Assembly: GCA_000830295.1 (NCBI GenBank)
Contig: CP010425.1
Coordinates: forward strand, 689,308-753,307
Direction of reading: 5' to 3'
DNA: 64,000 nt
Source of the DNA: an archaeon GW2011_AR15
GTDB taxonomy: Archaea; Nanobdellota; Nanobdellia; Woesearchaeales; GW2011-AR15
The notes beneath the pieces are model-generated. The model saw only the letters and a program-made list of their open reading frames with translations. It was not told the DNA's origin and ran no database searches. Positions 1-64,000 of this stretch are shown here, piece by piece. A program made the translations under genes and the position numbers. Position 1 is the first letter of the stretch; every line of letters starts with the position of its first letter.

Positions 1-70
1 GAGATAATATATCTGGAGTAGATTTACTAATTCAAAATCTTTATAATGTGCATAAGATTCGCAGTTCTCC

Positions 71-601
71 ATGAATAAGGAAAAAAAGAAGCAGCTCCTG
101 AACATAGCAAGGATAGTGGCTATTGTGCTGCTGCTCTATGTCGTACTGAAAGGCATTCTCGTGCTTTCAGTATTAATCCTGCTGAGCCTCAGCATGAGCT
201 ACATAATAAACAATTACGGGCTGAGGCAGTACGGGCTGGAGCTTGTCACTTTAGTTGCAGTGCTTACAGGAGTCAAATACGGGCCCGTGCCTTCCCTTAT
301 ACTGACATTCATACTGATAACATACCACATGCTTGCGGGAGGCTTTTTTGCAAAATATGTTTTCTGGGTCATACCTGCATATACTATTGCAGGCTTCATC
401 TCCGGCTTCTTCCCGGCAACAGCTGTAACAGCATTAGGGCTGTATGCAACGCTGGGGATAAACATCAGCAACACTTTCTTTACAGCAGTAACAAGCCCGG
501 GCTACCTTTTCAAGTACCTGCCGTTCGCAGTGACAAATGTGATATTCAACGTGATACTATTTGCTGTTGCAGCAAGGCCCCTGCTCCTCCTGATGATCTA
601 A
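71..601 (+). CDS. Small integral membrane protein, ECF S-component-like
   Basis: A 176-residue, almost wholly hydrophobic protein with about five predicted membrane segments after a Lys-rich N-terminus. The small size, Gly/Pro-rich turns and many short helices resemble S-components of ECF vitamin transporters, but no substrate signature is visible. The start is supported by a TATA-like box (TTTATAATG, 40-48) about 27 bases upstream and no Shine-Dalgarno site, so it is probably leaderless. It overlaps the end of the convergent polymerase gene by 4 bases. The protein encoded at 41138-41689 has similar size and composition and may be a distant relative (inference). Confidence 0.75.
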   Translation: MNKEKKKQLLNIARIVAIVLLLYVVLKGILVLSVLILLSLSMSYIINNYGLRQYGLELVTLVAVLTGVKYGPVPSLILTFILITYHMLAGGFFAKYVFWVIPAYTIAGFISGFFPATAVTALGLYATLGINISNTFFTAVTSPGYLFKYLPFAVTNVIFNVILFAVAARPLLLLMI

Positions 602-2925
602 TAGCCGAACAGGCTGGTCTGCTTTGTATCAACCAGAATGTCGTCAAATTTTGTATTGTAGAAAACAAGGATTGCATCAGCAATCGGCTTTATCTGCTTT
701 TCAATGTAATGCTCATAGTCCAGCTTGTGCTCGATTTTCTGCACAGGCTCAGGCCCGTCGCTTGTCATGACATATGAGATTATGTTCGAGGTAATCTTCT
801 TGAGCTTTCTCGCTGCCTTTACATGCGGCGGTGTTGTCTTTATGTACTTGCTCAGGTCCTTCCTTATTGCCTTCCTGTAGACAAGCAGGTTGTCGTATTT
901 TCCTTTTTTCAGCTCATCAACAAATTTCTTTATGTAATCGACCACTTCCTGCTTGTGGAACACCTTGTCAAGAAGCTCCAGCTGGAATTTTTTCGACAGG
1001 TCTGTCCAGTCTCTTCTCACGAATTCCAGTCCCGTGAAATCTATCTTCTCCTTCCCGTCCTTCATCAGCAGGCCGGCATATCTTTTCTTTGCCCCTTTTT
1101 CTGTCCCCCTGATTGTCGGCATCATGAACCTGGTATAGGTCTTCTCAAACTCCAGCTCAAGGAAATTGTCCATCTTCAGCTTTGCGACATATTTCTTCCA
1201 GTGCTCATTAACAAGCGCCTGTATTTCAGCGCCGACTTTTGCAGCGCCTTCTGCCTTGTCTGCTTTTGTCTCTACAAAAATAGAATCAGTGTCGCCATAT
1301 ATGACCCTGTATCCGTGGTTGTCCACAATTTCTGCTGTTGACTTCACTATGAACTGGCCGAAATGAGTTATTGCATTTGCCATATCAAGGGAATAAAACC
1401 TGCACATGGGGTTTGCCAGCACGCCGAAAAAAGAATTCATTGTAATCTTGATGGCATAGCTCTGCTCAGCATTCTTGTCTTTCTTTGCATGGTCCCTCTG
1501 CTCCCATAATCTCTGGAGTATCTGGGGGAGTATGCCGTATTTTCTCCTGAATTTTGCTCCGTTAGGGGCAGTTATGACCTGAGATTCCCTGTACTTGCCG
1601 TGCATCTCTTTTGGTATGAATGAAAGAGGGTCAATGTTGAATGTCCTCATTATGCTTGGATACAGGCTCTTGAAGTCAAGCACGATTATGTAATCATATA
1701 TTCCCGGGATTGAATCCCTTACATATCCCCCTATTATCCTCTCTCCCCTTTCCCTGAACTCAGAGGTCCTGCAGACATATCCTCTTTCAAATGTCTCCCT
1801 TAGGTAGAGGTTGTCGAGCGAGGCTATAGAAGCCTTTACCCTGTCAAGCTGCATGCCTGTCAGCAGGGAGCGCTGGATTATCAGGTCTATAATGCCTTTT
1901 TTCTCAAGTATTTTTATTACAAGCTCTGAATCCTTAAGGTTGTAGTCAGCAAGCTTCTGCGGCTCCTTCTCATACAGCCTTTCAATCTCAGCCCCCTTGT
2001 CGACATTATCAAAAACCTCAAGCTTTGATTCCTTCAGTATTGCGGCTGCAGCTGTCTGCAGCTTGTAGTCCCTCAGGCCAATGAAGGAAGTTTTCAGCAG
2101 GTCTATTGCATCTAAGGCGACCCTTCCCGGAATCTCGGCAGTTGAGCTTTTGAAAAAAGAATTGTATATCTTTATGCTTCCGGGCCACTCAGCCCTGCCC
2201 AGGACAAAATCAATCTTGTGCTCATCGAACTTCTCCTTTATCATCTTCAGGTCAAAGTCAATGAGGTTCCAGCCTGTGATGATGTCAGGGTCATAATTGC
2301 TTATGATTTCCTTGAACCTTTCAAGGACTTCTTTCTCTGTCTTGAAAGACTCTGTATTTTTCAGATTCTTTTCAGATACTAAGAGGACTTTGCCGAAATC
2401 CCTGCAGTAGAGGGATATTGAATACAGCTTTTTCAGGTCCATTGATGACTCAACATCCAGTGCCAGCACTCTCAGCTCGGGTTTCCATCCTGCCGGCTTC
2501 AGCTCAGGCTCTTCATAGATCCTGCTTACATAATTCCCTTTCTTATGCTTACCTTCTATCTCTAATGAGCCCTTTATGCCCTTATCAATCATAAACCTGT
2601 AGACAAACCTTATGTCTGCCTCGTAGGTAAGTATATCCTTCTTGTGGAAAACATCCCTCAGGATCGGAACATCTCTCGGCACATCCAGTGTTATTTTCAC
2701 AACAGGCTCCTCAAAGAAATTTTTCATTTCAGATGGATCAACATCGTATATGATGTCAATATCCAGCTTCTCCAGTTTTTTCCTGTCCTTTTCCCTTATA
2801 TAGAAATACGGCCTGAATTTGCTTATTGTAAGGAAAGACTCGCCGTTCTCCAGCCTGCCGAAAAGATAGACATGGGCCTTGCCATCAATAATCCTGTAGG
2901 TAGGATATACAATGAACCCCTTCAT
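598..2925 (-). CDS. polB: Family-B DNA polymerase
   Basis: Replicative or repair DNA polymerase of 775 residues, the usual archaeal PolB length. The proofreading 3'-5' exonuclease is intact: Exo I DVE near 157-159, Exo II in NYDPDIITGWNLIDFD, Exo III in YNLKDSE. The polymerase carries motif A (DFKSLYPSI) and motif C (YGDTDS), supplying the metal-binding aspartates. The extreme C-terminus QTSLFGY looks like a PCNA-interacting peptide. The start at 2925 fits a TATA-like ATTTATAAAT (2948-2957) about 25 bases upstream, implying a leaderless message. No inteins or insertions are seen. Confidence 0.97.
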   Translation of the reverse strand: MKGFIVYPTYRIIDGKAHVYLFGRLENGESFLTISKFRPYFYIREKDRKKLEKLDIDIIYDVDPSEMKNFFEEPVVKITLDVPRDVPILRDVFHKKDILTYEADIRFVYRFMIDKGIKGSLEIEGKHKKGNYVSRIYEEPELKPAGWKPELRVLALDVESSMDLKKLYSISLYCRDFGKVLLVSEKNLKNTESFKTEKEVLERFKEIISNYDPDIITGWNLIDFDLKMIKEKFDEHKIDFVLGRAEWPGSIKIYNSFFKSSTAEIPGRVALDAIDLLKTSFIGLRDYKLQTAAAAILKESKLEVFDNVDKGAEIERLYEKEPQKLADYNLKDSELVIKILEKKGIIDLIIQRSLLTGMQLDRVKASIASLDNLYLRETFERGYVCRTSEFRERGERIIGGYVRDSIPGIYDYIIVLDFKSLYPSIMRTFNIDPLSFIPKEMHGKYRESQVITAPNGAKFRRKYGILPQILQRLWEQRDHAKKDKNAEQSYAIKITMNSFFGVLANPMCRFYSLDMANAITHFGQFIVKSTAEIVDNHGYRVIYGDTDSIFVETKADKAEGAAKVGAEIQALVNEHWKKYVAKLKMDNFLELEFEKTYTRFMMPTIRGTEKGAKKRYAGLLMKDGKEKIDFTGLEFVRRDWTDLSKKFQLELLDKVFHKQEVVDYIKKFVDELKKGKYDNLLVYRKAIRKDLSKYIKTTPPHVKAARKLKKITSNIISYVMTSDGPEPVQKIEHKLDYEHYIEKQIKPIADAILVFYNTKFDDILVDTKQTSLFGY

Positions 2926-2976
2926 ATAGAGGAGAAAAGCTAGCCAAATTTATAAATGTGATGGCACAATTAAAAA

Positions 2977-2996
2977 AGAGGTGCGGGGGCACCTCT
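2977..2996 (-). terminator. Hairpin plus T-run terminator
   Basis: A perfect 8-bp stem (AGAGGTGC / GCACCTCT) with a 4-base loop. On the minus strand it is followed by six T (2972-2977), so it looks like an intrinsic terminator for the gene at 3024-3698, which reads toward it. It also separates that gene from polB. In archaea the T-run alone often suffices, so a GC-rich hairpin this regular is notable. Confidence 0.7.
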
Positions 2997-3023
2997 CTAC
3001 ATCAAATAAAGAATAAAACTTAT

Positions 3024-3698
3024 CTATTCTTTCTTTGGTTTGTAGTCTTTGTTTGCCAGGTACATTCCTGCTCCGCCTGCTGCAACAAGCAGTCCAAGCC
3101 CTCCGACCCCGGCTCCAGCTGCAAGGGCGAGTTCGCCTGCTGCCTGGTTTGCATGTCCTGCTGAAAGACTTGAAAGCAGGCCAAGTGCCTGGGGGCTCCA
3201 GGCTGCCCGAAGCTGACTTTCTATTGGGTGAGTTCTGTCAAGCTGGGCGTAGCTCTTTTCCACAGCTATCATATACTCGCCAGGCTCAGTGTATGTCTCT
3301 CCCCTGTACTCCAATGGAAGCTGGTCTTCAGCCAGGGTTACAGCAACCTCAGTGTGCATCACATGGTATGAGATAGTTGCAAACTGGTACATCAGCTCAT
3401 CACGGGTGTTGACCAACGGGTCTTCTGGGTCAAAATTTTTGTAATTAACAGGGTAGTCCCATTCTCCTTCGAGAAGGTTCATAATATTTTGTGCCCCTTC
3501 CGCAGCGCCGCGGTCTACAAGCTCTCCCTCTGCGTTGTAGCTTAAGTTTACGCCCTGTGCTGCATAAAGAGCCTGCGCAGATTCAAGGCCGTTAACAGCA
3601 GCCGGCACGCCATATCCAAAGCCTACACCGGCAACCATTAACCCGCCGGCGGCAATAAGGCCCCCCAGTGTTCTCATTAGTTTATTTTTTTTATCCAT
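3024..3698 (-). CDS. Membrane-anchored or secreted protein of unknown function
   Basis: A 224-residue protein with an N-terminal hydrophobic segment (about 10-35) and a Gly/Ala/Leu-rich hydrophobic segment near the C-terminus (about 195-215), followed by a short basic tail ending KPKKE. The middle is polar and acidic with predicted helices; such a layout would place the centre outside the cell between two anchors. The ATG at 3698 is preferred because the upstream GTG (3707) lies inside the GAGGTGG ribosome-binding site. It ends in a strong hairpin terminator. I do not recognise a family. Confidence 0.75.
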   Translation of the reverse strand: MDKKNKLMRTLGGLIAAGGLMVAGVGFGYGVPAAVNGLESAQALYAAQGVNLSYNAEGELVDRGAAEGAQNIMNLLEGEWDYPVNYKNFDPEDPLVNTRDELMYQFATISYHVMHTEVAVTLAEDQLPLEYRGETYTEPGEYMIAVEKSYAQLDRTHPIESQLRAAWSPQALGLLSSLSAGHANQAAGELALAAGAGVGGLGLLVAAGGAGMYLANKDYKPKKE

Positions 3699-3826
3699 TA
3701 TATCCACCTCAGTAAATTATCAGGGCGCACACTGAGATTTAAGACACGCCTTCATACTGTTTAATCTGTATATATTGTATAATCATTAGAAATTTAATCA
3801 GAAATACATTTTATAGGATGCGGCTG

Positions 3827-4834
3827 CTAATCAGATAAAGTACCCTTGGGAATGTCCTTTGGATTAAGAATCAGCACTATTCTTGCAATATCCTCTGTTA
3901 TGGTAAATATTCTGGCAAGAAATTCAAAGACCACCGGGATGGCGCATTTGCAATTATCATCCTCTCCAAACAGGCAGGGAAACCTTCTATTGTTAAGTAT
4001 GCTCTTGTCCTCTTCGCGGATACTGTTAATTACAGCATTTGCCATAGTGGTATCATTTTTGTAGAAAGAGGTAATAGCATTCCTGTAATTTTTCTCAAGC
4101 TCGCCAAGCTTTGAGGTAAGAAGTTCCCTTTCTTTCCCGCTGAATTTCACAGATGAGAAGAAGCTGGCAATATGCTTCCCGCGGTCAGAAATCTTTTCAA
4201 GGCGGTCAGACAAGAGCATCAATAAGGCCAGGTCAGTAGGGGAATATCCCCAGTGCCTTGCCATATTGGCGTTCTGGAGCCCCCGGGTAATCAATTTCAT
4301 GGTAAAATGGTAAAGGCGGTCAACTTCAGCATCAGCGTCTGAAACAGGCTCACGGCTGCCTTTATGGTTTAGGCATTGTTCAATCTCTGTAAACATTGTT
4401 TTGATGATTGTATCAATCCTGCGTATGATTTTCATAGGATTGGTTTCTGAGATATCAATGAATGCTTTGGCGGCTATAAGATCAGTTTTGATATCAAGCA
4501 CTTCAAGCGCCAGAAACTCATGGAAGACATTCCTTAATTCTTTGGCGCGATTCCCAAAATCCCCCTTAAGGTTTATGATTGAAAAATCATTTACATAGGC
4601 AACAAGTATCTGGCGCTTAATCTCTTTGAGGGTCATCCTGCTGACATCAATTGTAATCTCTTTGATCTCCGAGGTATGGTCATCTTCCTTTGGATGGATT
4701 CTTAGAGAGCCGTCACCCTCTTCTTCAATACTGATGTTGTCCCCTTTAGAAAGCCTGTGGTTTACAACCCATTGCTTGGGCAGGGTAACTGAAAAAGTCT
4801 CCTTCCCCAGCTTTATTAGTTTACGATATTCCAT
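3827..4834 (-). CDS. PhoU-like regulator with N-terminal AbrB/SpoVT domain
   Basis: A 335-residue archaeal phosphate-uptake regulator. The first 50 residues (KLGKETFSVTLPKQWV) form a swapped-hairpin AbrB-type DNA-binding domain; the rest is helical and matches two PhoU repeats (about 85-190 and 200-330). Archaeal PhoU homologues commonly have this fusion and are thought to regulate phosphate transport or its transcription. A Cys cluster near 280-295 (CLFGEDDNCKC) is an addition I cannot explain; it might bind metal. No Pst transporter genes lie in the window. The start has a purine-rich leader and a TATA-like TATATTGTATATA upstream. Confidence 0.85.
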   Translation of the reverse strand: MEYRKLIKLGKETFSVTLPKQWVVNHRLSKGDNISIEEEGDGSLRIHPKEDDHTSEIKEITIDVSRMTLKEIKRQILVAYVNDFSIINLKGDFGNRAKELRNVFHEFLALEVLDIKTDLIAAKAFIDISETNPMKIIRRIDTIIKTMFTEIEQCLNHKGSREPVSDADAEVDRLYHFTMKLITRGLQNANMARHWGYSPTDLALLMLLSDRLEKISDRGKHIASFFSSVKFSGKERELLTSKLGELEKNYRNAITSFYKNDTTMANAVINSIREEDKSILNNRRFPCLFGEDDNCKCAIPVVFEFLARIFTITEDIARIVLILNPKDIPKGTLSD

Positions 4835-4944
4835 AGTCCCCCGCCTATATATTGTATATACATGAGGATAGCAGTTTGTATATTTAAGAGTTTGTATCGG
4901 ATTTTGGAATCAGAGGAGAAGCCCAATAAATTCAAATGTTTTAG

Positions 4945-4958
4945 AGGGGGAACTTTTA
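4945..4958. repeat. Left copy of a 14-bp inverted repeat
   Basis: AGGGGGAACTTTTA. The exact reverse complement lies at 5709-5722, so the pair brackets the AT-rich gene at 5040-5711 together with its promoter. No clear target-site duplication is visible outside the repeats. Confidence 0.8.
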
Positions 4959-5022
4959 TTTTTTAATTATTAATTTTCAAGTAGTTACAAGCAAAAGCTT
5001 TATAAGGTTTATATCGATTCTC

Positions 5023-5038
5023 TTGGTTAGGTAACCAA
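5023..5038. promoter_or_regulatory. Palindrome directly before a start codon
   Basis: TTGGTTA-GG-TAACCAA, a perfect 7-bp inverted repeat ending one base before the ATG at 5040. A TATA-like TTTATAAGGTTTATAT lies just upstream (about 5000-5014). It could be an operator overlapping the transcription start, or a small 5'-end hairpin; it replaces any Shine-Dalgarno site. Confidence 0.5.
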
Positions 5039-5039
5039 A

Positions 5040-5711
5040 ATGGCAGAATATGGAAAAGTTGAAAATCCAACACTTAATGTTAAAGACTATAAGATGGGAG
5101 ATTTTGTTCATTGGTTGATGCATGATACACAACCATCATTTGCAGTTGTTACTGGAACAAATGGAGATAATGTTCAACTTAGACATTTTGAAGGAGGATT
5201 TCCATTTGAATTATCTAAAACTCCAAAATATGGTTCTATGAGAAAAGCTTCAAGAGATGAATCTTTAGCTCATTTTCATCAGATTTCTAAAATGTTTGAA
5301 AAAGAATTTGAGGCAGGTGGACTTTCAGGGGCACTTTCAGCAAGAAGACAACACTATATAAATGGAATAATTTCACAACTTGAAGAAGATGGAAGAAATA
5401 CATTTTATGCTGCGACTATTGACCCACAAGATCCAATGACTGGAACATATGTTCTAATGGGAATTTATTCTGGTCAAGGTCCAAGCGAACATTTAGAAGG
5501 ATTAGTTGTAGTACCAAGACTTTCAGAAGGAACAGTTTCTCGTGTTGTTAAAGATACTAATCCAAATGGTTTTGGTAAAATACCAAGTGATGTTTACAAT
5601 ACGCCTGCAACTTCTCATGGTTCGCTTGTTGCATATTGGACATATGAAGTTCCTGAAAAGGCATTAGGGCTTGTTGAAAGTCCAAAAAAATTAGAGCTAA
5701 GGTTAGATTAA
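5040..5711 (+). CDS. Unknown soluble protein in an inverted-repeat-bounded cassette
   Basis: A 223-residue soluble protein with no membrane segment and no motif I recognise. It is rich in Gly, His and aromatic residues. Codon use is strongly AT-biased (GAA, AAA, AGA, ATT) compared with the AGG/AAG/CTG-rich genes on both sides, a sign of separate origin. The gene is alone, preceded by a TATA-like box and a palindrome abutting the ATG, and flanked by a 14-bp perfect inverted repeat (4945-4958, 5709-5722). The right repeat begins at the stop codon. It may be cargo of a small mobile or transferred unit. Confidence 0.8.
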   Translation: MAEYGKVENPTLNVKDYKMGDFVHWLMHDTQPSFAVVTGTNGDNVQLRHFEGGFPFELSKTPKYGSMRKASRDESLAHFHQISKMFEKEFEAGGLSGALSARRQHYINGIISQLEEDGRNTFYAATIDPQDPMTGTYVLMGIYSGQGPSEHLEGLVVVPRLSEGTVSRVVKDTNPNGFGKIPSDVYNTPATSHGSLVAYWTYEVPEKALGLVESPKKLELRLD

Positions 5712-5722
5712 AAGTTCCCCCT
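5709..5722. repeat. Right copy of the 14-bp inverted repeat
   Basis: TAAAAGTTCCCCCT, exact reverse complement of 4945-4958. It overlaps the stop codon of the gene at 5040-5711 by three bases. Confidence 0.8.
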
Positions 5723-6149
5723 TTCTATTATTAAGGATTTTTGAAAATTGCAATTAATTCATGTTAGTTACTTTTCCCATACGCAAGTGGAGGAAAATTG
5801 CGTCCGCAGAGCTGTGTTTAAGTTCCAATCAATTCGGGCGTAGCGAGTATATAATGAATAAAGACACTTCAAATAAGGAAACGAAGCCTACAAAGAACGA
5901 GCAAAAAATCTTAAAGTATATCATTATTAGGAGAAAAAATATCAGACACAAGATGTTAGACAATAAAGAATTTGAAGTTGAAAAATTATTCTTATCATAA
6001 TTAACAAAAATTCCGTAACATTTCTGACGTCCTAAAAATTCTCTTTCAAAAAAGTGCGGATTTTTATGATATTGTCTACAATTTCTAGAACCATATTTAT
6101 TGTATCTTACTAGCTTTGCTTTATTAATATAGGACTTCTTATATATATT
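5723..6149. other. Gene-poor AT-rich stretch with a GC-rich patch
   Basis: No convincing gene. A relatively GC-rich patch at about 5780-5850 (with GCGTCCGCAGAGC and GGGCGTAGCGAG) stands out from the AT-rich surroundings and could be a small RNA or a remnant. A 48-residue open frame (5854-6000, MNKDTSNKETKPTKNEQKIL) begins inside a TATA-like sequence, so it is doubtful. A TATA-like TTTATTAATATA at about 6119-6130 probably serves the gene at 6150. Confidence 0.4.
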
Positions 6150-6323
6150 ATGACAAAAGATGAAAACCCGGTAAAGATATGTTGGCACTGCAAAAGAAAA
6201 TTCGATGGTAATTTTTCTATAAAAAATCTGCAGATAGTCTGCCCTTTTTGCAAAAAGCCGCAATCTTCTGTATTTGAAGAGGATTCCCAGGCCCAAATAA
6301 TAAAAAAGTCAAAGGCCGAATAA
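6150..6323 (+). CDS. Small zinc-ribbon protein
   Basis: A 57-residue protein with one zinc ribbon formed by CWHC (about 11-14) and CPFC (about 31-34) and a charged C-terminal tail ending IIKKSKAE. Four-cysteine ribbons of this size usually bind one zinc ion and act in nucleic-acid or protein contacts; the partner is unknown. A TATA-like box about 25 bases upstream fits a leaderless start. It belongs to the run of small AT-rich genes. Confidence 0.7.
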   Translation: MTKDENPVKICWHCKRKFDGNFSIKNLQIVCPFCKKPQSSVFEEDSQAQIIKKSKAE

Positions 6324-6396
6324 AAAAGTCAAAATCAGATTTCAAAAAATCAGAATCTCAAAAAAATACTAATAAATTATAATGGAGGGATAAAAA

Positions 6397-6570
6397 ATGA
6401 CAAATAGAACAACACATAGATCAAAATCAGGTAAAAAACTATATGCAGTAAGAGATAAAGAAGGGAAGTTCAAAGATATACAAGACTATAAAAGAGCACA
6501 TAGTCAGGATATGAAAAGAACATCCAAAGCAGAGTTGGACGCTGCAGCAAAGAAGAAAAACAAAAAATAG
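6397..6570 (+). CDS. Small basic conserved-type protein
   Basis: A 57-residue, Lys-rich protein containing GKKLYAVRDKEGKFKDIQDY followed by KRAHSQD. The pattern (Lys-Leu-Tyr-Ala-Val-Arg, then a charged turn and a short helix) resembles small uncharacterised proteins found in several archaea and bacteria; the basic tail KKKNKK suggests nucleic-acid contact (inference). The ATG is preceded by GGAGGG at 6384-6389. Confidence 0.65.
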   Translation: MTNRTTHRSKSGKKLYAVRDKEGKFKDIQDYKRAHSQDMKRTSKAELDAAAKKKNKK

Positions 6571-6628
6571 TGATTTTTTATTTTTCACTAAAAATTTAGA
6601 TAGTATTCAAGGAACAGAGGTGTTCAAA

Positions 6629-6958
6629 ATGACAATAATTGGAGTATTAATAGGATTTATTATAAGTTTAATCATATCAGCAGCCGTCATATTTTTTGCA
6701 GCAAAAATAATGGGGGAAAGAGAAGGGTTTAGCACAGCTTTGTTTGCTGCATTTATTGGATCACTACTATTTGCAATCGTATCTTATCTCATAGGGATGG
6801 GGCTGTTGGCATCATTGATTGGCGGAATAGCGTGGCTTATAGCTCTCGGCAGTATATACAACATGGGCTGGCTGAAATCTTTTTTTGTGGCTGTAGTCAT
6901 ATGGTTTTTTTCAGCAATCGTCAGTATGGTGCTGCCTAACCTTCCACAATTAGTTTAA
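6629..6958 (+). CDS. Small integral membrane protein
   Basis: A 109-residue protein with about four hydrophobic helices and small-residue-rich faces. An alternative GTG start at 6620 lies inside the AGAGGTG ribosome-binding site, so the ATG at 6629 is chosen. I do not recognise a family. It lies in a co-directional set of small genes (6150-7703). Confidence 0.7.
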   Translation: MTIIGVLIGFIISLIISAAVIFFAAKIMGEREGFSTALFAAFIGSLLFAIVSYLIGMGLLASLIGGIAWLIALGSIYNMGWLKSFFVAVVIWFFSAIVSMVLPNLPQLV

Positions 6959-7031
6959 ACAAATAAGGTGAAAAACATGGAGAATAATTTTAATAAAAAA
7001 GGAGTAGTGTAAAAAACAGGAGGGAGAGAAC

Positions 7032-7232
7032 ATGGTACTTAAGTCAATACTTGGAATTATAGCGCTTATTGCTGCTATATGGGTTATTTATGATGTACTA
7101 GTAAAGAATAAGAAATTATCAACAGGAATGAAAGTACTTTGGATAATTTGTGCGTTATTTTTTAGTATAATCACTGCAGTAATTTATTATTTGGTTGGCA
7201 GAGATTCAAAAAAAGACTTGTTTAAAAATTAA
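7032..7232 (+). CDS. PLDc_N-type two-helix membrane protein
   Basis: A 66-residue protein with two membrane helices separated by a short basic loop (KNKKLSTGMKVLWI) and ending in VGRDSKKD. The order helix, K-rich turn, W-containing helix, YYLVGR resembles the short membrane domain called phospholipase D nuclease N-terminal, which also occurs as a stand-alone protein of unknown role. Start preceded by GGAGGGAG at 7020-7027. Confidence 0.65.
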   Translation: MVLKSILGIIALIAAIWVIYDVLVKNKKLSTGMKVLWIICALFFSIITAVIYYLVGRDSKKDLFKN

Positions 7233-7304
7233 GAAAAGCAAGAGCATAAGAGAAGAGGTCATCATATTATCAATACCCTAAATTCCATAAACGAGAAATA
7301 GAAA

Positions 7305-7703
7305 ATGAATATGGATGAATCGCAATTTGAAACCGGAAGAATGGAAGCTTATAAGCGAGATTTCCACAAAACAGGAACTTATCATGATGATGGATCAGGG
7401 TATTTTGGAAGGCCAAAAAAATTTGATTTTACCAATTCAGTGGAAACGAGTGAAAGCAAAGAGAGGCTTGTTTTCAGAATACCTCTATCAGAAGTGTCAC
7501 TTGAGAATCTTAAAATAATATCCTCAAAAGGTCATATAATCGTTCAGTCAGACAAGAAGACAATATTCCTTGACCTGGATCAAAAAATTCGATTTGGCAA
7601 ACCTATGATATCATTCAAGGATGACATGTTAATAATTGAGTTAAAGAATAAAAAGAAAAATTCAAGATTATTCAAAATCAGAAATAAGTTTTACTCGTAC
7701 TGA
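7305..7703 (+). CDS. Possible small heat-shock-like (alpha-crystallin fold) protein
   Basis: A 132-residue soluble protein. Residues about 45-125 show the alternation expected of an alpha-crystallin/CS beta-sandwich: RLVFRIPLSEVSLENLKI, IIVQSDKKTIFLDL, then DDMLIIELKNKKK in place of the usual final strand. Hsp20 proteins bind unfolding proteins as oligomers. Here the typical A-x-x-x-n-G-v-L core is weak and the C-terminal I-x-I is absent, so the assignment is structural inference only. The N-terminal 40 residues are polar and probably disordered. Confidence 0.5.
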   Translation: MNMDESQFETGRMEAYKRDFHKTGTYHDDGSGYFGRPKKFDFTNSVETSESKERLVFRIPLSEVSLENLKIISSKGHIIVQSDKKTIFLDLDQKIRFGKPMISFKDDMLIIELKNKKKNSRLFKIRNKFYSY

Positions 7704-7811
7704 TTCTGAGGAATATTGCATTTAACAGGTATTAAGTGCATATCAGCCAAAAACCCCCTTACCCCTTCTTTTTCCGCATGATTTAAATAACTCTTAGAAC
7801 TCCATAAATTC

Positions 7812-9563
7812 ATGGTAAAGAGAATTGCTGTTATTGACAATAACAAGCTCAAGGATATGGAGAAGAAGAAGCATATCCAGAGCCTGTGCCCTGTCAACAG
7901 GAAAGGGGACGAATGCATGTACTTTGACGGTCCGAAGCTTCTGATAGATGAAGCCCTGTGCATAGGCTGCGGGATATGCGTTAATGCAGCTCCTGAGGCA
8001 ATAAAGGTCATCAATCTTCCTGAGGCGCTTGAAAAAGACCCTATACACAGGTATGGGGAGAACCAGTTTGCCCTCTACAACCTGCCCATTCCTGTTTTCG
8101 GGAAAGTAACAGGAGTATTGGGAGTTAACGGCATAGGGAAGAGTACAGCAATAAAGATACTTGCAGGGGTGCTCAAGCCCAATCTCGGGAACATCGGCAT
8201 GGAGGCGGATATCAGGGACATAATCTCATATTTCAAGGGCTCAGAAGCCCAGCTTTATTTTGAGAAAGTAAGGAAAGGGGAGATAAGGACAGCCTACAAG
8301 CCGCAGCACGTCGACATGATTCCGAAGCAGTTTTCAGGCAAAGTCAGAGAGCTATTGGAGAAGGTTGATGAAAAAAAGCAGCTGAAAGGAATTGCTGAGA
8401 AATTCGAGCTCAATAAGATACTTGAAAGGGAAGTCAGGCATATTTCAGGCGGGGAGCTGCAGAGGGTTGCTATTGCAGCAACATTCCTCAAGAAAGCCAA
8501 CCTCTATATTTTCGACGAGATAACCTCATACCTTGACATAAAGCAGCGCATCAAGGTGGCAGGCCATATCAGGGAGCTCGCAGACGAGCATACAGCAGTT
8601 ATTGTAATTGAGCACGACCTCATTGCGCTCGACTACATGGCAGACATGATAAACATAATGTACGGCAGCAAGGGAGTTTTCGGCGTTGTCTCCCAGCTGA
8701 GGCCCACAAAAAATGCAATAAACACTTTCCTTGAGGGCTACCTGAAAGAAGAGAATGTCAGGTTCAGGGATTATAAGATAAAATTCCAGGTAAGGAAGCC
8801 GTTCGGCGCAGTTGAGACAGCAACCCTTGTAAGCTGGCCGGACATGGAAAAAAAGCTCGGTGATTTCACGCTTAGGGCAGAGGCGGGTGAAATCAACACC
8901 TATGAGAAAGTAGGGGTGCTGGGAGAGAACGGAATAGGAAAGACAAGTTTTGTAAGGATATTGTCAGGCGAGATGAGGCCTGACGGGAAAGAGCTTGATA
9001 TGAAAGTAAAAGTATCCTACAAGCCCCAGTACCTTGAATCAGGTTCAGATGAGCTGGTCATGGTTGTATTGAAGGATGCAGTCTCCAAATATGAGACAGA
9101 GCTTATCAGGCCGCTGGAAATAAAGCCCCTCTTATTAAAAAAAATAAAAGAGCTTTCAGGCGGGGAACTGCAGAGGGTTGCTATTGCACTTTGCCTGTCA
9201 AGGGATGCAGACCTGCTGCTTCTTGACGAGCCCTCAGCATATCTTGATGTTGAGCAGAGGCTGAATGTCTCAAAAGTCATTTCAAATGTAGTAGAGCAGA
9301 GGAAAATATCTGCGCTTGTTGTTGACCACGACCTGTTGTTCCTGGATTACCTCTCAGACAGGCTGCTTGTTTTTGAGGGAGAGCCTGCTGTAAAGGGCAT
9401 TGCAAAAGGGCCTTTCCAGATGGAGCAGGGTATGAACAGCCTTCTTAAGCATCTTGACATTACAATGAGAAGGGACGAGGCATCATCCAGGCCAAGGATA
9501 AACAAGCTTGAATCTGTGAAAGACAGGGAGCAGAAGGGCAAGGGCAAATATTACTATGCGTAA
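7812..9563 (+). CDS. ABCE1 ribosome-recycling ATPase with one Fe-S cluster apparently lost
   Basis: A 583-residue twin-ATPase of the ABCE1/Rli1 family, which splits ribosomes after termination. First ATPase: Walker A GVNGIGKST, signature SGGELQR, Walker B LYIFDE. Second: GENGIGKTS, SGGELQR, LLLLDE. The N-terminal ferredoxin-like domain normally has eight Cys for two [4Fe-4S] clusters. Aligned without gaps to typical homologues, Cys is kept at 26, 50, 53 and 56 but replaced at 13 (Leu), 18 (Lys), 22 (Ile) and 60 (Ala). In a ferredoxin cross-ligation pattern these are exactly the four ligands of one cluster. Leaderless start with TTTAAATA upstream. Confidence 0.95.
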   Translation: MVKRIAVIDNNKLKDMEKKKHIQSLCPVNRKGDECMYFDGPKLLIDEALCIGCGICVNAAPEAIKVINLPEALEKDPIHRYGENQFALYNLPIPVFGKVTGVLGVNGIGKSTAIKILAGVLKPNLGNIGMEADIRDIISYFKGSEAQLYFEKVRKGEIRTAYKPQHVDMIPKQFSGKVRELLEKVDEKKQLKGIAEKFELNKILEREVRHISGGELQRVAIAATFLKKANLYIFDEITSYLDIKQRIKVAGHIRELADEHTAVIVIEHDLIALDYMADMINIMYGSKGVFGVVSQLRPTKNAINTFLEGYLKEENVRFRDYKIKFQVRKPFGAVETATLVSWPDMEKKLGDFTLRAEAGEINTYEKVGVLGENGIGKTSFVRILSGEMRPDGKELDMKVKVSYKPQYLESGSDELVMVVLKDAVSKYETELIRPLEIKPLLLKKIKELSGGELQRVAIALCLSRDADLLLLDEPSAYLDVEQRLNVSKVISNVVEQRKISALVVDHDLLFLDYLSDRLLVFEGEPAVKGIAKGPFQMEQGMNSLLKHLDITMRRDEASSRPRINKLESVKDREQKGKGKYYYA

Positions 9564-10197
9564 ACTCTTACTTGCAGCAGCGGCAATACTTGTTTTCTTC
9601 ATCATACTTTTTTCATCCTTGTTTTCCTACATCTACAACACCAATTACTACGACAGAAAATATCAGCAGCATGGTGTCTATGACCGGTTCACAAGGAAAA
9701 CTGCACTAAATGCAACTGGAAACCTATTCGGATATTTCAGGTCAGAGAACCAGCTTGACATGGATTTTTTCAGTGAACAGGAGGCAAGCCACCTCAGCGA
9801 TGTAAAGCAGCTGATACAGAAAAGCCAGCAGCTCTATTATATCAGCATAACCCTGTTCTGGATAGCCCTGGTTGCCGTGTACCTGCTCGCCAGGAAAAGC
9901 TTTATGAGATTCTTTGCAGACATGATGCTTTATTCCGGCATATTTGCTGCCGCCTTGATTTTAATCTTTTCTCTCATATACTTAGTGGGCGGATTTGATT
10001 TCATCTTCATAAAGTTCCACGAAATATTTTTCACAGGCAACTATGCATTCAACCCGGCTACAAGCAACATGAAAGCATTATTTCCAGATGCTTTTTTCAG
10101 GGATTTGAGTTTAACGATTGTTTTTGTAACCTTCCTGAAGGCAGGATTGCTGGCAGGAGCGGGTTATTTTTTAAGAACTAGACAACTTCGCCTGTAA
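9556..10197 (+). CDS. DUF1461-like integral membrane protein
   Basis: A 213-residue protein with an N-terminal membrane helix, a polar external loop, and three more helices. The sequence KFHEIFFTGNYAFNP near 150-165 matches the hallmark of the DUF1461/TIGR01906 family (Phe-His-x-x-Phe-Phe...Trp/Tyr-x-Phe), found in Firmicutes and archaea with no known function. It overlaps the ABCE1 gene by 8 bases, so the two are probably cotranscribed, and overlaps the convergent radical SAM gene by 20 bases. Confidence 0.8.
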   Translation: MRKLLLAAAAILVFFIILFSSLFSYIYNTNYYDRKYQQHGVYDRFTRKTALNATGNLFGYFRSENQLDMDFFSEQEASHLSDVKQLIQKSQQLYYISITLFWIALVAVYLLARKSFMRFFADMMLYSGIFAAALILIFSLIYLVGGFDFIFIKFHEIFFTGNYAFNPATSNMKALFPDAFFRDLSLTIVFVTFLKAGLLAGAGYFLRTRQLRL

Positions 10198-11641
10198 CGC
10201 TCCTCAGCATATGGTCGGTTATCTTCACGTTAAAAAATTCTTTTAATGGCAGCCTGCCCTTGATCCCCACTATCAGCGGATAAGTGCCTATCTGCCTTGC
10301 GAATGTTGTCTTGCCGTCATACATTTTTGTATAGACTTCCCTCATTATACTGCCTTTTGGAAGCAGTCGCTGGAGCATGGGAAAGTCAATCTTCTGCCTT
10401 ATGTCATTCCTCCATTTCCAGTAATATCTCTTGTTTTTCCTCAGGTACTTGTTCCCGAACTTCTTTTCCATGTCTGTTCCCGGCAGTATGGCAGCCTGCC
10501 TTATATTTATACGGCGAAGCATCCAGCCGTTGTCATAGATTTCCTGCAATGCCTTCATGTTGCACTCATGCGTGCTTTTGGTCTCATGGCCGAGCCCGTA
10601 GATTATGTTTATCCCGGGAAGGAATTTCGGCATGCCGTTTGGCCCCCTTTCAGAGCCAAGCTCATTAAGGATTTTTATTGCCTTCATTGCTACAGGGGGG
10701 GTTGTATTCAGGGTATTTTCTTTTACGACAACAGGGTCAAATGATTCCACGCCGAATGCCGCTATGTTGCCCTCAGTGCAGTATTTTACGACTGCCTTTG
10801 TCTTCTCGAAATCCTTGTCACCAACAACAAAAACAGGATTCACGTTGTCTATGTGCAGGACTTTGATGTCAGGGCATTTCTCCCTTATCTCTTTCAGCAG
10901 CCTTACAGGGTCTTCAATCGAGTAGAAATCGCTCTGCTTTCCAAGCCTGAAATACCTGCAACCCATGTCATAATATAATTTGATCTCCTCAACAATCTCA
11001 TCAGTTTTCCTGTTCAGGAATTTATTTTTTATAGGCTCTGTGCAGAAACTGCAGTGGCCGATATTGCATCCTCTGCCTGTCTCAATCTCAATTATCCTGT
11101 AATCGGGAATCTGCTTTATTATCCCTGCGCCTTTTATTGCATACTCCTGCATCCTGAAAACACCGAATTCAAACCCAAAGTTTTTCACTTCGTCAAAAAC
11201 GCTCATGTCTCCCTTCTCGAAAAACTTGCCGCCCTCGAGCTGAGTCCCGTAGATTCCGGGACCTGTAAGGATTTTCTTGCAATTTAATTTCTTAAGCAGG
11301 GGAGTTATCTCCCTCAGCGTCCCGGGGACTGCTGTAAGGTATTTGCCGGGCACGTGCACGCCGAGATTTACAATAAGCGTGTCTGTTTCATCCAGGATTT
11401 TCGTTATGTCCTTTCTCGTCAGGTTGTATATCCTTATGTTGGTCTTGTCTTTTCCAGTCACTTCTTTTACTTTGTTGCCGTAAATCATGTTCAGCCTGAG
11501 GTCATCTATTGTGATGTATTTTGGGTCATAGCCTTTTGATTTCAGGATGCCGAAGATGTATCTCGGATAAGTCCCGAGATAAGGAGGCACGCCCAAGCCT
11601 GCTGCCTCATCAGTATAGCAGTCAAGTATTGTGTAGTTCAT
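10178..11641 (-). CDS. Radical SAM protein, CX4CX2C type
   Basis: A 487-residue enzyme. Residues 1-165 look like a Rossmann-type cobalamin-binding-like domain (TDEAAGLGVPPYLGTYPRYI), followed by a radical SAM barrel whose cluster motif is CNIGHCSFC, a CX4CX2C variant of the usual CX3CX2C. The C-terminal 60 residues (LPLKEFFNVKITDHML) resemble a TRAM-like RNA-binding barrel, suggesting RNA modification (inference). No conserved His-x-x-Gly cobalamin site is obvious, so B12 use is uncertain. The ATG at 11641 is preferred; an open frame continues upstream to 12103 but overlaps the opposing glycosyltransferase. Confidence 0.85.
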   Translation of the reverse strand: MNYTILDCYTDEAAGLGVPPYLGTYPRYIFGILKSKGYDPKYITIDDLRLNMIYGNKVKEVTGKDKTNIRIYNLTRKDITKILDETDTLIVNLGVHVPGKYLTAVPGTLREITPLLKKLNCKKILTGPGIYGTQLEGGKFFEKGDMSVFDEVKNFGFEFGVFRMQEYAIKGAGIIKQIPDYRIIEIETGRGCNIGHCSFCTEPIKNKFLNRKTDEIVEEIKLYYDMGCRYFRLGKQSDFYSIEDPVRLLKEIREKCPDIKVLHIDNVNPVFVVGDKDFEKTKAVVKYCTEGNIAAFGVESFDPVVVKENTLNTTPPVAMKAIKILNELGSERGPNGMPKFLPGINIIYGLGHETKSTHECNMKALQEIYDNGWMLRRINIRQAAILPGTDMEKKFGNKYLRKNKRYYWKWRNDIRQKIDFPMLQRLLPKGSIMREVYTKMYDGKTTFARQIGTYPLIVGIKGRLPLKEFFNVKITDHMLRSVTGEVV

Positions 11642-11695
11642 TGTTACCAGAGAAATATGGATAGTTTTATAATTTATTGGAAAAATATCAAGCAT

Positions 11696-12394
11696 ATGAT
11701 TTCCATTGTCATTCCCACGCTGAACGAGGGGAGATACCTTCCAAAGCTGCTCGGGTCCATAAAAAAGCAGACCTATAAGGATTATGAGCTCATTGTGTCT
11801 GACAATTTTTCTAAAGACAATACAAGAAGAATAGCGAAGAAATACGGCTGCAGGGTTGTTGACGGAGGACTGCCCGGGAAGGCAAGAAACAACGGCGCAA
11901 AGGCAGCGAAATATGACCTGGTGTTTATTGATGCTGATATAGTGCTGGCTGATAAAAGCTTCCTGAAAATATTTCTTGAAAAAATAAAAAAAGAAAACCT
12001 GGACATAGCGACGTGCAAGGTCCTGCCTGATTCCGGCAGACCGGATTACAGGTTCTATTATTTCCTGAAAAACTGGTTCAATAAAAATAATCCAATGAGG
12101 CATATCTCAGGCCAGTGCTTCTTCATAAAAAAAGAATTGTTTGAGAGCATAGGCGGATATGACGAGACCCTCCAGCTTGGAGAGGAGCATGACCTTGTAA
12201 GGAGGGGGCTGAAGCACAAAGCCAGGTATAAATTTCTTGCCGGCCATTCTGTAATCAATTCAACAAGGCGGCTTGAGAAAGAGGGATTCTTCAGGCTGCT
12301 GTTCAAGTCCGCCTGCTCTGAGCTCTATGCAGTATTTTTCAGGAAGATAAAGAGAAAGCTCTTTGATTATGAGTTCGGAAATTATCAAAAATAA
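11696..12394 (+). CDS. Family 2 glycosyltransferase
   Basis: A 232-residue GT-A enzyme. MISIVIPTLNEGRYL opens the nucleotide-sugar fold, SDNFSKDNT follows, and the metal-binding D-x-D is IDADI near 80. A later GYDETLQLGEEHDL supplies the probable acceptor/catalytic acidic region. It is short with no membrane helix, so likely soluble or peripherally bound and acting on lipid or cell-surface glycans. The upstream ATG (11657) is rejected since a TATA-like TTTATAATTTA (11666-11676) lies between it and the ATG at 11696. Confidence 0.88.
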   Translation: MISIVIPTLNEGRYLPKLLGSIKKQTYKDYELIVSDNFSKDNTRRIAKKYGCRVVDGGLPGKARNNGAKAAKYDLVFIDADIVLADKSFLKIFLEKIKKENLDIATCKVLPDSGRPDYRFYYFLKNWFNKNNPMRHISGQCFFIKKELFESIGGYDETLQLGEEHDLVRRGLKHKARYKFLAGHSVINSTRRLEKEGFFRLLFKSACSELYAVFFRKIKRKLFDYEFGNYQK

Positions 12395-13141
12395 CTATTC
12401 AAGCAGCAGCATAGAGGCCATTATGGCGATTCCCGCCACTATCCCAAGCAGCTGAAGGGCTGATTTCCTGACTTCTGTCTCTTTATGCAGTTCAGGTATA
12501 AGGTCGGAAGAAGCAATATATACAAAACCGCCTGCAGTTACGGGTATCAGCATCTGCACAAATCCTTCAAGGCTGCTGCCTATTACAAGCACAATAAGCG
12601 CTCCGATTACTGAGGTGAGAGCGGAAAGGAAATTGTAGAAAAGCGCCTTTGCCGTTTTCATGCCGCTGTGAAGGAATATGGAAAAATCCCCTATCTCCTG
12701 GGGGATCTCGTGGAGGACAACTGCCAGTGTTGTGGCAAACCCTATCCTGAAATCTATCAGGTATGAGCCTGCAATTATCATCCCGTCTATAAGGTTGTGA
12801 AGGGCATCTCCCACAAGGTTCATGAATGCAACAGGATGCGGATGATGCTTAGATGTCTCGATATGACAGTGCCTCCAGTGTATGAATTTCTCCAGAATAA
12901 AAAATATGAGGACGCCTCCAAGCAGGGAGAGTGAAACCTGAAGCGTGAAGCCGGTCTCTTCTATAATCTCAGGGAGCAGATGTATAAACGCATCTCCCAG
13001 CAGGGCTCCTGTTGAGAAGCTTACAAGAAGCAATATCATTCCTTTCAGCCTTTCCTTTTTCAGGGCCAGTGTCAGAACCCCAGCAAAAGAAACAAGGCTT
13101 ACCAATACTACGCTTGCCAGAGATGCAATCCACGCGTCCAT
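12395..13141 (-). CDS. ZIP-family metal transporter
   Basis: A 248-residue, eight-helix membrane protein of the ZIP (ZupT/GufA-like) family that moves Zn2+ or related divalent ions into the cytosol. Transmembrane IV and V carry the metal path motifs HNLIDG and HEIPQE (family consensus HNxxDG and HEIPHE; the second His is Gln here). A His-rich loop (HWRHCHIETSKHHPHP) between helices III and IV probably binds metal. The ATG at 13141 begins MDAWIASLASV; a TATA-like box lies at about 13167-13175. Confidence 0.93.
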   Translation of the reverse strand: MDAWIASLASVVLVSLVSFAGVLTLALKKERLKGMILLLVSFSTGALLGDAFIHLLPEIIEETGFTLQVSLSLLGGVLIFFILEKFIHWRHCHIETSKHHPHPVAFMNLVGDALHNLIDGMIIAGSYLIDFRIGFATTLAVVLHEIPQEIGDFSIFLHSGMKTAKALFYNFLSALTSVIGALIVLVIGSSLEGFVQMLIPVTAGGFVYIASSDLIPELHKETEVRKSALQLLGIVAGIAIMASMLLLE

Positions 13142-13205
13142 TTTGGCTCTTATGCAGTTGCAGGAAGTATATAAATTTATATAGTAAGATGGCAACAGGA
13201 AAAAT

Positions 13206-13382
13206 ATGTGTATCTTATGCATGGGTTCAGTCTGCACTAATGTGGGGTTGTGCCAGCCGGTCATATACAGCTATTTCAGCACCCTGCAGTATTTCATTGC
13301 CCTTGGGATTGGGGCCGCTATTGGCATAACTTACAAGGCAAGAGATAAAATAAAGAATTTTTTCAGGGGATTAAGAAGATAA
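13206..13382 (+). CDS. Cys-containing single-span membrane microprotein
   Basis: A 58-residue open frame: MCILCMGSVCTNVGLC, then a hydrophobic helix (YFIALGIGAAIGITYKA) and a basic tail (KIKNFFRGLRR), a topology consistent with a bona fide small membrane protein. Four Cys in the first 16 residues may bind metal. A TATA-like TTTATATAG (about 13170-13178) lies 30 bases upstream. An internal ATG at 13221 is an alternative start. It overlaps the end of convergent lysJ by 12 bases. No family recognised. Confidence 0.5.
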   Translation: MCILCMGSVCTNVGLCQPVIYSYFSTLQYFIALGIGAAIGITYKARDKIKNFFRGLRR

Positions 13383-14540
13383 AACATCCCTGACTATCTT
13401 CACAACCTCATCAACATCCTTCTTTGTAAATATCAATGGTGGAAGGAACCTCAGCACTGTCGTACCTGTAGGAATTATTATGACGCCTTTGTCCTGCAGG
13501 TCTTTTGCGTATTTTGTGTTCTTTGTTTTCAGCTCTACTGCAATCATCAGCCCCAGGCCGCGGACTTCCCTTATTACAGGAGATTCAATTGTTCTCAGCT
13601 GTTCTATGAAATATTTGCCCACAGAAGCAGCATTCTCCAGTATCCTGTGCTTTTCAATATAGTCAAACGTTGCAAGCGACGCAGCGCATACAAGAGGGTT
13701 GCCCCCAAAAGTGTTTGTATGGGCTCCTGAAAATAATTTTGAGGAGATTTCCTCTGTTATCAGCACTGCTCCCATCGGAAGGCCGGAGGCGATTCCCTTT
13801 GCCATGCATATCATGTCAGGCTCTACATTGAAATGCTCTATTGCAAACAGTTTTCCTGTCCTTCCCATTCCTGACTGTATCTCGTCAATAACAAGCAGGG
13901 CATTGTTCTGTTCGCAGAGCTTTTTCACCTTTACAAAGAAATCTTTGCCAGGAATCCTGATTCCGCCCTCTCCCTGTATGGGCTCGAGGAAAACAGCTGC
14001 AGTCTTTTCGCTTATAACTTCTTTTAATGAATCAATATCATTGAATGAGAAGTGCTTAACATCCTGAAGCAGGGGCTCATAGGGCTCATTGTATTTTTTC
14101 AGGGTGCTTGTCAGGCTCAGTGCTCCGATTGTCTTTCCGTGGTAGCCCATCTTTGCAGCAATGATCTCAGTCTTTCCTGTTGCCAGCCTTGAGAACTTTA
14201 TGGCAGCCTCGACAGATTCAGTTCCCGTGTTGCTGAAAAAGACTTTTGTAAGATTCTTAGGAGAGACTTCAATTAATTTCTTGGCTATGAGCGACCTCTT
14301 GTCATTTGTAAAAGAGCCATGCAGGTTTGTTATTCTTTCAAGCTGCTCTGCAACCGCCCTGTTTATCTCAGGGATATTATGCCCGAGTATGTTGACTCCC
14401 ATGTTTGAGAAGCAGTCATAATATTTTTTCCCTGTTTCGTCATATACATAGATTCCTTTTCCCTTTACTATTGTCAGTCCCCTGCTTCCGTAAGTTGGGG
14501 CAATGTATTTTCCTGCCATTTCCTCATAATCCATTTTCAA
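13371..14540 (-). CDS. lysJ: [LysW]-aminoadipate semialdehyde aminotransferase
   Basis: A 389-residue class III PLP aminotransferase. It uses glutamate to aminate the carrier-bound semialdehyde, giving [LysW]-lysine. The fold is complete: NTGTESVEAAIK, GYHGKT, LEPIQGEGG, DEIQSGMGRTGK and the PLP lysine in MAKGIASGLP. ArgD (acetylornithine aminotransferase) is the close relative; the LysW-pathway neighbours decide the name, although a double role in arginine synthesis cannot be excluded. Last gene of the operon, overlapping lysZ by 17 bases. Confidence 0.92.
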   Translation of the reverse strand: MKMDYEEMAGKYIAPTYGSRGLTIVKGKGIYVYDETGKKYYDCFSNMGVNILGHNIPEINRAVAEQLERITNLHGSFTNDKRSLIAKKLIEVSPKNLTKVFFSNTGTESVEAAIKFSRLATGKTEIIAAKMGYHGKTIGALSLTSTLKKYNEPYEPLLQDVKHFSFNDIDSLKEVISEKTAAVFLEPIQGEGGIRIPGKDFFVKVKKLCEQNNALLVIDEIQSGMGRTGKLFAIEHFNVEPDMICMAKGIASGLPMGAVLITEEISSKLFSGAHTNTFGGNPLVCAASLATFDYIEKHRILENAASVGKYFIEQLRTIESPVIREVRGLGLMIAVELKTKNTKYAKDLQDKGVIIIPTGTTVLRFLPPLIFTKKDVDEVVKIVRDVLSS

Positions 14541-15327
14541 TCACAGTTCCTTTTCCTTCTAATGCATCTTTAACAGGATGCTCTGTCCTGCCGTCTGAAA
14601 TCAAAACCCTGCATTTTCCTGATTCAAACAGCTTCCTCAGGCTAAGCATCTTTCTTTTCATCCTGTCATCAACCTGCGCTTCCCTTTCTTTAAGCTCATC
14701 AGCAGACATTTTCTTCACCAATGATTTCGGGTCATCCCTGTTTTCCAAAAAGCCGGGGGCTTCTATTAATTGTATGACAGTATCTGCTTTCATAGTGTCC
14801 TTCAGCACATTTACTATGTCATCATTCTCTGAGTTTATGGCAAAATTATTCTCGTCAATTATTGGTATGCATAAGACCGGGGTATAGCCGTTTTCCAGCA
14901 GCAGGTCCAATAGCTCTTTGTTTATCTCCTTTGGCTTGCCGGAGAAATCCCTTACAATTTTCTGCTTTGAGCCTTCTTTTATCCTTATGCCTGTGTTTCT
15001 TTTTCCCCTTATCAGCCTGCCGTCAATCCCTGAAAGCCCGACAGCATTGACTCCGTGCTGCTGGAATATCTCAACAATCCTCTTGTTTCTTAAGCCTGAG
15101 TAAGCCATCATTATGCTGTCAATTGCACCCCCATCTGAATAGACACTGGAATATCCAGAAACAGACTTAAGCACTTTCTTTTCTTTTCCAAGCTCTTTCA
15201 TCAGCTGATCGCGGTGGTAATTGGCGCCGTGGACAACAATGACCTTTTCTTTAAGTCCTGCAATATCTTCTGCAACTCCATCTACATTAATGTCCTTCCC
15301 TCCGCCGATTTTTATTATCATAACCAT
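14524..15327 (-). CDS. lysZ: [LysW]-aminoadipate kinase
   Basis: A 267-residue amino-acid kinase that phosphorylates the delta-carboxyl of alpha-aminoadipate while it is tethered to LysW. The N-terminus has IIKIGGGKDI, with the catalytic Lys and Gly-rich loop; VHGANYHRDQLMKELG is the substrate region; IDENNFAINSENDDIV near 185 fits the nucleotide-binding part. Length agrees with LysZ/ArgB. ATG at 15327 or 15321 are both possible. It follows the amidotransferase-like gene by 3 bases in one operon. Confidence 0.92.
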   Translation of the reverse strand: MVMIIKIGGGKDINVDGVAEDIAGLKEKVIVVHGANYHRDQLMKELGKEKKVLKSVSGYSSVYSDGGAIDSIMMAYSGLRNKRIVEIFQQHGVNAVGLSGIDGRLIRGKRNTGIRIKEGSKQKIVRDFSGKPKEINKELLDLLLENGYTPVLCIPIIDENNFAINSENDDIVNVLKDTMKADTVIQLIEAPGFLENRDDPKSLVKKMSADELKEREAQVDDRMKRKMLSLRKLFESGKCRVLISDGRTEHPVKDALEGKGTVIENGL

Positions 15328-15330
15328 TTT

Positions 15331-15969
15331 CTACCACACCAGTATTGCATTATTCGGCACATTGCTCCAGTCAGTCTCTCCGGGATACGGGTCTGAGCAC
15401 ACGAGCAGGTCATGGCCTGTTTCCTTGTAGTGCATTGTGTAATACTCCTTGTCTTCCTCGAATGTCGTGTTCAGGTAGACATTCTCTTTTGTTGCGACAA
15501 TTATATTCATGCCCCTTATGTGCCTGCTCTTCTTCTTTATCAGGGAGACGCCCTTTACAAATGCCTGGATTGTATCGCCGTTGTCAAACCTTTTGAAGAA
15601 GTTGAAAATCTTCTCAGCGCCTATCCTCCCTTCCTCTTTTATCCTCACTCCCTGCAGCTCTCCGTTGAATATGAAAACATACTTCGGGTCGTGGAAAGGC
15701 ATGTTGTTTTCTATGAAAATCCCCTCGTCCTTGAAAGCGCTCCTTGCATGGGCTACAAGCATCTTTGTCTTCCCGAACTGCGAGAGGTCATCTTTCCAGA
15801 CAGGGTTGATGTTCTTGTAGTGCTTCCATTCATTTTTTTCATCAAGGTATGAGCAGCCCCAGCCGTGCCCCTGGTATTCTTTGCTGTTTTTTGAAATGGC
15901 TGCGAAATTCTTAAGATGGGTCTCAATATCAAACACATTCTCTGATTTCACTAAAAGCAATCTGCACAT
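15331..15969 (-). CDS. Class II amidotransferase-like Ntn hydrolase inside the lysine operon (candidate LysK substitute)
   Basis: A 212-residue protein beginning Met-Cys-Arg-Leu; Cys2 would become the N-terminal nucleophile after Met removal. Other class II glutaminase features are present: AHARSAF (gamma-glutamyl binding Arg), FNGEL (oxyanion Asn-Gly), and SDPYPGETDWSNVP near the C-terminus, which matches the GlxB/YafJ/EgtC subgroup. No synthase domain is attached. ATG at 15969 follows GAGG. It lies between lysZ and lysY with 3- and 10-base gaps. LysK, which normally frees lysine from LysW, is absent from the cluster. EgtC relatives cleave gamma-glutamyl amides, the same bond type as LysW-lysine, so this protein may release lysine (inference). 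Confidence 0.88.
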   Translation of the reverse strand: MCRLLLVKSENVFDIETHLKNFAAISKNSKEYQGHGWGCSYLDEKNEWKHYKNINPVWKDDLSQFGKTKMLVAHARSAFKDEGIFIENNMPFHDPKYVFIFNGELQGVRIKEEGRIGAEKIFNFFKRFDNGDTIQAFVKGVSLIKKKSRHIRGMNIIVATKENVYLNTTFEEDKEYYTMHYKETGHDLLVCSDPYPGETDWSNVPNNAILVW

Positions 15970-15979
15970 TTCAGCCTCT

Positions 15980-17017
15980 TTATACAGGATGCAATCCAGG
16001 GAATTCAAGCCCTGCTGTCTCAGGGAGCCCGAACATTATATTCATGCACTGGACTGCCTGGCCTGCTGCCCCTTTCATCAGGTTGTCTATCGCGCTCATG
16101 ACAACCAGCCTGTTGGAGCCTTCATCAATCTCAAAACCTATGTCGCAGTAATTTGTCCCCCAGAGTATTTTTGGCTCAGGATACCTGTAGATACCTGTCT
16201 TTTCCTTTACAATCCTTATGAAAGGCTCATCTCCGTATTCCTTCCTGTAAATCTTCCAGATGTCCTTGTCCTGCAGCTTTTCTTTCAGGAAGACATGGCC
16301 TGTCATCAGGATTCCCCTCACTAAGTCTGTGCTTGTTGCGCTGAATCCGAAATATCCGGTGTTAAGCTCCTGCATTATCTCGGCCATGTGCCTGTGGCCT
16401 GTCGGCCTGTAGCTTCTAAGCACGTCTTTTCTTTCAGGGTGGTGGCTTCCGGGATTCTCCTTATTGCCTGCTTCAGATGAGCCGCCTTTTACCTCGACAA
16501 CTGTTTTTGCTGCATCAATTAAATTATTCTTGTATAACGGGTAAAGTCCGAGTATTGTTGCAGTCGCATTGCATCCTGCGGCAGCCACATAATCTGCTTT
16601 CTTTATCTCTTCCCTGTGAAGCTCAGGGATTCCGTATACAAATTTCTTCAAAAGCTCTGGCCTGGGATGGTCAAACTCATACCATTTTTTGTAATCCTCT
16701 TTATTCCTCAGCCTGAAATCGCTTCCCTTGTCAATGACTTTCTTTGCCTTTGACATTATGAAGTCTATTCTCTCAGAGCTTACCTTGTGAGGAAGCCCTA
16801 CAAATATTACGTCAACATTTTCAAGCTCTTTCATGCTGCTGAATTTCAGCATTGTCTTTCCCCTTAAATTGGGATGGACCTGATGCACGAACTTTCCTGC
16901 ATTGCTTTCTGATGTTGCCTGCACTACCTCGACATTCGGATGTCCAAGCAAAAGGCGAAGTGCCTCTCCGCCCACATATCCGGACGCTCCTACAATTGAT
17001 GCCTTAATCTTTTCCAT
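15980..17017 (-). CDS. lysY: [LysW]-aminoadipate 6-phosphate reductase
   Basis: A 345-residue NAD(P)H-dependent reductase of the ArgC/LysY family that converts the carrier-bound acyl phosphate to the semialdehyde. The N-terminal Rossmann motif is GASGYVGGEALRLLLGHP; the catalytic Cys lies in AAGCNATATI near 150, with the LysY-type Asn-Ala-Thr rather than the classical ArgC Tyr-Pro-Thr. KGGSSEAGNKENPGSHHPER is a conserved substrate region. It overlaps lysX by 14 bases. Confidence 0.94.
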   Translation of the reverse strand: MEKIKASIVGASGYVGGEALRLLLGHPNVEVVQATSESNAGKFVHQVHPNLRGKTMLKFSSMKELENVDVIFVGLPHKVSSERIDFIMSKAKKVIDKGSDFRLRNKEDYKKWYEFDHPRPELLKKFVYGIPELHREEIKKADYVAAAGCNATATILGLYPLYKNNLIDAAKTVVEVKGGSSEAGNKENPGSHHPERKDVLRSYRPTGHRHMAEIMQELNTGYFGFSATSTDLVRGILMTGHVFLKEKLQDKDIWKIYRKEYGDEPFIRIVKEKTGIYRYPEPKILWGTNYCDIGFEIDEGSNRLVVMSAIDNLMKGAAGQAVQCMNIMFGLPETAGLEFPGLHPV

Positions 17018-17852
17018 TCTTTGCCACCTTCAAAACATAATCAATCATCTTCTCTGGAATATTGACTCCGGTAGCTGTAATTGAATTCCTGAATTCCATT
17101 GTGTGGTTTACTTCATTTACAACCAAGCCTTTCTTTGTCTCAAAAAGGTCAATCGCAAGTATCCCTCCTCCGACTGCCTTTGCTGCCTTCCTGCATATCT
17201 CATCAAGCTCTTTTGTAACAGGGCAGTTGCTTGCTTTTCCCCCTCTTGCTGTGTTGGTTATCCAGTGCTCTGAGCTCCTGTAGATTGCGCAGATTGTTTT
17301 TCCGTCAACAACAAAAGCCCTTATATCCCTGCCCGGCTTTTCCACATATTCCTGTATGTAGAATACTGAATGCTGGACTCCGCCAAGCACTTTCTTGTGC
17401 TCTATCACGGCCTCTGCTGAGTGCCTGTCTGTTATCTTTGAGACAAGCCTTGCCCAGCTTCCGACAACCGGCTTTATCACGCATGGGTAGCCCATCTTCT
17501 CAACTGCCTCAAGCGCAGTCTCAGGGGTGAATGCCATAATTACTTTTGGAGTCGGAATCTTGTTCTCTGTTAGTATCCTGCTGGTTACAAACTTGTCCCC
17601 GCAGTTTTCTGAAACAGCACTCCTGTTCACAACAGGAATCCCGTAGCCTTCAAAAATTTTTGAGATGTATAGTCCCCTGCTGTAGGATACGGACCTTTCA
17701 AGTAAGACATCTATCTTAAAATTGTTTTTTGAAATGTCAAAAAATTCCGAGCCGTCATCTATCTTGACAACTTCCACATTTCTTTTTCTCAGCTCCTGAA
17801 GAAGCAATTTTTCTTCTGGCCTTATTATTGAGTAAAGGAATCCTACTTTCAT
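17004..17852 (-). CDS. lysX: LysW-alpha-aminoadipate ligase
   Basis: A 282-residue ATP-grasp enzyme (RimK-like) that joins alpha-aminoadipate to the C-terminal glutamate of LysW. Seen: VIKPVVGSWARLVSKI (ATP-binding loop), YIQEYVEKPGRDIRAFVV, and NEVNHTMEFRNS with the Mg-binding residues near the C-terminus. It may also accept glutamate for arginine synthesis as some archaeal homologues do; the sequence alone does not settle this. Overlaps the dehydrogenase by 4 bases. Confidence 0.94.
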   Translation of the reverse strand: MKVGFLYSIIRPEEKLLLQELRKRNVEVVKIDDGSEFFDISKNNFKIDVLLERSVSYSRGLYISKIFEGYGIPVVNRSAVSENCGDKFVTSRILTENKIPTPKVIMAFTPETALEAVEKMGYPCVIKPVVGSWARLVSKITDRHSAEAVIEHKKVLGGVQHSVFYIQEYVEKPGRDIRAFVVDGKTICAIYRSSEHWITNTARGGKASNCPVTKELDEICRKAAKAVGGGILAIDLFETKKGLVVNEVNHTMEFRNSITATGVNIPEKMIDYVLKVAKNGKD

Positions 17853-18850
17853 TTTATCCTCCGTGCGACTGCATCGCCTGCCTGCTCTGTTGTCAGCTTT
17901 CCTCCTAAATCCTGTGTTACATCCCCTTCTTCAATTGCTGACATCACAGCATCCCCGACTTTTTTGGCTGCTTCATCTTCTCCCAAAAATTCAAGCATCA
18001 GCTTTGCAGCCAGTATTGCTGCAGCCGGGTTTGCTACATTCTTTCCTGCATATTTAGGCGCAGAGCCATGAACAGGCTCAAAAACTGCCTTTTCTTTTCC
18101 TATATTTCCAGAGTATGCCAGCCCCAACCCTCCGACGAGCATTGATGCCTCGTCGCTCAAAATATCCCCGAACATGTTGGTTGTCACAATGATTTCAAAC
18201 TGGCCGGGGTTTTTTATGAGCTGCATTGCGCAGGCATCCACAAGCATCTCCTGCATCTCAATAGCCGGATATTCTTTGGCTATCTCCAGGGCAACTTTCC
18301 TGAACAGCCCGCATGTCTCCCTCAGCACATTTGCCTTGTGGACAACAGTGACTTTCCTGAGGTTTTTTTCTCTGGCAAGCTCAAACGCATACCTGATAAT
18401 CCTTTCACTTCCCTTTCTTGTGATGATCATCTCTGTTACTGCTTTGTTGCCGTTATCCTCTACACGCTCAACTCCTGAATAAAGGTCCTCTGTGTTCTCT
18501 CTGACAATATACATGCTTATCCCCTTCTGCGAAATCTCATGCGGGAAGGACCTGCACGGCCTCAGGTTGGCGTAGAGGTCAAAGTGTTGCCTCAGCCTTA
18601 AAATTGCTGAGGAGTAATTTTCGATATTCGGCGGGGTTGTCACAGCTCCGAACAGCGTTGCGTCTGCCTTCTCAACTTTCTTGATTGTTTCTTCAGGCAG
18701 GGCATCGCCTTTTTTCAGGTAGCAGCCGTATCCTATTTCCCCGTAGGTGAATTCAAGCTCAAGAGGCAGGGCTTTCAGTACCTTTACTGCCTGCTCAACA
18801 ACTTCAGGCCCTATTCCGTCTCCCGGCAGAACGCAGATTCTGTATTTCAT
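17849..18850 (-). CDS. Homoisocitrate dehydrogenase
   Basis: A 333-residue beta-decarboxylating dehydrogenase. It oxidises homoisocitrate to 2-oxoadipate. Seen: LPGDGIGPEV at the N-terminus, LRLRQHFDLYANLRP (substrate arginines), VRENTEDLYSGVE, the metal aspartates in NMFGDILSDEASMLVGGLG and the NAD site EPVHGSAPKYAGKNVANP. The family also includes 3-isopropylmalate and isocitrate dehydrogenases; operon context favours homoisocitrate. Bifunctional use is possible. Confidence 0.9.
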   Translation of the reverse strand: MKYRICVLPGDGIGPEVVEQAVKVLKALPLELEFTYGEIGYGCYLKKGDALPEETIKKVEKADATLFGAVTTPPNIENYSSAILRLRQHFDLYANLRPCRSFPHEISQKGISMYIVRENTEDLYSGVERVEDNGNKAVTEMIITRKGSERIIRYAFELAREKNLRKVTVVHKANVLRETCGLFRKVALEIAKEYPAIEMQEMLVDACAMQLIKNPGQFEIIVTTNMFGDILSDEASMLVGGLGLAYSGNIGKEKAVFEPVHGSAPKYAGKNVANPAAAILAAKLMLEFLGEDEAAKKVGDAVMSAIEEGDVTQDLGGKLTTEQAGDAVARRIK

Positions 18851-19338
18851 TGCAGCTCCTCTATATTGTGGCTCTTCAGGAAATTCACAATGCCTCCTGC
18901 GTTCACTATCTTCAGCACGAATTCAGGAAGCGGCTTTGCCTGGAATTCTTTCCCGTTTGTTATGTTTCTTATTATCCCTGTTTCAAGATTGACATCAAAC
19001 TCATCCCCTTCTTGAACATCATCATAGACATCGCATTCAAGTATTGGCAGGCCTATGTTGATGGCATTCCTGAAAAATATCCTTGCATATGATTTTGCGA
19101 TTATGCACTTTGCCCCAGAGCCCTTTATTGCAATGGGCGCGTGCTCCCTTGATGAGCCGCAGCCGAAATTATCCCCTGCAACAATCACATCTCCCGGGTT
19201 TACAGTCTTTGCATAATCCGGCTTTACCTCGCAGAACACATTTTTTGCCAGCTCTTTTTCGTCTATTGTGATGTTGTATCTCGCAGGTATGATTACATCA
19301 GTGTTCACGTTGTGCCCGAATTTCCAGACTTTGCCCAT
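18847..19338 (-). CDS. Homoaconitase small subunit
   Basis: A 163-residue swivel-domain subunit of the two-subunit aconitase family (LysU/LeuD). It closes over the substrate bound at the large subunit Fe-S cluster. GDNFGCGSSREHAPIAI and AKSYARIFFRNAINIG are family hallmarks. The substrate-specificity loop reads PARYNIT, unlike the YLRT loop known in methanogen homoaconitase or YLVY in isopropylmalate isomerase, so specificity rests on operon context. Overlaps the dehydrogenase by 4 bases. Confidence 0.9.
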   Translation of the reverse strand: MGKVWKFGHNVNTDVIIPARYNITIDEKELAKNVFCEVKPDYAKTVNPGDVIVAGDNFGCGSSREHAPIAIKGSGAKCIIAKSYARIFFRNAINIGLPILECDVYDDVQEGDEFDVNLETGIIRNITNGKEFQAKPLPEFVLKIVNAGGIVNFLKSHNIEELQ

Positions 19339-19339
19339 T

Positions 19340-20593
19340 TTATGCCCTCATGTATTTCCTTGGATCAGTTATCTTTCCTTCTATTGCCGTTGCAGCAGCT
19401 GCAGCAGGGCTTCCCAGATATATCTCAGCCTCTGCGCTTCCCATCCTGCCCACGAAATTCCTGTTCATTGTTGTGAATGCCTTTTCTCCCGGCGCCAATA
19501 ATCCTGCGTGCCTGCCGATGCATGCCCCGCACCCGGTTACTCCGATTGTGACGCCGGCATCCTGCAGGATTTTTACAAGCCCTTTGTCTATCATTTTCTG
19601 CAGCACATTCCTGCTTGCAGGATTTACCAGTACCCTTGTGAACCTGCTGACTTTCTTTCCTTTGATTATGTCTGCAAATATCTCGATGTCCTCATACCTC
19701 CCGTTTGTGCATGTTCCGAGGAAAACCTCATCAATCGGAAGCCCCTCGACATCCTTCAGAGGCCTTGCATTATCAACATCGGGATGGCATGCAACCTGGG
19801 GCTCTATCTCATCAACATTGATTTCTATCTCCCTCTCGTACCTTGGGTTTACAGGCACTATTTTTTCAAACGGTCCTTCTGCCTTTGTCTCATTCTCCAG
19901 GAATTTTATTGTTGTGTCGTCTACCGCTATCAGCCCGCATTTTGCCCCGATTTCAGTTGACATGTTCGGGAAGATTATCCTTTCGTGCATAGGCAGCCTG
20001 TCAATGTATTCCCCTGAAAACTCAACGCTCTTGTATGTTGCGCCGTCCATCCCAAGCTTTCCGGCAACGTAGATCATGACATCCTTTGCATAGCTGCCCG
20101 GCAGGTTTTTTCCTGTCAGCTTTATGTGTATTGTCTCAGGGACCCTGAACCATGTCTTCCCTGATATCCATGCCACTCCGATCTCTGTTGAGCCGAAGCC
20201 GACCCCGAAGCAGCCGAAAGCCCCGTAGGTATTGCTGTGGCTGTCTCCTCCGATGATGATTTTCCCAGGAGTCACGAAGCCCTCTTCAATCATGACCTGG
20301 TGGCAGATTCCCTGGTGGTAGAAATTCTTTATACTCTGCTCTTTCATGAAATCAACTATTTTCTTCTGGGTCTCGGCAGCCAGCACATTTGGGGCAGGAT
20401 ATGCATGGTCAAAATGGATGACAACCCTGTCCTTGTCCATGATCGGCTTCCCTATATCCCTGAACGCCTTTATTGCCAATGGTGAGGTGTTGTCATGCGT
20501 CATCATGTAATCTACATCTACCATGACTATCTCGCCTGCCTTTACAGGCCTTCCGAGCTTCCTTGAAAAAATTTCTTCTACAAGCGTTCCCAT
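19340..20593 (-). CDS. Homoaconitase large subunit
   Basis: A 417-residue [4Fe-4S] hydro-lyase that isomerises homocitrate to homoisocitrate. Cluster ligands are in FLGTCTNGRYED and TGCGACIGRHAG; GGDSHSNTYGAFG and DHAYPAPN are also typical. Homologous to the LeuC/LysT group; the one-base gap to the small subunit and the homocitrate synthase next door support the homoaconitase call. Confidence 0.92.
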   Translation of the reverse strand: MGTLVEEIFSRKLGRPVKAGEIVMVDVDYMMTHDNTSPLAIKAFRDIGKPIMDKDRVVIHFDHAYPAPNVLAAETQKKIVDFMKEQSIKNFYHQGICHQVMIEEGFVTPGKIIIGGDSHSNTYGAFGCFGVGFGSTEIGVAWISGKTWFRVPETIHIKLTGKNLPGSYAKDVMIYVAGKLGMDGATYKSVEFSGEYIDRLPMHERIIFPNMSTEIGAKCGLIAVDDTTIKFLENETKAEGPFEKIVPVNPRYEREIEINVDEIEPQVACHPDVDNARPLKDVEGLPIDEVFLGTCTNGRYEDIEIFADIIKGKKVSRFTRVLVNPASRNVLQKMIDKGLVKILQDAGVTIGVTGCGACIGRHAGLLAPGEKAFTTMNRNFVGRMGSAEAEIYLGSPAAAAATAIEGKITDPRKYMRA

Positions 20594-20594
20594 T

Positions 20595-21983
20595 TTATCC
20601 CTTTCCGTTTATGCCGTTATGCTTTTTCAGAACTATCTTTGTGCTGGTCTGCTTTATCCCAGGTATTGTCCTGAGCTCCTCTAGAAGGTTGTTGAGCTCC
20701 GCAGTGCTGATTACCTCGGCGTAGGCAGAGATATCATGCTCTCCTGTAATCTCAAAGACGCTCTGTATGTACTTGAAATTCTTTAAGTGCCTGACAACAG
20801 AAGTCGTATACACATCTGTCTCGACCGATATCAGGATAAGCGCATTTATGTTTTTTGGTATCACTTCATTTGTCTTGCCTGTTACTCTTTCAGCTATCTC
20901 GAGTATGTCTGAATCATGGAGAATCTTCCTCTCGTCCCCGATATGCTTTATTTCCGCTACAATAAGCTTCAGCTCGTCATCGCTTACTTTTATGCTGTAG
21001 TCGTCAAGCTTTGACTGCACTGCCCTTTTTCCTGTGTACTTGTCAACAATGATTTTCCTTTCCCTTCCTATCAGTGCAGGGTCGAATGCCTCGTATGTCT
21101 TCGGGTTCTTCAGGACCCCGTCAGTGTGCACTCCAGACTTGTGCGAGAATGCGTTCTGGCCTGTTATAGGCTTGTTGGGAGCTATGAAAAACCCTGAAAC
21201 TTTTTCCACATATGATGACAGCCCCGGGAGATACCTGATTTTGTATCTTGTTTTTTTCTCAAGTATGTGATACGACATTATGACTTCTGAAATATCAGGA
21301 ACGCCTGTCCTTTCACCGAGCCCGTTCACGGTCACGTGGATGCAGTTTGCCCCTGCCCTTATCCCTGCCATTGCGTTTGCCAATGCCAGCCCAAAATCAT
21401 TGTGGCAGTGGACATCCAGCTCGCAAGGGAACAAGGAATCCTTAAGCTCCTTCACCTGGTTGTAAAATAAATGCGGCTGCATTATCCCGAGAGTGTCTGC
21501 AACGCTTATCCTGTCAGCTCCTGCCTTTATTGCAGTGTTGCATGCTTTTGCAAGGAAATTTAATTCTGTCCTTGTAGCATCCTCAGGCGTGAACCTGACC
21601 TTCATGCCTTTTTTTCTTGCATAGGCGACATGCTCTTTTATTATCTGCAGAGCTTCTTTTCTTGTCTTTTTTACTTTTGTCTGCAGGTGGATATCTGAGG
21701 TCGGGTATAATATCACTATCCTGTCAACCCCGCATTCCTTTGCCTTGTCAATGCCTGCTTTTGTTGCAAGCGAATGCGCCAGTATCTCAGCCTTCAGGCC
21801 AAGGGAAGCTATCTTTTTTATTGCCTCATAGACTTTCGGGGAGACGCAGGGGTCGCCCGCCTCTATCATGTCCACCCCGATTTTATCGAGAAGCCTGGCT
21901 ATCTCTACTTTTTCATCAACTGTAAAATTTACGTACGGGGTCTGCTCCCCGTCCCTTAAAGTAGTATCAAGAATCCTGAGCAT
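20595..21983 (-). CDS. Homocitrate synthase with C-terminal RAM/Lrp-like domain
   Basis: A 462-residue enzyme joining acetyl-CoA to 2-oxoglutarate, the first step to alpha-aminoadipate. The TIM barrel begins LDTTLRDGEQTPYVNFT; metal His are in DVHCHNDFGLALANA. Residues about 370-455 (LILISVETDVYTTSVVRHL...) form an Lrp/AsnC-type RAM domain, longer than Thermus homocitrate synthase. A similar fusion is known in Sulfolobales and is thought to bind lysine for feedback inhibition. The 2-isopropylmalate and citramalate synthases are relatives, but they have a different C-terminal domain. Confidence 0.92.
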   Translation of the reverse strand: MLRILDTTLRDGEQTPYVNFTVDEKVEIARLLDKIGVDMIEAGDPCVSPKVYEAIKKIASLGLKAEILAHSLATKAGIDKAKECGVDRIVILYPTSDIHLQTKVKKTRKEALQIIKEHVAYARKKGMKVRFTPEDATRTELNFLAKACNTAIKAGADRISVADTLGIMQPHLFYNQVKELKDSLFPCELDVHCHNDFGLALANAMAGIRAGANCIHVTVNGLGERTGVPDISEVIMSYHILEKKTRYKIRYLPGLSSYVEKVSGFFIAPNKPITGQNAFSHKSGVHTDGVLKNPKTYEAFDPALIGRERKIIVDKYTGKRAVQSKLDDYSIKVSDDELKLIVAEIKHIGDERKILHDSDILEIAERVTGKTNEVIPKNINALILISVETDVYTTSVVRHLKNFKYIQSVFEITGEHDISAYAEVISTAELNNLLEELRTIPGIKQTSTKIVLKKHNGINGKG

Positions 21984-22148
21984 CTACTCTCCCCAGTCTT
22001 CCTCTTCCTCGGGTGCAAGAACAAGCGCAACAGGATCAACAGATGCCACCTCTAAATCTGCTCCGCAGTCAGGGCAGGTAAGTATCTCCCCTTCTTCAAC
22101 ATCACTCGCGGTCTGCACATCTGCACCGCACTCAATACATTCAGCCAT
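21984..22148 (-). CDS. lysW: LysW amino-group carrier protein
   Basis: A 54-residue acidic carrier. Zinc ribbon Cys pairs CIEC and CPDC are followed by an acidic globular part and the diagnostic C-terminus EEEEDWGE, whose last Glu gamma-carboxyl is linked to the amino group of alpha-aminoadipate. ATG at 22148 follows GGAGGGAG; an upstream in-frame start at 22178 is rejected since it would precede this site. First gene of the operon; stop is TAG and homocitrate synthase starts directly after it. Confidence 0.96.
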   Translation of the reverse strand: MAECIECGADVQTASDVEEGEILTCPDCGADLEVASVDPVALVLAPEEEEDWGE

Positions 22149-22246
22149 TTTTACATTCTCCCTCCTATGTTTTTTCATATCGAAACATTTATATAATATA
22201 TTAACATGTTGTTATAAAATTAACATATTTCAAGGAGGAAAGTTAT
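22149..22246. promoter_or_regulatory. Divergent promoter with repeated ATTAACAT sites
   Basis: The region between lysW and the ACT-domain gene holds an AT-rich TATA-like core (ATTTATATAATATATTAA, about 22187-22204) that can serve both directions. ATTAACAT occurs at 22200-22207 and 22219-22226, 19 bases apart (two helical turns), and the first copy overlaps the palindrome AACATGTT. These are plausible operators for the neighbouring regulator. AAGGAGGA at 22232-22239 serves the plus-strand gene. Confidence 0.5.
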
Positions 22247-22909
22247 ATGAATATTTCATACATGACGAAGAAAATACTGCAGGAGAGGCCGTTTATCCAT
22301 GAGGCCCTTGAGAAAGATCTGGTCAATGTGGTTGCCCTGGCCGAGCTCATAAAGCCGGATATAGAGAAGGAGATCGGGGAAGTAAAGACTTCTGCAATCT
22401 CCATGGCAATAAGGAGATACATGGAAAAGGAGAAGAGCGCATTCTACAATAAGGTTACTTTAACCAAAAAGTCTGATCTGCTGATAAAGTCTAATCTGTT
22501 TGAGCTGTCTGTGCTGAAATCAGCCGCCATATATAAAAAACTGATACAGCTCTACAACATAGTCAATTTTGATGTGGGCGACACGCTGAATATAATACAC
22601 GGCAATTATGAGATACTTATTGTGAGCAATGACAAGTACAAGGAGAAATTCCTTGAAGTCCTGCACGAGGAGAGCGTGAAATCAGTCAAGGAGAACATGG
22701 CTTCGATTTCAATCAAGATCCCCAAGGAATTCATTGACAAGCCGGGGTTCTATTATGCCATTGCGAAAATCCTTACAATGCAGAACATCTCAATTGCCGA
22801 CATAGTCAACACAGAGACAGAAGCCACATTCGTGGTTGAGGACCGCTTTGTTTCCAAAGCCTACAATGCGCTGAAGCAGGAGATGAGCGTGGAGTATTAT
22901 AAGAAATGA
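22247..22909 (+). CDS. ACT-domain protein, probable lysine-operon regulator
   Basis: A 220-residue protein. The N-terminal 65 residues are helical and charged (SAISMAIRRYMEKEK), suggesting a helix-turn-helix-like or dimerisation part; the C-terminal half contains an aspartokinase-like ACT segment (FYYAIAKILTMQNISIADIVN) usual in amino-acid-sensing proteins. It is transcribed divergently from the lysine operon across a shared promoter with repeated sites. Function as a lysine-responsive regulator is inference; the DNA-binding mode is not clear from sequence. Confidence 0.7.
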   Translation: MNISYMTKKILQERPFIHEALEKDLVNVVALAELIKPDIEKEIGEVKTSAISMAIRRYMEKEKSAFYNKVTLTKKSDLLIKSNLFELSVLKSAAIYKKLIQLYNIVNFDVGDTLNIIHGNYEILIVSNDKYKEKFLEVLHEESVKSVKENMASISIKIPKEFIDKPGFYYAIAKILTMQNISIADIVNTETEATFVVEDRFVSKAYNALKQEMSVEYYKK

Positions 22910-22917
22910 ATACTTAT

Positions 22918-23643
22918 TTATTTCATATTATCTATTAAATCTTTGAGAGTAAATGCATTAAATATTATACTAAATGCAACCTGTATAATAAACAAACTTT
23001 TTAGTTCATTACCAATAAAGTAAATGCCACCTAAATCAGCAGAATATTGAACTAAAAAAGTGAAATATACATAATCCCATAATGAAGAGATAGTGACACC
23101 AACAGGTGTAATGAAATCATTATTAGGAAACACATCAATAATATTATAGCTATAGGCAAATAGTAGAATTATAGAGAAAGATAAGAGTAAATATGAACTA
23201 AGTAACACAATAAAACCTCTTTTAGCTTTTTTTGCTAAAAAAACATTTCTAAAGCCATATAGGATTATCCCTAAGAGTATTATGGCAGGTATAAATACAA
23301 GCAGTGAAACTGCAATTATAATTTCATTTGAAATAGCAGCTAAATAAGTTATTTCCAATAGTATTAAAAGACCAATAATAAAGAAATTATATGCTTTTGA
23401 AAAGAGATAGGATTCCCTCTTTGATGTTATTTTTATTGTGTAAATCCAATATGTTATGATTAGAGGGATAAAACTAAGAGCTTTCCAAAACTTTCCTAAA
23501 TCTTTGGACCAAATAAGCCAAAAAGCAAATATACTTATGGCAAGAATTCCAAATTCTTTATTCCAAAATTCTTTTTTTAGCCCAATAAAAAACATATTAG
23601 CTCTCACTTTTTCCCAAAAAGATTTCTTTTTTTTCTTCGCCAT
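22918..23643 (-). CDS. Membrane protein with degenerate ion-channel pore module
   Basis: A 241-residue, AT-rich-coded protein with a poly-Lys N-terminus and about six hydrophobic helices. Near the C-terminus, SLWDYVYFTFLVQYSADLGG followed by GNELKSLFIIQVAFSIIF follows the layout of a two-helix K+ channel pore (D-Y-x-Y-F-S-F then filter then last helix), but the T-x-G-Y-G-D selectivity filter is absent. It is probably a channel relative with changed or lost selectivity (inference). Its composition and two AT-rich neighbours suggest separate acquisition. Confidence 0.65.
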   Translation of the reverse strand: MAKKKKKSFWEKVRANMFFIGLKKEFWNKEFGILAISIFAFWLIWSKDLGKFWKALSFIPLIITYWIYTIKITSKRESYLFSKAYNFFIIGLLILLEITYLAAISNEIIIAVSLLVFIPAIILLGIILYGFRNVFLAKKAKRGFIVLLSSYLLLSFSIILLFAYSYNIIDVFPNNDFITPVGVTISSLWDYVYFTFLVQYSADLGGIYFIGNELKSLFIIQVAFSIIFNAFTLKDLIDNMK

Positions 23644-23668
23644 GTTTATTTATTATATAACTGTGTCC

Positions 23669-23929
23669 TTAACACATTTGCCACTTTTTTTCCTGACTCT
23701 GACTTAATTTCTGGAATCCTGATTTCTCCCCGGGCATTAGAGTAAGTTTTTTTGGAGGGTCTATTGGAGATTCAGATTCTATAATCTCTTGTGCCTTCCT
23801 TATATGTCTTTCCTCGTCTTCTACAACTTCAGTAATTACAAGTTTGTAGCCGCATTCACCACAAAACCTAGATTTTTCCTTTGTTTTCTCTCCGCATTCA
23901 GGACAATATTTTGGCTTTTTCTTTCCCAT
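23669..23929 (-). CDS. Zinc-ribbon protein
   Basis: An 86-residue protein with an N-terminal zinc ribbon (CPEC near 9-12, CGEC near 23-26) followed by a charged helix and a Pro/Lys-rich tail. Such stand-alone ribbons are common in archaea and rarely have known partners. It lies 2 bases after the stop of the upstream lipoprotein gene, so both are probably cotranscribed. Confidence 0.7.
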   Translation of the reverse strand: MGKKKPKYCPECGEKTKEKSRFCGECGYKLVITEVVEDEERHIRKAQEIIESESPIDPPKKLTLMPGEKSGFQKLSQSQEKKWQMC

Positions 23930-23931
23930 AT

Positions 23932-24510
23932 TTATTCACATTGCTCTTCTGTACGATATTCTGTTACTGTCTTATACTTGGTCACCTCTTTGAATTTAGT
24001 GACCACTCTACTAAGTGTCTTTTTAGCTGGGAATACTTTGTGATATGAATTAAAATCTTCTCCAGCATCTATATCATACTCTTGAATGAAAGTTTTTGTT
24101 TCGCTAGGCATAATATATTGACTTGAACTGAAGCTTTTTCCCCCACTATTTAGTGTTTCAAAAGTTTGTTCAACAGTAAACAAACCAGTTTCAGAATCAA
24201 CATTTCTTATTTCAACTACGCTTTTTGCCCACATATCAAAAAAACCATGGAGGGCGGTAGTCTTATATGCACTAATCTCCTCATATTTCATATCAACATC
24301 ATATTCCTCAATTGCCTGATACGGTTCTTGATCTATATACGCTTCTTGAACTTCATATGGAACCTCGACCATCTCACATTTTTGGATAGGATTTACAAGT
24401 TTTATAGAATTGCCGGTTACATCATTATCATTATTATTTAATCCTCCATTTGTAGTGCATCCTGCTAATAGAATTAAACCCAAGATAGAAACTAATAGTA
24501 TATCCTTCAT
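23932..24510 (-). CDS. Lipoprotein of unknown function
   Basis: A 192-residue exported protein. The signal peptide MKDILLVSILGLILLAGC ends in a lipobox, followed by an Asn/Asp-rich linker and then a soluble domain with repeated aromatic-acidic segments (QEAYIDQEPYQAIEEYDVDM) and a second region rich in beta strands. An upstream in-frame start (24528) adds six residues and is less likely. No family recognised. The repeated VPYEVQEAY/EPYQAIEEY pattern may form short sheet repeats. Confidence 0.72.
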   Translation of the reverse strand: MKDILLVSILGLILLAGCTTNGGLNNNDNDVTGNSIKLVNPIQKCEMVEVPYEVQEAYIDQEPYQAIEEYDVDMKYEEISAYKTTALHGFFDMWAKSVVEIRNVDSETGLFTVEQTFETLNSGGKSFSSSQYIMPSETKTFIQEYDIDAGEDFNSYHKVFPAKKTLSRVVTKFKEVTKYKTVTEYRTEEQCE

Positions 24511-24605
24511 ACGAATCCCCCCAAACATTAATGTGAGGTAAAGATAATTTACTTATATTCTTTTCCATCCAAAGCCTTTTTAACCATGCAAAACATATAC
24601 AATAT

Positions 24606-25007
24606 ATGACACTTGTAGAAGCCAGCATAACATCATGGTACAGCAGGGGAGGGGCTTTTGAGGCATACAGAATGGAATGCGAGGTCCATCACGGCTTTGG
24701 CAGCGAGATGAATTTCACTGACCCTGCCAAGATGGCGTCTGAGCTGGTATTTAACGTCAGGCTTTCTGAAGCAGCTGACCCGGTTTACAGGATTGTTCTA
24801 TGGGAAGGGCATCACCCATTGGATAAATACTTAGAGAATTGCGGCCATATAAGATATACGCAGAGACCTGAAGACGGGCTGAAAAAGACAATTGAAGCAT
24901 ACCTGAAAGACCCGGAGCTTATTGCAGCTGCAAAACAGAGAGCAGACAAGATATTAGACCCAGAATCGCTTAATAAGATATTTGTGTACGATGGTCTGGG
25001 CGGATAA
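24606..25007 (+). CDS. Unknown protein, tandem paralogue A ending in Gly-Gly
   Basis: A 133-residue soluble protein, paralogous to the next gene. Shared features are VLWEGHHPL (LWEG-x-HPL), ENCGHIRYTQ (ENC-x-H-x-RYTQ), YLKDPELIAAAKQRA and a C-terminal (Y/H)-D-G-x-Gly-Gly. The His/Cys pattern could bind metal; the terminal Gly-Gly recalls ubiquitin-like modifiers, though no beta-grasp fold is evident. Start ATG follows a TATA-like sequence with no Shine-Dalgarno site. Function unknown. Confidence 0.72.
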   Translation: MTLVEASITSWYSRGGAFEAYRMECEVHHGFGSEMNFTDPAKMASELVFNVRLSEAADPVYRIVLWEGHHPLDKYLENCGHIRYTQRPEDGLKKTIEAYLKDPELIAAAKQRADKILDPESLNKIFVYDGLGG

Positions 25008-25089
25008 AAATAAGAATTTTCTCAACAGAAAATCTTCTATTTAAAGAGTTGGGCAAACCTTTTTATCCCTGCAAACCATACTATATGCT

Positions 25090-25485
25090 ATGGCAGATGT
25101 GAAGATAAGGATAGCTGAAGGCCGCAACAGGGACGGCAGCTTTGACTCCTACAGCCTGAGGTGCAGGATAGACGGCAAGCAGGCTACAATCAACTACCTG
25201 ACCGACATAGTGGAAATGGCCAGTGACGTCCTTTTCAAGGTCTATTTCTTAGGAGTGGAAAACCCGGAATACAGCATAAAGCTCTGGGAAGGCACCCATC
25301 CTCTGAAGGACTGCCCGGAAAACTGCAGCCATTACAGGTATACACAGAAGCCGCAAAACGAATTAAAGGGCGGCCTTGAAAGATACCTAAATGACCCGGA
25401 GCTCAATGCAGCCGCAAAGGCAAGGGCAGAAAGGAACGCAGCAAACCTCAAGGCAACCTACATCCATGACGGGACAGGCGGATAA
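25090..25485 (+). CDS. Unknown protein, tandem paralogue B ending in Gly-Gly
   Basis: A 131-residue paralogue of the gene at 24606, aligning over nearly the whole length. Conserved blocks are LWEGTHPL, ENCSHYRYTQ and YLNDPELNAAAKARA, and it ends HDGTGG. The N-terminal halves differ more than the C-terminal halves. It has its own TATA-like box (about 25039-25046 or 25060-25067), so it is transcribed separately. The two probably arose by tandem duplication; role unknown. Confidence 0.72.
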   Translation: MADVKIRIAEGRNRDGSFDSYSLRCRIDGKQATINYLTDIVEMASDVLFKVYFLGVENPEYSIKLWEGTHPLKDCPENCSHYRYTQKPQNELKGGLERYLNDPELNAAAKARAERNAANLKATYIHDGTGG

Positions 25486-25526
25486 AAACAAAACAATTAT
25501 TAATAAAAAAATTCTATATATGCGGA

Positions 25527-26177
25527 ATGCCTGAAGAGATGGGTGTTGAGGAAGAAGTAAGACAGATAACCGAAGGCATAGAAGTTCTTGACAAAAAACT
25601 CAGGGAAGCCCCGCATGTGCTGATACAGTATGAGAAACTTCTCGACGAGGCTGATGAGATAGACCCTGTTGCAGGGTACTGGAGCGCAGAGGCAGAAGAC
25701 AGGACACGCAACCAGCGTTATTTCTGGCTGGGCCAGATAAGGGAGGAGATAGCCACAAGGATACTCGGCATGGACCCTGACAACCTGAAGGCATTGTATA
25801 CACTCTATTATGTCTATGAAGCCCAGGAGTTTGACGGAAATTTCTGGATCATGGAGAGAATAGCTGAACTGGATCCTGAGCACCCGTTCGCAGATGTTGT
25901 TGCAGACGTATACGCGGGATGCTATGAGAAGACTGCGGCAGACCTTCTCCCGGATTTGGGATTTTTGGAAAGGGCTGTAAAATTTTATAGCTTTTTCGTA
26001 AATTCAGAGGGGAAGAGGATAGAAAGATTCCAGAGCAGCCCTGGATATGTCCCTTCAGGAAGCTCCGCGAGAAAAGCCGAAGCCCTGGAGAAATATAAGA
26101 AAAAAAGGGGGTTCTATGGCATAGAGCTCCAAGCGCTTAGCAGGGTAATCTTTGCGGAAGACCAGTATAGCCAGTAA
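25527..26177 (+). CDS. Helical-repeat (TPR-like) protein of unknown function
   Basis: A 216-residue soluble protein made of predicted helices. RILGMDPDNLKALYTLYYVY and ERIAELDPEHPFADV have the A-x-x-x-D-P-x-N/H-x-x-A spacing of tetratricopeptide repeats, so it is probably a small protein-binding scaffold. It follows the paralogue pair by 41 bases but has its own AT-rich upstream region. No catalytic motif is seen. Confidence 0.65.
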   Translation: MPEEMGVEEEVRQITEGIEVLDKKLREAPHVLIQYEKLLDEADEIDPVAGYWSAEAEDRTRNQRYFWLGQIREEIATRILGMDPDNLKALYTLYYVYEAQEFDGNFWIMERIAELDPEHPFADVVADVYAGCYEKTAADLLPDLGFLERAVKFYSFFVNSEGKRIERFQSSPGYVPSGSSARKAEALEKYKKKRGFYGIELQALSRVIFAEDQYSQ

Positions 26178-26432
26178 TCACTTATACTTTATCTTCAGAA
26201 ATAATATTATCCCTGAAAACACGATAGTCACTGAATTGGCCATTATTATAGCAGGGTCTCTCAGCATCAGGCCATAGGTAAGCCACAGGAGTGTGCCTAT
26301 TGTAAGAAGAAGATACATGTGGAGGGAAAGGTCTTTTGTGTGCCTTGTCTTTATTACCTTAAGGGCCTGCGGCAGGAAGGAGGTTGTAGTGCAGACAGCA
26401 GCGGATAATCCAATCACAGTTACCCAGTTCAT
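26178..26432 (-). CDS. SemiSWEET-type transporter
   Basis: An 84-residue protein with three membrane helices and the PQ-loop motif in FLPQALKVIKTRHTKDLSL. This is the single-bundle SemiSWEET/MtN3 architecture; two copies form a sugar-permeable pore. WLTYGLMLRDPAIIMAN matches the third helix, with the conserved Asn near the substrate site. Convergent with the upstream gene, abutting its stop codon. Confidence 0.88.
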   Translation of the reverse strand: MNWVTVIGLSAAVCTTTSFLPQALKVIKTRHTKDLSLHMYLLLTIGTLLWLTYGLMLRDPAIIMANSVTIVFSGIILFLKIKYK

Positions 26433-26510
26433 AGCCTCTCATCTAATCATGCAGTATATAAATTTTTGTTTCATTAATTTTAAATATAAATTAATTATAC
26501 TCAGCCCAAA

Positions 26511-26867
26511 ATGGCAGATTTTTATGTTGATGACATGGCTTTTCTTGAATCTCTCATGATACCGCCTTACACAAGGACGCACGGGTTTGACCCTGCCACT
26601 GCAATATACACGCGGAATAATGTGGAAGGCGCCCTGAAAGCCATGGATATCTCTCCTGTGCTGTATGATTCTGCAATAGAGCAGCTTCTCGGGAAAGGCG
26701 TGCTTGTTGAAAACGACAAGGCAGCACTCATGTCATTCGGCTACTCAGAAAAAATGGCAGGAGAGCTGAAAATACCGGGGATAATGGGATTTTCTATTAC
26801 ACCAAGAGCAATCATAAGATACCTCAGCGGCAAATACAATATTGACCCTGCGGAAATAAAAGAATAG
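26511..26867 (+). CDS. Small soluble protein of unknown function
   Basis: A 118-residue protein with no membrane segment. The pattern of predicted helices and the segment LYDSAIEQLLGKGVLVENDKAAL look like a winged-helix core, but this is weak. The start ATG (CCCAAAATGGCAG) follows a TATA-like TTAAATATAAATTA about 25 bases upstream, so leaderless. Stands between divergent SemiSWEET and a zinc-finger gene. Confidence 0.6.
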   Translation: MADFYVDDMAFLESLMIPPYTRTHGFDPATAIYTRNNVEGALKAMDISPVLYDSAIEQLLGKGVLVENDKAALMSFGYSEKMAGELKIPGIMGFSITPRAIIRYLSGKYNIDPAEIKE

Positions 26868-26914
26868 TCTCTGCTACCATAATATTATTAATAAAGCAAA
26901 TCTTCTGATATGTT

Positions 26915-27244
26915 ATGAAATGCGACTCATGCGGCAGGGAAAATACCTTTCTTTATTTTGTCGGCAAGAGCAATGTCTGCAACAAATGCATTGCAAGACA
27001 GACTGTATTCAAGGAAGTCAGGCACAGCGAGGACAGCCTGCTGAGAAAAGCGATGAGGGCATTCGGCATAAAGAGCTTTGGACAGCTGAAGGACATAACG
27101 CCGAAGCAGGCCGAGGATCTGGAGCAGGGAAAGATAAAAGACAGGAAAGGAGAGACATTCAGGCACAAGAGCAACAGGGGAAGCGCAGTGAAAGTTGATT
27201 CAGGGGAATATATTGAAGACCAGGAAGAGCTGGATTTAGGATAA
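26915..27244 (+). CDS. Zinc-binding protein
   Basis: A 109-residue protein opening with CDSC (about 3-6) and CNKC (about 22-25), a treble-clef or ribbon-like zinc site, followed by a charged helical middle (DITPKQAEDLEQGKIK) and an acidic tail. Predicted intracellular; nucleic-acid contact is plausible but not shown. It overlaps the convergent AlkD-like gene by 9 bases. Confidence 0.65.
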   Translation: MKCDSCGRENTFLYFVGKSNVCNKCIARQTVFKEVRHSEDSLLRKAMRAFGIKSFGQLKDITPKQAEDLEQGKIKDRKGETFRHKSNRGSAVKVDSGEYIEDQEELDLG

Positions 27245-27931
27245 GGCCATGTAATACTTTCTTTTTTTCTCATCAAACTTCTCAATCGCATACCTCAGCA
27301 TTGTCCTGGGCATTCTCCCTGCATGTTTGTCAAGGAATTTCTCCTCAGCTCTCTGGTCTTTTTTGCCCACCTCCCTCAGCATCCACCCGACTGCCTTGTG
27401 TATCAGGTCATGGCTGTCATTTAGCAAAATCTCAGAAATTTTTAAAGTGTCTTTGAAATCATTTTCCCTGATAAAAGCTGCTGTCGCTATTATTGAAATC
27501 CTCTTTTCCCACAAATCCTCTGACTTTGCCAGCCTGTACAAGACAGACCTGTCCTTATCAAGCAGATATTCTCCAAGGATCCTGTGGGATGTTAGATCAA
27601 CTAGGTCCCAGTTGTTAATATTTTTTGTATTAGCCAGATAAAAGTCAGCTATCCCTTTTTTATCATCTGACTTAGTATACTTTTCAACCAGTATCAATAA
27701 CCCGACCAGCCTGTGCTCATGTATCCTGCTCTCCAGCAATTTCCTGATTTCATTTAATTCCAGTGTTCTGAATTTTTTAGCAACTTCCCTTTGCACCGGA
27801 ACTTTTATACCGAGAAAAATGTCCCCTTCGCCGTACTGCCCCTTTCCTGTCTTAAAGAACCTTTGCAGCAGTTTTGCCTGCCCGGGATTCCCCAACCTCT
27901 CTAATTCCTTTTTAACTTTCTCAGATGTCAT
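27236..27931 (-). CDS. AlkD-like DNA alkylation repair protein
   Basis: A 231-residue HEAT-like repeat protein of the DNA alkylation repair family. These glycosylases excise alkylated bases while gripping the backbone. NNWDLVDLTSHRILG and HKAVGWMLREVGK match conserved segments; the Trp and Asp in NNWDLVD correspond to the active-site region of AlkD. It overlaps bud32 by 4 bases, so both are probably cotranscribed. Confidence 0.9.
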   Translation of the reverse strand: MTSEKVKKELERLGNPGQAKLLQRFFKTGKGQYGEGDIFLGIKVPVQREVAKKFRTLELNEIRKLLESRIHEHRLVGLLILVEKYTKSDDKKGIADFYLANTKNINNWDLVDLTSHRILGEYLLDKDRSVLYRLAKSEDLWEKRISIIATAAFIRENDFKDTLKISEILLNDSHDLIHKAVGWMLREVGKKDQRAEEKFLDKHAGRMPRTMLRYAIEKFDEKKRKYYMALS

Positions 27932-28521
27932 TTTCCCTTGTTCCTTCCGCGCATCTCTACTTTCTCAAGCCTCTGCAGGACTTCCCTGTAATTTTTCGCT
28001 TTTTTCCTGTATCCCTGAAGAACAAGCCCAAATGCCTTTTCAAAAACCCTGTAGTGCCTGCTTTCAAGTGCCTGCCTCAGCAGGTGAAGGTCGACAGCCT
28101 TGTCCTCTGCCTTGTCAGAAAAAAAGCTAAGCCCGAAATCAATTATGTAAACATCTTTTTCTTTTACTATCATGTTGGATGTTGTAAGGTCGCCGTGGAT
28201 TATCCCCTCATTATGCATGAGCGCAATCTTTTCACCGATCTGCATGCACAGCTTAAGATTCCTGTCAAGCACATCCCTGGCTTTTTTCCCCTCAATATGA
28301 GACATCTCAATGCTCATGCTTTTCTCATCAAGCTTCAGCAGCTCAGGGGCAAAAACATTTTTCGGAAGCTTCAGCAGGATTTTTGCTTCTCTTTTTGCCC
28401 TGGATTTCCTTAAAGTCTCATCGAGCTCTTTTATCCTGTATCTTTTTTCAGGCCTTTTTTTCACTATCTTATCCTTGTCAAGATAGATGTCTGCCTCTGC
28501 GCCCTTAGATATAAGTTTCAT
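27928..28521 (-). CDS. bud32: Bud32, KEOPS complex kinase/ATPase
   Basis: A 197-residue small atypical protein kinase. It is a KEOPS subunit needed for N6-threonylcarbamoyladenosine (t6A) in tRNA. Motifs: SKGAEADIY (Gly-rich loop), catalytic HGDLTTSNMIV and metal-binding IIDFGLSF, then the C-terminal EKVEMRGRNKGK basic tail. ATG at 28521 is preferred to an upstream TTG. Kae1 is not fused here as it is in some archaea, so it must be encoded elsewhere. Confidence 0.95.
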   Translation of the reverse strand: MKLISKGAEADIYLDKDKIVKKRPEKRYRIKELDETLRKSRAKREAKILLKLPKNVFAPELLKLDEKSMSIEMSHIEGKKARDVLDRNLKLCMQIGEKIALMHNEGIIHGDLTTSNMIVKEKDVYIIDFGLSFFSDKAEDKAVDLHLLRQALESRHYRVFEKAFGLVLQGYRKKAKNYREVLQRLEKVEMRGRNKGK

Positions 28522-28554
28522 GGCCAAAAGTAATAAGCCGCGATATTAAAATAT

Positions 28555-29184
28555 TCACTTTTCCTTTTTCCAGAGAAAATAGCTGTAGATAAAAAGGAAA
28601 AGACTGATCCCGACAGCCCCTGCTATGATGGCCCAGAATATGATGCTGCTCAGGAACAGGCCGGCAAAAAGCAGCAGCCCTAAAACTTTGAAGAGCCAGC
28701 TCCCTGCCTCGTGGGTTTTTTTCCAGACCCTGTCGCTGCTCAGCGTCCACGGCGTCCTTATGCCTATAAACCAGTTCCTCTCTGCCTTCTCAAGCAAAAT
28801 TCCCATAAAGAACATCAGCCCGCCGATTGCAGGCGACATGGCCCCGCCCATACTAAACCTCAGCCCGAGGTTCCATGCAATTGTAAGCCCGTATATGTAA
28901 GCCATGAAGAGCATCATCACAACAATAAATCCGTCATAATACTCCCTGAACTTCTCTATGTTCTTTTTCAGCGGGTCAATTTTCGGGATCAAAACAAACA
29001 ATACCAGCATGGCTGTCAATACCAGGGGAAGCATGAAGACGCCCCAGAATTTCGGGATGTAGCCGTTAACATTTCCGCTGATATCCCAGTGGCTGGCCAT
29101 TATCCCAGGCATCAGAGGATAAAAGTAAATGCCTGCAGCAAAACTAAGGATTAAAATAAGAAATGCTATCTGGAGCTTTTTCAT
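28555..29184 (-). CDS. SdpI/DUF1648-family membrane protein
   Basis: A 209-residue protein with about six membrane helices. The opening PLMPGIMASHWDISGNVNGYIPKFWG is the hallmark of the DUF1648/SdpI group, and the WFIGIRTPWTLSSDRVW later supports SdpI. In Bacillus SdpI protects against a toxin and represses an autorepressor; the archaeal role is unknown. No toxin gene is evident next to it. Confidence 0.85.
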   Translation of the reverse strand: MKKLQIAFLILILSFAAGIYFYPLMPGIMASHWDISGNVNGYIPKFWGVFMLPLVLTAMLVLFVLIPKIDPLKKNIEKFREYYDGFIVVMMLFMAYIYGLTIAWNLGLRFSMGGAMSPAIGGLMFFMGILLEKAERNWFIGIRTPWTLSSDRVWKKTHEAGSWLFKVLGLLLFAGLFLSSIIFWAIIAGAVGISLFLFIYSYFLWKKEK

Positions 29185-29287
29185 GAGTATAGTAAAGAGA
29201 GAGGATTAATAATTGTTTGTCTGCTGCAATCAGATTTAAATATAACTTCTCGTTGACAGGCAGGATAGAATCAAGAGGGGATACGGC

Positions 29288-29941
29288 ATAAAAACATACA
29301 TCGGACTCGGGATAGCTGCCCTTGCAGCAGGCATCATGTCAGCATGCAGCCAGGCGCCAGTAGACTGTGAGAAAGCGTATGATTTCAGGCACGCCCGGGA
29401 ATATACAATAAGGGAGCAATTTCTTACACTTACGCCTACATATGACATAATGGATGAAAACGGATGCGACATAGGCACAATGAGCAGGAGATTTTTCAGC
29501 TTTCTCAGGGAGACAGACATAGAAGGCAATAATGTCAACCTTGGGAGAATAGAGACTGAGCTGCTAAGCTTTGGCTATGATATGAATGTGTATGATTCGG
29601 ACGGTAATATTATAAACACCGCGGACCATAAACTGATGGACTCCATGCTTAATTTCGGCGGATTCTATATAGAGATAAAAAATACAGAAGGGAAAATAGT
29701 CGGTACAATGAAACAGGATCCGTTCTCTCTCTTCACAGGCGGAGCATGGAAATATTTTGATATTAAAGACACTGAAGGCAACATCATTGCGGAGATAGAA
29801 TATACTTCATTTATTCCTGATACATACAAAGTTACCAATAATTCAGACATTGATAACAGGACAATAGCAGGAATAGTAGGGCTTCTTGACCAGATTGAAG
29901 ATGAGATGAATGACAGCGATGACAGCAGTTCCGATGACTGA
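29288..29941 (+). CDS. Lipoprotein with LURP-one/tubby-like domain, apparent AUA start
   Basis: A 217-residue lipoprotein if read from ATA at 29288. That gives KTYIGLGIAALAAGIMSAC, a clean lipoprotein signal with lipobox Cys. AGAGGGG (29274-29280) lies 7 bases before the ATA. The only canonical in-frame start, ATG 29336, falls three residues before the lipobox Cys and would delete the signal peptide. The rest repeats YDIMDENGCDIGTM-like strands (DSDGNIINT, NTEGKIVGTM, DTEGNIIAEI), typical of the LURP-one-related beta-barrel, then an Asp/Ser-rich tail. AUA start or a sequence error upstream cannot be told apart. Confidence 0.65.
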   Translation: MKTYIGLGIAALAAGIMSACSQAPVDCEKAYDFRHAREYTIREQFLTLTPTYDIMDENGCDIGTMSRRFFSFLRETDIEGNNVNLGRIETELLSFGYDMNVYDSDGNIINTADHKLMDSMLNFGGFYIEIKNTEGKIVGTMKQDPFSLFTGGAWKYFDIKDTEGNIIAEIEYTSFIPDTYKVTNNSDIDNRTIAGIVGLLDQIEDEMNDSDDSSSDD

Positions 29942-31102
29942 TTATTTCTTAAACTTCCTGTAATTCTCTTCCAGCGCTTTTATTCCGGGCAGCTCATGCC
30001 CTGCCAGCAGCTCAAGGGAAGCTCCGCCGCCTGTTGAGACATGCGTCATCCTTGATGTAAGGCCGAATTTCTCAATTGCCTCTCCAGAATCCCCGCCGCC
30101 GATTATTTTTACTATATTCAGCTTTGAAAGGTGCTTTGCAATCTCCATGGTTCCTGTCTCAAATTTTTCAAACTCAAACGCTCCCAAAGGCCCGGCCCAG
30201 ACAACAGTCTTTGCCCTGTTCAGTATCTCCTTGTATTTTTTTATTGTCTCTGTCCCTACATCCATTATCATCCAGCCGGCTATCTTGTCATCAACATAGG
30301 CAACCCTTGTCTTTGTGTTTGCCATAAATCTCTCTCCAAGGACAAAATCCTCGGGCAGCACTATCTTTTTTGAAAATCCTGAAAGCAGCTTCCTGGCAGC
30401 ATTAAGGGAATCCTTATTGTACTTTGACAGGCCAATCTCATGCCCGCTTGCCTTGAGAAAAGTATTTGCCAGCACCCCTGAAACAATCAGTGTATCAACT
30501 CTCTTGATCAGGTTTCCTATCACATTTATCTTGTCAGGCTTTGCTCCTCCTATTATGGCAACAAAAGGCCTTTTCGGGCTCTTCATGTCCTCGCCAAGGA
30601 ACTCAACCTCTTTTTCCATAAGCAGGCCGGCACAGCTCGGGATGTGTTTAGGGATTCCTGAAACAGAGGCATGCTCCCTGTGAGCCACCCCAAAAGCGTC
30701 AAACACGAAAATATCTGCCAGCCCTGCCAGTTTTTTTGCAAAATCATAGTCATTCTCGGCTTCTCCCCTGCTGAACCTTAAATTCTCAAGCATCACCACC
30801 TTATGGCTTTCATCAACTGCAAACTCCTCGCAGAATTCCACCTTTCTTCCCAGAAGCTGCTCAAGCCTCCTGCACACAGGCAGAAGGGAAAATTCCGGCT
30901 CCTTCCTCCCTTTCGGCTGGCCGAAGTGTGAGCACACTATAACCTGCTTTGCCCCTTTCCTGAGGACATATTCAATTGTGGGGATAGTTTTCTTTATCCT
31001 TGAGTCATCTGTAATCCTGCCGCCGTGCATAGGTACATTAAAATCGACTCTGATGAGAACCTTTTTATTGGTAAAACTGAAGTCTTTCAGTCTGAAGAAC
31101 AT
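29942..31102 (-). CDS. pgk: Phosphoglycerate kinase
   Basis: A 386-residue glycolytic/gluconeogenic enzyme transferring phosphate between 1,3-bisphosphoglycerate and ADP. VLIRVDFNVPM, SHFGQPKG, LENLRFSRGE and the C-terminal GGGDSGEAIEKFG with STGGGASLELLAG are all present, with the P-loop-like VWAGPLGAFE. Single gene with upstream TATA-like sequences; no other glycolytic enzyme is adjacent. Confidence 0.97.
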   Translation of the reverse strand: MFFRLKDFSFTNKKVLIRVDFNVPMHGGRITDDSRIKKTIPTIEYVLRKGAKQVIVCSHFGQPKGRKEPEFSLLPVCRRLEQLLGRKVEFCEEFAVDESHKVVMLENLRFSRGEAENDYDFAKKLAGLADIFVFDAFGVAHREHASVSGIPKHIPSCAGLLMEKEVEFLGEDMKSPKRPFVAIIGGAKPDKINVIGNLIKRVDTLIVSGVLANTFLKASGHEIGLSKYNKDSLNAARKLLSGFSKKIVLPEDFVLGERFMANTKTRVAYVDDKIAGWMIMDVGTETIKKYKEILNRAKTVVWAGPLGAFEFEKFETGTMEIAKHLSKLNIVKIIGGGDSGEAIEKFGLTSRMTHVSTGGGASLELLAGHELPGIKALEENYRKFKK

Positions 31103-31181
31103 GTTTTATTAGGATAGTCACCAAAGTTTTTAAACTTTCCCATGAGGTGGCATCAAAAGCAATATAAGAGAAGAAATAAAT

Positions 31182-31493
31182 TCAGCCGAGAGCGGCTTCA
31201 ATCTTTTCCTTAAGAGAGTCTTTTGGAAGGGCCCCTATGACTGTTCCGACAACCTCGCCGTCGCTGAACATTATCAGCGTAGGAATGCTCCTCACACCGT
31301 ATTTCTGGGCAGTTTCAGGATTGCTGTCAACATCAAGCTTCAGGAATTTGATTCCCTTCATCTCTTTTGAAAGCTCCTCGAACCTGGGCCCGAGAATCCT
31401 GCAGGGACCGCACCATGCAGCCCAGAAATCAACTATGGCTTTGCCTTTCATAACTTTCTCATCAAAATTGTCATCGGTTACCTCAACTGGCAT
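31182..31493 (-). CDS. Thioredoxin
   Basis: A 103-residue thioredoxin with active site WAAWCGPCR and cis-Pro in SIPTLIMF. It reduces protein disulfides in the cytoplasm; no signal peptide is seen. Length and full conservation of the fold make the call safe. A matching thioredoxin reductase is not in the window. ATG at 31493 is preceded by a GGTGATG-like site. Confidence 0.96.
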   Translation of the reverse strand: MPVEVTDDNFDEKVMKGKAIVDFWAAWCGPCRILGPRFEELSKEMKGIKFLKLDVDSNPETAQKYGVRSIPTLIMFSDGEVVGTVIGALPKDSLKEKIEAALG

Positions 31494-31536
31494 TCAACAT
31501 CACCTGCATTACTGGACCTAAAGGGAGTTTATAAAT

Positions 31537-32304
31537 TTATTTATACCCAACAACCATAATCTCTCTTCCGAAATACCTGTTGAAGAAAGAGCCAGCATCA
31601 GAATCCAGCCTCACCAGAAGATCATTCAATTTTTTGAAAGGGGTAGGTGAGATTAGATATTCCTTCTGCTTTTCCCTCGGTAGGAGTCTTATCCATGAGG
31701 TAAACGTGCCAGCGCCATAAGATTCTATCTTCCTGAAACCTAGCTGGCTCATTCTGCCTCTCATCTCCATTTGCGTGAAATCGTACTGTGGGCCATATTC
31801 CCAGCTGCCGTTAGCCTCAGAGATAGATTTCCATAGCGTGTGAAAGAGATTTAGCTTATTTGGTGTCATGACAATCATTCTCCCTCCTTTTTTCACAACC
31901 CGATACATTTCCTCAAACAGGGTTTGCCTCTCCGGGTCGAGATAGTGCTCATTAACTCCGTTTGCTACCAGAAGGTCTATTGATTCAGCCGGAACAGGTA
32001 TGCTGAAATAATCAGCAGATACAGAACCGGCCTCTGCATCGCCTCCAAATCTTTTTCTGGAATGGTTCAGCACATGATGGTCATAATCCAGAAGAATTAA
32101 GTTAAAACCAGAGAAATAACGTCTTGTCCTAAAACCTCCGGCTGAGCCAGCGTCCAGTACAACGGTTTCACCGCTTGGTTCAATATCTCCTGCAGCAGTA
32201 TCCAATAAATGAGTTATGGTGTCAAAAGCCCCGGAAACAGGAAGACCATGGGCATCTTTCCTATGTATTTTACTGAATGTTTCGATTACATCGTATTTTG
32301 ACAT
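31537..32304 (-). CDS. SAM-dependent methyltransferase
   Basis: A 255-residue class I methyltransferase. VVLDAGSAGGFRTRRYF is the SAM-binding loop; LLANGVNEHYLDPE and VVKKGGRMIVMTPNKLN match the Methyltransf_11/UbiE-like core. The substrate is unknown. The usual GxGxG is changed to D-A-G-S-A-G-G, still compatible with SAM binding. Confidence 0.82.
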   Translation of the reverse strand: MSKYDVIETFSKIHRKDAHGLPVSGAFDTITHLLDTAAGDIEPSGETVVLDAGSAGGFRTRRYFSGFNLILLDYDHHVLNHSRKRFGGDAEAGSVSADYFSIPVPAESIDLLVANGVNEHYLDPERQTLFEEMYRVVKKGGRMIVMTPNKLNLFHTLWKSISEANGSWEYGPQYDFTQMEMRGRMSQLGFRKIESYGAGTFTSWIRLLPREKQKEYLISPTPFKKLNDLLVRLDSDAGSFFNRYFGREIMVVGYK

Positions 32305-32396
32305 TGTATAGGGGAGCTAAATTTTATATTTAAAACTATAGCAATAAAAATGTATTTTCCGCAACAAATAAATACTTCTGCAGGAAAGTTATAACC

Positions 32397-32918
32397 ATGG
32401 CTGAGCCCATATCCAACATCAGGGAATATATTATTGAAAAAAGAAAAGAGGGAATTCCGGATTCACAGATACTGTTCTCTCTTAGAAATTCAAGCTGGCC
32501 TGATGATATAATTGACACTGCATTCCAGGATGCTTCCAAGGTTGTTCAGGCAGTGCCTGAAGCCGAGCCTGCAAAAGAGGACTCTGCTGTAGAGCAGCAG
32601 GCTGAAAAAAAGCCAGAAGAAAAACCAAAAGAAGAGCCAAAGCAGGAAAAGAAAGAAAAAAAGCAATTTTCAATAATGGCACTCTTCGCATTCCTTACCT
32701 CACCCATACCATTTTTGGGGCTGGGCGTGGCAATGTCTGCCTTTGACGACATAAAGAAAAACAACAAAACAGGGGTTTTTTTAGCAGTGATTGCCCTGCT
32801 TATTAATCTAGGGATTATACTTTTCCTTATCTACATGTTCTACCAGATATTCACACTGCCGCCTGACAATTTAGCAGGGTTTGCGAAAGTAGTGAATGAT
32901 ATGTTCAATCTTGTATAG
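32397..32918 (+). CDS. Membrane protein with N-terminal helical module and charged linker
   Basis: A 173-residue protein. Residues 5-50 (IREYIIEKRKEGIPDSQILFSL followed by SSWPDDIIDTAF) form a small helical module typical of stand-alone or fused archaeal domains that end in a Trp-Pro-x-x-x-I-x-x-A motif. A Glu/Lys-rich linker (about 60-90) follows, then two membrane helices. The cytoplasmic module probably binds a partner. TATA-like AAATTTTATATTTAAAA upstream is shared with the divergent methyltransferase gene. Confidence 0.65.
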   Translation: MAEPISNIREYIIEKRKEGIPDSQILFSLRNSSWPDDIIDTAFQDASKVVQAVPEAEPAKEDSAVEQQAEKKPEEKPKEEPKQEKKEKKQFSIMALFAFLTSPIPFLGLGVAMSAFDDIKKNNKTGVFLAVIALLINLGIILFLIYMFYQIFTLPPDNLAGFAKVVNDMFNLV

Positions 32919-32941
32919 GAATAAGAAAGATAAAATAAAAA

Positions 32942-33871
32942 TTAAGCCTCAGCCCTGGCCTTTTCCATCTCTTTGTCAAGGAAGCTCAGGCTGTCTATAA
33001 GCTCCTTGTAGCTGTTTCTCACAGTGACTTCTGTCACGTCAGCAACCTTGGCTATCTCTGCCTGGGTCTTCTTCTCATTGTGTATTTTTGATGCAATGTA
33101 AAGAGCGCCTGCAGCGATTCCTTTCGGAGACCTTCCTGAAGTTATCTCTTCTTTTGTTGCTATCTGCACAATGTCAAGGGCCTTTGTCTGGGTTTTTGGC
33201 TCAAGTTTGAGCTCTGATGCAAACCTTGTAACATAGTTCATGGGGTCAATCGGAAGCGTCCTTATGTTAAGGTTCCTTGAGACATACTTGAAGTTCTTTG
33301 CAACCTTCTTCTTGTCTATCCCCGTAACTTCTGAAACTTCATTAAGCGTCCTTGGAATATCATACATCCTCAGCACAGCATAGACAACTCCGGCAACAAC
33401 TGCCTCTGTTGAGTGGCCTCTTACAAGCCCCCTCTGCACTGCCTCTGTGTATATCCTTGAGATCTCCTCTTCAACATAACCGGGAAGGCCGAGTACAGAA
33501 ACAATTCTTTTTATCTCTGACAGGGCAAGCCTCAGGTTTGATTCTATTGCAGTTGAGACCCTCCTCTGCCACAGCCTAAGCCTGTAGAACCTGTCTTTGT
33601 CTTTCTTTGAAAGCTTATAGAGGTCTGACTTAGTCCCTATTGTGGTTCCAAGCCCCCTGTCCTCCTGCGTGTATGTCAGGGGCGCTCCTGTCCTTCTCCT
33701 GCTCTGCCCGCCGTCTGAGTCGAATTCCCTCCACTCCTGGCCGAAATCAAATAGCTTGTCATCTAGCACAAGGCCGCATGACTTGCATGTTACCTCCCCT
33801 TTTTCCTTGTTCCAGTTCAGCAGCTCAGCGCCGCATTCCGGGCATTTCTTGTAATGCATATCTTTAATCAT
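32942..33871 (-). CDS. tfb: Transcription initiation factor B (TFB)
   Basis: A 309-residue TFIIB homologue that links TBP at the TATA box to RNA polymerase. N-terminal zinc ribbon CPEC...CKSC (about 9-32), B-reader/linker RRRTGAPLTYT, and two cyclin folds (about 115-200 and 210-300) with VTRFASELKLEPKTQTKALDI in the second. GGAGGAGAAAA precedes the ATG; a TATA-like element about 100 bases upstream suggests an untranslated leader of roughly 80 bases. Confidence 0.97.
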   Translation of the reverse strand: MIKDMHYKKCPECGAELLNWNKEKGEVTCKSCGLVLDDKLFDFGQEWREFDSDGGQSRRRTGAPLTYTQEDRGLGTTIGTKSDLYKLSKKDKDRFYRLRLWQRRVSTAIESNLRLALSEIKRIVSVLGLPGYVEEEISRIYTEAVQRGLVRGHSTEAVVAGVVYAVLRMYDIPRTLNEVSEVTGIDKKKVAKNFKYVSRNLNIRTLPIDPMNYVTRFASELKLEPKTQTKALDIVQIATKEEITSGRSPKGIAAGALYIASKIHNEKKTQAEIAKVADVTEVTVRNSYKELIDSLSFLDKEMEKARAEA

Positions 33872-34113
33872 TTTTCTCCTCCACAGGTAGGTCTTTCTAG
33901 CTTTTGCCTACCACCCCTAATGAGAAAGACACTTCTGAATACTGTTTTAAAAAGGGTTAACCACACGTTGTATATAAAGGTTTCGGAATTTATCCTCTGG
34001 CAACCAAATTCCGAGAGCTCTTGAAATTTGTGGCAAATTTCAAAAGGTTTCGGTGATTTATGAGGGAAAGCCTTTCAAAAATGTTTATAAAACTTATTCT
34101 TTTTCTAGGGGTT
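33872..34113. promoter_or_regulatory. Divergent tfb/aRF1 control region with nested repeats
   Basis: Direct repeat AAAGGTTTCGG at 33976-33986 and 34043-34053; inverted repeat TCGGAATTT (33983-33991) with AAATTCCGA (34006-34014); and a 10-bp perfect hairpin TTGAAATTTG-TGG-CAAATTTCAA (34021-34043). A minus TATA-like TTTATATA (about 33971-33979) can serve tfb, and a plus TTTATAAAACTTA (34083-34095) serves aRF1 at 34114. The same AT block read on the plus strand could also start a short RNA covering the hairpin. Confidence 0.45.
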
Positions 34114-35211
34114 ATGGCAATCACATCAAGGCAGAGGAGGGAGCTGCTCAAATTCATAAAAAAACTGGAGCCTATAAAGGGAAGGCACACTGAGCTTGTC
34201 TCAGTCTACATACCTGCAGGATATGATATGATTAAGATAATCCAGCAGCTTGCGCAGGAGCAGGGGACAGCATCCAACATAAAGGATTCTACAACAAGGA
34301 AAAACGTGACTGATTCTCTTGAGAGGATGATACAGCATTTGCGGCTATTCAGGAAAACCCCTGAGCACGGCCTGGCTGTATTTTCAGGCAATGTTGCGGA
34401 AAAGGACGGGCAGCAGGATATAGAAGTGTTTTCTGTAGAGCCGCCTGAGCCCCTGAATTTCAGGCTTTACAGGTGTGACAAGAGCTTTGTGCTGGATGCC
34501 CTGAAAGAAATTGCGGAGAAGAAGGATATATATGGCCTTATTGTGATGGACAAGAGGGAAGGGGATATTGCACTGCTGAAGGGAAAATCAATTATTCCGC
34601 TTACAAAATCAACCTCCTATGTCCCGGGCAAGACAAGGGCAGGTGGGCAGTCAGCAGCAAGGTTCGAGAGGCTGAGGGAAGGCGCAGCAAAGGAATTCTT
34701 CTCAAAGCTTGGGGAGTATGTTAAAGAGCAGTTCCTCTACAACAAGGACCTCAAGGGCATAATTGTCGGAGGGCCCGGCCTGACAAAAAATGAATTTGTG
34801 GACGGGAATTACATCACAGACCAGGTGAAGAGGAAAATCATAGCCATAAAGGACCTGAGCTACACAGGTGATTTCGGCCTGCAGGAGCTCGTGGACAGGA
34901 GCCAGGATGTGCTTGCCAATGAAGAGATTGCCAAGGAGAAGGCATCCATGCAGAGGTTCTTTGAAATGCTCTCAAAAAAGCCGAAGCAGGTCGCATACGG
35001 CGAAGCGGATGTCAGGAAAAGGCTTGAGGAAGGCGCTGTTGATGTCGTGCTCCTGAGCGAGACTGTTCCGGATGAAAAAATCGACGAGTTTGAGCAGATA
35101 GCAGAGAGATACAGCAGCAGGGTTGAGGTAATCTCAGAGGAGACAAGGGAAGGCGTGCAGCTGAGGGATATGGGAAAGTTCGCAGCAGTGCTGAGATATG
35201 AGATGCACTGA
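34114..35211 (+). CDS. prf1: Peptide chain release factor aRF1
   Basis: A 365-residue release factor that reads stop codons and hydrolyses peptidyl-tRNA. Catalytic GGQ is in TRAGGQSAARF; the decoding YxCxxxF motif is YRCDKSF. The NIKS stop-recognition motif is changed to NIKD (SNIKDSTTRKNV). The protein is shorter than typical archaeal aRF1 (about 410), mainly in the last domain. The ATG at 34114 lies 27 bases after a TATA-like box; the earlier ATG at 34060 is upstream of that box. Confidence 0.96.
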   Translation: MAITSRQRRELLKFIKKLEPIKGRHTELVSVYIPAGYDMIKIIQQLAQEQGTASNIKDSTTRKNVTDSLERMIQHLRLFRKTPEHGLAVFSGNVAEKDGQQDIEVFSVEPPEPLNFRLYRCDKSFVLDALKEIAEKKDIYGLIVMDKREGDIALLKGKSIIPLTKSTSYVPGKTRAGGQSAARFERLREGAAKEFFSKLGEYVKEQFLYNKDLKGIIVGGPGLTKNEFVDGNYITDQVKRKIIAIKDLSYTGDFGLQELVDRSQDVLANEEIAKEKASMQRFFEMLSKKPKQVAYGEADVRKRLEEGAVDVVLLSETVPDEKIDEFEQIAERYSSRVEVISEETREGVQLRDMGKFAAVLRYEMH

Positions 35212-35257
35212 GTCATAGATGTAAAGCCTTAAATAATCTCTTTCTTTTTTTATCCCA

Positions 35258-35911
35258 ATGCATCATCTCATAAAGAAAGCATTCACAGAGCTGTACAGCA
35301 AAGAGCCTGATTTTGATGCAAGGCTGAAATATTCAAGGGCATTCAAGGGATACAATGCCAATGTTAAATACACAAAATTTTCCATGGAGTTCAGGCTCTC
35401 ACACAGCTGGAAAGAGGTCAGCGATGAAATAAAAATCGGGCTGCTGCAGCACCTTCTCAATAAAGTCTATAAGACCGATATAGAAACAATAAACACCGAG
35501 CTTTATGAAATATTTCTAAAAAAGATTCCCGGCCTGGCAAAAAAGACAAAGTCACACCCTCTCCTCGAGGATTCATTCAGCAGGATGAATGATGAGTATT
35601 TTGACGGCATGATGTCTGCCCCAAATCTTGAGTTCGGCGACAAGGCATTCAGGACACTGGGCACATATGATTATACAACCGACACAATAAGGATATCAAC
35701 AGTGCTGAGGAAGAACATGACTCTTCTTGATTATGTGATGTATCATGAGATGCTCCACAAGAAATTCCAGTACAGGAAAACAGGAAAGCGGACAATCCAC
35801 CATTCAAGGGAATTCAGGCAATGGGAAAGCAGGTTCAGGGAGCCTGATGTCGAGAACAAGCTGAAGTGGTTTTTAAGGAAAGAAAAGCTGAAGAGCTTCT
35901 GGTTTACATAA
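35258..35911 (+). CDS. SprT-like zinc metallopeptidase
   Basis: A 217-residue protein with a zinc protease signature YHEMLHKKF (HExxH) near 170 and a third ligand candidate in IHHSREFRQWE. The size and N-terminal substrate region suit the SprT/DUF45-type group; the human SPRTN member cuts DNA-protein crosslinks. It lies next to release-factor and translation genes but is probably a separate unit with TATA-like upstream sequence. Confidence 0.75.
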   Translation: MHHLIKKAFTELYSKEPDFDARLKYSRAFKGYNANVKYTKFSMEFRLSHSWKEVSDEIKIGLLQHLLNKVYKTDIETINTELYEIFLKKIPGLAKKTKSHPLLEDSFSRMNDEYFDGMMSAPNLEFGDKAFRTLGTYDYTTDTIRISTVLRKNMTLLDYVMYHEMLHKKFQYRKTGKRTIHHSREFRQWESRFREPDVENKLKWFLRKEKLKSFWFT

Positions 35912-35979
35912 CCAGCAAAAACTATAAAAGGAGGTAAATTTATAAATCACTATAAAATTCTGAAAAGGGTGATAGTTTA

Positions 35980-36378
35980 ATGGCAGGAACAAAATTAAGC
36001 CACGTGGGCAGCATGAAAAAAGGCAACTATATTGTCCTTGAAGGTGTTGCATGCATTGTTTCAAATACACAGACATCAAGGCCGGGAAAACACGGTCATG
36101 CAAAGGTAAGGCTGGAAGCAGTGGGAATTATAGACGGCAAGAAAAGGCAGGTTGTCATGCCAGGCCACGATAATGTCGAAGTCCCGGTCATAGACAAGCT
36201 GAATGCCCAGGTGCTCTCAATATCAGGGGACATGGCCAATGTCATGGATATGGAATCATACGAGACATTCGACATGAAGGTGCCGGAAGAGCTCAAAGAT
36301 AAATTAACAGCAGGGATGACTGTCCTTTACTGGGGTATACTGGGGGACAGGGTCATCAAGCAGATTAAGGCGGATTGA
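35980..36378 (+). CDS. Translation factor aIF5A
   Basis: A 132-residue protein with the hypusine loop SRPGKHGHAK, whose Lys is modified to hypusine or deoxyhypusine. The factor helps ribosomes through difficult peptide bonds. Two beta-barrel domains are complete (loop domain to about 70, OB-fold 70-132). GGTGATAG lies 10 bases before the ATG. Followed at 2 bases by ribosomal protein L40e, a likely operon. Confidence 0.96.
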   Translation: MAGTKLSHVGSMKKGNYIVLEGVACIVSNTQTSRPGKHGHAKVRLEAVGIIDGKKRQVVMPGHDNVEVPVIDKLNAQVLSISGDMANVMDMESYETFDMKVPEELKDKLTAGMTVLYWGILGDRVIKQIKAD

Positions 36379-36380
36379 AA

Positions 36381-36542
36381 ATGGTTAAATTTCCAGAAGC
36401 AGATGCAAGGATATTCAGGGGGGTTTTTGTCTGCCGAAAGTGCAAGACAAAGACAAGGACATCCAACCTGAAGGTGCTGGCAGGAAAGGTCACCTGCAAG
36501 AAATGCGGCGGACATGCTTTCAGGCCATTAAGGAAGAAATAA
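36381..36542 (+). CDS. rpl40e: Ribosomal protein L40e
   Basis: A 53-residue basic protein with a zinc ribbon CRKC near 18-21 and CKKC near 39-42, flanked by FPEADARIFRGVFV and ending FRPLRKK. Sequence and length match archaeal L40e of the large subunit (fused to ubiquitin in eukaryotes). It starts two bases after aIF5A, sharing its promoter. Confidence 0.9.
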   Translation: MVKFPEADARIFRGVFVCRKCKTKTRTSNLKVLAGKVTCKKCGGHAFRPLRKK

Positions 36543-36568
36543 GCTTCACTGACTCTGGTTTTTAGAAA

Positions 36569-37774
36569 ATGGTTTTTCAGCTTTTTGGAGAGTATACAGG
36601 AGTAATTGTATTTTACGGCCTTGTATTTCTTTTAGTCTATCTGAACAGGCACAGATTCGAGAAGCACGGCTCGCTGATGTATCTCTACAAGACACAGTTC
36701 GGCATAAAGTTCATGAAGAAAGTCAGCCGGAAATTCAGGAAGCCCATAAAGATTCTTGGCTATACAGGCATAGTGGCTGCATATATAGGATTTTTTTTTG
36801 TCGTCTACATTCTTTTCCAGGCAGCATATGATATTATTGCTGATACTCCTGGAGCAGTCGGCGGAAGCCCTGTGATTCCGGGGCTGCCGATAGCAGGGCT
36901 TGGGATAAGGTTCCCTCTGATAATCGGCTGGATAAGCCTTTTCATAATAATGATAGTGCATGAGTTCGCGCACGGCATAATGGCGAAGGCGCACAATATA
37001 AAGATAAAAAGCTCGGGGATTGCCTTTTTCGGCCCGATACTCGGGGCATTTGTAGAGCCTGATGAAGAGAGGCTGGAAAAGAAATCCCACAAGGTGCAGC
37101 ATTCTATATTTGCAGCAGGCCCTGTCTCAAATGCAGTGCTGTGGATTGTCTGCATAATGCTTATGGTCCCTGTGGGAGCTGCAATAGTGAGCATGACCAC
37201 TCCTCAGGGTGTGACCGTTGGGATAATACAGAATGAGAGCCTGCCGGCATTCAGGTCAGGCCTTCCTGAAAACTCAGTTATAACAGGCATAAACCAGTAT
37301 GAAATAACAAACATAACCTCTCTCGAGAATGCACTGGCAGAAATGAAGCCAAGGCAAAAGATGACAGTCAGGACAAACGAGGGCAGCTACAACCTCACTG
37401 CACTTTCGCACCCTGATAATTCCTCAAAGGCATACATAGGGATATGGATATACGGGGAAGACAGGATACTGAAGGATAATACAGTTTTCCATAATGCCGG
37501 CTACAGCGCACTGCAATGGATACTTGAGCTGCTGGTATGGACAGCCTTCATAAGCATAAATATAGCCCTGATAAACCTTTTCCCTGTTTTCATAACAGAC
37601 GGGGCAAGGATGCTGAAACTGAATTTTGAGATGATATTCAGGGATAAAGAGAAAGCTGCACAATACTGGGTATTTGCAAATTCCCTTGGGCTGACTGTAG
37701 TACTCATACTATTGTTTTTCCCGCTCATCCGCACAATGCTCAATCTTTTCATAGGGTTTATCATAAGCTTTTAA
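36569..37774 (+). CDS. Site-2 metalloprotease with PDZ domain
   Basis: A 401-residue intramembrane zinc protease (M50). HEFAHGIMAKAHNIK carries HExxH near 132-136; the third ligand Asp is in NLFPVFITDGARML near 350. A PDZ domain lies between (about 215-290, SLPAFRSGLPENSVITGINQ). Such enzymes release regulators or signal peptides from membranes. It is downstream of L40e by 26 bases, perhaps cotranscribed. Confidence 0.92.
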   Translation: MVFQLFGEYTGVIVFYGLVFLLVYLNRHRFEKHGSLMYLYKTQFGIKFMKKVSRKFRKPIKILGYTGIVAAYIGFFFVVYILFQAAYDIIADTPGAVGGSPVIPGLPIAGLGIRFPLIIGWISLFIIMIVHEFAHGIMAKAHNIKIKSSGIAFFGPILGAFVEPDEERLEKKSHKVQHSIFAAGPVSNAVLWIVCIMLMVPVGAAIVSMTTPQGVTVGIIQNESLPAFRSGLPENSVITGINQYEITNITSLENALAEMKPRQKMTVRTNEGSYNLTALSHPDNSSKAYIGIWIYGEDRILKDNTVFHNAGYSALQWILELLVWTAFISINIALINLFPVFITDGARMLKLNFEMIFRDKEKAAQYWVFANSLGLTVVLILLFFPLIRTMLNLFIGFIISF

Positions 37775-37798
37775 TTGCAGGACTTTTTCCTTCTCACC

Positions 37799-38521
37799 AT
37801 GATAACTGTTGTGCTTGTCAGGCCAGAGACACAGGAGAATATAGGATTCATAGCAAGGGCAATGAAGAATTTTGAGCTTGACAGGCTGCTGATAATAAAG
37901 CCGGGATGCGATCCAAAAGGGGAAAGGGCAATGGTTGTAAGCAAGCATGCCCGTGAAATCCTTGAAAAAGCTGCTGTGAAAGACTATGCTTATTTTTCAG
38001 AGCTGAAAAAAAATTTTGATATTGTTGTGGGGACAACGTCTGTGCTGGGCAGCGACTACAATATTCCCAGGACACCCCTGACGCCGGAAGAATTTGTCTC
38101 AAAGATTGATGGCAGCCAGAACATTGCCCTTGTTTTCGGAAATGAAGGAGACGGGCTTTCGAACGATGAGATAAAAAGATGCAATTTTGTAATTACAATC
38201 CCCTCCGCAAAAACATACAGTGCATTAAACATAAGCCATGCAGCATCAATAATATTTTACGAGCTGTACAAGAAATTCGGGCAGAACAAAGTCAACTCCC
38301 ACATAGAGAGAATTTCCAAAAAACAGAAAGAAGTCATGATGCAGAAAATAGAAAGCATAATTTCAGGGCTTCAGTTCACGACAGAGCGGAAGAAAGAAAC
38401 TCAGAAGATAACATGGGACAAGATACTGGACCAGGCTATGATGTCAAAAAGAGAGGCATTTGTGATAATGGGACTGTTCAGGAAAATAGACGAAAAAATT
38501 AACAAGTCTTCACGCCGCTGA
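37799..38521 (+). CDS. trmJ: TrmJ-like tRNA 2'-O-methyltransferase
   Basis: A 240-residue SPOUT-fold enzyme. The knotted SAM site contains LVFGNEGDGLSNDE and SALNISHAASI, and MITVVLVRPETQENIGFIARAM is the TrmJ/TrmH opening that methylates the 2'-OH of tRNA position 32. A C-terminal helical extension (about 165-240) fits TrmJ. ATG at 37799 is chosen; the upstream TTG at 37775 adds only eight residues. Confidence 0.9.
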   Translation: MITVVLVRPETQENIGFIARAMKNFELDRLLIIKPGCDPKGERAMVVSKHAREILEKAAVKDYAYFSELKKNFDIVVGTTSVLGSDYNIPRTPLTPEEFVSKIDGSQNIALVFGNEGDGLSNDEIKRCNFVITIPSAKTYSALNISHAASIIFYELYKKFGQNKVNSHIERISKKQKEVMMQKIESIISGLQFTTERKKETQKITWDKILDQAMMSKREAFVIMGLFRKIDEKINKSSRR

Positions 38522-38957
38522 ATGACATCTTTCTGATGCTGCACATGAATTCCCCACTATCATGCTCAACCAGGGGGGTTATGGTGATTTTCTTTATATC
38601 CCCGTTTTCTTTTCCGTACTCAACAACGCTTGTTGCAACATCACCCGGGTTGAGGTTAAGATTTTCTATCCTTCTTACTGCCTTCCCTTTTTCCCCTGAA
38701 ATCTCCAAAACTGCGCCCTCTATAACAGACCTCCCGTCATTCTTCAGTATCATCTGAAGCCTTGAATTGTCGGGAAAGACGCATAGCACCTGCTCATTGC
38801 TTATTTCGTGTATTGAAAGGGAGGATTCTTTGCATTCCTTAGGGGATGAAAGATAGACAAATGCCCTGTATCCAAAAAATAATACTGCAATAAGGATAAC
38901 AGCATATACTACATATTTCAGAGAAAAATCGGCTTTTTCTGAGCTATGCTTTGGCAT
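38499..38957 (-). CDS. Membrane-anchored protein with exposed beta domain
   Basis: A 152-residue protein. A cytoplasmic stretch (1-14), one membrane helix (15-33), then a soluble domain with strands (RLQMILKNDGRSVIEGAVLEI) and four Cys (KECKESS, VLCVF, FMCSI, KTC) that could form two disulfides outside the cell. Overlaps the upstream regulator by 14 bases, so the two form an operon. Role unknown. Confidence 0.7.
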   Translation of the reverse strand: MPKHSSEKADFSLKYVVYAVILIAVLFFGYRAFVYLSSPKECKESSLSIHEISNEQVLCVFPDNSRLQMILKNDGRSVIEGAVLEISGEKGKAVRRIENLNLNPGDVATSVVEYGKENGDIKKITITPLVEHDSGEFMCSIRKMSFSGVKTC

Positions 38958-39264
38958 CTTTCACCGCCTTCTTCACTCTTGCGTCCCCTTTTGGAGAGGC
39001 GCTTCTTCCGAGCCTGTAATACACTTTCTCGGCCATCTCGCCCCAGGAATAATCGCCTTTCTCCTTCTCAACTTTCTCTATCTCAAATTCCCCGAGCTCA
39101 ACCCCTTTCCGGAGATGGTAATATATCGAGCGCATGGTAACTTTAGGGAAAATTCCCACATAGTGCTTGTATATGTCATAGCCATATCCCTTGCCCAGGA
39201 AATAGAGTATCTCAACAATGTTCTGCCTTATCTGTGAACTTACGGGCCTGCCTCTCTGTTTCAT
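38944..39264 (-). CDS. Winged-helix (PadR-like) transcription regulator
   Basis: A 106-residue winged-helix protein. IRQNIVEILYFLGKGYGYDIYKH forms the first helices and VTMRSIYYHLRKGVELGEFE is the recognition helix plus wing, the PadR/MarR arrangement. No effector domain is attached. It probably controls itself and the membrane protein that follows. Leaderless start; TATA-like TATATATC upstream (about 39288-39297). Confidence 0.78.
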   Translation of the reverse strand: MKQRGRPVSSQIRQNIVEILYFLGKGYGYDIYKHYVGIFPKVTMRSIYYHLRKGVELGEFEIEKVEKEKGDYSWGEMAEKVYYRLGRSASPKGDARVKKAVKDAKA

Positions 39265-39323
39265 CAGATTAGTATTGTAGAGAATGGTTTATATATCTTT
39301 TCATAATAGAGAATAAGTGCAGA

Positions 39324-39557
39324 TCAGTTTGGCATGTTTCTTTTGTAATAGTATTGCCCAGGCATCTGTTTTCCAGGGTGGTTTCCAAAATACTTGGAAG
39401 GGTCACTCATAATCTCTTCAATGGCATTCTTTGCATTAATCCCCGCAAGATACAGCTCAGAAGGGAGAATCCCGGTTTTGGCAGTTATGCCTACAATAAC
39501 AGAAGCAGCTATAAGCTGAGCCGCTTCATCAAGGACTATCTTTGCCAGGTTGCTCAT
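39324..39557 (-). CDS. Small protein of unknown function
   Basis: A 77-residue protein. The first half is a long helix of Ala/Ile/Val (LAKIVLDEAAQLIAASVIVGITAKTG), the end a polar, Tyr/Lys/Pro-rich tail (KYFGNHPGKQMPGQYYYKRN). It might be a small membrane-associated or structural protein. The ATG at 39557 is used; an upstream TTG adds two residues. No family recognised. Confidence 0.55.
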   Translation of the reverse strand: MSNLAKIVLDEAAQLIAASVIVGITAKTGILPSELYLAGINAKNAIEEIMSDPSKYFGNHPGKQMPGQYYYKRNMPN

Positions 39558-39607
39558 AATCAATTACCACAGACATGTTTATATTTAAATTATTCGTTTT
39601 ACATAAT

Positions 39608-40549
39608 ATGAAGCAGATTTTTGTCCTGTCAAAAGAGAACATAGGGCTTGCAAAAGCCGAAGCGCTTTCCCTTGCCAAGCCGCAGGAATATGAGCTTATT
39701 GGCAATCTCCTTATAGCAGAAGCAAAAAAAGATTTTAGCCGGAGATTGGGTCTGACTCATTCTGCATATATGTTTTTATTCAGGTGCAGGGAAGAAGAGC
39801 TGCCGGAAAAAATAATGGCGTATGACTGGAACAGGATATACAGGAAAAATTTCTGTGTCAGGGTGCATGGCAGCAGAAAGTTTTCAGAGCGCGAAATCTC
39901 AACTATGGTATGGAAGCAGCTTGAAAATCCGAAAGTAAAGCTAAGTGGTTCAGGAACAAGGATTAAGTTTTTCTTTGAGGGGGGAATGGTGATAGCCGGA
40001 CTGTTTCTCTATGATGCAGACAAATCACAGCTCAAAAGAAAGGCGCACATGAGGCCGAAGCTTCATCCGACTTCCCTTCACCCGTCGCTGGCAAAAGCAT
40101 GCATAAACCTTACAGGCCTTGAAAAAGGCACAGTGCTTGACCCGTTCTGCGGCTCAGGAGGAATACTCATAGAGGCAGGGCTGATGGGGCTTAATGCAGT
40201 GGGATATGATATTGATGATGAGCAGCTGAAGAGGGCGGAAATAAACCTGAAGCATTACGGCCTGAAAAACTGCAGGCTTGAAAAAAAAGATGCAACAGCA
40301 CTGGAATCAAAAGCCGATGCGGTTGTGACAGACCCCCCATACGGCAAAGGCTCCAGGGGGAAAAATCTCGAAAAATTATATATGGACTTTCTCTGGTCAG
40401 CAAGAAAAATTACAGGAAACATGGTTGTTATATTTCCGGACTTTATTGATTACAGGCAGATAATAGAAAAATCAGGATGGAAAATAAAAGGCGAATTTAG
40501 GGTTTATATCCACAAATCCCTGACAAGAATAATCCTGAAGCTCATTTAG
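39608..40549 (+). CDS. Trm11/TrmG10-like tRNA guanosine N2-methyltransferase
   Basis: A 313-residue enzyme. A THUMP-like N-terminus (about 50-150) is followed by a methyltransferase core with VLDPFCGSGGILIEAGLMG (SAM site) and VVTDPPYGKGSRG (catalytic N-D-P-P-Y type, here DPPY). It methylates the exocyclic N2 of guanosine in tRNA, position 10 in archaeal TrmG10. ATG at 39608 lies about 25 bases after TATA-like ATATTTAAATTA; the earlier frame start 39575 precedes that box. Confidence 0.9.
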   Translation: MKQIFVLSKENIGLAKAEALSLAKPQEYELIGNLLIAEAKKDFSRRLGLTHSAYMFLFRCREEELPEKIMAYDWNRIYRKNFCVRVHGSRKFSEREISTMVWKQLENPKVKLSGSGTRIKFFFEGGMVIAGLFLYDADKSQLKRKAHMRPKLHPTSLHPSLAKACINLTGLEKGTVLDPFCGSGGILIEAGLMGLNAVGYDIDDEQLKRAEINLKHYGLKNCRLEKKDATALESKADAVVTDPPYGKGSRGKNLEKLYMDFLWSARKITGNMVVIFPDFIDYRQIIEKSGWKIKGEFRVYIHKSLTRIILKLI

Positions 40550-41099
40550 CCCTGCTTTCTTTCTCAGCTTTCATCAGGAAATCCATAAGTGCAGTAATTT
40601 TCTTTTTGTCCATCACATACCCTTTTACTTTCATAAGAAGGTAATTCTTGTACGGCCTTACCATGTGCTGGATGCTGTCTATCTTCCTGCCGTTGAAATC
40701 GTAATTGCTGTATCCGGCAAGCTTTTTTCCGTTATATTTTTTCTCTTCCCTGAACTGAAGCTTTACATAAGTTCTGGGCATGCCCCAGTATTCCCCGTAT
40801 GCCCTGCTTGCAAAATGCAGCTGCCACCAGTTGTCCCTGTAATTGCCTTCCATCCTAGGCTGCTCCATGAACCTTGTTATGAAGTGGAATTTGAGCTTAT
40901 TGGCAAGATTCTTGAACATGATATGTATGATATAGAAGCCCATAGCAAATGCAGACAGGAGAATCTGCAGGAGAACCAGCAGGAGGTAAATTTCCAGGAT
41001 TATCTCCCCAGCAAGGAATAGATGGGTTATCAGTCCAAAATAAAAGAGACTGGCTAAAACAGAGCCTGCAATTACTGCGGTTTTTTGCGTGTTTCCCAT
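40542..41099 (-). CDS. Two-helix membrane protein with cytoplasmic domain
   Basis: A 185-residue protein: two helices (about 8-70), then a soluble part rich in aromatic and basic residues (NYRDNWWQLHFASRAYGEYW). The C-terminal part ends with a basic helix. It overlaps the convergent methyltransferase by 8 bases. No motif identifies a function; the exposed domain could contact nucleic acid or the membrane. Confidence 0.65.
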   Translation of the reverse strand: MGNTQKTAVIAGSVLASLFYFGLITHLFLAGEIILEIYLLLVLLQILLSAFAMGFYIIHIMFKNLANKLKFHFITRFMEQPRMEGNYRDNWWQLHFASRAYGEYWGMPRTYVKLQFREEKKYNGKKLAGYSNYDFNGRKIDSIQHMVRPYKNYLLMKVKGYVMDKKKITALMDFLMKAEKESRAK

Positions 41100-41137
41100 T
41101 TTTTTCCTAATTGATTCTATATTATTTTATATTTAAA

Positions 41138-41689
41138 TTATGCCATTATGAGGGCAAAGAGCGGCCCTAAAAACGATATGTAAAGGAAAGTGAATATGAA
41201 GCTCGTTATGCATTTTGATATTACATCAAAGGGAGGGTTCTGGATTATAACTGTCCTGTATATGAAATAGAGCACTGAATACATCAGCGCAGCAATGCTT
41301 CCGTATAAAATCATAGGGGCATTTCCAAATATGGCTACAGCAGCAGCAGTGGAGACGCTGTAAAAGAAGAAATTTGCGAAAGTCCCGTCTGATGCGATGA
41401 AGGTTACAAAATCAATAGCCAACGTATTTATTGCCACGAAGATTATTGCCTCTTTTATCCCTATGAATTTTGCCAGCATAATGGCTGAGAAATGCAGGGT
41501 ATCCAGAACGACGACTTTAAGGCCGAACATCCCCCTGATATATTTTAGTATATAGGCGGCAATGCTGAAAAGGAATATGAAGAATACAGTCTTGTTGAGC
41601 TTTATCAGGAAAAGCATGACTACAAGGGCAAGGACATAATACTTCAGATTCTTCACGAACTTGCTCTTTTTTTTTCCCTCTTCTGCCAC
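41138..41689 (-). CDS. Integral membrane protein
   Basis: A 183-residue protein with a Lys-rich cytoplasmic start (KKKSKFVKNLKYY) and about five or six helices. Helix rhythm and length resemble the protein at 71-601. The start codon is GTG at 41689 (GTGGCAGAAG); no ATG fits. Transporter S-component or membrane scaffold are possible, with no decisive motif. Confidence 0.65.
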   Translation of the reverse strand: MAEEGKKKSKFVKNLKYYVLALVVMLFLIKLNKTVFFIFLFSIAAYILKYIRGMFGLKVVVLDTLHFSAIMLAKFIGIKEAIIFVAINTLAIDFVTFIASDGTFANFFFYSVSTAAAVAIFGNAPMILYGSIAALMYSVLYFIYRTVIIQNPPFDVISKCITSFIFTFLYISFLGPLFALIMA

Positions 41690-41732
41690 GGTAGGGGGTA
41701 GAATGCAGGCAGATTATTTAAATCTTGACAAA

Positions 41733-41749
41733 ATCATACAAAGTATGAT
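41733..41749. promoter_or_regulatory. Short perfect inverted repeat in divergent intergenic region
   Basis: ATCATAC-AAA-GTATGAT in the space between the membrane-protein gene and TYW1. It lies about 60 bases before the TYW1 start and could be an operator site. No copies are seen elsewhere nearby. Confidence 0.35.
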
Positions 41750-41807
41750 ATTGTTTTACTATTGATTTTGAAATACATTTTTAAATGACCGCTGGTTTTC
41801 TCATTTT

Positions 41808-42896
41808 ATGCTTACCGAGAAAAAACGCCTTGAGCTGGAGAATCAGGGCTACAGGATAGTAGGGAACCATTCAGCAGTCAAGATATGCGGCTGGACCAAG
41901 AATGCCCTGAGGAGCAGGGGGATGTGCTACAAGAACACGTTCTACGGAATCCAGTCATGGAGATGCGTGCAGATGACACCTGCCCTGCAGCACTGCAATT
42001 TCAGGTGCTGGCACTGCTGGAGAGACATAGCTACAGCATCAAGGGAATGGACAGGCCCTGTTGATGAGCCTAAAGAGATTGTTGACGGATGCATAAGGGA
42101 GCATCTCGGGCTCTTAATGGGGTTCAGGGGAAACCCGAATGCAAACATGAAAAGGATTGAGGAAATGAAGGTACCGCTTCACTTTGCAATTTCACTGACA
42201 GGGGAGCCGACAATGTATCCAAGGCTGCCCGAGCTTATTGATGAGATACAGGGGAGGGGAATGACAGCCTATCTTGTAACAAACGGGAGCTATCCGGAGA
42301 TGGTCGAGAAGATTATCGGGCATGAGCCGACACAGTTCTATATTACTCTCGCAGCCCCTACAGAGGAAATGTTCATCAAAACAACTAATCCATTGACAAA
42401 GCATGCCTGGGAGAGATTCAATAAGACCTTGCAGCTTATGGAAAAAATGAAGTGCAGGAGAGTCTTAAGGCTGACCCTGACAAAAGGCCACAACATGTAC
42501 AATCCTGAGGAATACGGGAAATTCATAAAAAACCTTCATTTTGACTTTGTGGAATGCAAGGGATATGTCCATGTCGGCTATGCAAGGTACAGGAATACAA
42601 GGGACAACATGCCGACCCATGATGAGATAAAAGAATTTGCAGCCAAGGTTGCAGAGGCAGCCGGCCTGAAATATATTGATGAGAAGCCGGAAAGCTCTGT
42701 TGTTTTGCTGATGAAAGAGGACAGGCCTGACAGGATACTTGATTTTGAGGCAGAGCTGAGGAATGAGGTTGAGCTGCCGGATATTCTTGACAGCAAACCA
42801 GGCGGGCTTCCGATACTGAATTCTAATTCTATGCCAAAGAATTCAGGGCTGAAGATAATACAGGAAAGCGGCTGCGGGGATAACTGCAACTGCTGA
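41808..42896 (+). CDS. taw1: TYW1-like radical SAM enzyme of wybutosine synthesis
   Basis: A 362-residue radical SAM enzyme making the tricyclic imidazole of 4-demethylwyosine in tRNA-Phe. Its core cluster motif is CNFRCWHCWRD (CX3CX2C) near 64-70. ISLTGEPTMYP is the SAM-binding Gly-rich segment, and EFIKNLHFDFVECKGYVHVG matches TYW1. Extra Cys near 52 and a CGDNCNC tail may bind a second cluster, as archaeal TYW1 has. TATA-like TTTTTAAATG lies about 27 bases upstream. Confidence 0.93.
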   Translation: MLTEKKRLELENQGYRIVGNHSAVKICGWTKNALRSRGMCYKNTFYGIQSWRCVQMTPALQHCNFRCWHCWRDIATASREWTGPVDEPKEIVDGCIREHLGLLMGFRGNPNANMKRIEEMKVPLHFAISLTGEPTMYPRLPELIDEIQGRGMTAYLVTNGSYPEMVEKIIGHEPTQFYITLAAPTEEMFIKTTNPLTKHAWERFNKTLQLMEKMKCRRVLRLTLTKGHNMYNPEEYGKFIKNLHFDFVECKGYVHVGYARYRNTRDNMPTHDEIKEFAAKVAEAAGLKYIDEKPESSVVLLMKEDRPDRILDFEAELRNEVELPDILDSKPGGLPILNSNSMPKNSGLKIIQESGCGDNCNC

Positions 42897-42958
42897 CTTA
42901 GGGGCTTCGTTAACAAAATTCTCCTAACTTTATATATAACTATTATTTGCCTGGCTTT

Positions 42959-43612
42959 ATGTACTATGAAATTGAAAGGACAGACGGATTAAGAATCATA
43001 ACAGGAGAGAACGACAAAGTGATTTATACTTTTCTCGGTTATACAGAGGACAACAGGATTGATAAGTTTCCGGATATGAAAGAAATTAGAGGCCAGCCAA
43101 GAGTTGATACAAAAGGAGAAATTTCAACACTGCGGCTGTCAGGAATACTTGATATTAATTTAGCAAAAGATGATGACTTTAACCATTCAGATTCTCCGCT
43201 TCTCCAGATGGGTTCTGTTTATGTTTCGCCTGCAAAGAGGGCATATTCTATCGAGCATATAGAGTATGACCAATATGCAATAAAACACAGGGCAGGAAAG
43301 CCTGCGGGTAAGTATGAGCGCCATAGTGATGCCCTGCTATTGCTTTTTGAGGTTCTCGGAATACCTATAGAAGAGGAGTTCATAGACAAGCAGGTGATTG
43401 TAAGTGATGGAATTCACGACATATCCGAATATCTGATACCGGGCAGACCAGCATCTGTTGATGTGAGATACAAATACAGCAATGGAGAGGAATTGGCGGA
43501 ATATATAGAGCCGAGATGGGGTTTCCAGCCTAAGGCAGGATCATGGTTTAAGCCAAAACTTATAGAGCAGGCAACAACTATAACTTATTTTGATGAATAT
43601 AATAAGAGATAG
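42959..43612 (+). CDS. Unknown soluble protein
   Basis: A 217-residue protein with mixed alpha/beta character and no membrane segment. ATG at 42959 is preceded by a TATA-like TTTATATAACT at about 42930, so leaderless; a TTG upstream adds four residues. Charged and aromatic residues are spread evenly and no known motif is found. It runs toward the next gene in the opposite direction with a 6-base gap. Confidence 0.65.
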   Translation: MYYEIERTDGLRIITGENDKVIYTFLGYTEDNRIDKFPDMKEIRGQPRVDTKGEISTLRLSGILDINLAKDDDFNHSDSPLLQMGSVYVSPAKRAYSIEHIEYDQYAIKHRAGKPAGKYERHSDALLLLFEVLGIPIEEEFIDKQVIVSDGIHDISEYLIPGRPASVDVRYKYSNGEELAEYIEPRWGFQPKAGSWFKPKLIEQATTITYFDEYNKR

Positions 43613-43618
43613 GATAAA

Positions 43619-44020
43619 TCAGATATTATGTGCATACTCAAGGATAGGAGTTATATTCTCTGATACAACCACTTTTTCAGGTGCATCCGGAGAAGGATAA
43701 TTAAGCACTCTTTCAGTCCTTAACTTATAGCCGATTAGTGCTTTATCACCAACATTAAATCTCTCGAACAGGTTATAGCCGTCTCCTGTAACAATACGGG
43801 TATCCCCCTGGAAATGCACTGAATAAGCATCATAAGGCATCATGCCTTCAGAATAGCCTGGAGAAGGAAATCTTGGGACACTGCCTAAAAAACCCGTTGA
43901 CAGAACAACAGGCTCATGCTCTTTTGAGGCAACAAAAGCTCGCTCCTCAACCAGATCAGAAAGCTCCACTCTATTTTCCTTGGTCAGCCCAAGCCACCAT
44001 GATAGCTTTTTTAATGACAT
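43619..44020 (-). CDS. Unknown small soluble protein
   Basis: A 133-residue protein with an N-terminal amphipathic helix (LKKLSWWLGLTKENRVELSDLV) and strands in the middle (YDAYSVHFQGDTRIVTGDGYNLF). No family recognised. It has its own upstream TATA-like sequence near 44044-44050. The helical start might hold it on a membrane or partner. Confidence 0.6.
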   Translation of the reverse strand: MSLKKLSWWLGLTKENRVELSDLVEERAFVASKEHEPVVLSTGFLGSVPRFPSPGYSEGMMPYDAYSVHFQGDTRIVTGDGYNLFERFNVGDKALIGYKLRTERVLNYPSPDAPEKVVVSENITPILEYAHNI

Positions 44021-44416
44021 CTTAACTCAGAGTGAGTGAAAGCTTATTTATAAAAATAGTGCTGCTGCTAAGCAATCAGGTTCACTCACACGTTTAGATT
44101 TACATTTAAAGATTATCAATAAAGAAATTACCTGAGATTATAATATATCAGGGTAAGGATACTCATAAATATCATCGTATTTCAAGATGAGCATATGACA
44201 AAGATACCATAAGTATCATTACCAGCGCAAGGCTGAATATCTCCATCAAATACTCCATCCTGTTCACCTCTTTTTCCCTGACAACCATTGTATAATTTTG
44301 CATGTTGGTCCAATATTAATATACAAATCCATATACTAGAATGGTTTTTATATATAAATCTTTGCTTTTTTTGATTTAGCAAGCTATTTAAAGCATCAAC
44401 CTCTTGATTATACCCG
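44021..44416. other. Long intergenic stretch with a candidate micro-ORF
   Basis: About 400 AT-rich bases between opposing units. It contains a minus-strand microprotein frame (44172-44258) with a good GAGGTG site, and TATA-like sequences (TTTTTATATATAAATC near 44345-44360) before the VWA cluster at 44417. No tRNA or repeat is recognised. Confidence 0.5.
44172..44258 (-). CDS. Candidate 28-residue membrane microprotein
   Basis: A 28-residue frame MEYLMEIFSLALVMILMVSL..., one hydrophobic helix with polar ends. GAGGTGAACAGG before the ATG is a strong Shine-Dalgarno site (revcomp of 44262-44267 CACCTC), and the stop is TGA. Tiny single-span proteins occur in many archaea but cannot be proven without expression data. 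Confidence 0.4.
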   Translation of the reverse strand: MEYLMEIFSLALVMILMVSLSYAHLEIR

Positions 44417-46207
44417 ATGGTTCTCAGCATAAGCAACGCGATAGGGCTGGTAAGCTTTGTTTCAATAATAGGGCTGGTAGTCCTCTATTTTCTGAGGCCA
44501 AAGCCATTCAAGAAAGTCATACCCAGCCTCATATTCCTTGAATCAAACAAGAAGCAGACCAGCTTTGCGGCATTTTTCAGGAAGTTCATAAAAGACTGGA
44601 TGTTTTTTCTCCAGCTTCTTTTTCTCCTTCTGCTGTGCTTTGCAGCAGTAGGGCTCACTGCTGAGCTTTACATGAATAAGGTAAGCCAGGATGTTGTAAT
44701 AGTTATAGACGCATCAGCAAGTTCAAATGCAGTGAGCAGCAGCGGGAGGCTGTTTGACAATTATCTTGATATAGCAAAAAAGAATCTTGGAGTGAGGAAC
44801 ACTATTATATTGGCCAAGGACACGCCTGAAATTGCGGCAAGGCAGACAAATCCAGTCAATGCCTTCAGGATCCTTTCCACTGTTAAATCAAGCCAGTCAA
44901 AAAGCAACATCTTTGATGCTATGATGATGGCAGGCCAGGTGACGGACAGTGCAGAGGTCATAGTCCTGAGCGATTTTATAGATACAAACTCCAGAAATCC
45001 TGTAATAGCAAAGCAGCTTCTTGAAGCCCGGGGATTTAGCGTAAAGATGGTAAAGAGCGGAGACGGGGAGGTATTCAACATAGGCATAGTCAAATCCTCA
45101 GTTGAAGGAGAAGAGGCAGTTGCAGATGTCAGGAACTTTGACAGCCAGGCAAGGAAGATAATAGTCGAGAATACAGGAGAGGAGATTGTTATTCCTGCCC
45201 TGGGTGTGGAGCAGTTTACAGCGCCTCTTGATGACGGGCTTAATACAATAAGGATAACAACAGGAGACAATCTCAGGGATGACGATATATTATATATCTC
45301 CCTTCCTGACGGCTCAGAAGCAGGGGCATTGTTCGTATCAAACAGCGACAGCAATAACCTGTACTCGGCGCTTGATGCAATAGGCTACCTTAATGTGGAA
45401 AAGGCAGAACCGCCGATTGTAAGAGTTGGAAACAAAAAAATATATGTGCTGAGCGATGTTGATTACTCGATTATACTTCCGGGAACTATAGAGGATATTG
45501 CGAAAGAAGTGAGGAATGGTGCAGGACTCATAATTGCAGCACAGGATAATCTTGACAGGGAAAAGCTTAAGGAACTTCTGCCTGTTGAAATCACAGCTGA
45601 ATCAAGGGAAGAGAGGGTGGTATTCAACACAGGCCCGACAAAATTTGAAAAATTTGATTTCGGCCAGAGCTCAAAATATTACAGGGCGACCCTGAAAAAC
45701 AATGGCAGCACAGTGATTGCAGTTGCCAATGATGAGCAGAGCAGTCCGGTTATAGTCTCTGTGCCATACGGCAGGGGAAAAGTCTTTTTCTACGGCATAT
45801 TCGACCAGTATAATCCCTTTAGGCTCAATACCCAGTATCCTCTTTTCTGGATAGAGGCAGTTGAACACCTCACAGACAAGCAGGGACATGCAGAGCTGAA
45901 TGTTGAGACAGGCTCTATATTATACGGGAACAACATAAGGAGCCCGTCAGGAAAAAGGAGCAGGGTATATGCAATAGCTGATGAGGCAGGCTTCTATGAA
46001 GTTGATAATTATAATGTTGCAGCAAATCTTCTCAGCCAGGACGAATCAGACATAAGCAGGCCGGTTGAACTTGAGGAAAGCCTTGATGTAGCCCAGTCAG
46101 AGCAGAAAATAAGGCAGGAATTCAACCTCGCCCCATTTTTTATCATCGTAGCTTTGCTCGCCTCATTGTTTGAAATATACATTATGAAAAGAAGAGGTGA
46201 TGTATGA
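44417..46207 (+). CDS. BatA/VWA-type membrane protein, first of a cluster
   Basis: A 596-residue membrane protein with two N-terminal helices bracketing a cytoplasmic region (FLRPKPFKKVIPSLIFLE), typical of the BatA/aerotolerance N-terminal domain. A von Willebrand A domain follows (DVVIVIDASASSNAVSS near 95), but the metal site is D-A-S-A-S rather than D-x-S-x-S with Gly. A long extracytoplasmic part and a C-terminal helix (PFFIIVALLASLFEIYIMK) end it. It overlaps the next gene by 4 bases. Usual partners are MoxR and DUF58 genes, not seen here. Confidence 0.8.
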   Translation: MVLSISNAIGLVSFVSIIGLVVLYFLRPKPFKKVIPSLIFLESNKKQTSFAAFFRKFIKDWMFFLQLLFLLLLCFAAVGLTAELYMNKVSQDVVIVIDASASSNAVSSSGRLFDNYLDIAKKNLGVRNTIILAKDTPEIAARQTNPVNAFRILSTVKSSQSKSNIFDAMMMAGQVTDSAEVIVLSDFIDTNSRNPVIAKQLLEARGFSVKMVKSGDGEVFNIGIVKSSVEGEEAVADVRNFDSQARKIIVENTGEEIVIPALGVEQFTAPLDDGLNTIRITTGDNLRDDDILYISLPDGSEAGALFVSNSDSNNLYSALDAIGYLNVEKAEPPIVRVGNKKIYVLSDVDYSIILPGTIEDIAKEVRNGAGLIIAAQDNLDREKLKELLPVEITAESREERVVFNTGPTKFEKFDFGQSSKYYRATLKNNGSTVIAVANDEQSSPVIVSVPYGRGKVFFYGIFDQYNPFRLNTQYPLFWIEAVEHLTDKQGHAELNVETGSILYGNNIRSPSGKRSRVYAIADEAGFYEVDNYNVAANLLSQDESDISRPVELEESLDVAQSEQKIRQEFNLAPFFIIVALLASLFEIYIMKRRGDV

Positions 46208-48561
46208 TGCCTCTGACAATAACACAGCCTGAAGTTTTCTATCTCCTGATTCCACTCGCCATTTTATTATTTATACTGCTCAGGAAAAAATTTGTGAAGG
46301 ACAGCGCAAGGCTGTTCAACCCAAAGGGGTGGAAGTGGTTCATATTTGCGATAAGAATGGTAATTTTTGCACTGCTGCTGCTTGCATTGTCTGCTCCGTA
46401 TATGGATATTGTGGAGGAGTCCACCAACCTGACAACACTGAAAGTGCTTGTTGACAAGTCAGGCTCCATGGAACTCTATGATGTTGACAGCGCAGTTGCA
46501 GCAATAAGCAGCTCTTCAGACATACCTGTTGAGATACACGAGCTGGAGATGGGGGAGCATACTGCACTCGGGACGGCAATCCTGAGCTACCTTACACCTG
46601 AGGAAAATATACTTCTGATTACAGACGGCAGGAATAATTTCGGCACAGAGCTTAAGGATGTAGCACTGTTCGCATCCTCGCTTAATTCAAGATTGTTTGC
46701 TCTTAACCTGAAGGACAGGAAAGATGATGCAGCTGTCTGGATAGAAGGCCCGGATAAAGTTGTTTCAGGGGTTGAGAACACGTTCACAGCAAAAGTAAAT
46801 GCAGTTGGAGAGCCTGACAAAAGCCTGAAAGTCTATGTGGATGACTCTCTTGTATACAATGAGGCCTTCAGGAAAGATGTTGAGATAAAACAGACGTTCA
46901 CCTCAGGAAACCATGTCATAAGGGCAGTTCTTGGCGGGGGAGATGCATTCTCCCAGAACAATATATTCTACAAGGCTGTCTCAGTATATGAAAAACCAAA
47001 GATACTATTTGTATCCAACGGCGGGTCGCCCATGCTTGGCCTGCTTCAGGGATTTTATGCAGTTGATACAGCATCAGGAGTCACATCCAACCTTGACAGC
47101 TATTATGCTGTTGTGCTGGACAATATCAATGGAGACCAGCTCGGGAACAGGGAAATCGAGAGGCTTGAGGACTTCCTTGATGACGGCAACGGGCTTCTTG
47201 TCGTGGGAGGCAGAAATTCCTATGACTGGGGGGAGTATGATACTTCAAGGATAAATAACCTGCTGCCTGTCGGAATAGGCCAGGCAAAAAAGAAGGATGA
47301 CATAACAAACATAGTGATGCTGCTTGACACAGGTGCATCAGGAGAAGGGCTGCTGAAGGAAGGCATAACTTTTTTTGATGTCCAGAAATCAATACTTGTG
47401 GATGTGCTGAACGGCATAAGCTCACTGAACAAGGTAGCTGTTTTTGAATCAAACCATTACCAGAAAACAATAACCGGGCTGTCAGAGCTTGGGCCGAAGA
47501 AAGTCCAGCTTATAGAAGATATAAGCGTGCTTACAACTCACGGATTCAGCGAGCTGAGATTCTCATACCAGAAGGCACATGAAGCTTTAAAACTGAACAC
47601 AGGAAGCAAGAACATTGTCATAATAACTGATGGGAAGCTTATTCCGCAGGACCAGGCGCTGACGCTGGAGCTTACAAGAGCAGCAAAGGCAGACGGCATA
47701 AAGACCTTTATAATTGCTGTGGGAGACAGCGCAGACGAGGAATTCCTCAAGGCTGTTAAAGAGGCAGGCGGAGGAGAATATTTCAGGGCAGACGAGACAA
47801 ACAGGCTGAAACTTTATTTTGGGGAGCCTGAATCAGGTGATACAGATGACCTGGAAATATTTGTCTATGATTCCAACCATTTCATAACAGAAGAGCTGGA
47901 CATGTCAAGCGATATATACGGATTCAATACAGTCTATCCAAAGCAGAACGGCAGGATGCTGCTGAGCACTTCAGCCGGCGATCCTGTGCTTACAATATGG
48001 AATTACGGGCTTGGTAGAGTGGCAGCATGGTCGACAGACGACGGCTCAGTCTGGACGCCCGACATGCTCAACACCAAGAATTCCCAGGCGCTCATAAGGA
48101 CGCTGAACTGGCTTGTGGAGGAGCCTGGCAGGAAATCCGATCCTCTTATCGATATCCCAGAACTGAGGACAGGCGAAAATTCAGTGATAACTGTCAAATC
48201 AAGCAGGATTCCGTCCGGGTCAGGGATATCATTCTATGAATATGAAAAAGGCATCTATAAAGGAAACTATTTTCCGCAGAAAACAGGGATTGCAAGCATA
48301 CTGGGAAGGAATGCTGCAGTTAATTACCAGAAAGAATACCTGAACATAGGCATGGACCCGGAGCTTGAAAGGACGCTGGCAATAACAGGAGGAAAACTGA
48401 TAAATACAGATGACAAAGAAGAGGTCGCTTCACTTTCAACAGTCCAGGTAAGCAGGACCAATGACCTTTCATGGCTCTTCCTGACTATTGCAGGCCTTGT
48501 ATATCTTTTTGAGGTTGCTGTAAGGAGGATAATGGAAATGAGGGCTTTGAAAAAGTTTTAA
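46204..48561 (+). CDS. VWA/glutamine-amidotransferase-like membrane protein
   Basis: A 785-residue partner of the upstream gene. Two N-terminal helices, then a VWA domain with a complete MIDAS DKSGSM near 89-95, a middle region resembling class I glutamine amidotransferase folds without a catalytic triad (NREIERLEDFLDDGNGLLVV), a second VWA-like part (IVIITDGKLIPQDQ) and a C-terminal helix. Most of it faces outside the cell. The start is ATG at 46204 or 46207. Confidence 0.8.
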   Translation: MMPLTITQPEVFYLLIPLAILLFILLRKKFVKDSARLFNPKGWKWFIFAIRMVIFALLLLALSAPYMDIVEESTNLTTLKVLVDKSGSMELYDVDSAVAAISSSSDIPVEIHELEMGEHTALGTAILSYLTPEENILLITDGRNNFGTELKDVALFASSLNSRLFALNLKDRKDDAAVWIEGPDKVVSGVENTFTAKVNAVGEPDKSLKVYVDDSLVYNEAFRKDVEIKQTFTSGNHVIRAVLGGGDAFSQNNIFYKAVSVYEKPKILFVSNGGSPMLGLLQGFYAVDTASGVTSNLDSYYAVVLDNINGDQLGNREIERLEDFLDDGNGLLVVGGRNSYDWGEYDTSRINNLLPVGIGQAKKKDDITNIVMLLDTGASGEGLLKEGITFFDVQKSILVDVLNGISSLNKVAVFESNHYQKTITGLSELGPKKVQLIEDISVLTTHGFSELRFSYQKAHEALKLNTGSKNIVIITDGKLIPQDQALTLELTRAAKADGIKTFIIAVGDSADEEFLKAVKEAGGGEYFRADETNRLKLYFGEPESGDTDDLEIFVYDSNHFITEELDMSSDIYGFNTVYPKQNGRMLLSTSAGDPVLTIWNYGLGRVAAWSTDDGSVWTPDMLNTKNSQALIRTLNWLVEEPGRKSDPLIDIPELRTGENSVITVKSSRIPSGSGISFYEYEKGIYKGNYFPQKTGIASILGRNAAVNYQKEYLNIGMDPELERTLAITGGKLINTDDKEEVASLSTVQVSRTNDLSWLFLTIAGLVYLFEVAVRRIMEMRALKKF

Positions 48562-48585
48562 AAACCTGTAAGATTTATAACGAAT

Positions 48586-49041
48586 ATGGCATACATGAAA
48601 AGGGCAACAACGATTGTACTCTTTCTCCTTCTTCTGGGCACACTGGGTTTTTTTGCAGTTTCAGTTGTGAAATACCAAGGAGACCTGACCAGGCTTAATG
48701 ATGATATAAGGGACAAAAGGGTGGAGATAGATGATCTTAGCGACCAGCTGAAGGAATTCAATGAAAGCAACTCCCAGCTGAATGAGCAGCTTACAGTGCA
48801 GCAGGCAAGGGAACAGGACCTGTCAACCCAGTATCTTGATGTGAAAGGAGAGAAAGAGAGCCTGGAATCCACTAATGCCGCACTGGAGAAGGACCTTGCA
48901 AATATCACCAGCCAATATACTGCACTCCAGATAGAATATAACGATACAACAGAAGAACTCGGGAATGTCCTTGAGGATGCTGAAGATATCTGCAATTACT
49001 CTGCCACAGCAAATATAACTGAATGCGATGATTACAGATGA
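48586..49041 (+). CDS. Membrane-anchored coiled-coil protein
   Basis: A 151-residue protein: an N-terminal membrane helix (about 8-28) followed by a long coiled coil (DLTRLNDDIRDKRVEIDDLSDQ and onward) and a short Cys-containing end (DAEDICNYSATANITECDDYR). The coil projects outside the cell and may assemble with the VWA proteins upstream. The last 4 bases overlap the next gene, showing one operon. Confidence 0.75.
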   Translation: MAYMKRATTIVLFLLLLGTLGFFAVSVVKYQGDLTRLNDDIRDKRVEIDDLSDQLKEFNESNSQLNEQLTVQQAREQDLSTQYLDVKGEKESLESTNAALEKDLANITSQYTALQIEYNDTTEELGNVLEDAEDICNYSATANITECDDYR

Positions 49042-49805
49042 ACATAAGAAAGATGTACACAGAACTTCTTGTAACTTCTGTCACCCTTAATATCTTTGAT
49101 TCAATACTGACAACAATAACAGCATTCAGCATAATTTATTTTGTGCTTTACTTTTACAGAATCCCATATCTTGTGGCTATTGCAGCTTCTGCTGCATTTT
49201 TCCTGTGGAGCTTCATAAGGAAGATAAGGCAGAACAAGATACTTGTGCTTGAGCAGAAATATCCTGATTTCAAGGAAAGGCTGAGGACAAGCTATGAGTA
49301 CAAGACAGAGAGCAATACAGTAATAGATTCTCTCCACAGCGATATTACTGAGATGATGAAAAAAGTGGACATAAGCGCATACCTTGACTCAGGCAGGGTG
49401 GCATTCAAGGTCCTGGCTGCCTGCATACTGCTCTTTTCAACGCTTTATTTCTCCTCAGTGGGCCTGGATATACTTGACATAAAGACAAGGATAGTCACCT
49501 CAAGTGCATACGAGAGCCTTGAAGAGTTTGCAACTGGCCTGTTCACTAATGATGACCAGGAATTTGAAACTCCTGCAGCAGGAGACCCAAGACTGATAGT
49601 GCTGGGGAACGAGGAGCTGAATGCAAACCTTGATGTCTACAACACAGGACTTGACATAAACGAGATATCTGAGGGAGAGAAAAATGATTTCGGCGGGCAT
49701 TATCCGGGGGAGATTTCAGGGGATGCCCAGGAGATTTATGAGGAAGACATCCCTGAGGAAGACAAGGAAGTTGTAAGGGAGTATTTCAAGAAGATTAACC
49801 AGTGA
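49038..49805 (+). CDS. Membrane protein closing the VWA cluster
   Basis: A 255-residue protein with three helices (about 15-50 and 115-140) and an acidic cytoplasmic or external region. The stretch RQNKILVLEQKYPDFKERLRTSYEY is highly patterned and similar to a family often next to VWA genes in archaea, whose function is unknown. The C-terminus is strongly acidic (EEDIPEEDKEVV). It ends the four-gene operon. Confidence 0.7.
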   Translation: MNIRKMYTELLVTSVTLNIFDSILTTITAFSIIYFVLYFYRIPYLVAIAASAAFFLWSFIRKIRQNKILVLEQKYPDFKERLRTSYEYKTESNTVIDSLHSDITEMMKKVDISAYLDSGRVAFKVLAACILLFSTLYFSSVGLDILDIKTRIVTSSAYESLEEFATGLFTNDDQEFETPAAGDPRLIVLGNEELNANLDVYNTGLDINEISEGEKNDFGGHYPGEISGDAQEIYEEDIPEEDKEVVREYFKKINQ

Positions 49806-49855
49806 ATTCTGAATTTTTAAAAAAGTATATAATAAGCTGGCTGTTTCTTTGCCCT

Positions 49856-50581
49856 ATGAGCAAACTGATTGCAACAAAAGACAACTGGACATTCCTTGTT
49901 AAAGACCCTGATAAAGATGTTCATACTAATTTTGGGCTGATAAAGGCTGAGGACATAAAGAAAGCCAAAGCCGGGGAAATAGTGAAGAGCAACAAAGGGA
50001 TAGAGTTCACTGTTTTTGACGCTGATTTCATTGACTTTTATCACAGGATAAAGAGAGGGCCGCAGATAATCCCGAGAAAAGATATAGGTCTCATAATAGC
50101 AGAGGCAGGCCTGAATAAGAATTCTGTAGTAATTGAATCAGGCTCAGGTTCAGGCGGCCTGGGATGCTTCCTTGCCAAGATCTGCAAAAAAGTGTATTCA
50201 TATGAGATAAGGGAGGATTTCTATAACATTGCAAAAAAAAATGTTGAATATCTCGGCATAAAAAACCTAAGCCTGAAAAACAGGGATGCAAAAGAAGGCT
50301 TCAGCGAAAAGAATGCAGATACAGTTATCCTTGACCTTCCTGACCCATGGGAACTTATAGAGGCGGCAAAGAAATCACTTAAGCCTGGGGGATTCCTTAT
50401 CTCATACAGCCCGACAATACCTCAGGTAATGGATTTTGTAAATACCCTTGATGAGAGCTTTGCCTACCTGAAGACGTCTGAGATAATTGAGAGGGAATGG
50501 GAAGTTAAGGAGAGAAAGGTAAGGCCGAGAAGCCAGGCGATAGGCCATTCAGGTTTTATTACGTTTGCAAGAAAATTATAG
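49856..50581 (+). CDS. trmI: tRNA (adenine-58-N1) methyltransferase
   Basis: A 241-residue enzyme of the TrmI family. The SAM site is VIESGSGSGGLGCFLAK, preceded by the N-terminal barrel (IKRGPQIIPRKDIGLII); the substrate-site motif is LDLPDPWELIEAA. It methylates A58 (and in some archaea A57) in the T-loop. ATG at 49856 lies about 25 bases after TATA-like AAAGTATATAATAAG; the longer frame from 49802 is rejected. Confidence 0.93.
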   Translation: MSKLIATKDNWTFLVKDPDKDVHTNFGLIKAEDIKKAKAGEIVKSNKGIEFTVFDADFIDFYHRIKRGPQIIPRKDIGLIIAEAGLNKNSVVIESGSGSGGLGCFLAKICKKVYSYEIREDFYNIAKKNVEYLGIKNLSLKNRDAKEGFSEKNADTVILDLPDPWELIEAAKKSLKPGGFLISYSPTIPQVMDFVNTLDESFAYLKTSEIIEREWEVKERKVRPRSQAIGHSGFITFARKL

Positions 50582-51127
50582 GTGAAGAATTTTTCTATCC
50601 ATCAGGTAAAGAGCCAGCTGGCTGGCTGCAATGGCTCCTGAGAGTAAGAAGAGATAAACGGCGAGAAGCTGCATGAATGTAAGAGGGACGTCATTCCTCA
50701 GCGCCCCAAGGATAAGCACAGTATACCATGAGGTCATTGATATTGCTCCCGATGCAAAAGTTATTCTTTTTACAAAACTAAGCTGGTGGTCTGCGAAATC
50801 CAGCTTTACCAGCCTCGGCGTTATGTAAAGATTCAGCAAGATGCCATTCAATATTATAATCCCGACAATCACCATCTTCACAAGAAACTTGACTGTAAAA
50901 TTATATCTTACAGTGTTCTGAAGGTATATGCCAATCCCAGACAGTATCAGGATAGCAAGCCCGACCCATATCATGATAGATACAGTCTTGAGTACCTTTG
51001 TTTCCCACCTTGAGACGTGGAAATCCTTGAGGAACCTGAAAACCATGATATCAGCCACAGTCGCTGCCCCCATACCTATGGCCAGGCCTATGAGATGAAG
51101 TATAATTAATAGCTGATACGAAATCAT
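50576..51127 (-). CDS. CopD/DUF2269-like integral membrane protein
   Basis: A 183-residue, five-helix protein with LHLIGLAIGMGAATVADIMVF at the start; the His in helix I (position about 11) and later Trp/Tyr in SMTSWYTVL recall CopD/DUF2269-type haem or copper membrane proteins. Function is not known. It overlaps convergent TrmI by 6 bases. Confidence 0.65.
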   Translation of the reverse strand: MISYQLLIILHLIGLAIGMGAATVADIMVFRFLKDFHVSRWETKVLKTVSIMIWVGLAILILSGIGIYLQNTVRYNFTVKFLVKMVIVGIIILNGILLNLYITPRLVKLDFADHQLSFVKRITFASGAISMTSWYTVLILGALRNDVPLTFMQLLAVYLFLLSGAIAASQLALYLMDRKILHL

Positions 51128-51160
51128 AGTCTGTTTATCTGGATTAACAGGTATATAAAT

Positions 51161-51535
51161 TTAGCTGTTAAAAGAAGAAATGAATAACAAGATGTTAATC
51201 AGGTAGATACTGCTGCACACCAGACAAAAATTCTTCTGCTTCGCATACGAGACATATGCAAGATACACTGAAAACAGCAAAGCAGGTATTGAGGCATAGA
51301 ATACGAACCAGGGATAGGTAAAGCTGAGAGCAATAATAGCTGTATAGTAGATACCCCCTATCACAGGATTCGGCACAAGGAACCTGTTATAATACCTGCT
51401 GCTGAATGCCTTTGTGCATGAGATATTCCTGCTGATGTCGCACAGCGGCCTGTATTTTTTGTCTTTGCTCCTTTCTTTTACATAAAGTGCATACACAGAG
51501 AGCAGCAGCCCAAGCAGAGATAATTCCGGTATCAT
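51161..51535 (-). CDS. Vitamin K epoxide reductase homologue (VKOR)
   Basis: A 124-residue four-helix membrane enzyme. The loop Cys pair is in PLCDISRNISCTKAFSS and the active-site CxxC is CLVC near 108-111. Bacterial and archaeal VKOR re-oxidises a DsbA-like partner using quinones and so drives disulfide formation outside the cytoplasm. No fused thioredoxin domain is present. The DsbA-like protein at 56759 is a plausible partner. Confidence 0.92.
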   Translation of the reverse strand: MIPELSLLGLLLSVYALYVKERSKDKKYRPLCDISRNISCTKAFSSRYYNRFLVPNPVIGGIYYTAIIALSFTYPWFVFYASIPALLFSVYLAYVSYAKQKNFCLVCSSIYLINILLFISSFNS

Positions 51536-51597
51536 AGCCTGTGTATAGCTTCAGGATATAAAAAAATTATTATTCTCCCTGTTTATACTAAGGGGAT

Positions 51598-52347
51598 ATG
51601 AAGATAAGACTGCATCAGTTCCTCAGCAAGTCAGGGCTTTTCAGCAGAAGGCAGGATATGCTGGATGCAATACTGAAAGGGGAAGTGAAGATAGATAGTG
51701 AGACAGTAACAAAGCCGCACTACGGGTTTAATCCGAAAAAAAGGAAAGTGTACTATAAGGGTGAGGAAGTGAAGGAGACAGAGGAAACAATATACCTCAT
51801 CCTGAATAAGCCGCTCGGCTACCTGTCAACAAAGCTTACAGAGAAAGATATCGAGCTTGGGAAAAAATCAGCATTTGACCTCATTACAGGGTTTGACGAA
51901 AAGGCAAAGAATTCCCTTTTTGCAGTAGGAAGGCTGGATGAGGATACTTCAGGCCTGCTTATCTTCACTAATGACGGCAGGCTGGGATACAAGATAGCGA
52001 GCCCTAAGAGCAGCATAAAGAAGACATACCATGCTGTCCTGGAAAAAGAATTATCCGAAAAGGATATTGCTAAAATAGAGAAAGGAGTGAAAATAAGCCT
52101 TGGGGGATTCCCTGAAAAATTTTACACGACAAAACCCTGCAAAATAGAAAAGATTTCTGGAAAAGAAGCGTATATAACCCTGACAGAAGGGAAAAAAAGG
52201 GAAGTCAGGAAAATCTTTGTGGCTATGGGTAATGCAGTTATCAGCCTGAGAAGGATTGCGATAGGAAAAATTCTGCTCAAAAAACTGGATATAAGAGACG
52301 GGGAATTCAGAATAGTTGACAGGCAGTTCATAAAAGAGAGGTTATGA
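51598..52347 (+). CDS. RsuA/RluB-type pseudouridine synthase
   Basis: A 249-residue enzyme with an N-terminal S4 RNA-binding domain (IRLHQFLSKSGLFSRRQDML) and a catalytic core carrying VGRLDEDTSGLLIFTNDG, where Asp is the nucleophile. It resembles bacterial RsuA/RluB/RluF, which modify rRNA, and is uncommon in archaea. Lateral transfer from bacteria is likely. It stands alone with TATA-like sequences upstream. Confidence 0.9.
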   Translation: MKIRLHQFLSKSGLFSRRQDMLDAILKGEVKIDSETVTKPHYGFNPKKRKVYYKGEEVKETEETIYLILNKPLGYLSTKLTEKDIELGKKSAFDLITGFDEKAKNSLFAVGRLDEDTSGLLIFTNDGRLGYKIASPKSSIKKTYHAVLEKELSEKDIAKIEKGVKISLGGFPEKFYTTKPCKIEKISGKEAYITLTEGKKREVRKIFVAMGNAVISLRRIAIGKILLKKLDIRDGEFRIVDRQFIKERL

Positions 52348-52358
52348 CTATCAGTTTT

Positions 52359-54923
52359 TTACAGCTCTTTTTTTTTCATTAGTAAAGTGTTACTGACGAC
52401 ACTCACGCTTGACATCGCCATTGCCGCGCCTGCAATAGCAGGGTTTAACAGGAATCCAAACACAGGATATAGTGCTCCTGCAGCTACAGGAATCCCAACT
52501 ATGTTGTAGAAGAATGCCCAGAACAGGTTCTGCTTTATTTTTTTCATAGTATAATTGCTCAGTTTTATGGCAGTAACAACATCATTAAGGTCATTCTTTA
52601 CCAATACAAGATCTCCTGTCTCTATTGCAACATCTGTTCCTGACCCAAGTGCAATACCAATATCCGCCTGAGCCAGAGCAGGAGCATCGTTGATGCCGTC
52701 TCCGACCATAGCAACATTTCTTCCCTGCTCTTGCAATCCTTTTATTTTCTCTGCTTTTTCTTCAGGCAATACTTCAGACAATACTTCATCAATTCCTGTC
52801 TGCAGGGCAATCGCTTTTGCTGTTCTTTCATTATCCCCGGTAATCATCACTATTTTCTTCCCCATCCCATGCAGTTTTTGAACAGCTTCTTTTGAGTTTT
52901 CCTTTAATGTGTCTGCCACTGCGATTATTCCTATTAATTCTTTGTCTAGAGAAACTAACATGGCTGTTTTTCCTTCTCCCTCAAGTTTTCTCATTGTACT
53001 CTCTGCGCTTAATATCTTTATACCCTTGTCTTTCATTAGTTTTCTACTTCCTAACAATATCTTCTTTTTATCATACAATGCACTAACTCCTTTTCCAGCT
53101 ATTGCCACGAATGATTTTGCATCATGTATATTGATTCTCTTTTCTTTTGCTTTTTTTACAATAGATTCTCCTAACGGGTGTTCAGAGCCTTTCTCAACAA
53201 TTGCAGAATACTTTAAAACATCATTTTCACTATAATTATTAAAGGCAATAATATCTGTAACTTCCGGCTTCCCTTTAGTTAATGTTCCTGTTTTATCGAA
53301 TACAACGGTATCGACTTTCTCAGTTTTCTGCAGTGCCTCGGCATTTTTTATCAGGATTCCGCTATTTGCGCCCATTCCTGTACCGACCATCACAGCAGTT
53401 GGCGTTGCCAGACCCATGGCGCATGGGCATGCGATAACCAGTACTGCAATGGCTATTGAGAGTGAAAACACAAGCGTATTCCCCAGCACAAAATACCACA
53501 AAATAAAAGCCAACACAGAGATTATTATTACGACAGGCACAAAATATAATGAAATTTTATCAACCAATTCCTGAATAGGAGCTTTGCTGGCCTGAGCATC
53601 TTCAACAAATTTAATTATCTGGCTAAGAAAAGTATCCCTCCCTATTTTTGTTGCTTTTATTTTAAGAAGTCCCTGCTTATTTATTGTTGAACCCACAATC
53701 TCGTCTCCTTTGTTTTTTTCAACGGGGATGCTTTCTCCTGTGACCATTGATTCATCTACTGATGAATGCCCTGAGACAACAACACCGTCAGTAGGTATCT
53801 TTTCACCAGGCTTTACAATTATGATATCCCCTATCTGGACATCCTCTATAGGAATCTCGATTTCCTCCCCTCTCCTTTCGACACGGGCGGTTTTTGCCTG
53901 CAATCCTATGAGCTTTTTTATGGCCTCGCTCGTCCTGCCTTTTGCCAGTGCTTCCAGATATCGTCCCAGGAGTATAAATGTTATAAGAAAAGCGGCGGTC
54001 TCATAATATAGACCTTGGAATGTATCTGGCACTAATGTAACTAAGAAACTGTATACAATAGCTGCTCCTGTTCCAATCGCGACCAGAGAGTCCATGTTAG
54101 GAGACAAGTTAAATAATGACTTAAATCCAGAAGTATAAAAGTTTCTGCCTGCATATATAACCGGGATCAGAAGCAGTGTCTGTATCCATGCCATATTCTG
54201 CTCTATAGCTCTAGGCAGAGGCAAAACAGGGAAGAACCCAACAACCATGAAATAGATAAATGGCAGTGAAAATATGAATGATAAAACCAGCTTTTCCTTC
54301 AGCTGTTTTATCTCTTTTTCCCTGAATTCTTTTTCCGTATCTTTGCTTTCAAGCTGTGATGCTTTATATCCTGCCTTGTCAATTGCATTTATAATGTCTT
54401 TAATGGAGACTTTTGAAGAATCATAAGATATAACTGCTTTTTGTGTTGACCAGTTTGGTTTTGCCTCTACGATGCCCTCCAGCTTTTCAACAGAATTTTT
54501 TACTATATTGGCGCAATGGTCAGACATCATGCCCTCAACATGCAGGTTTACCTCGTCTTTCACAACAGAATATCCTTTTTTCTTCACAACATCCTCAAAT
54601 TTGCTCACATCTGTTTTTGAATCATCATACTCCACAGTGGCTTTGTTTGTTGTAAGATTTACGTTGGCAGATTTTACTCCTAGCGTATTTTTAAGCCCAT
54701 GTTCTATTTTTGCAGCACAGCTGGCGCAATGCATGCCGGAGATAGTCAGCGTTGTTTTTTTAGAGCCTTTCTCTGTATATCCATGCTTTTCTTCAGCATT
54801 GTCATTGCCCAAAAATTTGTCTTTACAGTGCTGACTGCAAAAATAATATGTCTTGCCGTCTTTTTCCCCCTTAAGAGCTTTTTTAGGGTCAACTTCCATT
54901 CCGCATACTGGGTCTTTTTCCAT
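52359..54923 (-). CDS. copA: Copper-exporting P1B-type ATPase
   Basis: An 854-residue Cu+ pump. N-terminal YHS/TRASH-like metal finger ([19 protein letters not shown]), first HMA with GMHCASC, second HMA with GMMSDHC, where the first Cys is Ser. Eight membrane helices carry [12 protein letters not shown]; then DKTGTLTKG (phosphorylated Asp), [12 protein letters not shown], and MSSVSVVSN in helix 8, typical of P1B-1 Cu+ pumps. It heads no operon: upstream genes at 54925-56035 precede it on the same strand. Confidence 0.96.
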
Positions 54924-54924
54924 T

Positions 54925-55086
54925 CTAATTCGCCTTCAATGCATGACTTGTAATTTCCAGATTACAGCTATCATGTTCTTTGCACCATTTTTCACATTCA
55001 TCAGCATGCACTTTATCGTTGTATAGTAGTTTACACTCCTCACACTGATAATACTTGTTTCCCTGCGTTACAATTTTTTTAACCAT
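54925..55086 (-). CDS. Small Cys/His metal-binding protein
   Basis: A 53-residue protein: [27 protein letters not shown] then [16 protein letters not shown]. Five Cys and three His are placed as in treble-clef or heavy-metal chaperone sites. It starts one base inside the stop of the upstream gene and its stop TAG lies just before copA, so it is a genuine operon member. Likely a copper or zinc binding helper (inference). Confidence 0.7.
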
Positions 55087-55331
55087 TAAGCAAACTTATT
55101 GTACAACCATGCGAATCCATAGCTGAATATGAAGCCTATTATTGCCGCCTCGATTATGCCGGTTATTATGCTTAACGGGCTTAGCCCAAAAAACATATGC
55201 CACTGCATCATCATGCTGACAGCACCCATATACATACCCATGCCGCCAAAAAGGCCAAGCAGCAGCATTCCTGCAGCGGATACAGCTGCTCCTGCATATC
55301 CGAATGCCAGTTCATTTAGTTTTCCAGTCAT
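55086..55331 (-). CDS. Small two-helix membrane protein of the copper operon
   Basis: An 81-residue protein with two membrane helices, rich in Gly, Ala and Met (GLFGGMGMYMGAVSMMMQWH in between). The Met-rich loop with Trp and His could bind Cu+. It overlaps the next gene by 1 base and lies upstream of copA. A family of similar small proteins is found beside metal-resistance genes in archaea and bacteria; exact function unknown. Confidence 0.7.
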   Translation of the reverse strand: MTGKLNELAFGYAGAAVSAAGMLLLGLFGGMGMYMGAVSMMMQWHMFFGLSPLSIITGIIEAAIIGFIFSYGFAWLYNKFA

Positions 55332-55343
55332 TTTTTACCTCCT

Positions 55344-55547
55344 TTAACCACAACAGCCTCCGCCGCTGGTTTTTTTAACAGTGCTTACTTCACTTTTATA
55401 AGCATTAATATGTTCCTGAGAACAAAAGTTCTTTTTGAATACACCAACATATCCGGGTATTTTGATTTCTGCGTTTATTTCTTTCTCTTTTTCAATAGGT
55501 TCTCTGCAATAAACGCATTTTTCCTTTAATAATCCAAATAATCCCAC
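55344..55547 (-). CDS. TRASH-like metal-binding protein
   Basis: A 67-residue protein with CVYC near 11-14 and FCSQEH near 41-46, a TRASH/YHS-like metal finger, and a C-terminal GGGCCG tail that adds two Cys. Start is GTG at 55547, with GAGGTGATGTAA upstream supplying the ribosome-binding site. It probably buffers copper (inference). Confidence 0.75.
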   Translation of the reverse strand: MGLFGLLKEKCVYCREPIEKEKEINAEIKIPGYVGVFKKNFCSQEHINAYKSEVSTVKKTSGGGCCG

Positions 55548-55667
55548 TTACATCACCTCTTTATTGCAACAACAAGAATGATACTTTTTTCCGCTCTTTC
55601 CCTTGTTATTGCAGCATTCATGTTCTTTGTTTTCTTTATTCTCCTTACAACAGTTATGTTCTTTCAT
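55548..55667 (-). CDS. Cys/His-rich metallothionein-like peptide
   Basis: A 39-residue peptide with seven Cys in CC, CC and CCC groups and three His, in a Lys/Asn background (MKEHNCCKENKEN...). This is a metallothionein-like composition, though no known family motif fits. It lies between the ArsR regulator and the TRASH-like protein gene, each on the same strand with 0- and 23-base gaps, in the copper operon. Confidence 0.65.
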   Translation of the reverse strand: MKEHNCCKENKENKEHECCNNKGKSGKKYHSCCCNKEVM

Positions 55668-55690
55668 AGTTTTTGCCTCATCTTGGTGTA

Positions 55691-56035
55691 TTAATCTTGT
55701 ATTAAATTACCTCCTTTTTCAAAAAGTTCAGCACAGTGCGGGCACTTAGTTTTCTTGTTCATCTGGCTGAAAGCATCCCTTAATGGGCACCAGCAGTAAG
55801 CATCGCTCAATCTGTAATATTTTTTCCTGCCTTTTTTCTCAAATTTTACTATGTCTAATCCAGCCATCATCTTTAGCTGATGGGAGATTGCCGATAGAGT
55901 AAGTTCTCCAACTGAGCTATGGATGTCTTTTACAGTCATAGGGCCTTTTGATACAGTTACAAGTATCTTCAGCCTGGTTTCATCTGCCAGAGCGTCAAAA
56001 AACTTTATGATTCTCTGGTTTATCTCCTTCATCAA
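55691..56035 (-). CDS. ArsR-family metal-responsive repressor
   Basis: A 114-residue winged-helix repressor. DALADETRLKILVTVSKGP and LTLSAISHQLKMMAGLDIVKF are the ArsR core. The C-terminal extension has YCWC and CPHC, a four-Cys site suited to a soft metal. Binding would derepress the following copper operon (five genes to copA). Start preceded by a TATA-like TATTTAAATATAC at about 56049-56061. Confidence 0.85.
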   Translation of the reverse strand: MMKEINQRIIKFFDALADETRLKILVTVSKGPMTVKDIHSSVGELTLSAISHQLKMMAGLDIVKFEKKGRKKYYRLSDAYCWCPLRDAFSQMNKKTKCPHCAELFEKGGNLIQD

Positions 56036-56068
56036 TAGTTGAGAAATTGCTCAAGTATTTAAATATAC

Positions 56069-56566
56069 CTATTTTTTTAGTATATCCAGCACATCCTCTC
56101 TTAGTATAACTTTCCTTATCTTGCCATGGGCTTTTATCATGATTAATTTTTTCTCCTGCATTTTCTGAAGCGACCGGTATGCTTTTACCCTGTTTAATCC
56201 AGGAAGTCTGGAAATCTCAGCCTGTGTAGTCTCTCCCGTGGTCTTTACAAGATGCTTTATAATCTCCTCTTCTTCCTTATTGAGAAACATAAGCACTATT
56301 TGCAGGATGTTCTCTGAATTTTTTCTTTGTTTTTCCAAAGCTCTGAAACTTAGGCCGGAAATAAAAAAACCAAGGATTATTGAGATCATTATCATGATAA
56401 ATAATAGTTCAAGGTGATTCTGGGCGGCATAATAAAATAATGGATTGGCATTTGTCATATCCCTACTACCGTAAGTAATTATTGTGATAACTGAAACAAA
56501 AATAAATATAATTATGAGCACGGCCAGCCCAAGATATTTATAGAATTTTAGTTTTTGTGTATCCAT
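56069..56566 (-). CDS. Membrane-anchored winged-helix regulator
   Basis: A 165-residue protein with two membrane helices (about 12-35 and 50-75) joined by a short external loop, then a cytoplasmic winged-helix part (NKEEEEIIKHLVKTTGETTQAEISRLPGLNRVKAYRSLQKMQEKKLI pattern) like MarR. Such two-helix anchors let a transcription factor respond to membrane or external signals directly. A TTG upstream adds five residues. Diverges from the DsbA-like gene over a region with TGTTTCA repeats. Confidence 0.8.
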   Translation of the reverse strand: MDTQKLKFYKYLGLAVLIIIFIFVSVITIITYGSRDMTNANPLFYYAAQNHLELLFIMIMISIILGFFISGLSFRALEKQRKNSENILQIVLMFLNKEEEEIIKHLVKTTGETTQAEISRLPGLNRVKAYRSLQKMQEKKLIMIKAHGKIRKVILREDVLDILKK

Positions 56567-56601
56567 AGTTGCTGCAAACAATATTGGTTTTATATATTTT
56601 T

Positions 56602-56672
56602 TGTTTCAGAAATTGCAGCATTATTCTTAAATGTTTCGCAACCCTTTAAATATTGTTTCAACATATGAAACA
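56602..56672. promoter_or_regulatory. TGTTTCA repeats in divergent promoter
   Basis: TGTTTCA at 56602-56608, TGTTTC at 56632-56637, and a perfect palindrome TGTTTCA-ACATA-TGAAACA at 56654-56672. Several TATA-like sequences overlap them (TATATATTTTTTG, CCTTTAAATATTG). They are plausible operators for the membrane-anchored regulator at 56069 or for ArsR. Confidence 0.5.
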
Positions 56673-56748
56673 TACATGTGTGCCTATTTTGTGCATGAAA
56701 AAAGGAGTTGTCAGCTCTAAAAAAAGAGCCTGTAAAACTCCAGAATAA
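56665..56748 (+). CDS. Possible short leader peptide upstream of dsbA
   Basis: A 27-residue frame (MKHTCVPILCMKKGVVSSKKRACKTPE) with three Cys starting inside the palindromic operator and ending 10 bases before the dsbA start. It may be chance coding in a control region; its overlap with operator and poly-A content argue for caution. Confidence 0.2.
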   Translation: MKHTCVPILCMKKGVVSSKKRACKTPE

Positions 56749-56758
56749 GGAGGTAAAA

Positions 56759-57520
56759 ATGCCAAAAAAGAATAAAAAAGAAGAAACAATAACCATTACA
56801 AGATCAATGGTGTGGAAGGGAGCTGCAGGGATATTGGCCCTATTATTAATTATCTCAGTCTTGACAGGAGGATTTAAAATCGGGACTGGGAAAAGCCAGG
56901 ATAATACCGCTCCTACTCCTCAGCCTACCCAGCCCACACAGCCAACGCAGCCCACAGAATACACAAGCAGCATAGATGACGACCCTTCAAAAGGGAGTAC
57001 CTCTGCTAAGGTTGTGATAATAGAGTGGGGGGATTTCCAGTGCCCATACTGCAGCAGGTTTTACAGTGAGACACTGCCTTCAATACAGCAGAACTATATC
57101 AGCACAGGGAAAATCCGGTTTGTTTACAGAGATTTTCCTCTGAGCAGCATACATCCTCAGGCAACACCTGCAGCAGAGGCAGCAGAATGCGCAGACGAAC
57201 AGGGAATGTTCTGGGAATTCCATAACAAGCTGTTCGAAAATCAGGACTCATTAAGTGCTGATAACTACAAGGCATGGGCTGAAGAGCTCGGCATGGACAC
57301 ATCACTGTTCAACAATTGTATTAACTCAAGAAAATACCAGGCAGAGGTCCAGAGCGACTTCAGCGCAGGCACAAGCGCAGGAGTTACAGGGACGCCAGGA
57401 TTCGTAGTGGGAGTTCTCCAGGATGACGGAAAGACTGTAATAGGCGGGTCTGTCAGGGGAGCAGTTCCTTACTCAACTTTCGCGGCAGTAATAGAAGCAG
57501 AACTTGCTAAAGTGAATTAA
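56759..57520 (+). CDS. Membrane-anchored DsbA-like thiol oxidoreductase
   Basis: A 253-residue protein with a cytoplasmic basic start, one membrane helix (about 20-38), a Thr/Pro/Gln linker (PTPQPTQPTQPTQPTEY) and a DsbA fold. Active site CPYC in DFQCPYCSRFY, cis-Pro in GTPGFVVG, helical insert with CADEQGMFWEF. It makes disulfides outside the cytoplasm and can be re-oxidised by VKOR. Start ATG follows AAGGAGGT. Confidence 0.93.
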   Translation: MPKKNKKEETITITRSMVWKGAAGILALLLIISVLTGGFKIGTGKSQDNTAPTPQPTQPTQPTQPTEYTSSIDDDPSKGSTSAKVVIIEWGDFQCPYCSRFYSETLPSIQQNYISTGKIRFVYRDFPLSSIHPQATPAAEAAECADEQGMFWEFHNKLFENQDSLSADNYKAWAEELGMDTSLFNNCINSRKYQAEVQSDFSAGTSAGVTGTPGFVVGVLQDDGKTVIGGSVRGAVPYSTFAAVIEAELAKVN

Positions 57521-57559
57521 TATTTTTTATTTTTTTAATATAAAAACAGGTCTTAAACC

Positions 57560-58033
57560 ATGGAGTATAAATTATTCCGGATTTTGAAAAAAAGAAAATA
57601 TCTCAGTATCATGATAATCTCATCTGTTTTCATGATAATATTCTTTCCTGTAGCGCAGTCATTAGCTACAGGCGGTTTGCAGAACCTGGATTTATGGTTC
57701 AGGGTAATACCGAAGGTCAATTTATTCTTATTGGGGGTATATTCTATTTTGTTTGGTGCTTTACTTTCATTGCAGATATACAATTTTAAATCCAAGGAAT
57801 GCGATATAGAACAAAAAGTTGCAGGAGCATCTACTACAGGGGTTAGCGCGGTTATTGCTTCATTAGTTCCGGCATGCCCGGCTTGTTTATCATGGGTATC
57901 ACTGCTATTGCCGGCCAGCTTTGGGTTGACAGCAACAATTTTCATGATAAAATACAACGGATTAATCCTTTTAGGAAGCATTATTTTATTATTAGCTGCT
58001 ATGTACCTGTTGGGTGGTTTTAAGAGAAAATGA
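57560..58033 (+). CDS. Four-helix membrane protein with CPAC motif
   Basis: A 157-residue protein with four helices. The CPAC in ASLVPACPACLSWVSLLL has the form of a thiol-redox or metal site within or near the membrane, similar to small DsbB/CcdA-type proteins, but no full family match. Overlaps the next gene by 4 bases (ATGA). It follows DsbA by 39 bases and may pass electrons or metal across the membrane (inference). Confidence 0.7.
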   Translation: MEYKLFRILKKRKYLSIMIISSVFMIIFFPVAQSLATGGLQNLDLWFRVIPKVNLFLLGVYSILFGALLSLQIYNFKSKECDIEQKVAGASTTGVSAVIASLVPACPACLSWVSLLLPASFGLTATIFMIKYNGLILLGSIILLLAAMYLLGGFKRK

Positions 58034-58581
58034 GCAAAAAGAAATTTAATTGTGAATCCTGTGGGAAAGGATTTTCCACAGAGGGCGGCCTGAATATGCA
58101 TACAAAAGTTAAGCATCCAAGCAAGAAAGAAGAGGGATCACCAGCACTGACAGAAAAGCAGAGAAAAAAGATAAACTGGGTGATTTTCATTATTGCGGCT
58201 GTTGGTATTGTTGGTTTTATATGGTTCAGTTCATCAAATGCAGAAGTGCTGCCTCCAATAGATATGCAGGGGCATATCGAAGTAAATCCGCCCTCACATA
58301 TCATGAAAGAACCTATGCTTTTGACAGTCCAGAAACACATGCTGGAGCATGCAGATGGCTCCGGCCCGCCAGGAGTGATTATAAATTATAATTGCGATGA
58401 TTATGAATGCGAGCCTGATTTGATAGAGAAACTTGAGGGTTTTGCTGTTGAATATTCTGAGAATGTCTATGTGGCCCCTTTTGAGAACATGGATGCAAAG
58501 ATAGCTCTTACCAGGCTTAGAAGAATACAGGTTTTGGAAGAATATGACTATGATGCGATAAAGAGTTTTATAGGCTCATAA
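58030..58581 (+). CDS. C2H2 zinc finger plus membrane helix plus DUF3105-like external domain
   Basis: A 183-residue protein. Residues 5-29 are a classical C2H2 finger (FNCESCGKGFSTEGGLNMHTKVKH). A membrane helix (about 49-66) follows, then an external domain with EPMLLTVQKHMLEHADG and VIINYNCDDYECEPDLIEKL that resembles DUF3105 proteins found in archaea and Actinobacteria. The fusion puts a DNA/protein-binding finger inside and a Cys-containing sensor outside. Confidence 0.75.
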   Translation: MSKKKFNCESCGKGFSTEGGLNMHTKVKHPSKKEEGSPALTEKQRKKINWVIFIIAAVGIVGFIWFSSSNAEVLPPIDMQGHIEVNPPSHIMKEPMLLTVQKHMLEHADGSGPPGVIINYNCDDYECEPDLIEKLEGFAVEYSENVYVAPFENMDAKIALTRLRRIQVLEEYDYDAIKSFIGS

Positions 58582-58587
58582 ATAGAT

Positions 58588-59076
58588 TTATTTTATGACA
58601 ACTATATTTGTCATTCCCCTTCTTTTTCTTTCTATAATGCCCCTGTTTTCCAGTTTATCCAATATCCTTGTTACTTTAACTTTCGACATGTCTAATTTTG
58701 CTCCTATTTTGCTTTGATATATCCCATTATCGCTGTTTTTTATAAGCTCAAATACTTCTCTTTCTTTCTTATTCAGACCTGATAAATCATACTCCTTTTT
58801 TGTTATTATTTTTTCTTCTTTTGAGAATAAAAGATATGCCCCAATCCCCCCCAATCCTGCTACCAGAATGCTGGCTAAAAGAGGGATTACACTTAAGTTA
58901 TTGTCTTTATGATATGGGCACGAAGAAATTGAACAGCTGTCTGCCCCGTTCTCACCGCATGCTTCGGCGCAGGCCTGGAGCTGCTGATTATCAAACTGAA
59001 TTTTGAAATAAATCATTAATAAGATTACAACAACACTTAATATTACTATGATCCTCCCTAATTGTTTTGGTTTCAT
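58588..59076 (-). CDS. Membrane winged-helix regulator with Cys-rich external loop
   Basis: A 162-residue protein. Two membrane helices flank an outer loop with four or more Cys (CAEACGENGADSCSISSCPYH). The C-terminal cytoplasmic part (LSGLNKKEREVFELIKNSDNG, then LDMSKVKVTRILDKLENRG) is a winged helix like MarR. It could sense metal or thiol state outside and act on DNA inside. It is the last gene of the long minus-strand run. Confidence 0.8.
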   Translation of the reverse strand: MKPKQLGRIIVILSVVVILLMIYFKIQFDNQQLQACAEACGENGADSCSISSCPYHKDNNLSVIPLLASILVAGLGGIGAYLLFSKEEKIITKKEYDLSGLNKKEREVFELIKNSDNGIYQSKIGAKLDMSKVKVTRILDKLENRGIIERKRRGMTNIVVIK

Positions 59077-59173
59077 CGACTTTTAAAAGATTTTTCAACT
59101 ATAAAAATTTAGCTATTAATCTGTTTTATAGAGAAAAAGACACCACACATTAGGGAATGGCTCGCTCTCTATA

Positions 59174-59776
59174 TCACGTTTCATCATGAGCATGGCCGGT
59201 TCCTCCGCAGGCATCAGACAAATCCCAGACATCTGCTATTTGTTCTGCTGTAAAACCTTTTTCAGTAATAAGATATTTAGCAAGCCCCTCATATGCATAC
59301 CAGTGCCAGCATTTGCAACAGCAGGGGCCTCCTTCATGAGATAAGTCTACTGCGTGGTCATAAACTTCCTGCTGTTCAGCGTTTAAAATTATATTTTTTT
59401 GATAATCTAGAAGCTCTTTCGCCAAAGACACGGAGACATCGTAAGGGTCAGGGGGTATTTTTTCAAAATCTGAATATTTTTTCAAAGCGTGAACTTGTTC
59501 TGCATATCTATGGAATACCATCGCCCCGCAGCAAGATCCCTGAATTCTTTCCTGATCTGATTTTGAATCGATATAATTAAATGTTCCGCCGCATGAATTT
59601 GTATGTGCACTGCTTAATAAGGCAAATTTTACTTCTAGAGCTGTCTGTTCATTAAGTGTTGCAGCAGAATTTATAGAACTGAAAATATAGGCAGTTGATA
59701 AAATTAATATAACTATTAGTACAAACAGGATATTTGATTTTTTAAAAGTTACTGTATTTTTCTCTTTCTCTTTCAT
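59174..59776 (-). CDS. Anchored Cys-rich exported protein (CCCKCWHW motif)
   Basis: A 200-residue protein with one N-terminal membrane helix (about 15-35). The external part contains CGGTFNYID, SCCGAMVFHRYAEQ and GPCCCKCWHWYAYEGLAK, then FTAEQIADVWDLSDACGG; two CC pairs, a CCCxC and His/Trp, arranged like soft-metal sites. It resembles the protein at 62840-63523 in anchor and in its Cys motif before a helix. Metal binding or redox is inferred. Confidence 0.75.
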   Translation of the reverse strand: MKEKEKNTVTFKKSNILFVLIVILILSTAYIFSSINSAATLNEQTALEVKFALLSSAHTNSCGGTFNYIDSKSDQERIQGSCCGAMVFHRYAEQVHALKKYSDFEKIPPDPYDVSVSLAKELLDYQKNIILNAEQQEVYDHAVDLSHEGGPCCCKCWHWYAYEGLAKYLITEKGFTAEQIADVWDLSDACGGTGHAHDET

Positions 59777-59887
59777 CTTATGTTTTTCCCATTATAATCA
59801 ATTCTATAATTAGTAGAGACTGAAACACTTTATTAATATAACCTGAAATGGGTTTCACTATCCTCTGTTTACAAAAATTAAATCATA

Positions 59888-60382
59888 TTATGGCAGAGTT
59901 TGCAAATAATGCATCAAATCTCTCAGATCATTATCGTTCATGCCCCATCTTGGCATCGCAGGGCCAAGATAACTCCCGTCAGGATGCCTGCCGTAGACAA
60001 CAGCGTTCCTGAATTCTTCAAGGCCATATCCTTCATGCGCATCATTGTGCTCATCAGCATGCTCTTCTTCCTGCCAGCTTTCCCCTGACAAAGCAGACCA
60101 CCTGATATCGGGGACTGAGAGGGAGTCCATATGAAAATATACATTTCCTCCTCTCGCGTCTTCTCCATGGCAGGATACGCATGCAAGGTCTCTGCTTCCA
60201 GGCATCATACCCGGACCAAAACCCCCGTCATAATCTATTCTGCCTGAATTTTCAGAAGTGGCTGTAAAATAAATTCTTTCGCCATTGGAGGAATATCCCC
60301 TGAAAGGCTGAACAAAAGTACTGCATGATGCAAACAGGAGCGAGGTTCCTGCTATAATCGAGACTAATGATTTTTTTTTCAT
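59888..60382 (-). CDS. c-type cytochrome lipoprotein
   Basis: A 164-residue lipoprotein (signal MKKKSLVSIIAGTSLLFASC). One haem motif CVSCH near 69-73, with Met ligand candidates in GPAMPRWGMNDNDLRDLMHYLQTL, typical of class I cytochrome c in sulfur or nitrogen enzymes. A His/Glu-rich part (EEHADEHNDAHEGYGLEEF) lies between. Cytochrome maturation genes are not in the window. Confidence 0.88.
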   Translation of the reverse strand: MKKKSLVSIIAGTSLLFASCSTFVQPFRGYSSNGERIYFTATSENSGRIDYDGGFGPGMMPGSRDLACVSCHGEDARGGNVYFHMDSLSVPDIRWSALSGESWQEEEHADEHNDAHEGYGLEEFRNAVVYGRHPDGSYLGPAMPRWGMNDNDLRDLMHYLQTLP

Positions 60383-60394
60383 TTCCTTGATTTT

Positions 60395-60802
60395 CTAATT
60401 AGCTTCCCATTTAAATATCCTTTCTTCAACATCAGGAATACCGGTTATGATTATCATGTGCTCTCCTGGCTCTTCAGGGATTTCAAACCTTAATGTTCCT
60501 GAATTATGGTGTCCTCCAAGTGATGGAGCGCTTACAGGATAATACTCGTCTTCTCCTATAACTAATTTAACCTGCTTCTTCAGATCAAACCCGCTCATAT
60601 CAATAGTGTGTGTGTTTAAACTGATGTCAATCTCCAGTACGCCATTTTCAAATTGATGGGGCTCCAAATCAATAGTTACAGCGCTTTCACTTGTTTTTCC
60701 GGCAAAATTTTCTTTTTCCGGTGTTTCTTTGCCCGTGCCTGAGGTGCATGCGCTTATAATAAAAAGCATTATAACGCCGGCAATCAATAATTTTTTATCC
60801 AT
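60395..60802 (-). CDS. Lipoprotein with Greek-key-like beta domain
   Basis: A 135-residue lipoprotein (MDKKLLIAGVIMLFIISAC). The mature part is beta-rich: LEIDISLNTHTIDMSGFDLK, LGGHHNSGTLRFEIPEEPGEHMI. The LGGHHNSGTLRF segment and two His are conserved-looking and could bind copper, like cupredoxin-like folds, but no cupredoxin Cys is seen. Preceded by AGGAGG. In the run with 12 bases to the next gene. Confidence 0.7.
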   Translation of the reverse strand: MDKKLLIAGVIMLFIISACTSGTGKETPEKENFAGKTSESAVTIDLEPHQFENGVLEIDISLNTHTIDMSGFDLKKQVKLVIGEDEYYPVSAPSLGGHHNSGTLRFEIPEEPGEHMIIITGIPDVEERIFKWEAN

Positions 60803-60805
60803 TTT

Positions 60806-61372
60806 TTATCCTCCTATAATTGCAGAATATAAAGACAGGCCAAATATTGCCAGACTTAATATCACAACATATTTCTGGATAATTCTTATATCCAGTTTCA
60901 TCATTTCCCCCAGAATACCTTTCCAGGAGTTATGGAGAGAATTTTTTTGTATTGTATTGAGCATGATAGTTATTCCGATTAAATTCGAAAGCACCCCCAA
61001 CAGGATAAAAGAAGTCTGATACTTAACTAGTACCGTTGATAAAAAAGCAAGGCCGATTAATGGGAGTATATCGGTCAAGTGATGCGCGCAGCATGCTACC
61101 ATGGAGGCAGTGGATACTCCGCCTGAAGCAGCTACAGAAGCTGTTGCTGCAGCATTTATTGCTTTGAAAGATTCTTTTACATAAACATAGAGACCAATCT
61201 GTATGCCGAATCCAAGAATTAAAGGCAGCATTAAGTACCATAGTCTAAGAAATTCTGATAGAGCATGGGATAGTGAGTTTAACAGGCTAAGCAGCAGAAG
61301 ATATATTGAAAAAAGGAATATACTTCCAAGCAACCCAAACAATACAGATTTTTCGGTTATATTTTTATTCAT
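60806..61372 (-). CDS. Integral membrane protein with VACCAHH motif
   Basis: A 188-residue, five-helix protein. Central GGVSTASMVACCAHHLTDILPLIGLA has adjacent Cys-Cys and His-His in a helix, a plausible metal or haem ligand set. Similar motifs occur in uncharacterised membrane proteins next to metal genes. It lies 30 bases after the DUF302 gene in the same direction. Function unknown. Confidence 0.75.
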   Translation of the reverse strand: MNKNITEKSVLFGLLGSIFLFSIYLLLLSLLNSLSHALSEFLRLWYLMLPLILGFGIQIGLYVYVKESFKAINAAATASVAASGGVSTASMVACCAHHLTDILPLIGLAFLSTVLVKYQTSFILLGVLSNLIGITIMLNTIQKNSLHNSWKGILGEMMKLDIRIIQKYVVILSLAIFGLSLYSAIIGG

Positions 61373-61402
61373 CTTAAAAAAGCCATCTTTGTTGTTTAAT
61401 TC

Positions 61403-61792
61403 TTATCTTGCATTGTCAACAATCTCTATAATGTCTTTTTCGGCCTCTTCAGCTTCTTCTTTGGCGATCTCTGGAAAGAACTCTGAAATCATTGTTGGCT
61501 TCATTCCAATAATCTTTATTTTTCCATTCTCTTCCAGAACATTTATTTTGCATGGCATGCATAAAGAAATTAGCCTGTTCCTGTTCAGAAAAGTATCTGC
61601 GTGCTTTCCAGAACAAATCTCAATGATCTTCAATGCGTTGTGCTTAAATCCTTTTGCTGCCAGCCTCTCTTGTATATCATAGACCTGAAACAATGCCCAG
61701 CCTTTTTTCTCAACAGCTTTCAAAACTGAAACAACTGCACTATCGAAACTTTTTTCTGTCTCTACAACATATGCGAAATCTTCAACATTCAT
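61403..61792 (-). CDS. DUF302-family protein
   Basis: A 129-residue protein starting MNVEDFAYVVETEKSFD and containing NALKIIEICSGKHAD and SLCMPCKINVLEENGKIKI, the hallmark of DUF302, which often appears with sulfur or metal redox genes. Cytoplasmic by absence of signal. The ATG at 61792 follows AGGAGG; an upstream frame is rejected. Overlaps the next gene's stop by 4 bases (ATGA). Confidence 0.85.
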   Translation of the reverse strand: MNVEDFAYVVETEKSFDSAVVSVLKAVEKKGWALFQVYDIQERLAAKGFKHNALKIIEICSGKHADTFLNRNRLISLCMPCKINVLEENGKIKIIGMKPTMISEFFPEIAKEEAEEAEKDIIEIVDNAR

Positions 61793-62259
61793 TTTTTGCG
61801 CCTCCTGTTTTTTGTATTTTTCCATAGTCTTATAATCCAGAAATAAACCAGGATTATTAATCCTGCCAATAAGATTATATAAAATATAGTGATAATCCCC
61901 CAGGATGCATACCCGAAATTCCCCATCATACCCTGCATCATGTTGCCGCCCATCATTCCAAAGCCTGAACTTTCTTTGCAATAAAAATTCTTTCCCATGT
62001 TTATGTGCACTATTCTCAAGGATTCAGAGCCTTCGCCGCCCATCATCTCATCCATCCTTTCATGTGCCTCTCCTGGATGCATCTGCTCCATATAATAGTC
62101 CCCAAGAAACTCAAACTGAGTATCATTCAGGTCTTCACATGGAGTCTGGCTTTCAATTATCTCCAGCGCCACTGAAAAATCATCATGCCCGTCGCCATAG
62201 GAATAGCTTATTGGGATAAGTGTTAAAATCATAATCAGAATTATAGTTATTTTTTTCAT
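61789..62259 (-). CDS. Met/His-rich secreted protein with C-terminal anchor
   Basis: A 156-residue protein: signal peptide (about 1-20), conserved-looking block FLGDYYMEQMHPGEAHERMDEMMGGEGSES region, then NMGKNFYC, a Met-rich GFGMMGGNMMQGMMG, and a C-terminal membrane helix (about 120-145) with basic tail. The many Met/His suggest Cu+ binding outside the cell. Uncharacterised family, often near copper genes. Confidence 0.8.
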   Translation of the reverse strand: MKKITIILIMILTLIPISYSYGDGHDDFSVALEIIESQTPCEDLNDTQFEFLGDYYMEQMHPGEAHERMDEMMGGEGSESLRIVHINMGKNFYCKESSGFGMMGGNMMQGMMGNFGYASWGIITIFYIILLAGLIILVYFWIIRLWKNTKNRRRKK

Positions 62260-62625
62260 CTAGTTCACCTCAAACCCATATCCTTTTGCTCTCCAGGCAT
62301 TTGTTCCGCCAACAAGATTGTAGACATTTTTGTATCCCATATCTATTAACTCCTGAGATGCCTCTGTGCTCATGCTCCCGCTCCTGCAATAGACAGCAAT
62401 AGGAACAGATTTGTCATCAGGCAGCTCTGCTTTGTCTATCTCATTATAGGGAAGGAAAGCATCTGTTCCTTTTATATGCTGTTGTTTTGGGATATGGACA
62501 TCTATGAGGAAAACGTCCTCATTTTCCAGAAGCTCTTTGAATTCCTCGGCCCCGAGATTGTTTATGTTTCCCTTAGTTGTGCAGGCAGCAATAAATATCA
62601 AAAAAATAAAAAGTAATCTTTTCAT
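62260..62625 (-). CDS. Rhodanese-like lipoprotein
   Basis: A 121-residue lipoprotein (lipobox in FIAAC near 16) with a single rhodanese domain. Active-site loop CRSGSMS carries the sulfur-accepting Cys, and VFLIDVHIP is the usual opening. It would transfer sulfur or handle thiols outside the cytoplasm. Start ATG overlaps the upstream gene's stop (ATGA). Confidence 0.9.
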   Translation of the reverse strand: MKRLLFIFLIFIAACTTKGNINNLGAEEFKELLENEDVFLIDVHIPKQQHIKGTDAFLPYNEIDKAELPDDKSVPIAVYCRSGSMSTEASQELIDMGYKNVYNLVGGTNAWRAKGYGFEVN

Positions 62626-62828
62626 CAGCAACCACCCACCATTTGGGGAAGATTATTCAGGTTGCCTGGCACATTTACCCCGCTTGCGCTGTTTCCTAAT
62701 TTTGTAGTATCAGGACTTATCCCTTCACTTACAATTCTTTTTTCCAGTGAATTCAGCTGAACTGCCTGTGCAGCAGAGAAAATCACTAAAACAACCAATA
62801 CAATTGTAATTATCATGTTTTTTTCCAT
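62625..62828 (-). CDS. Short anchored protein ending in MVGGC
   Basis: A 67-residue protein with one membrane helix (about 5-25) and an external part ending LPQMVGGC. Preceded by GGAGG 5 bases before the ATG. The last eight residues match the end of the upstream gene product (LPGMVGGC), so this is a shared C-terminal tag or metal/thiol site. No family known to me. Confidence 0.7.
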   Translation of the reverse strand: MEKNMIITIVLVVLVIFSAAQAVQLNSLEKRIVSEGISPDTTKLGNSASGVNVPGNLNNLPQMVGGC

Positions 62829-62839
62829 TTTTACCTCCT

Positions 62840-63523
62840 TTAACATCCCCCGACCATGCCAGGCAGATTTTCAAGCGCAGATGTATCCCCGCCGGCAACA
62901 GTCACTGCAAGATTCACCATATCTTTAGGGAAGAACAGGGTTTTCCACCTTAGAGCTTCTCTTAAGATCTCAGCATCATTGTAGTCAGTATTTTTTATCA
63001 GCCATTTTGTCAATCCAAGCAGAGCCGGATTATGCTGACAGCCGCAGATTGTCTTGCCGTTCCTGTCCACGCCTATTGCCTGCACTCCGCAGCAGAACTC
63101 GCATGAGATACCAATGGGCTTTGTGACAAGGTTGACATACCGCTCATTCTCTTCTTTTGTGAGTTCAAGATTGTACAGCTTAAGAAGCACTGATAATCCT
63201 CTAGTTGGATCGTCGTAATTGACACCAAGCTCCTGTCCGTATTCCGGCATTCCTGTCGGAACCATCACATCTACAGCATCCTGAGCTGTCTTGATTGATT
63301 CAACCTCAAACACAGCAGCAACAGCATGTCCTGTTGATTTTATAGAACTGAAATCAACATTACTGAGTTTCTTTCCCTCTTTGTGCATATTTGGCATTGC
63401 TATTGCCCTTATCCTGAGCAGCGTGTACTGGTTAAAAACCATAAGCAGCACAACAAGAACAAGAAGCGCAATGTTTACTATGCTTAACTTATCTTTTAAT
63501 TTCATTTTTCTATTTTTTTTCAT
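62840..63523 (-). CDS. Anchored Cys-rich protein ending in LPGMVGGC
   Basis: A 227-residue protein with one membrane helix (about 15-35). The outer domain has ISCEFCCG and ICGCQHNPALLGLTKWLIKNT, the same layout (Cys cluster then helix) as CCCKCWHWYAYEGLAK at 59174-59776. Its end, SALENLPGMVGGC, is repeated in the next gene. Probably a metal or persulfide-handling protein (inference). Confidence 0.72.
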   Translation of the reverse strand: MKKNRKMKLKDKLSIVNIALLVLVVLLMVFNQYTLLRIRAIAMPNMHKEGKKLSNVDFSSIKSTGHAVAAVFEVESIKTAQDAVDVMVPTGMPEYGQELGVNYDDPTRGLSVLLKLYNLELTKEENERYVNLVTKPIGISCEFCCGVQAIGVDRNGKTICGCQHNPALLGLTKWLIKNTDYNDAEILREALRWKTLFFPKDMVNLAVTVAGGDTSALENLPGMVGGC

Positions 63524-63527
63524 TTTG

Positions 63528-63959
63528 TCACCATTTTTTGCAGCATTCTATCAGCCTGCTGACGAATTTTTTCATGTTTTTTCCTGACCTGTAGAGATAG
63601 ATCAATATGAAAACAGCCCAGACTGCGGATACAAGAATAACAACACGGATTATATCATTGGATACGCTTATCAATGATATGCCAGCAGTTGTCAGCGTCA
63701 ATAAGAAAGGCAGCCTGAATATCTTGAGCTCTTCTTTTACTTTTGAATCTACAAGGTAATAGATGCCTACTACTGACTGCCCCATGAGCATAGCAACAAT
63801 AAGAGGATTATCAAACATATTCAGCTTATATAATACTAAGAGAGAGATCCATGTTAAGCTGATGGCCCCGCATATAACGCATATATCAAAAAACCTTTTT
63901 ACAATAAGGAGGATAAAAAACAGCGTGATTATGCCTGCTATTGGAATCAGGATTTCCAT
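63528..63959 (-). CDS. Integral membrane protein
   Basis: A 143-residue protein with four or five helices and a basic C-terminus (RSGKNMKKFVSRLIECCKKW). CC near the end may be part of the run's thiol theme. ATG at 63959 is used; the frame goes further upstream but only by five residues. More genes of the run may lie past the window edge. Confidence 0.65.
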   Translation of the reverse strand: MEILIPIAGIITLFFILLIVKRFFDICVICGAISLTWISLLVLYKLNMFDNPLIVAMLMGQSVVGIYYLVDSKVKEELKIFRLPFLLTLTTAGISLISVSNDIIRVVILVSAVWAVFILIYLYRSGKNMKKFVSRLIECCKKW

Positions 63960-64000
63960 CTTATACCACCACATTGATTATTAGACCTGAGAGTATAAGC

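Follow-up and report, generated by a model that had tools for sequence, protein, structure and literature searches.

A candidate cysteine amidase for the release of lysine from LysW in the archaeon GW2011_AR15

The lysine operon and its Ntn gene

The window, i.e., the whole stretch of 64,000 nucleotides that was analysed, contains an operon for lysine synthesis on the carrier protein LysW (Table 1), in which the genes are ordered as lysW, homocitrate synthase, lysT, lysU, homoisocitrate dehydrogenase (HICDH), lysX, lysY, an N-terminal-nucleophile (Ntn) gene, lysZ, and lysJ. The operon is tightly packed, with intergenic gaps of -17 to 10 bases, and the Ntn gene, which begins with ATG and encodes 212 residues (MCRLL...SDPYPGETDWSNVPNNAILVW), is found 10 bases past lysY and 3 bases ahead of lysZ. 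After a gap of 106 bases, the operon is followed by a gene for a ZIP metal transporter and not by lysK.

Table 1. Features of the lysine operon and of the gene divergent from it, with positions in the window
Feature	Position	Strand	Evidence or remarks
lysW, carrier protein with EDWGE terminus, proposed substrate	21984..22178	-	TIGR01206, 59.9 bits (cut-off 53.2)
Homocitrate synthase (lysS) with C-terminal Lrp/AsnC ligand-binding domain	20595..21983	-	TIGR02146, 427 bits, above cut-off
lysT, homoaconitase large subunit	19340..20593	-	Inferred from translation and operon context
lysU, homoaconitase small subunit	18847..19338	-	Inferred from translation and operon context
Homoisocitrate dehydrogenase (HICDH)	17849..18850	-	TIGR02088, above cut-off; AksF close
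lysX, LysW-aminoadipate ligase	17004..17852	-	TIGR02144, 361.8 bits (cut-off 275.6)
lysY, reductase (ArgC family)	15980..17017	-	TIGR01850, 404 bits
EgtC-like amidohydrolase of the Ntn type, proposed as [LysW]-lysine hydrolase	15331..15969	-	Predicted Cys2 nucleophile, Arg76, Asn102-Gly103 oxyanion hole, Gly117
lysZ, [LysW]-aminoadipate kinase	14524..15327	-	NF010659, 247.6 bits (cut-off 223)
lysJ, aminotransferase, ends the operon without a following lysK	13371..14540	-	TIGR00707, above cut-off; NF042418 (LysJ), 409 bits, below its cut-off
ACT-like-domain protein, divergent from lysW	22247..22909	+	Weak match, below cut-off

The C-terminal domain of the homocitrate synthase resembles the lysine regulator LysM, and may sense lysine; the long form of this enzyme (~460 aa) is also present in the genomes G005, G006, and G137, and forms of ~380 aa are found elsewhere. 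Relatives of the ACT-like protein are located near lysW at many Woesearchaeal loci (in G002, G006, G009, G121, G179, G247, and G271), and also at the locus L102, and this protein is a candidate lysine regulator.

The source genome is a single contig of 1.16 Mb, 96.8% complete, and a search of the whole genome, which was restricted to the M20 family, returned no M20 peptidase with the threshold relaxed to E <= 10, having been positive in 14 of 14 control genomes, so that the genome has no lysK. The preliminary description had noted that LysK was missing from the operon, and had named a lysK elsewhere in the genome as a finding that would refute its proposal; the former observation holds, with lysJ as the last gene, and the latter objection failed. 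Given that the LysW operon is complete and that the genome has no match to diaminopimelate (DAP) decarboxylase (LysA) at 1e-20, the LysW route is probably the way in which this archaeon obtains lysine, and the last step of this route is here without a known enzyme.

One other organism with such a gap is Caldithrix abyssi, for which the genome paper places LysWXZYJ together with Hcs at a single locus (Cabys_3146-3153) without naming a LysK, and according to which the synthesis of lysine needs further investigation and may involve non-orthologous gene displacement (PMC5317091).

Conservation of the neighbourhood and alternation with LysK

Orthologues of the Ntn protein, 49-62% identical to it, are spread over at least eight phyla. 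When 60 close genomes were searched with the single protein, two orthologues (63% and 55% identical) were found directly upstream of lysZ, both of which are split from lysY by foreign genes that differ between them, one being 2-hydroxyacid-dehydrogenase-like and the other Fic-like. A wide scan of 84,980 species genomes, from which 80 loci of 123 relatives were retrieved, found the protein in Woesearchaeota, Desulfobacterota/Thermodesulfobacteriota, Ignavibacteriota and Bacteroidota, Calditrichota, KSB1, Binatota, Pseudomonadota, Planctomycetota, and SAR324. A LysW-pathway gene adjoins the Ntn gene in 79 of the 80 loci and, given that these relatives were retrieved independently, its placement in the lysine operon is not due to chance. 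In 77 of the 80, from at least eight phyla, lysZ follows directly, and the flanks of these loci showed no LysK-like gene.

This conservation bears on the possibility that the protein is merely co-transcribed with the lysine genes and acts on a small molecule, as an ordinary glutaminase or gamma-glutamyl amide hydrolase. Such a role would agree with EgtC being the nearest curated family, and with relatives in the same archaeal family that are paired with a GCS2 gamma-glutamyl ligase, but it is very unlikely, in that the gene stays beside those of the LysW pathway across at least eight phyla, and free ammonia is used by no known step of the operon. A glutaminase that supplies ammonia to LysJ was also considered and rejected, given that LysJ is a PLP aminotransferase and that the Asp for free glutamine has been lost.

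A few loci depart from the usual arrangement and count against the proposed release of lysine from LysW. For example, G394 has an orphan Ntn gene of the lysine type (locus L133, 10001-10639; 53% identical) in surroundings that lack lys genes, and a LysW was not found in this genome either, while G353, a single chromosome record, retains Ntn-lysZ-lysJ in an operon from which lysW, lysX, and lysY are absent. At the locus L072, an unrelated open reading frame with a 20-residue LysY-like piece (8914-9870) lies upstream of Ntn-lysZ-lysJ, at the place expected for lysWXY, and this operon is likely decaying.

Pairs in which a GCS2-like gamma-glutamyl ligase is accompanied by an EgtC-like amidase (loci L015, L016, L017, L019, L020, L219, L220, and L221) are common in two Woesearchaeal families, and point to an unknown gamma-glutamyl metabolite.

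The alternation with LysK was followed in 353 genomes of the order, among which LysW is rare and each operon was read. Eight operons (G000, G005, G009, G121, G137, G179, G235, and G247) have the Ntn gene without LysK, and when the whole order was searched with a profile, the lysine-type Ntn came up at E < 1e-70 in those eight genomes only. In a ninth genome, G180, which has lysY-lysZ-lysJ, the usual place of LysK directly after lysJ is taken by a diverged Ntn with 34% identity to the window protein, and this genome has no LysK. In G006, G225, and G271, an M20 gene after lysJ exceeds the cut-off for [LysW]-lysine hydrolase, with no Ntn gene in the operon; in G006 and in G225 the LysK gene opens another contig, which would be expected if the assembly had cut the operon. 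A fourth LysK genome, G007, has lysJ-lysK, and LysW was not found in it.

The totals for the order are nine genomes with the Ntn gene only, four with LysK only, and none with both (Fisher p = 0.0014, with kinship left uncorrected); neither gene was seen in G002, where a contig end cuts the operon. The exclusivity within the order rests on four LysK operons, and most of the genomes are metagenome-assembled (MAGs). Outside the order, none of 50 further Ntn genomes has a LysK over the cut-off of 363 bits (NF003367), the best M20 match being 120 bits, against 372-412 bits for the four real LysKs. In a sample of the phylum of G393, LysW exceeds its cut-off in 14 of 198 genomes, and the eight newly read operons comprise seven with Ntn, none with LysK, and one cut by a contig end. 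A Deinococcus plasmid has the classical order ending in lysJ-lysK, without Ntn, and a scan of viral contigs found no LysK. The question of whether clusters with the Ntn gene consistently lack LysK is thus answered in the affirmative, the two being mutually exclusive and never found in one operon here.

This exclusion is not predicted if the protein edits mischarged LysW (e.g., LysW-glutamate) and lysine is freed by some unrecognised hydrolase. Editing would cut the same bond, and some operons have two or three LysX copies, which could mischarge LysW, but a LysK-like gene was not seen in the Ntn operons, and hardly any credence is given to this role.

The labels LysK and Ntn change five times on the LysY tree, at least three of these on well-supported branches, which means that the two types interchange repeatedly. 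On the other hand, the LysZ tree clusters largely by hydrolase type, with 2 changes (as few in 6 of 500 shuffles), and lysZ and the Ntn gene therefore seem to travel together. Independent pairs numbered only 3, which is too few to be compared formally.

The predicted active site and the carrier terminus

Pfam and NCBIfam searches of the Ntn protein returned class II amidotransferase and EgtC matches only, with no M20 domain, and the sole NCBIfam match is EgtC (TIGR03442; E 7e-15, 55 bits against a cut-off of 218.65). This model matches 62 of 62 members of the family (best E 1.3e-17); egtB and egtD are not at the locus, the neighbours being lysine-operon genes, and no curated NCBIfam model describing the family was found. 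The AlphaFold2 model of the protein (pLDDT 94.6, pTM 0.91) has as its nearest solved folds the EgtC crystal structures (PDB 4zfj, 4zfk, 4zfl), with TM mostly 0.81-0.84.

Among the 62 members, with non-ATG start codons treated as Met, M1, C2, R3, H74, R76, N102, G103, G117, and E119 are invariant. In a MAFFT alignment of the Ntn family with the GlmS- and AsnB-like proteins of the genome, other relatives, and E. coli GlmS, the equivalents of GlmS C1, R73, N98, and G99 are present in every one of the 68 Ntn proteins, all of which thus have the marks of the Ntn fold, i.e., an N-terminal Cys after Met, a catalytic Arg, and an Asn-Gly oxyanion motif. The preliminary description had reported a 212-residue protein with class II glutaminase features between lysY and lysZ, and gene position, predicted fold, and active-site residues bear this out, as the length of 212 aa does for the lack of a synthase domain.

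The position of GlmS D123, by contrast, is Gly in 68 of 68 Ntn proteins and Asp in every relative compared; a profile-profile alignment independently puts the same Gly on the invariant Asp of the relatives, and a helix starts at residue 117 in the AlphaFold2 model. GlmS Asp123 is taken here to bind the alpha-amino group of glutamine, and no literature on this contact was found among open PMC papers. A class II amidotransferase with free glutamine as its donor would have this Asp, which is missing here together with a synthase domain, and its loss also counts against a small-molecule substrate. Given that the amino group of the LysW Glu is tied up in a peptide bond, the loss fits a protein-bound Glu; judged from the alignments, the change from Asp to Gly would suit a peptide-linked glutamate, with Arg76 presumably kept for its free carboxylate.

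The last Glu of LysW carries the substrate, and the change of this Glu to Ala in the ArgW of Natrinema results in arginine auxotrophy (PMC10433800). In the Ntn genomes, LysW ends in EDWGE, as in the window, or in EDWGQ, the terminal residue being Glu in 54 and Gln in 13 of 67 Ntn loci, with at least 11 switches between the two on the Ntn tree. LysW of the LysK type is Glu-ended in all six copies from five loci, and so are the solved LysW structures of Thermus, Thermococcus, and Sulfolobus; the LysW of G225 ends in EDFGE. A plasmid search gave seven LysW records only, and no further LysW above the cut-off came from extending the search to the archaeal phylum. With only about nine LysK-type ends, the contrast in terminal Gln is not significant (Fisher), and the argument from Gln therefore rests on the repeated switches. 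At the locus L014 (G009), there are three lysX, two lysW that are both Gln-ended, and a Fic-like gene between lysY and Ntn.

A Gln-ended LysW should not be loadable by LysX unless the amide is removed. Pup provides a parallel, in that Dop not only deamidates PupQ but takes Pup off as well (PMC8599861), and, by analogy, an enzyme that cuts the gamma-amide of LysW would make Glu and Gln ends interchangeable. The Gln-ended loci and the precedent of Dop would also be compatible with a maturation deamidase only, which would convert Gln to Glu before loading by LysX and leave the release of lysine to an unknown enzyme. This narrower role is unlikely, given that the 54 Glu-ended loci, including the window, have no need of it and yet keep the gene, and that it leaves the missing LysK unexplained and does not predict the exclusion.

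Proposed reaction and comparison with known systems

The proposal of the preliminary description, that the Ntn protein replaces LysK, is supported, on genomic evidence only, by the absence of LysK, the exclusion, the Gln-ended LysW, and the loss of Asp. A probability of about 0.85 is attached to the Ntn gene encoding a second, non-homologous [LysW]-lysine hydrolase, whose substrate, chemistry, product, and activity are inferred. In this archaeon and in many bacteria, lysine is thus most likely released from LysW by a cysteine amidase unrelated to LysK; no paper naming this function was found among open PMC papers on LysW with glutamine amidotransferase or EgtC.

In the proposed reaction, the removal of Met1 would leave Cys2 as the N-terminal nucleophile, which would attack the gamma-carbonyl of the C-terminal Glu of LysW, held by Arg76 at its free alpha-carboxylate and by the Asn102-Gly103 oxyanion hole. 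Lysine would leave, and the hydrolysis of the thioester by water would regenerate LysW-Glu, while Gly117, in place of the Asp that grips the alpha-amino group in the relatives, may provide room for the LysW chain. By this chemistry, a LysW encoded with a terminal Gln would likewise be deamidated.

The window operon has the whole aminoadipate branch, from which the product is inferred to be lysine. LysA is over the cut-off in 17 of 23 bacterial Ntn genomes searched, and homocitrate synthase is absent from several bacterial Ntn operons; given this, ornithine or some other amino acid may be what is released in those bacteria in which the DAP route is present as well. A broader reading, held at little better than even odds, is that an unnamed family of cysteine amidases, from archaea and at least seven bacterial phyla, is Dop-like in its action on LysW, both activating the Gln-ended form and releasing the amino acid, with LysW pathways existing in two interchangeable forms and with ornithine or an unknown product possibly released in bacteria with the DAP route.

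If the hydrolase assignment is true, it would fill the reported LysK gap in the LysW pathway, as in Caldithrix abyssi, and correct predictions of lysine auxotrophy for many uncultured lineages. It would also provide a case of a hydrolase replaced repeatedly by an unrelated enzyme, and of a carrier protein with Gln/Glu alternation, as in Pup.

Of the systems already described, EgtC (gamma-glutamyl hercynylcysteine sulfoxide amidohydrolase, TIGR03442) has the same stand-alone Ntn fold with an N-terminal Cys, and hydrolyses a gamma-glutamyl amide, the bond type proposed here, but the window protein is only about 16% identical to it, lies in a lysine operon and not among egt genes, and has Gly in place of the alpha-amino Asp of GlmS and nearer relatives. 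In the same archaea, the EgtC-like proteins encoded next to GCS2 ligases show 22-27% identity to the window protein and share its Cys, Arg, Asn, and Gly, but keep the Asp, lack the GRIGAEKIF motif, and form a separate clade outside the lys operons. LysK ([LysW]-lysine hydrolase, NF003367) has the reaction and the place in the pathway that are proposed for the Ntn protein, but is an M20 metallopeptidase of unrelated fold, which relies on metal chemistry instead of a Cys nucleophile. Finally, Dop, the deamidase and depupylase of Pup, resembles the proposed enzyme in that its tag ends in Gln or Glu and that one enzyme both deamidates it and cuts a gamma-linked amide (PMC8599861), but it has a glutamine-synthetase-like fold and uses an ATP-derived phosphate, so that the comparison is one of working principle and not of homology.
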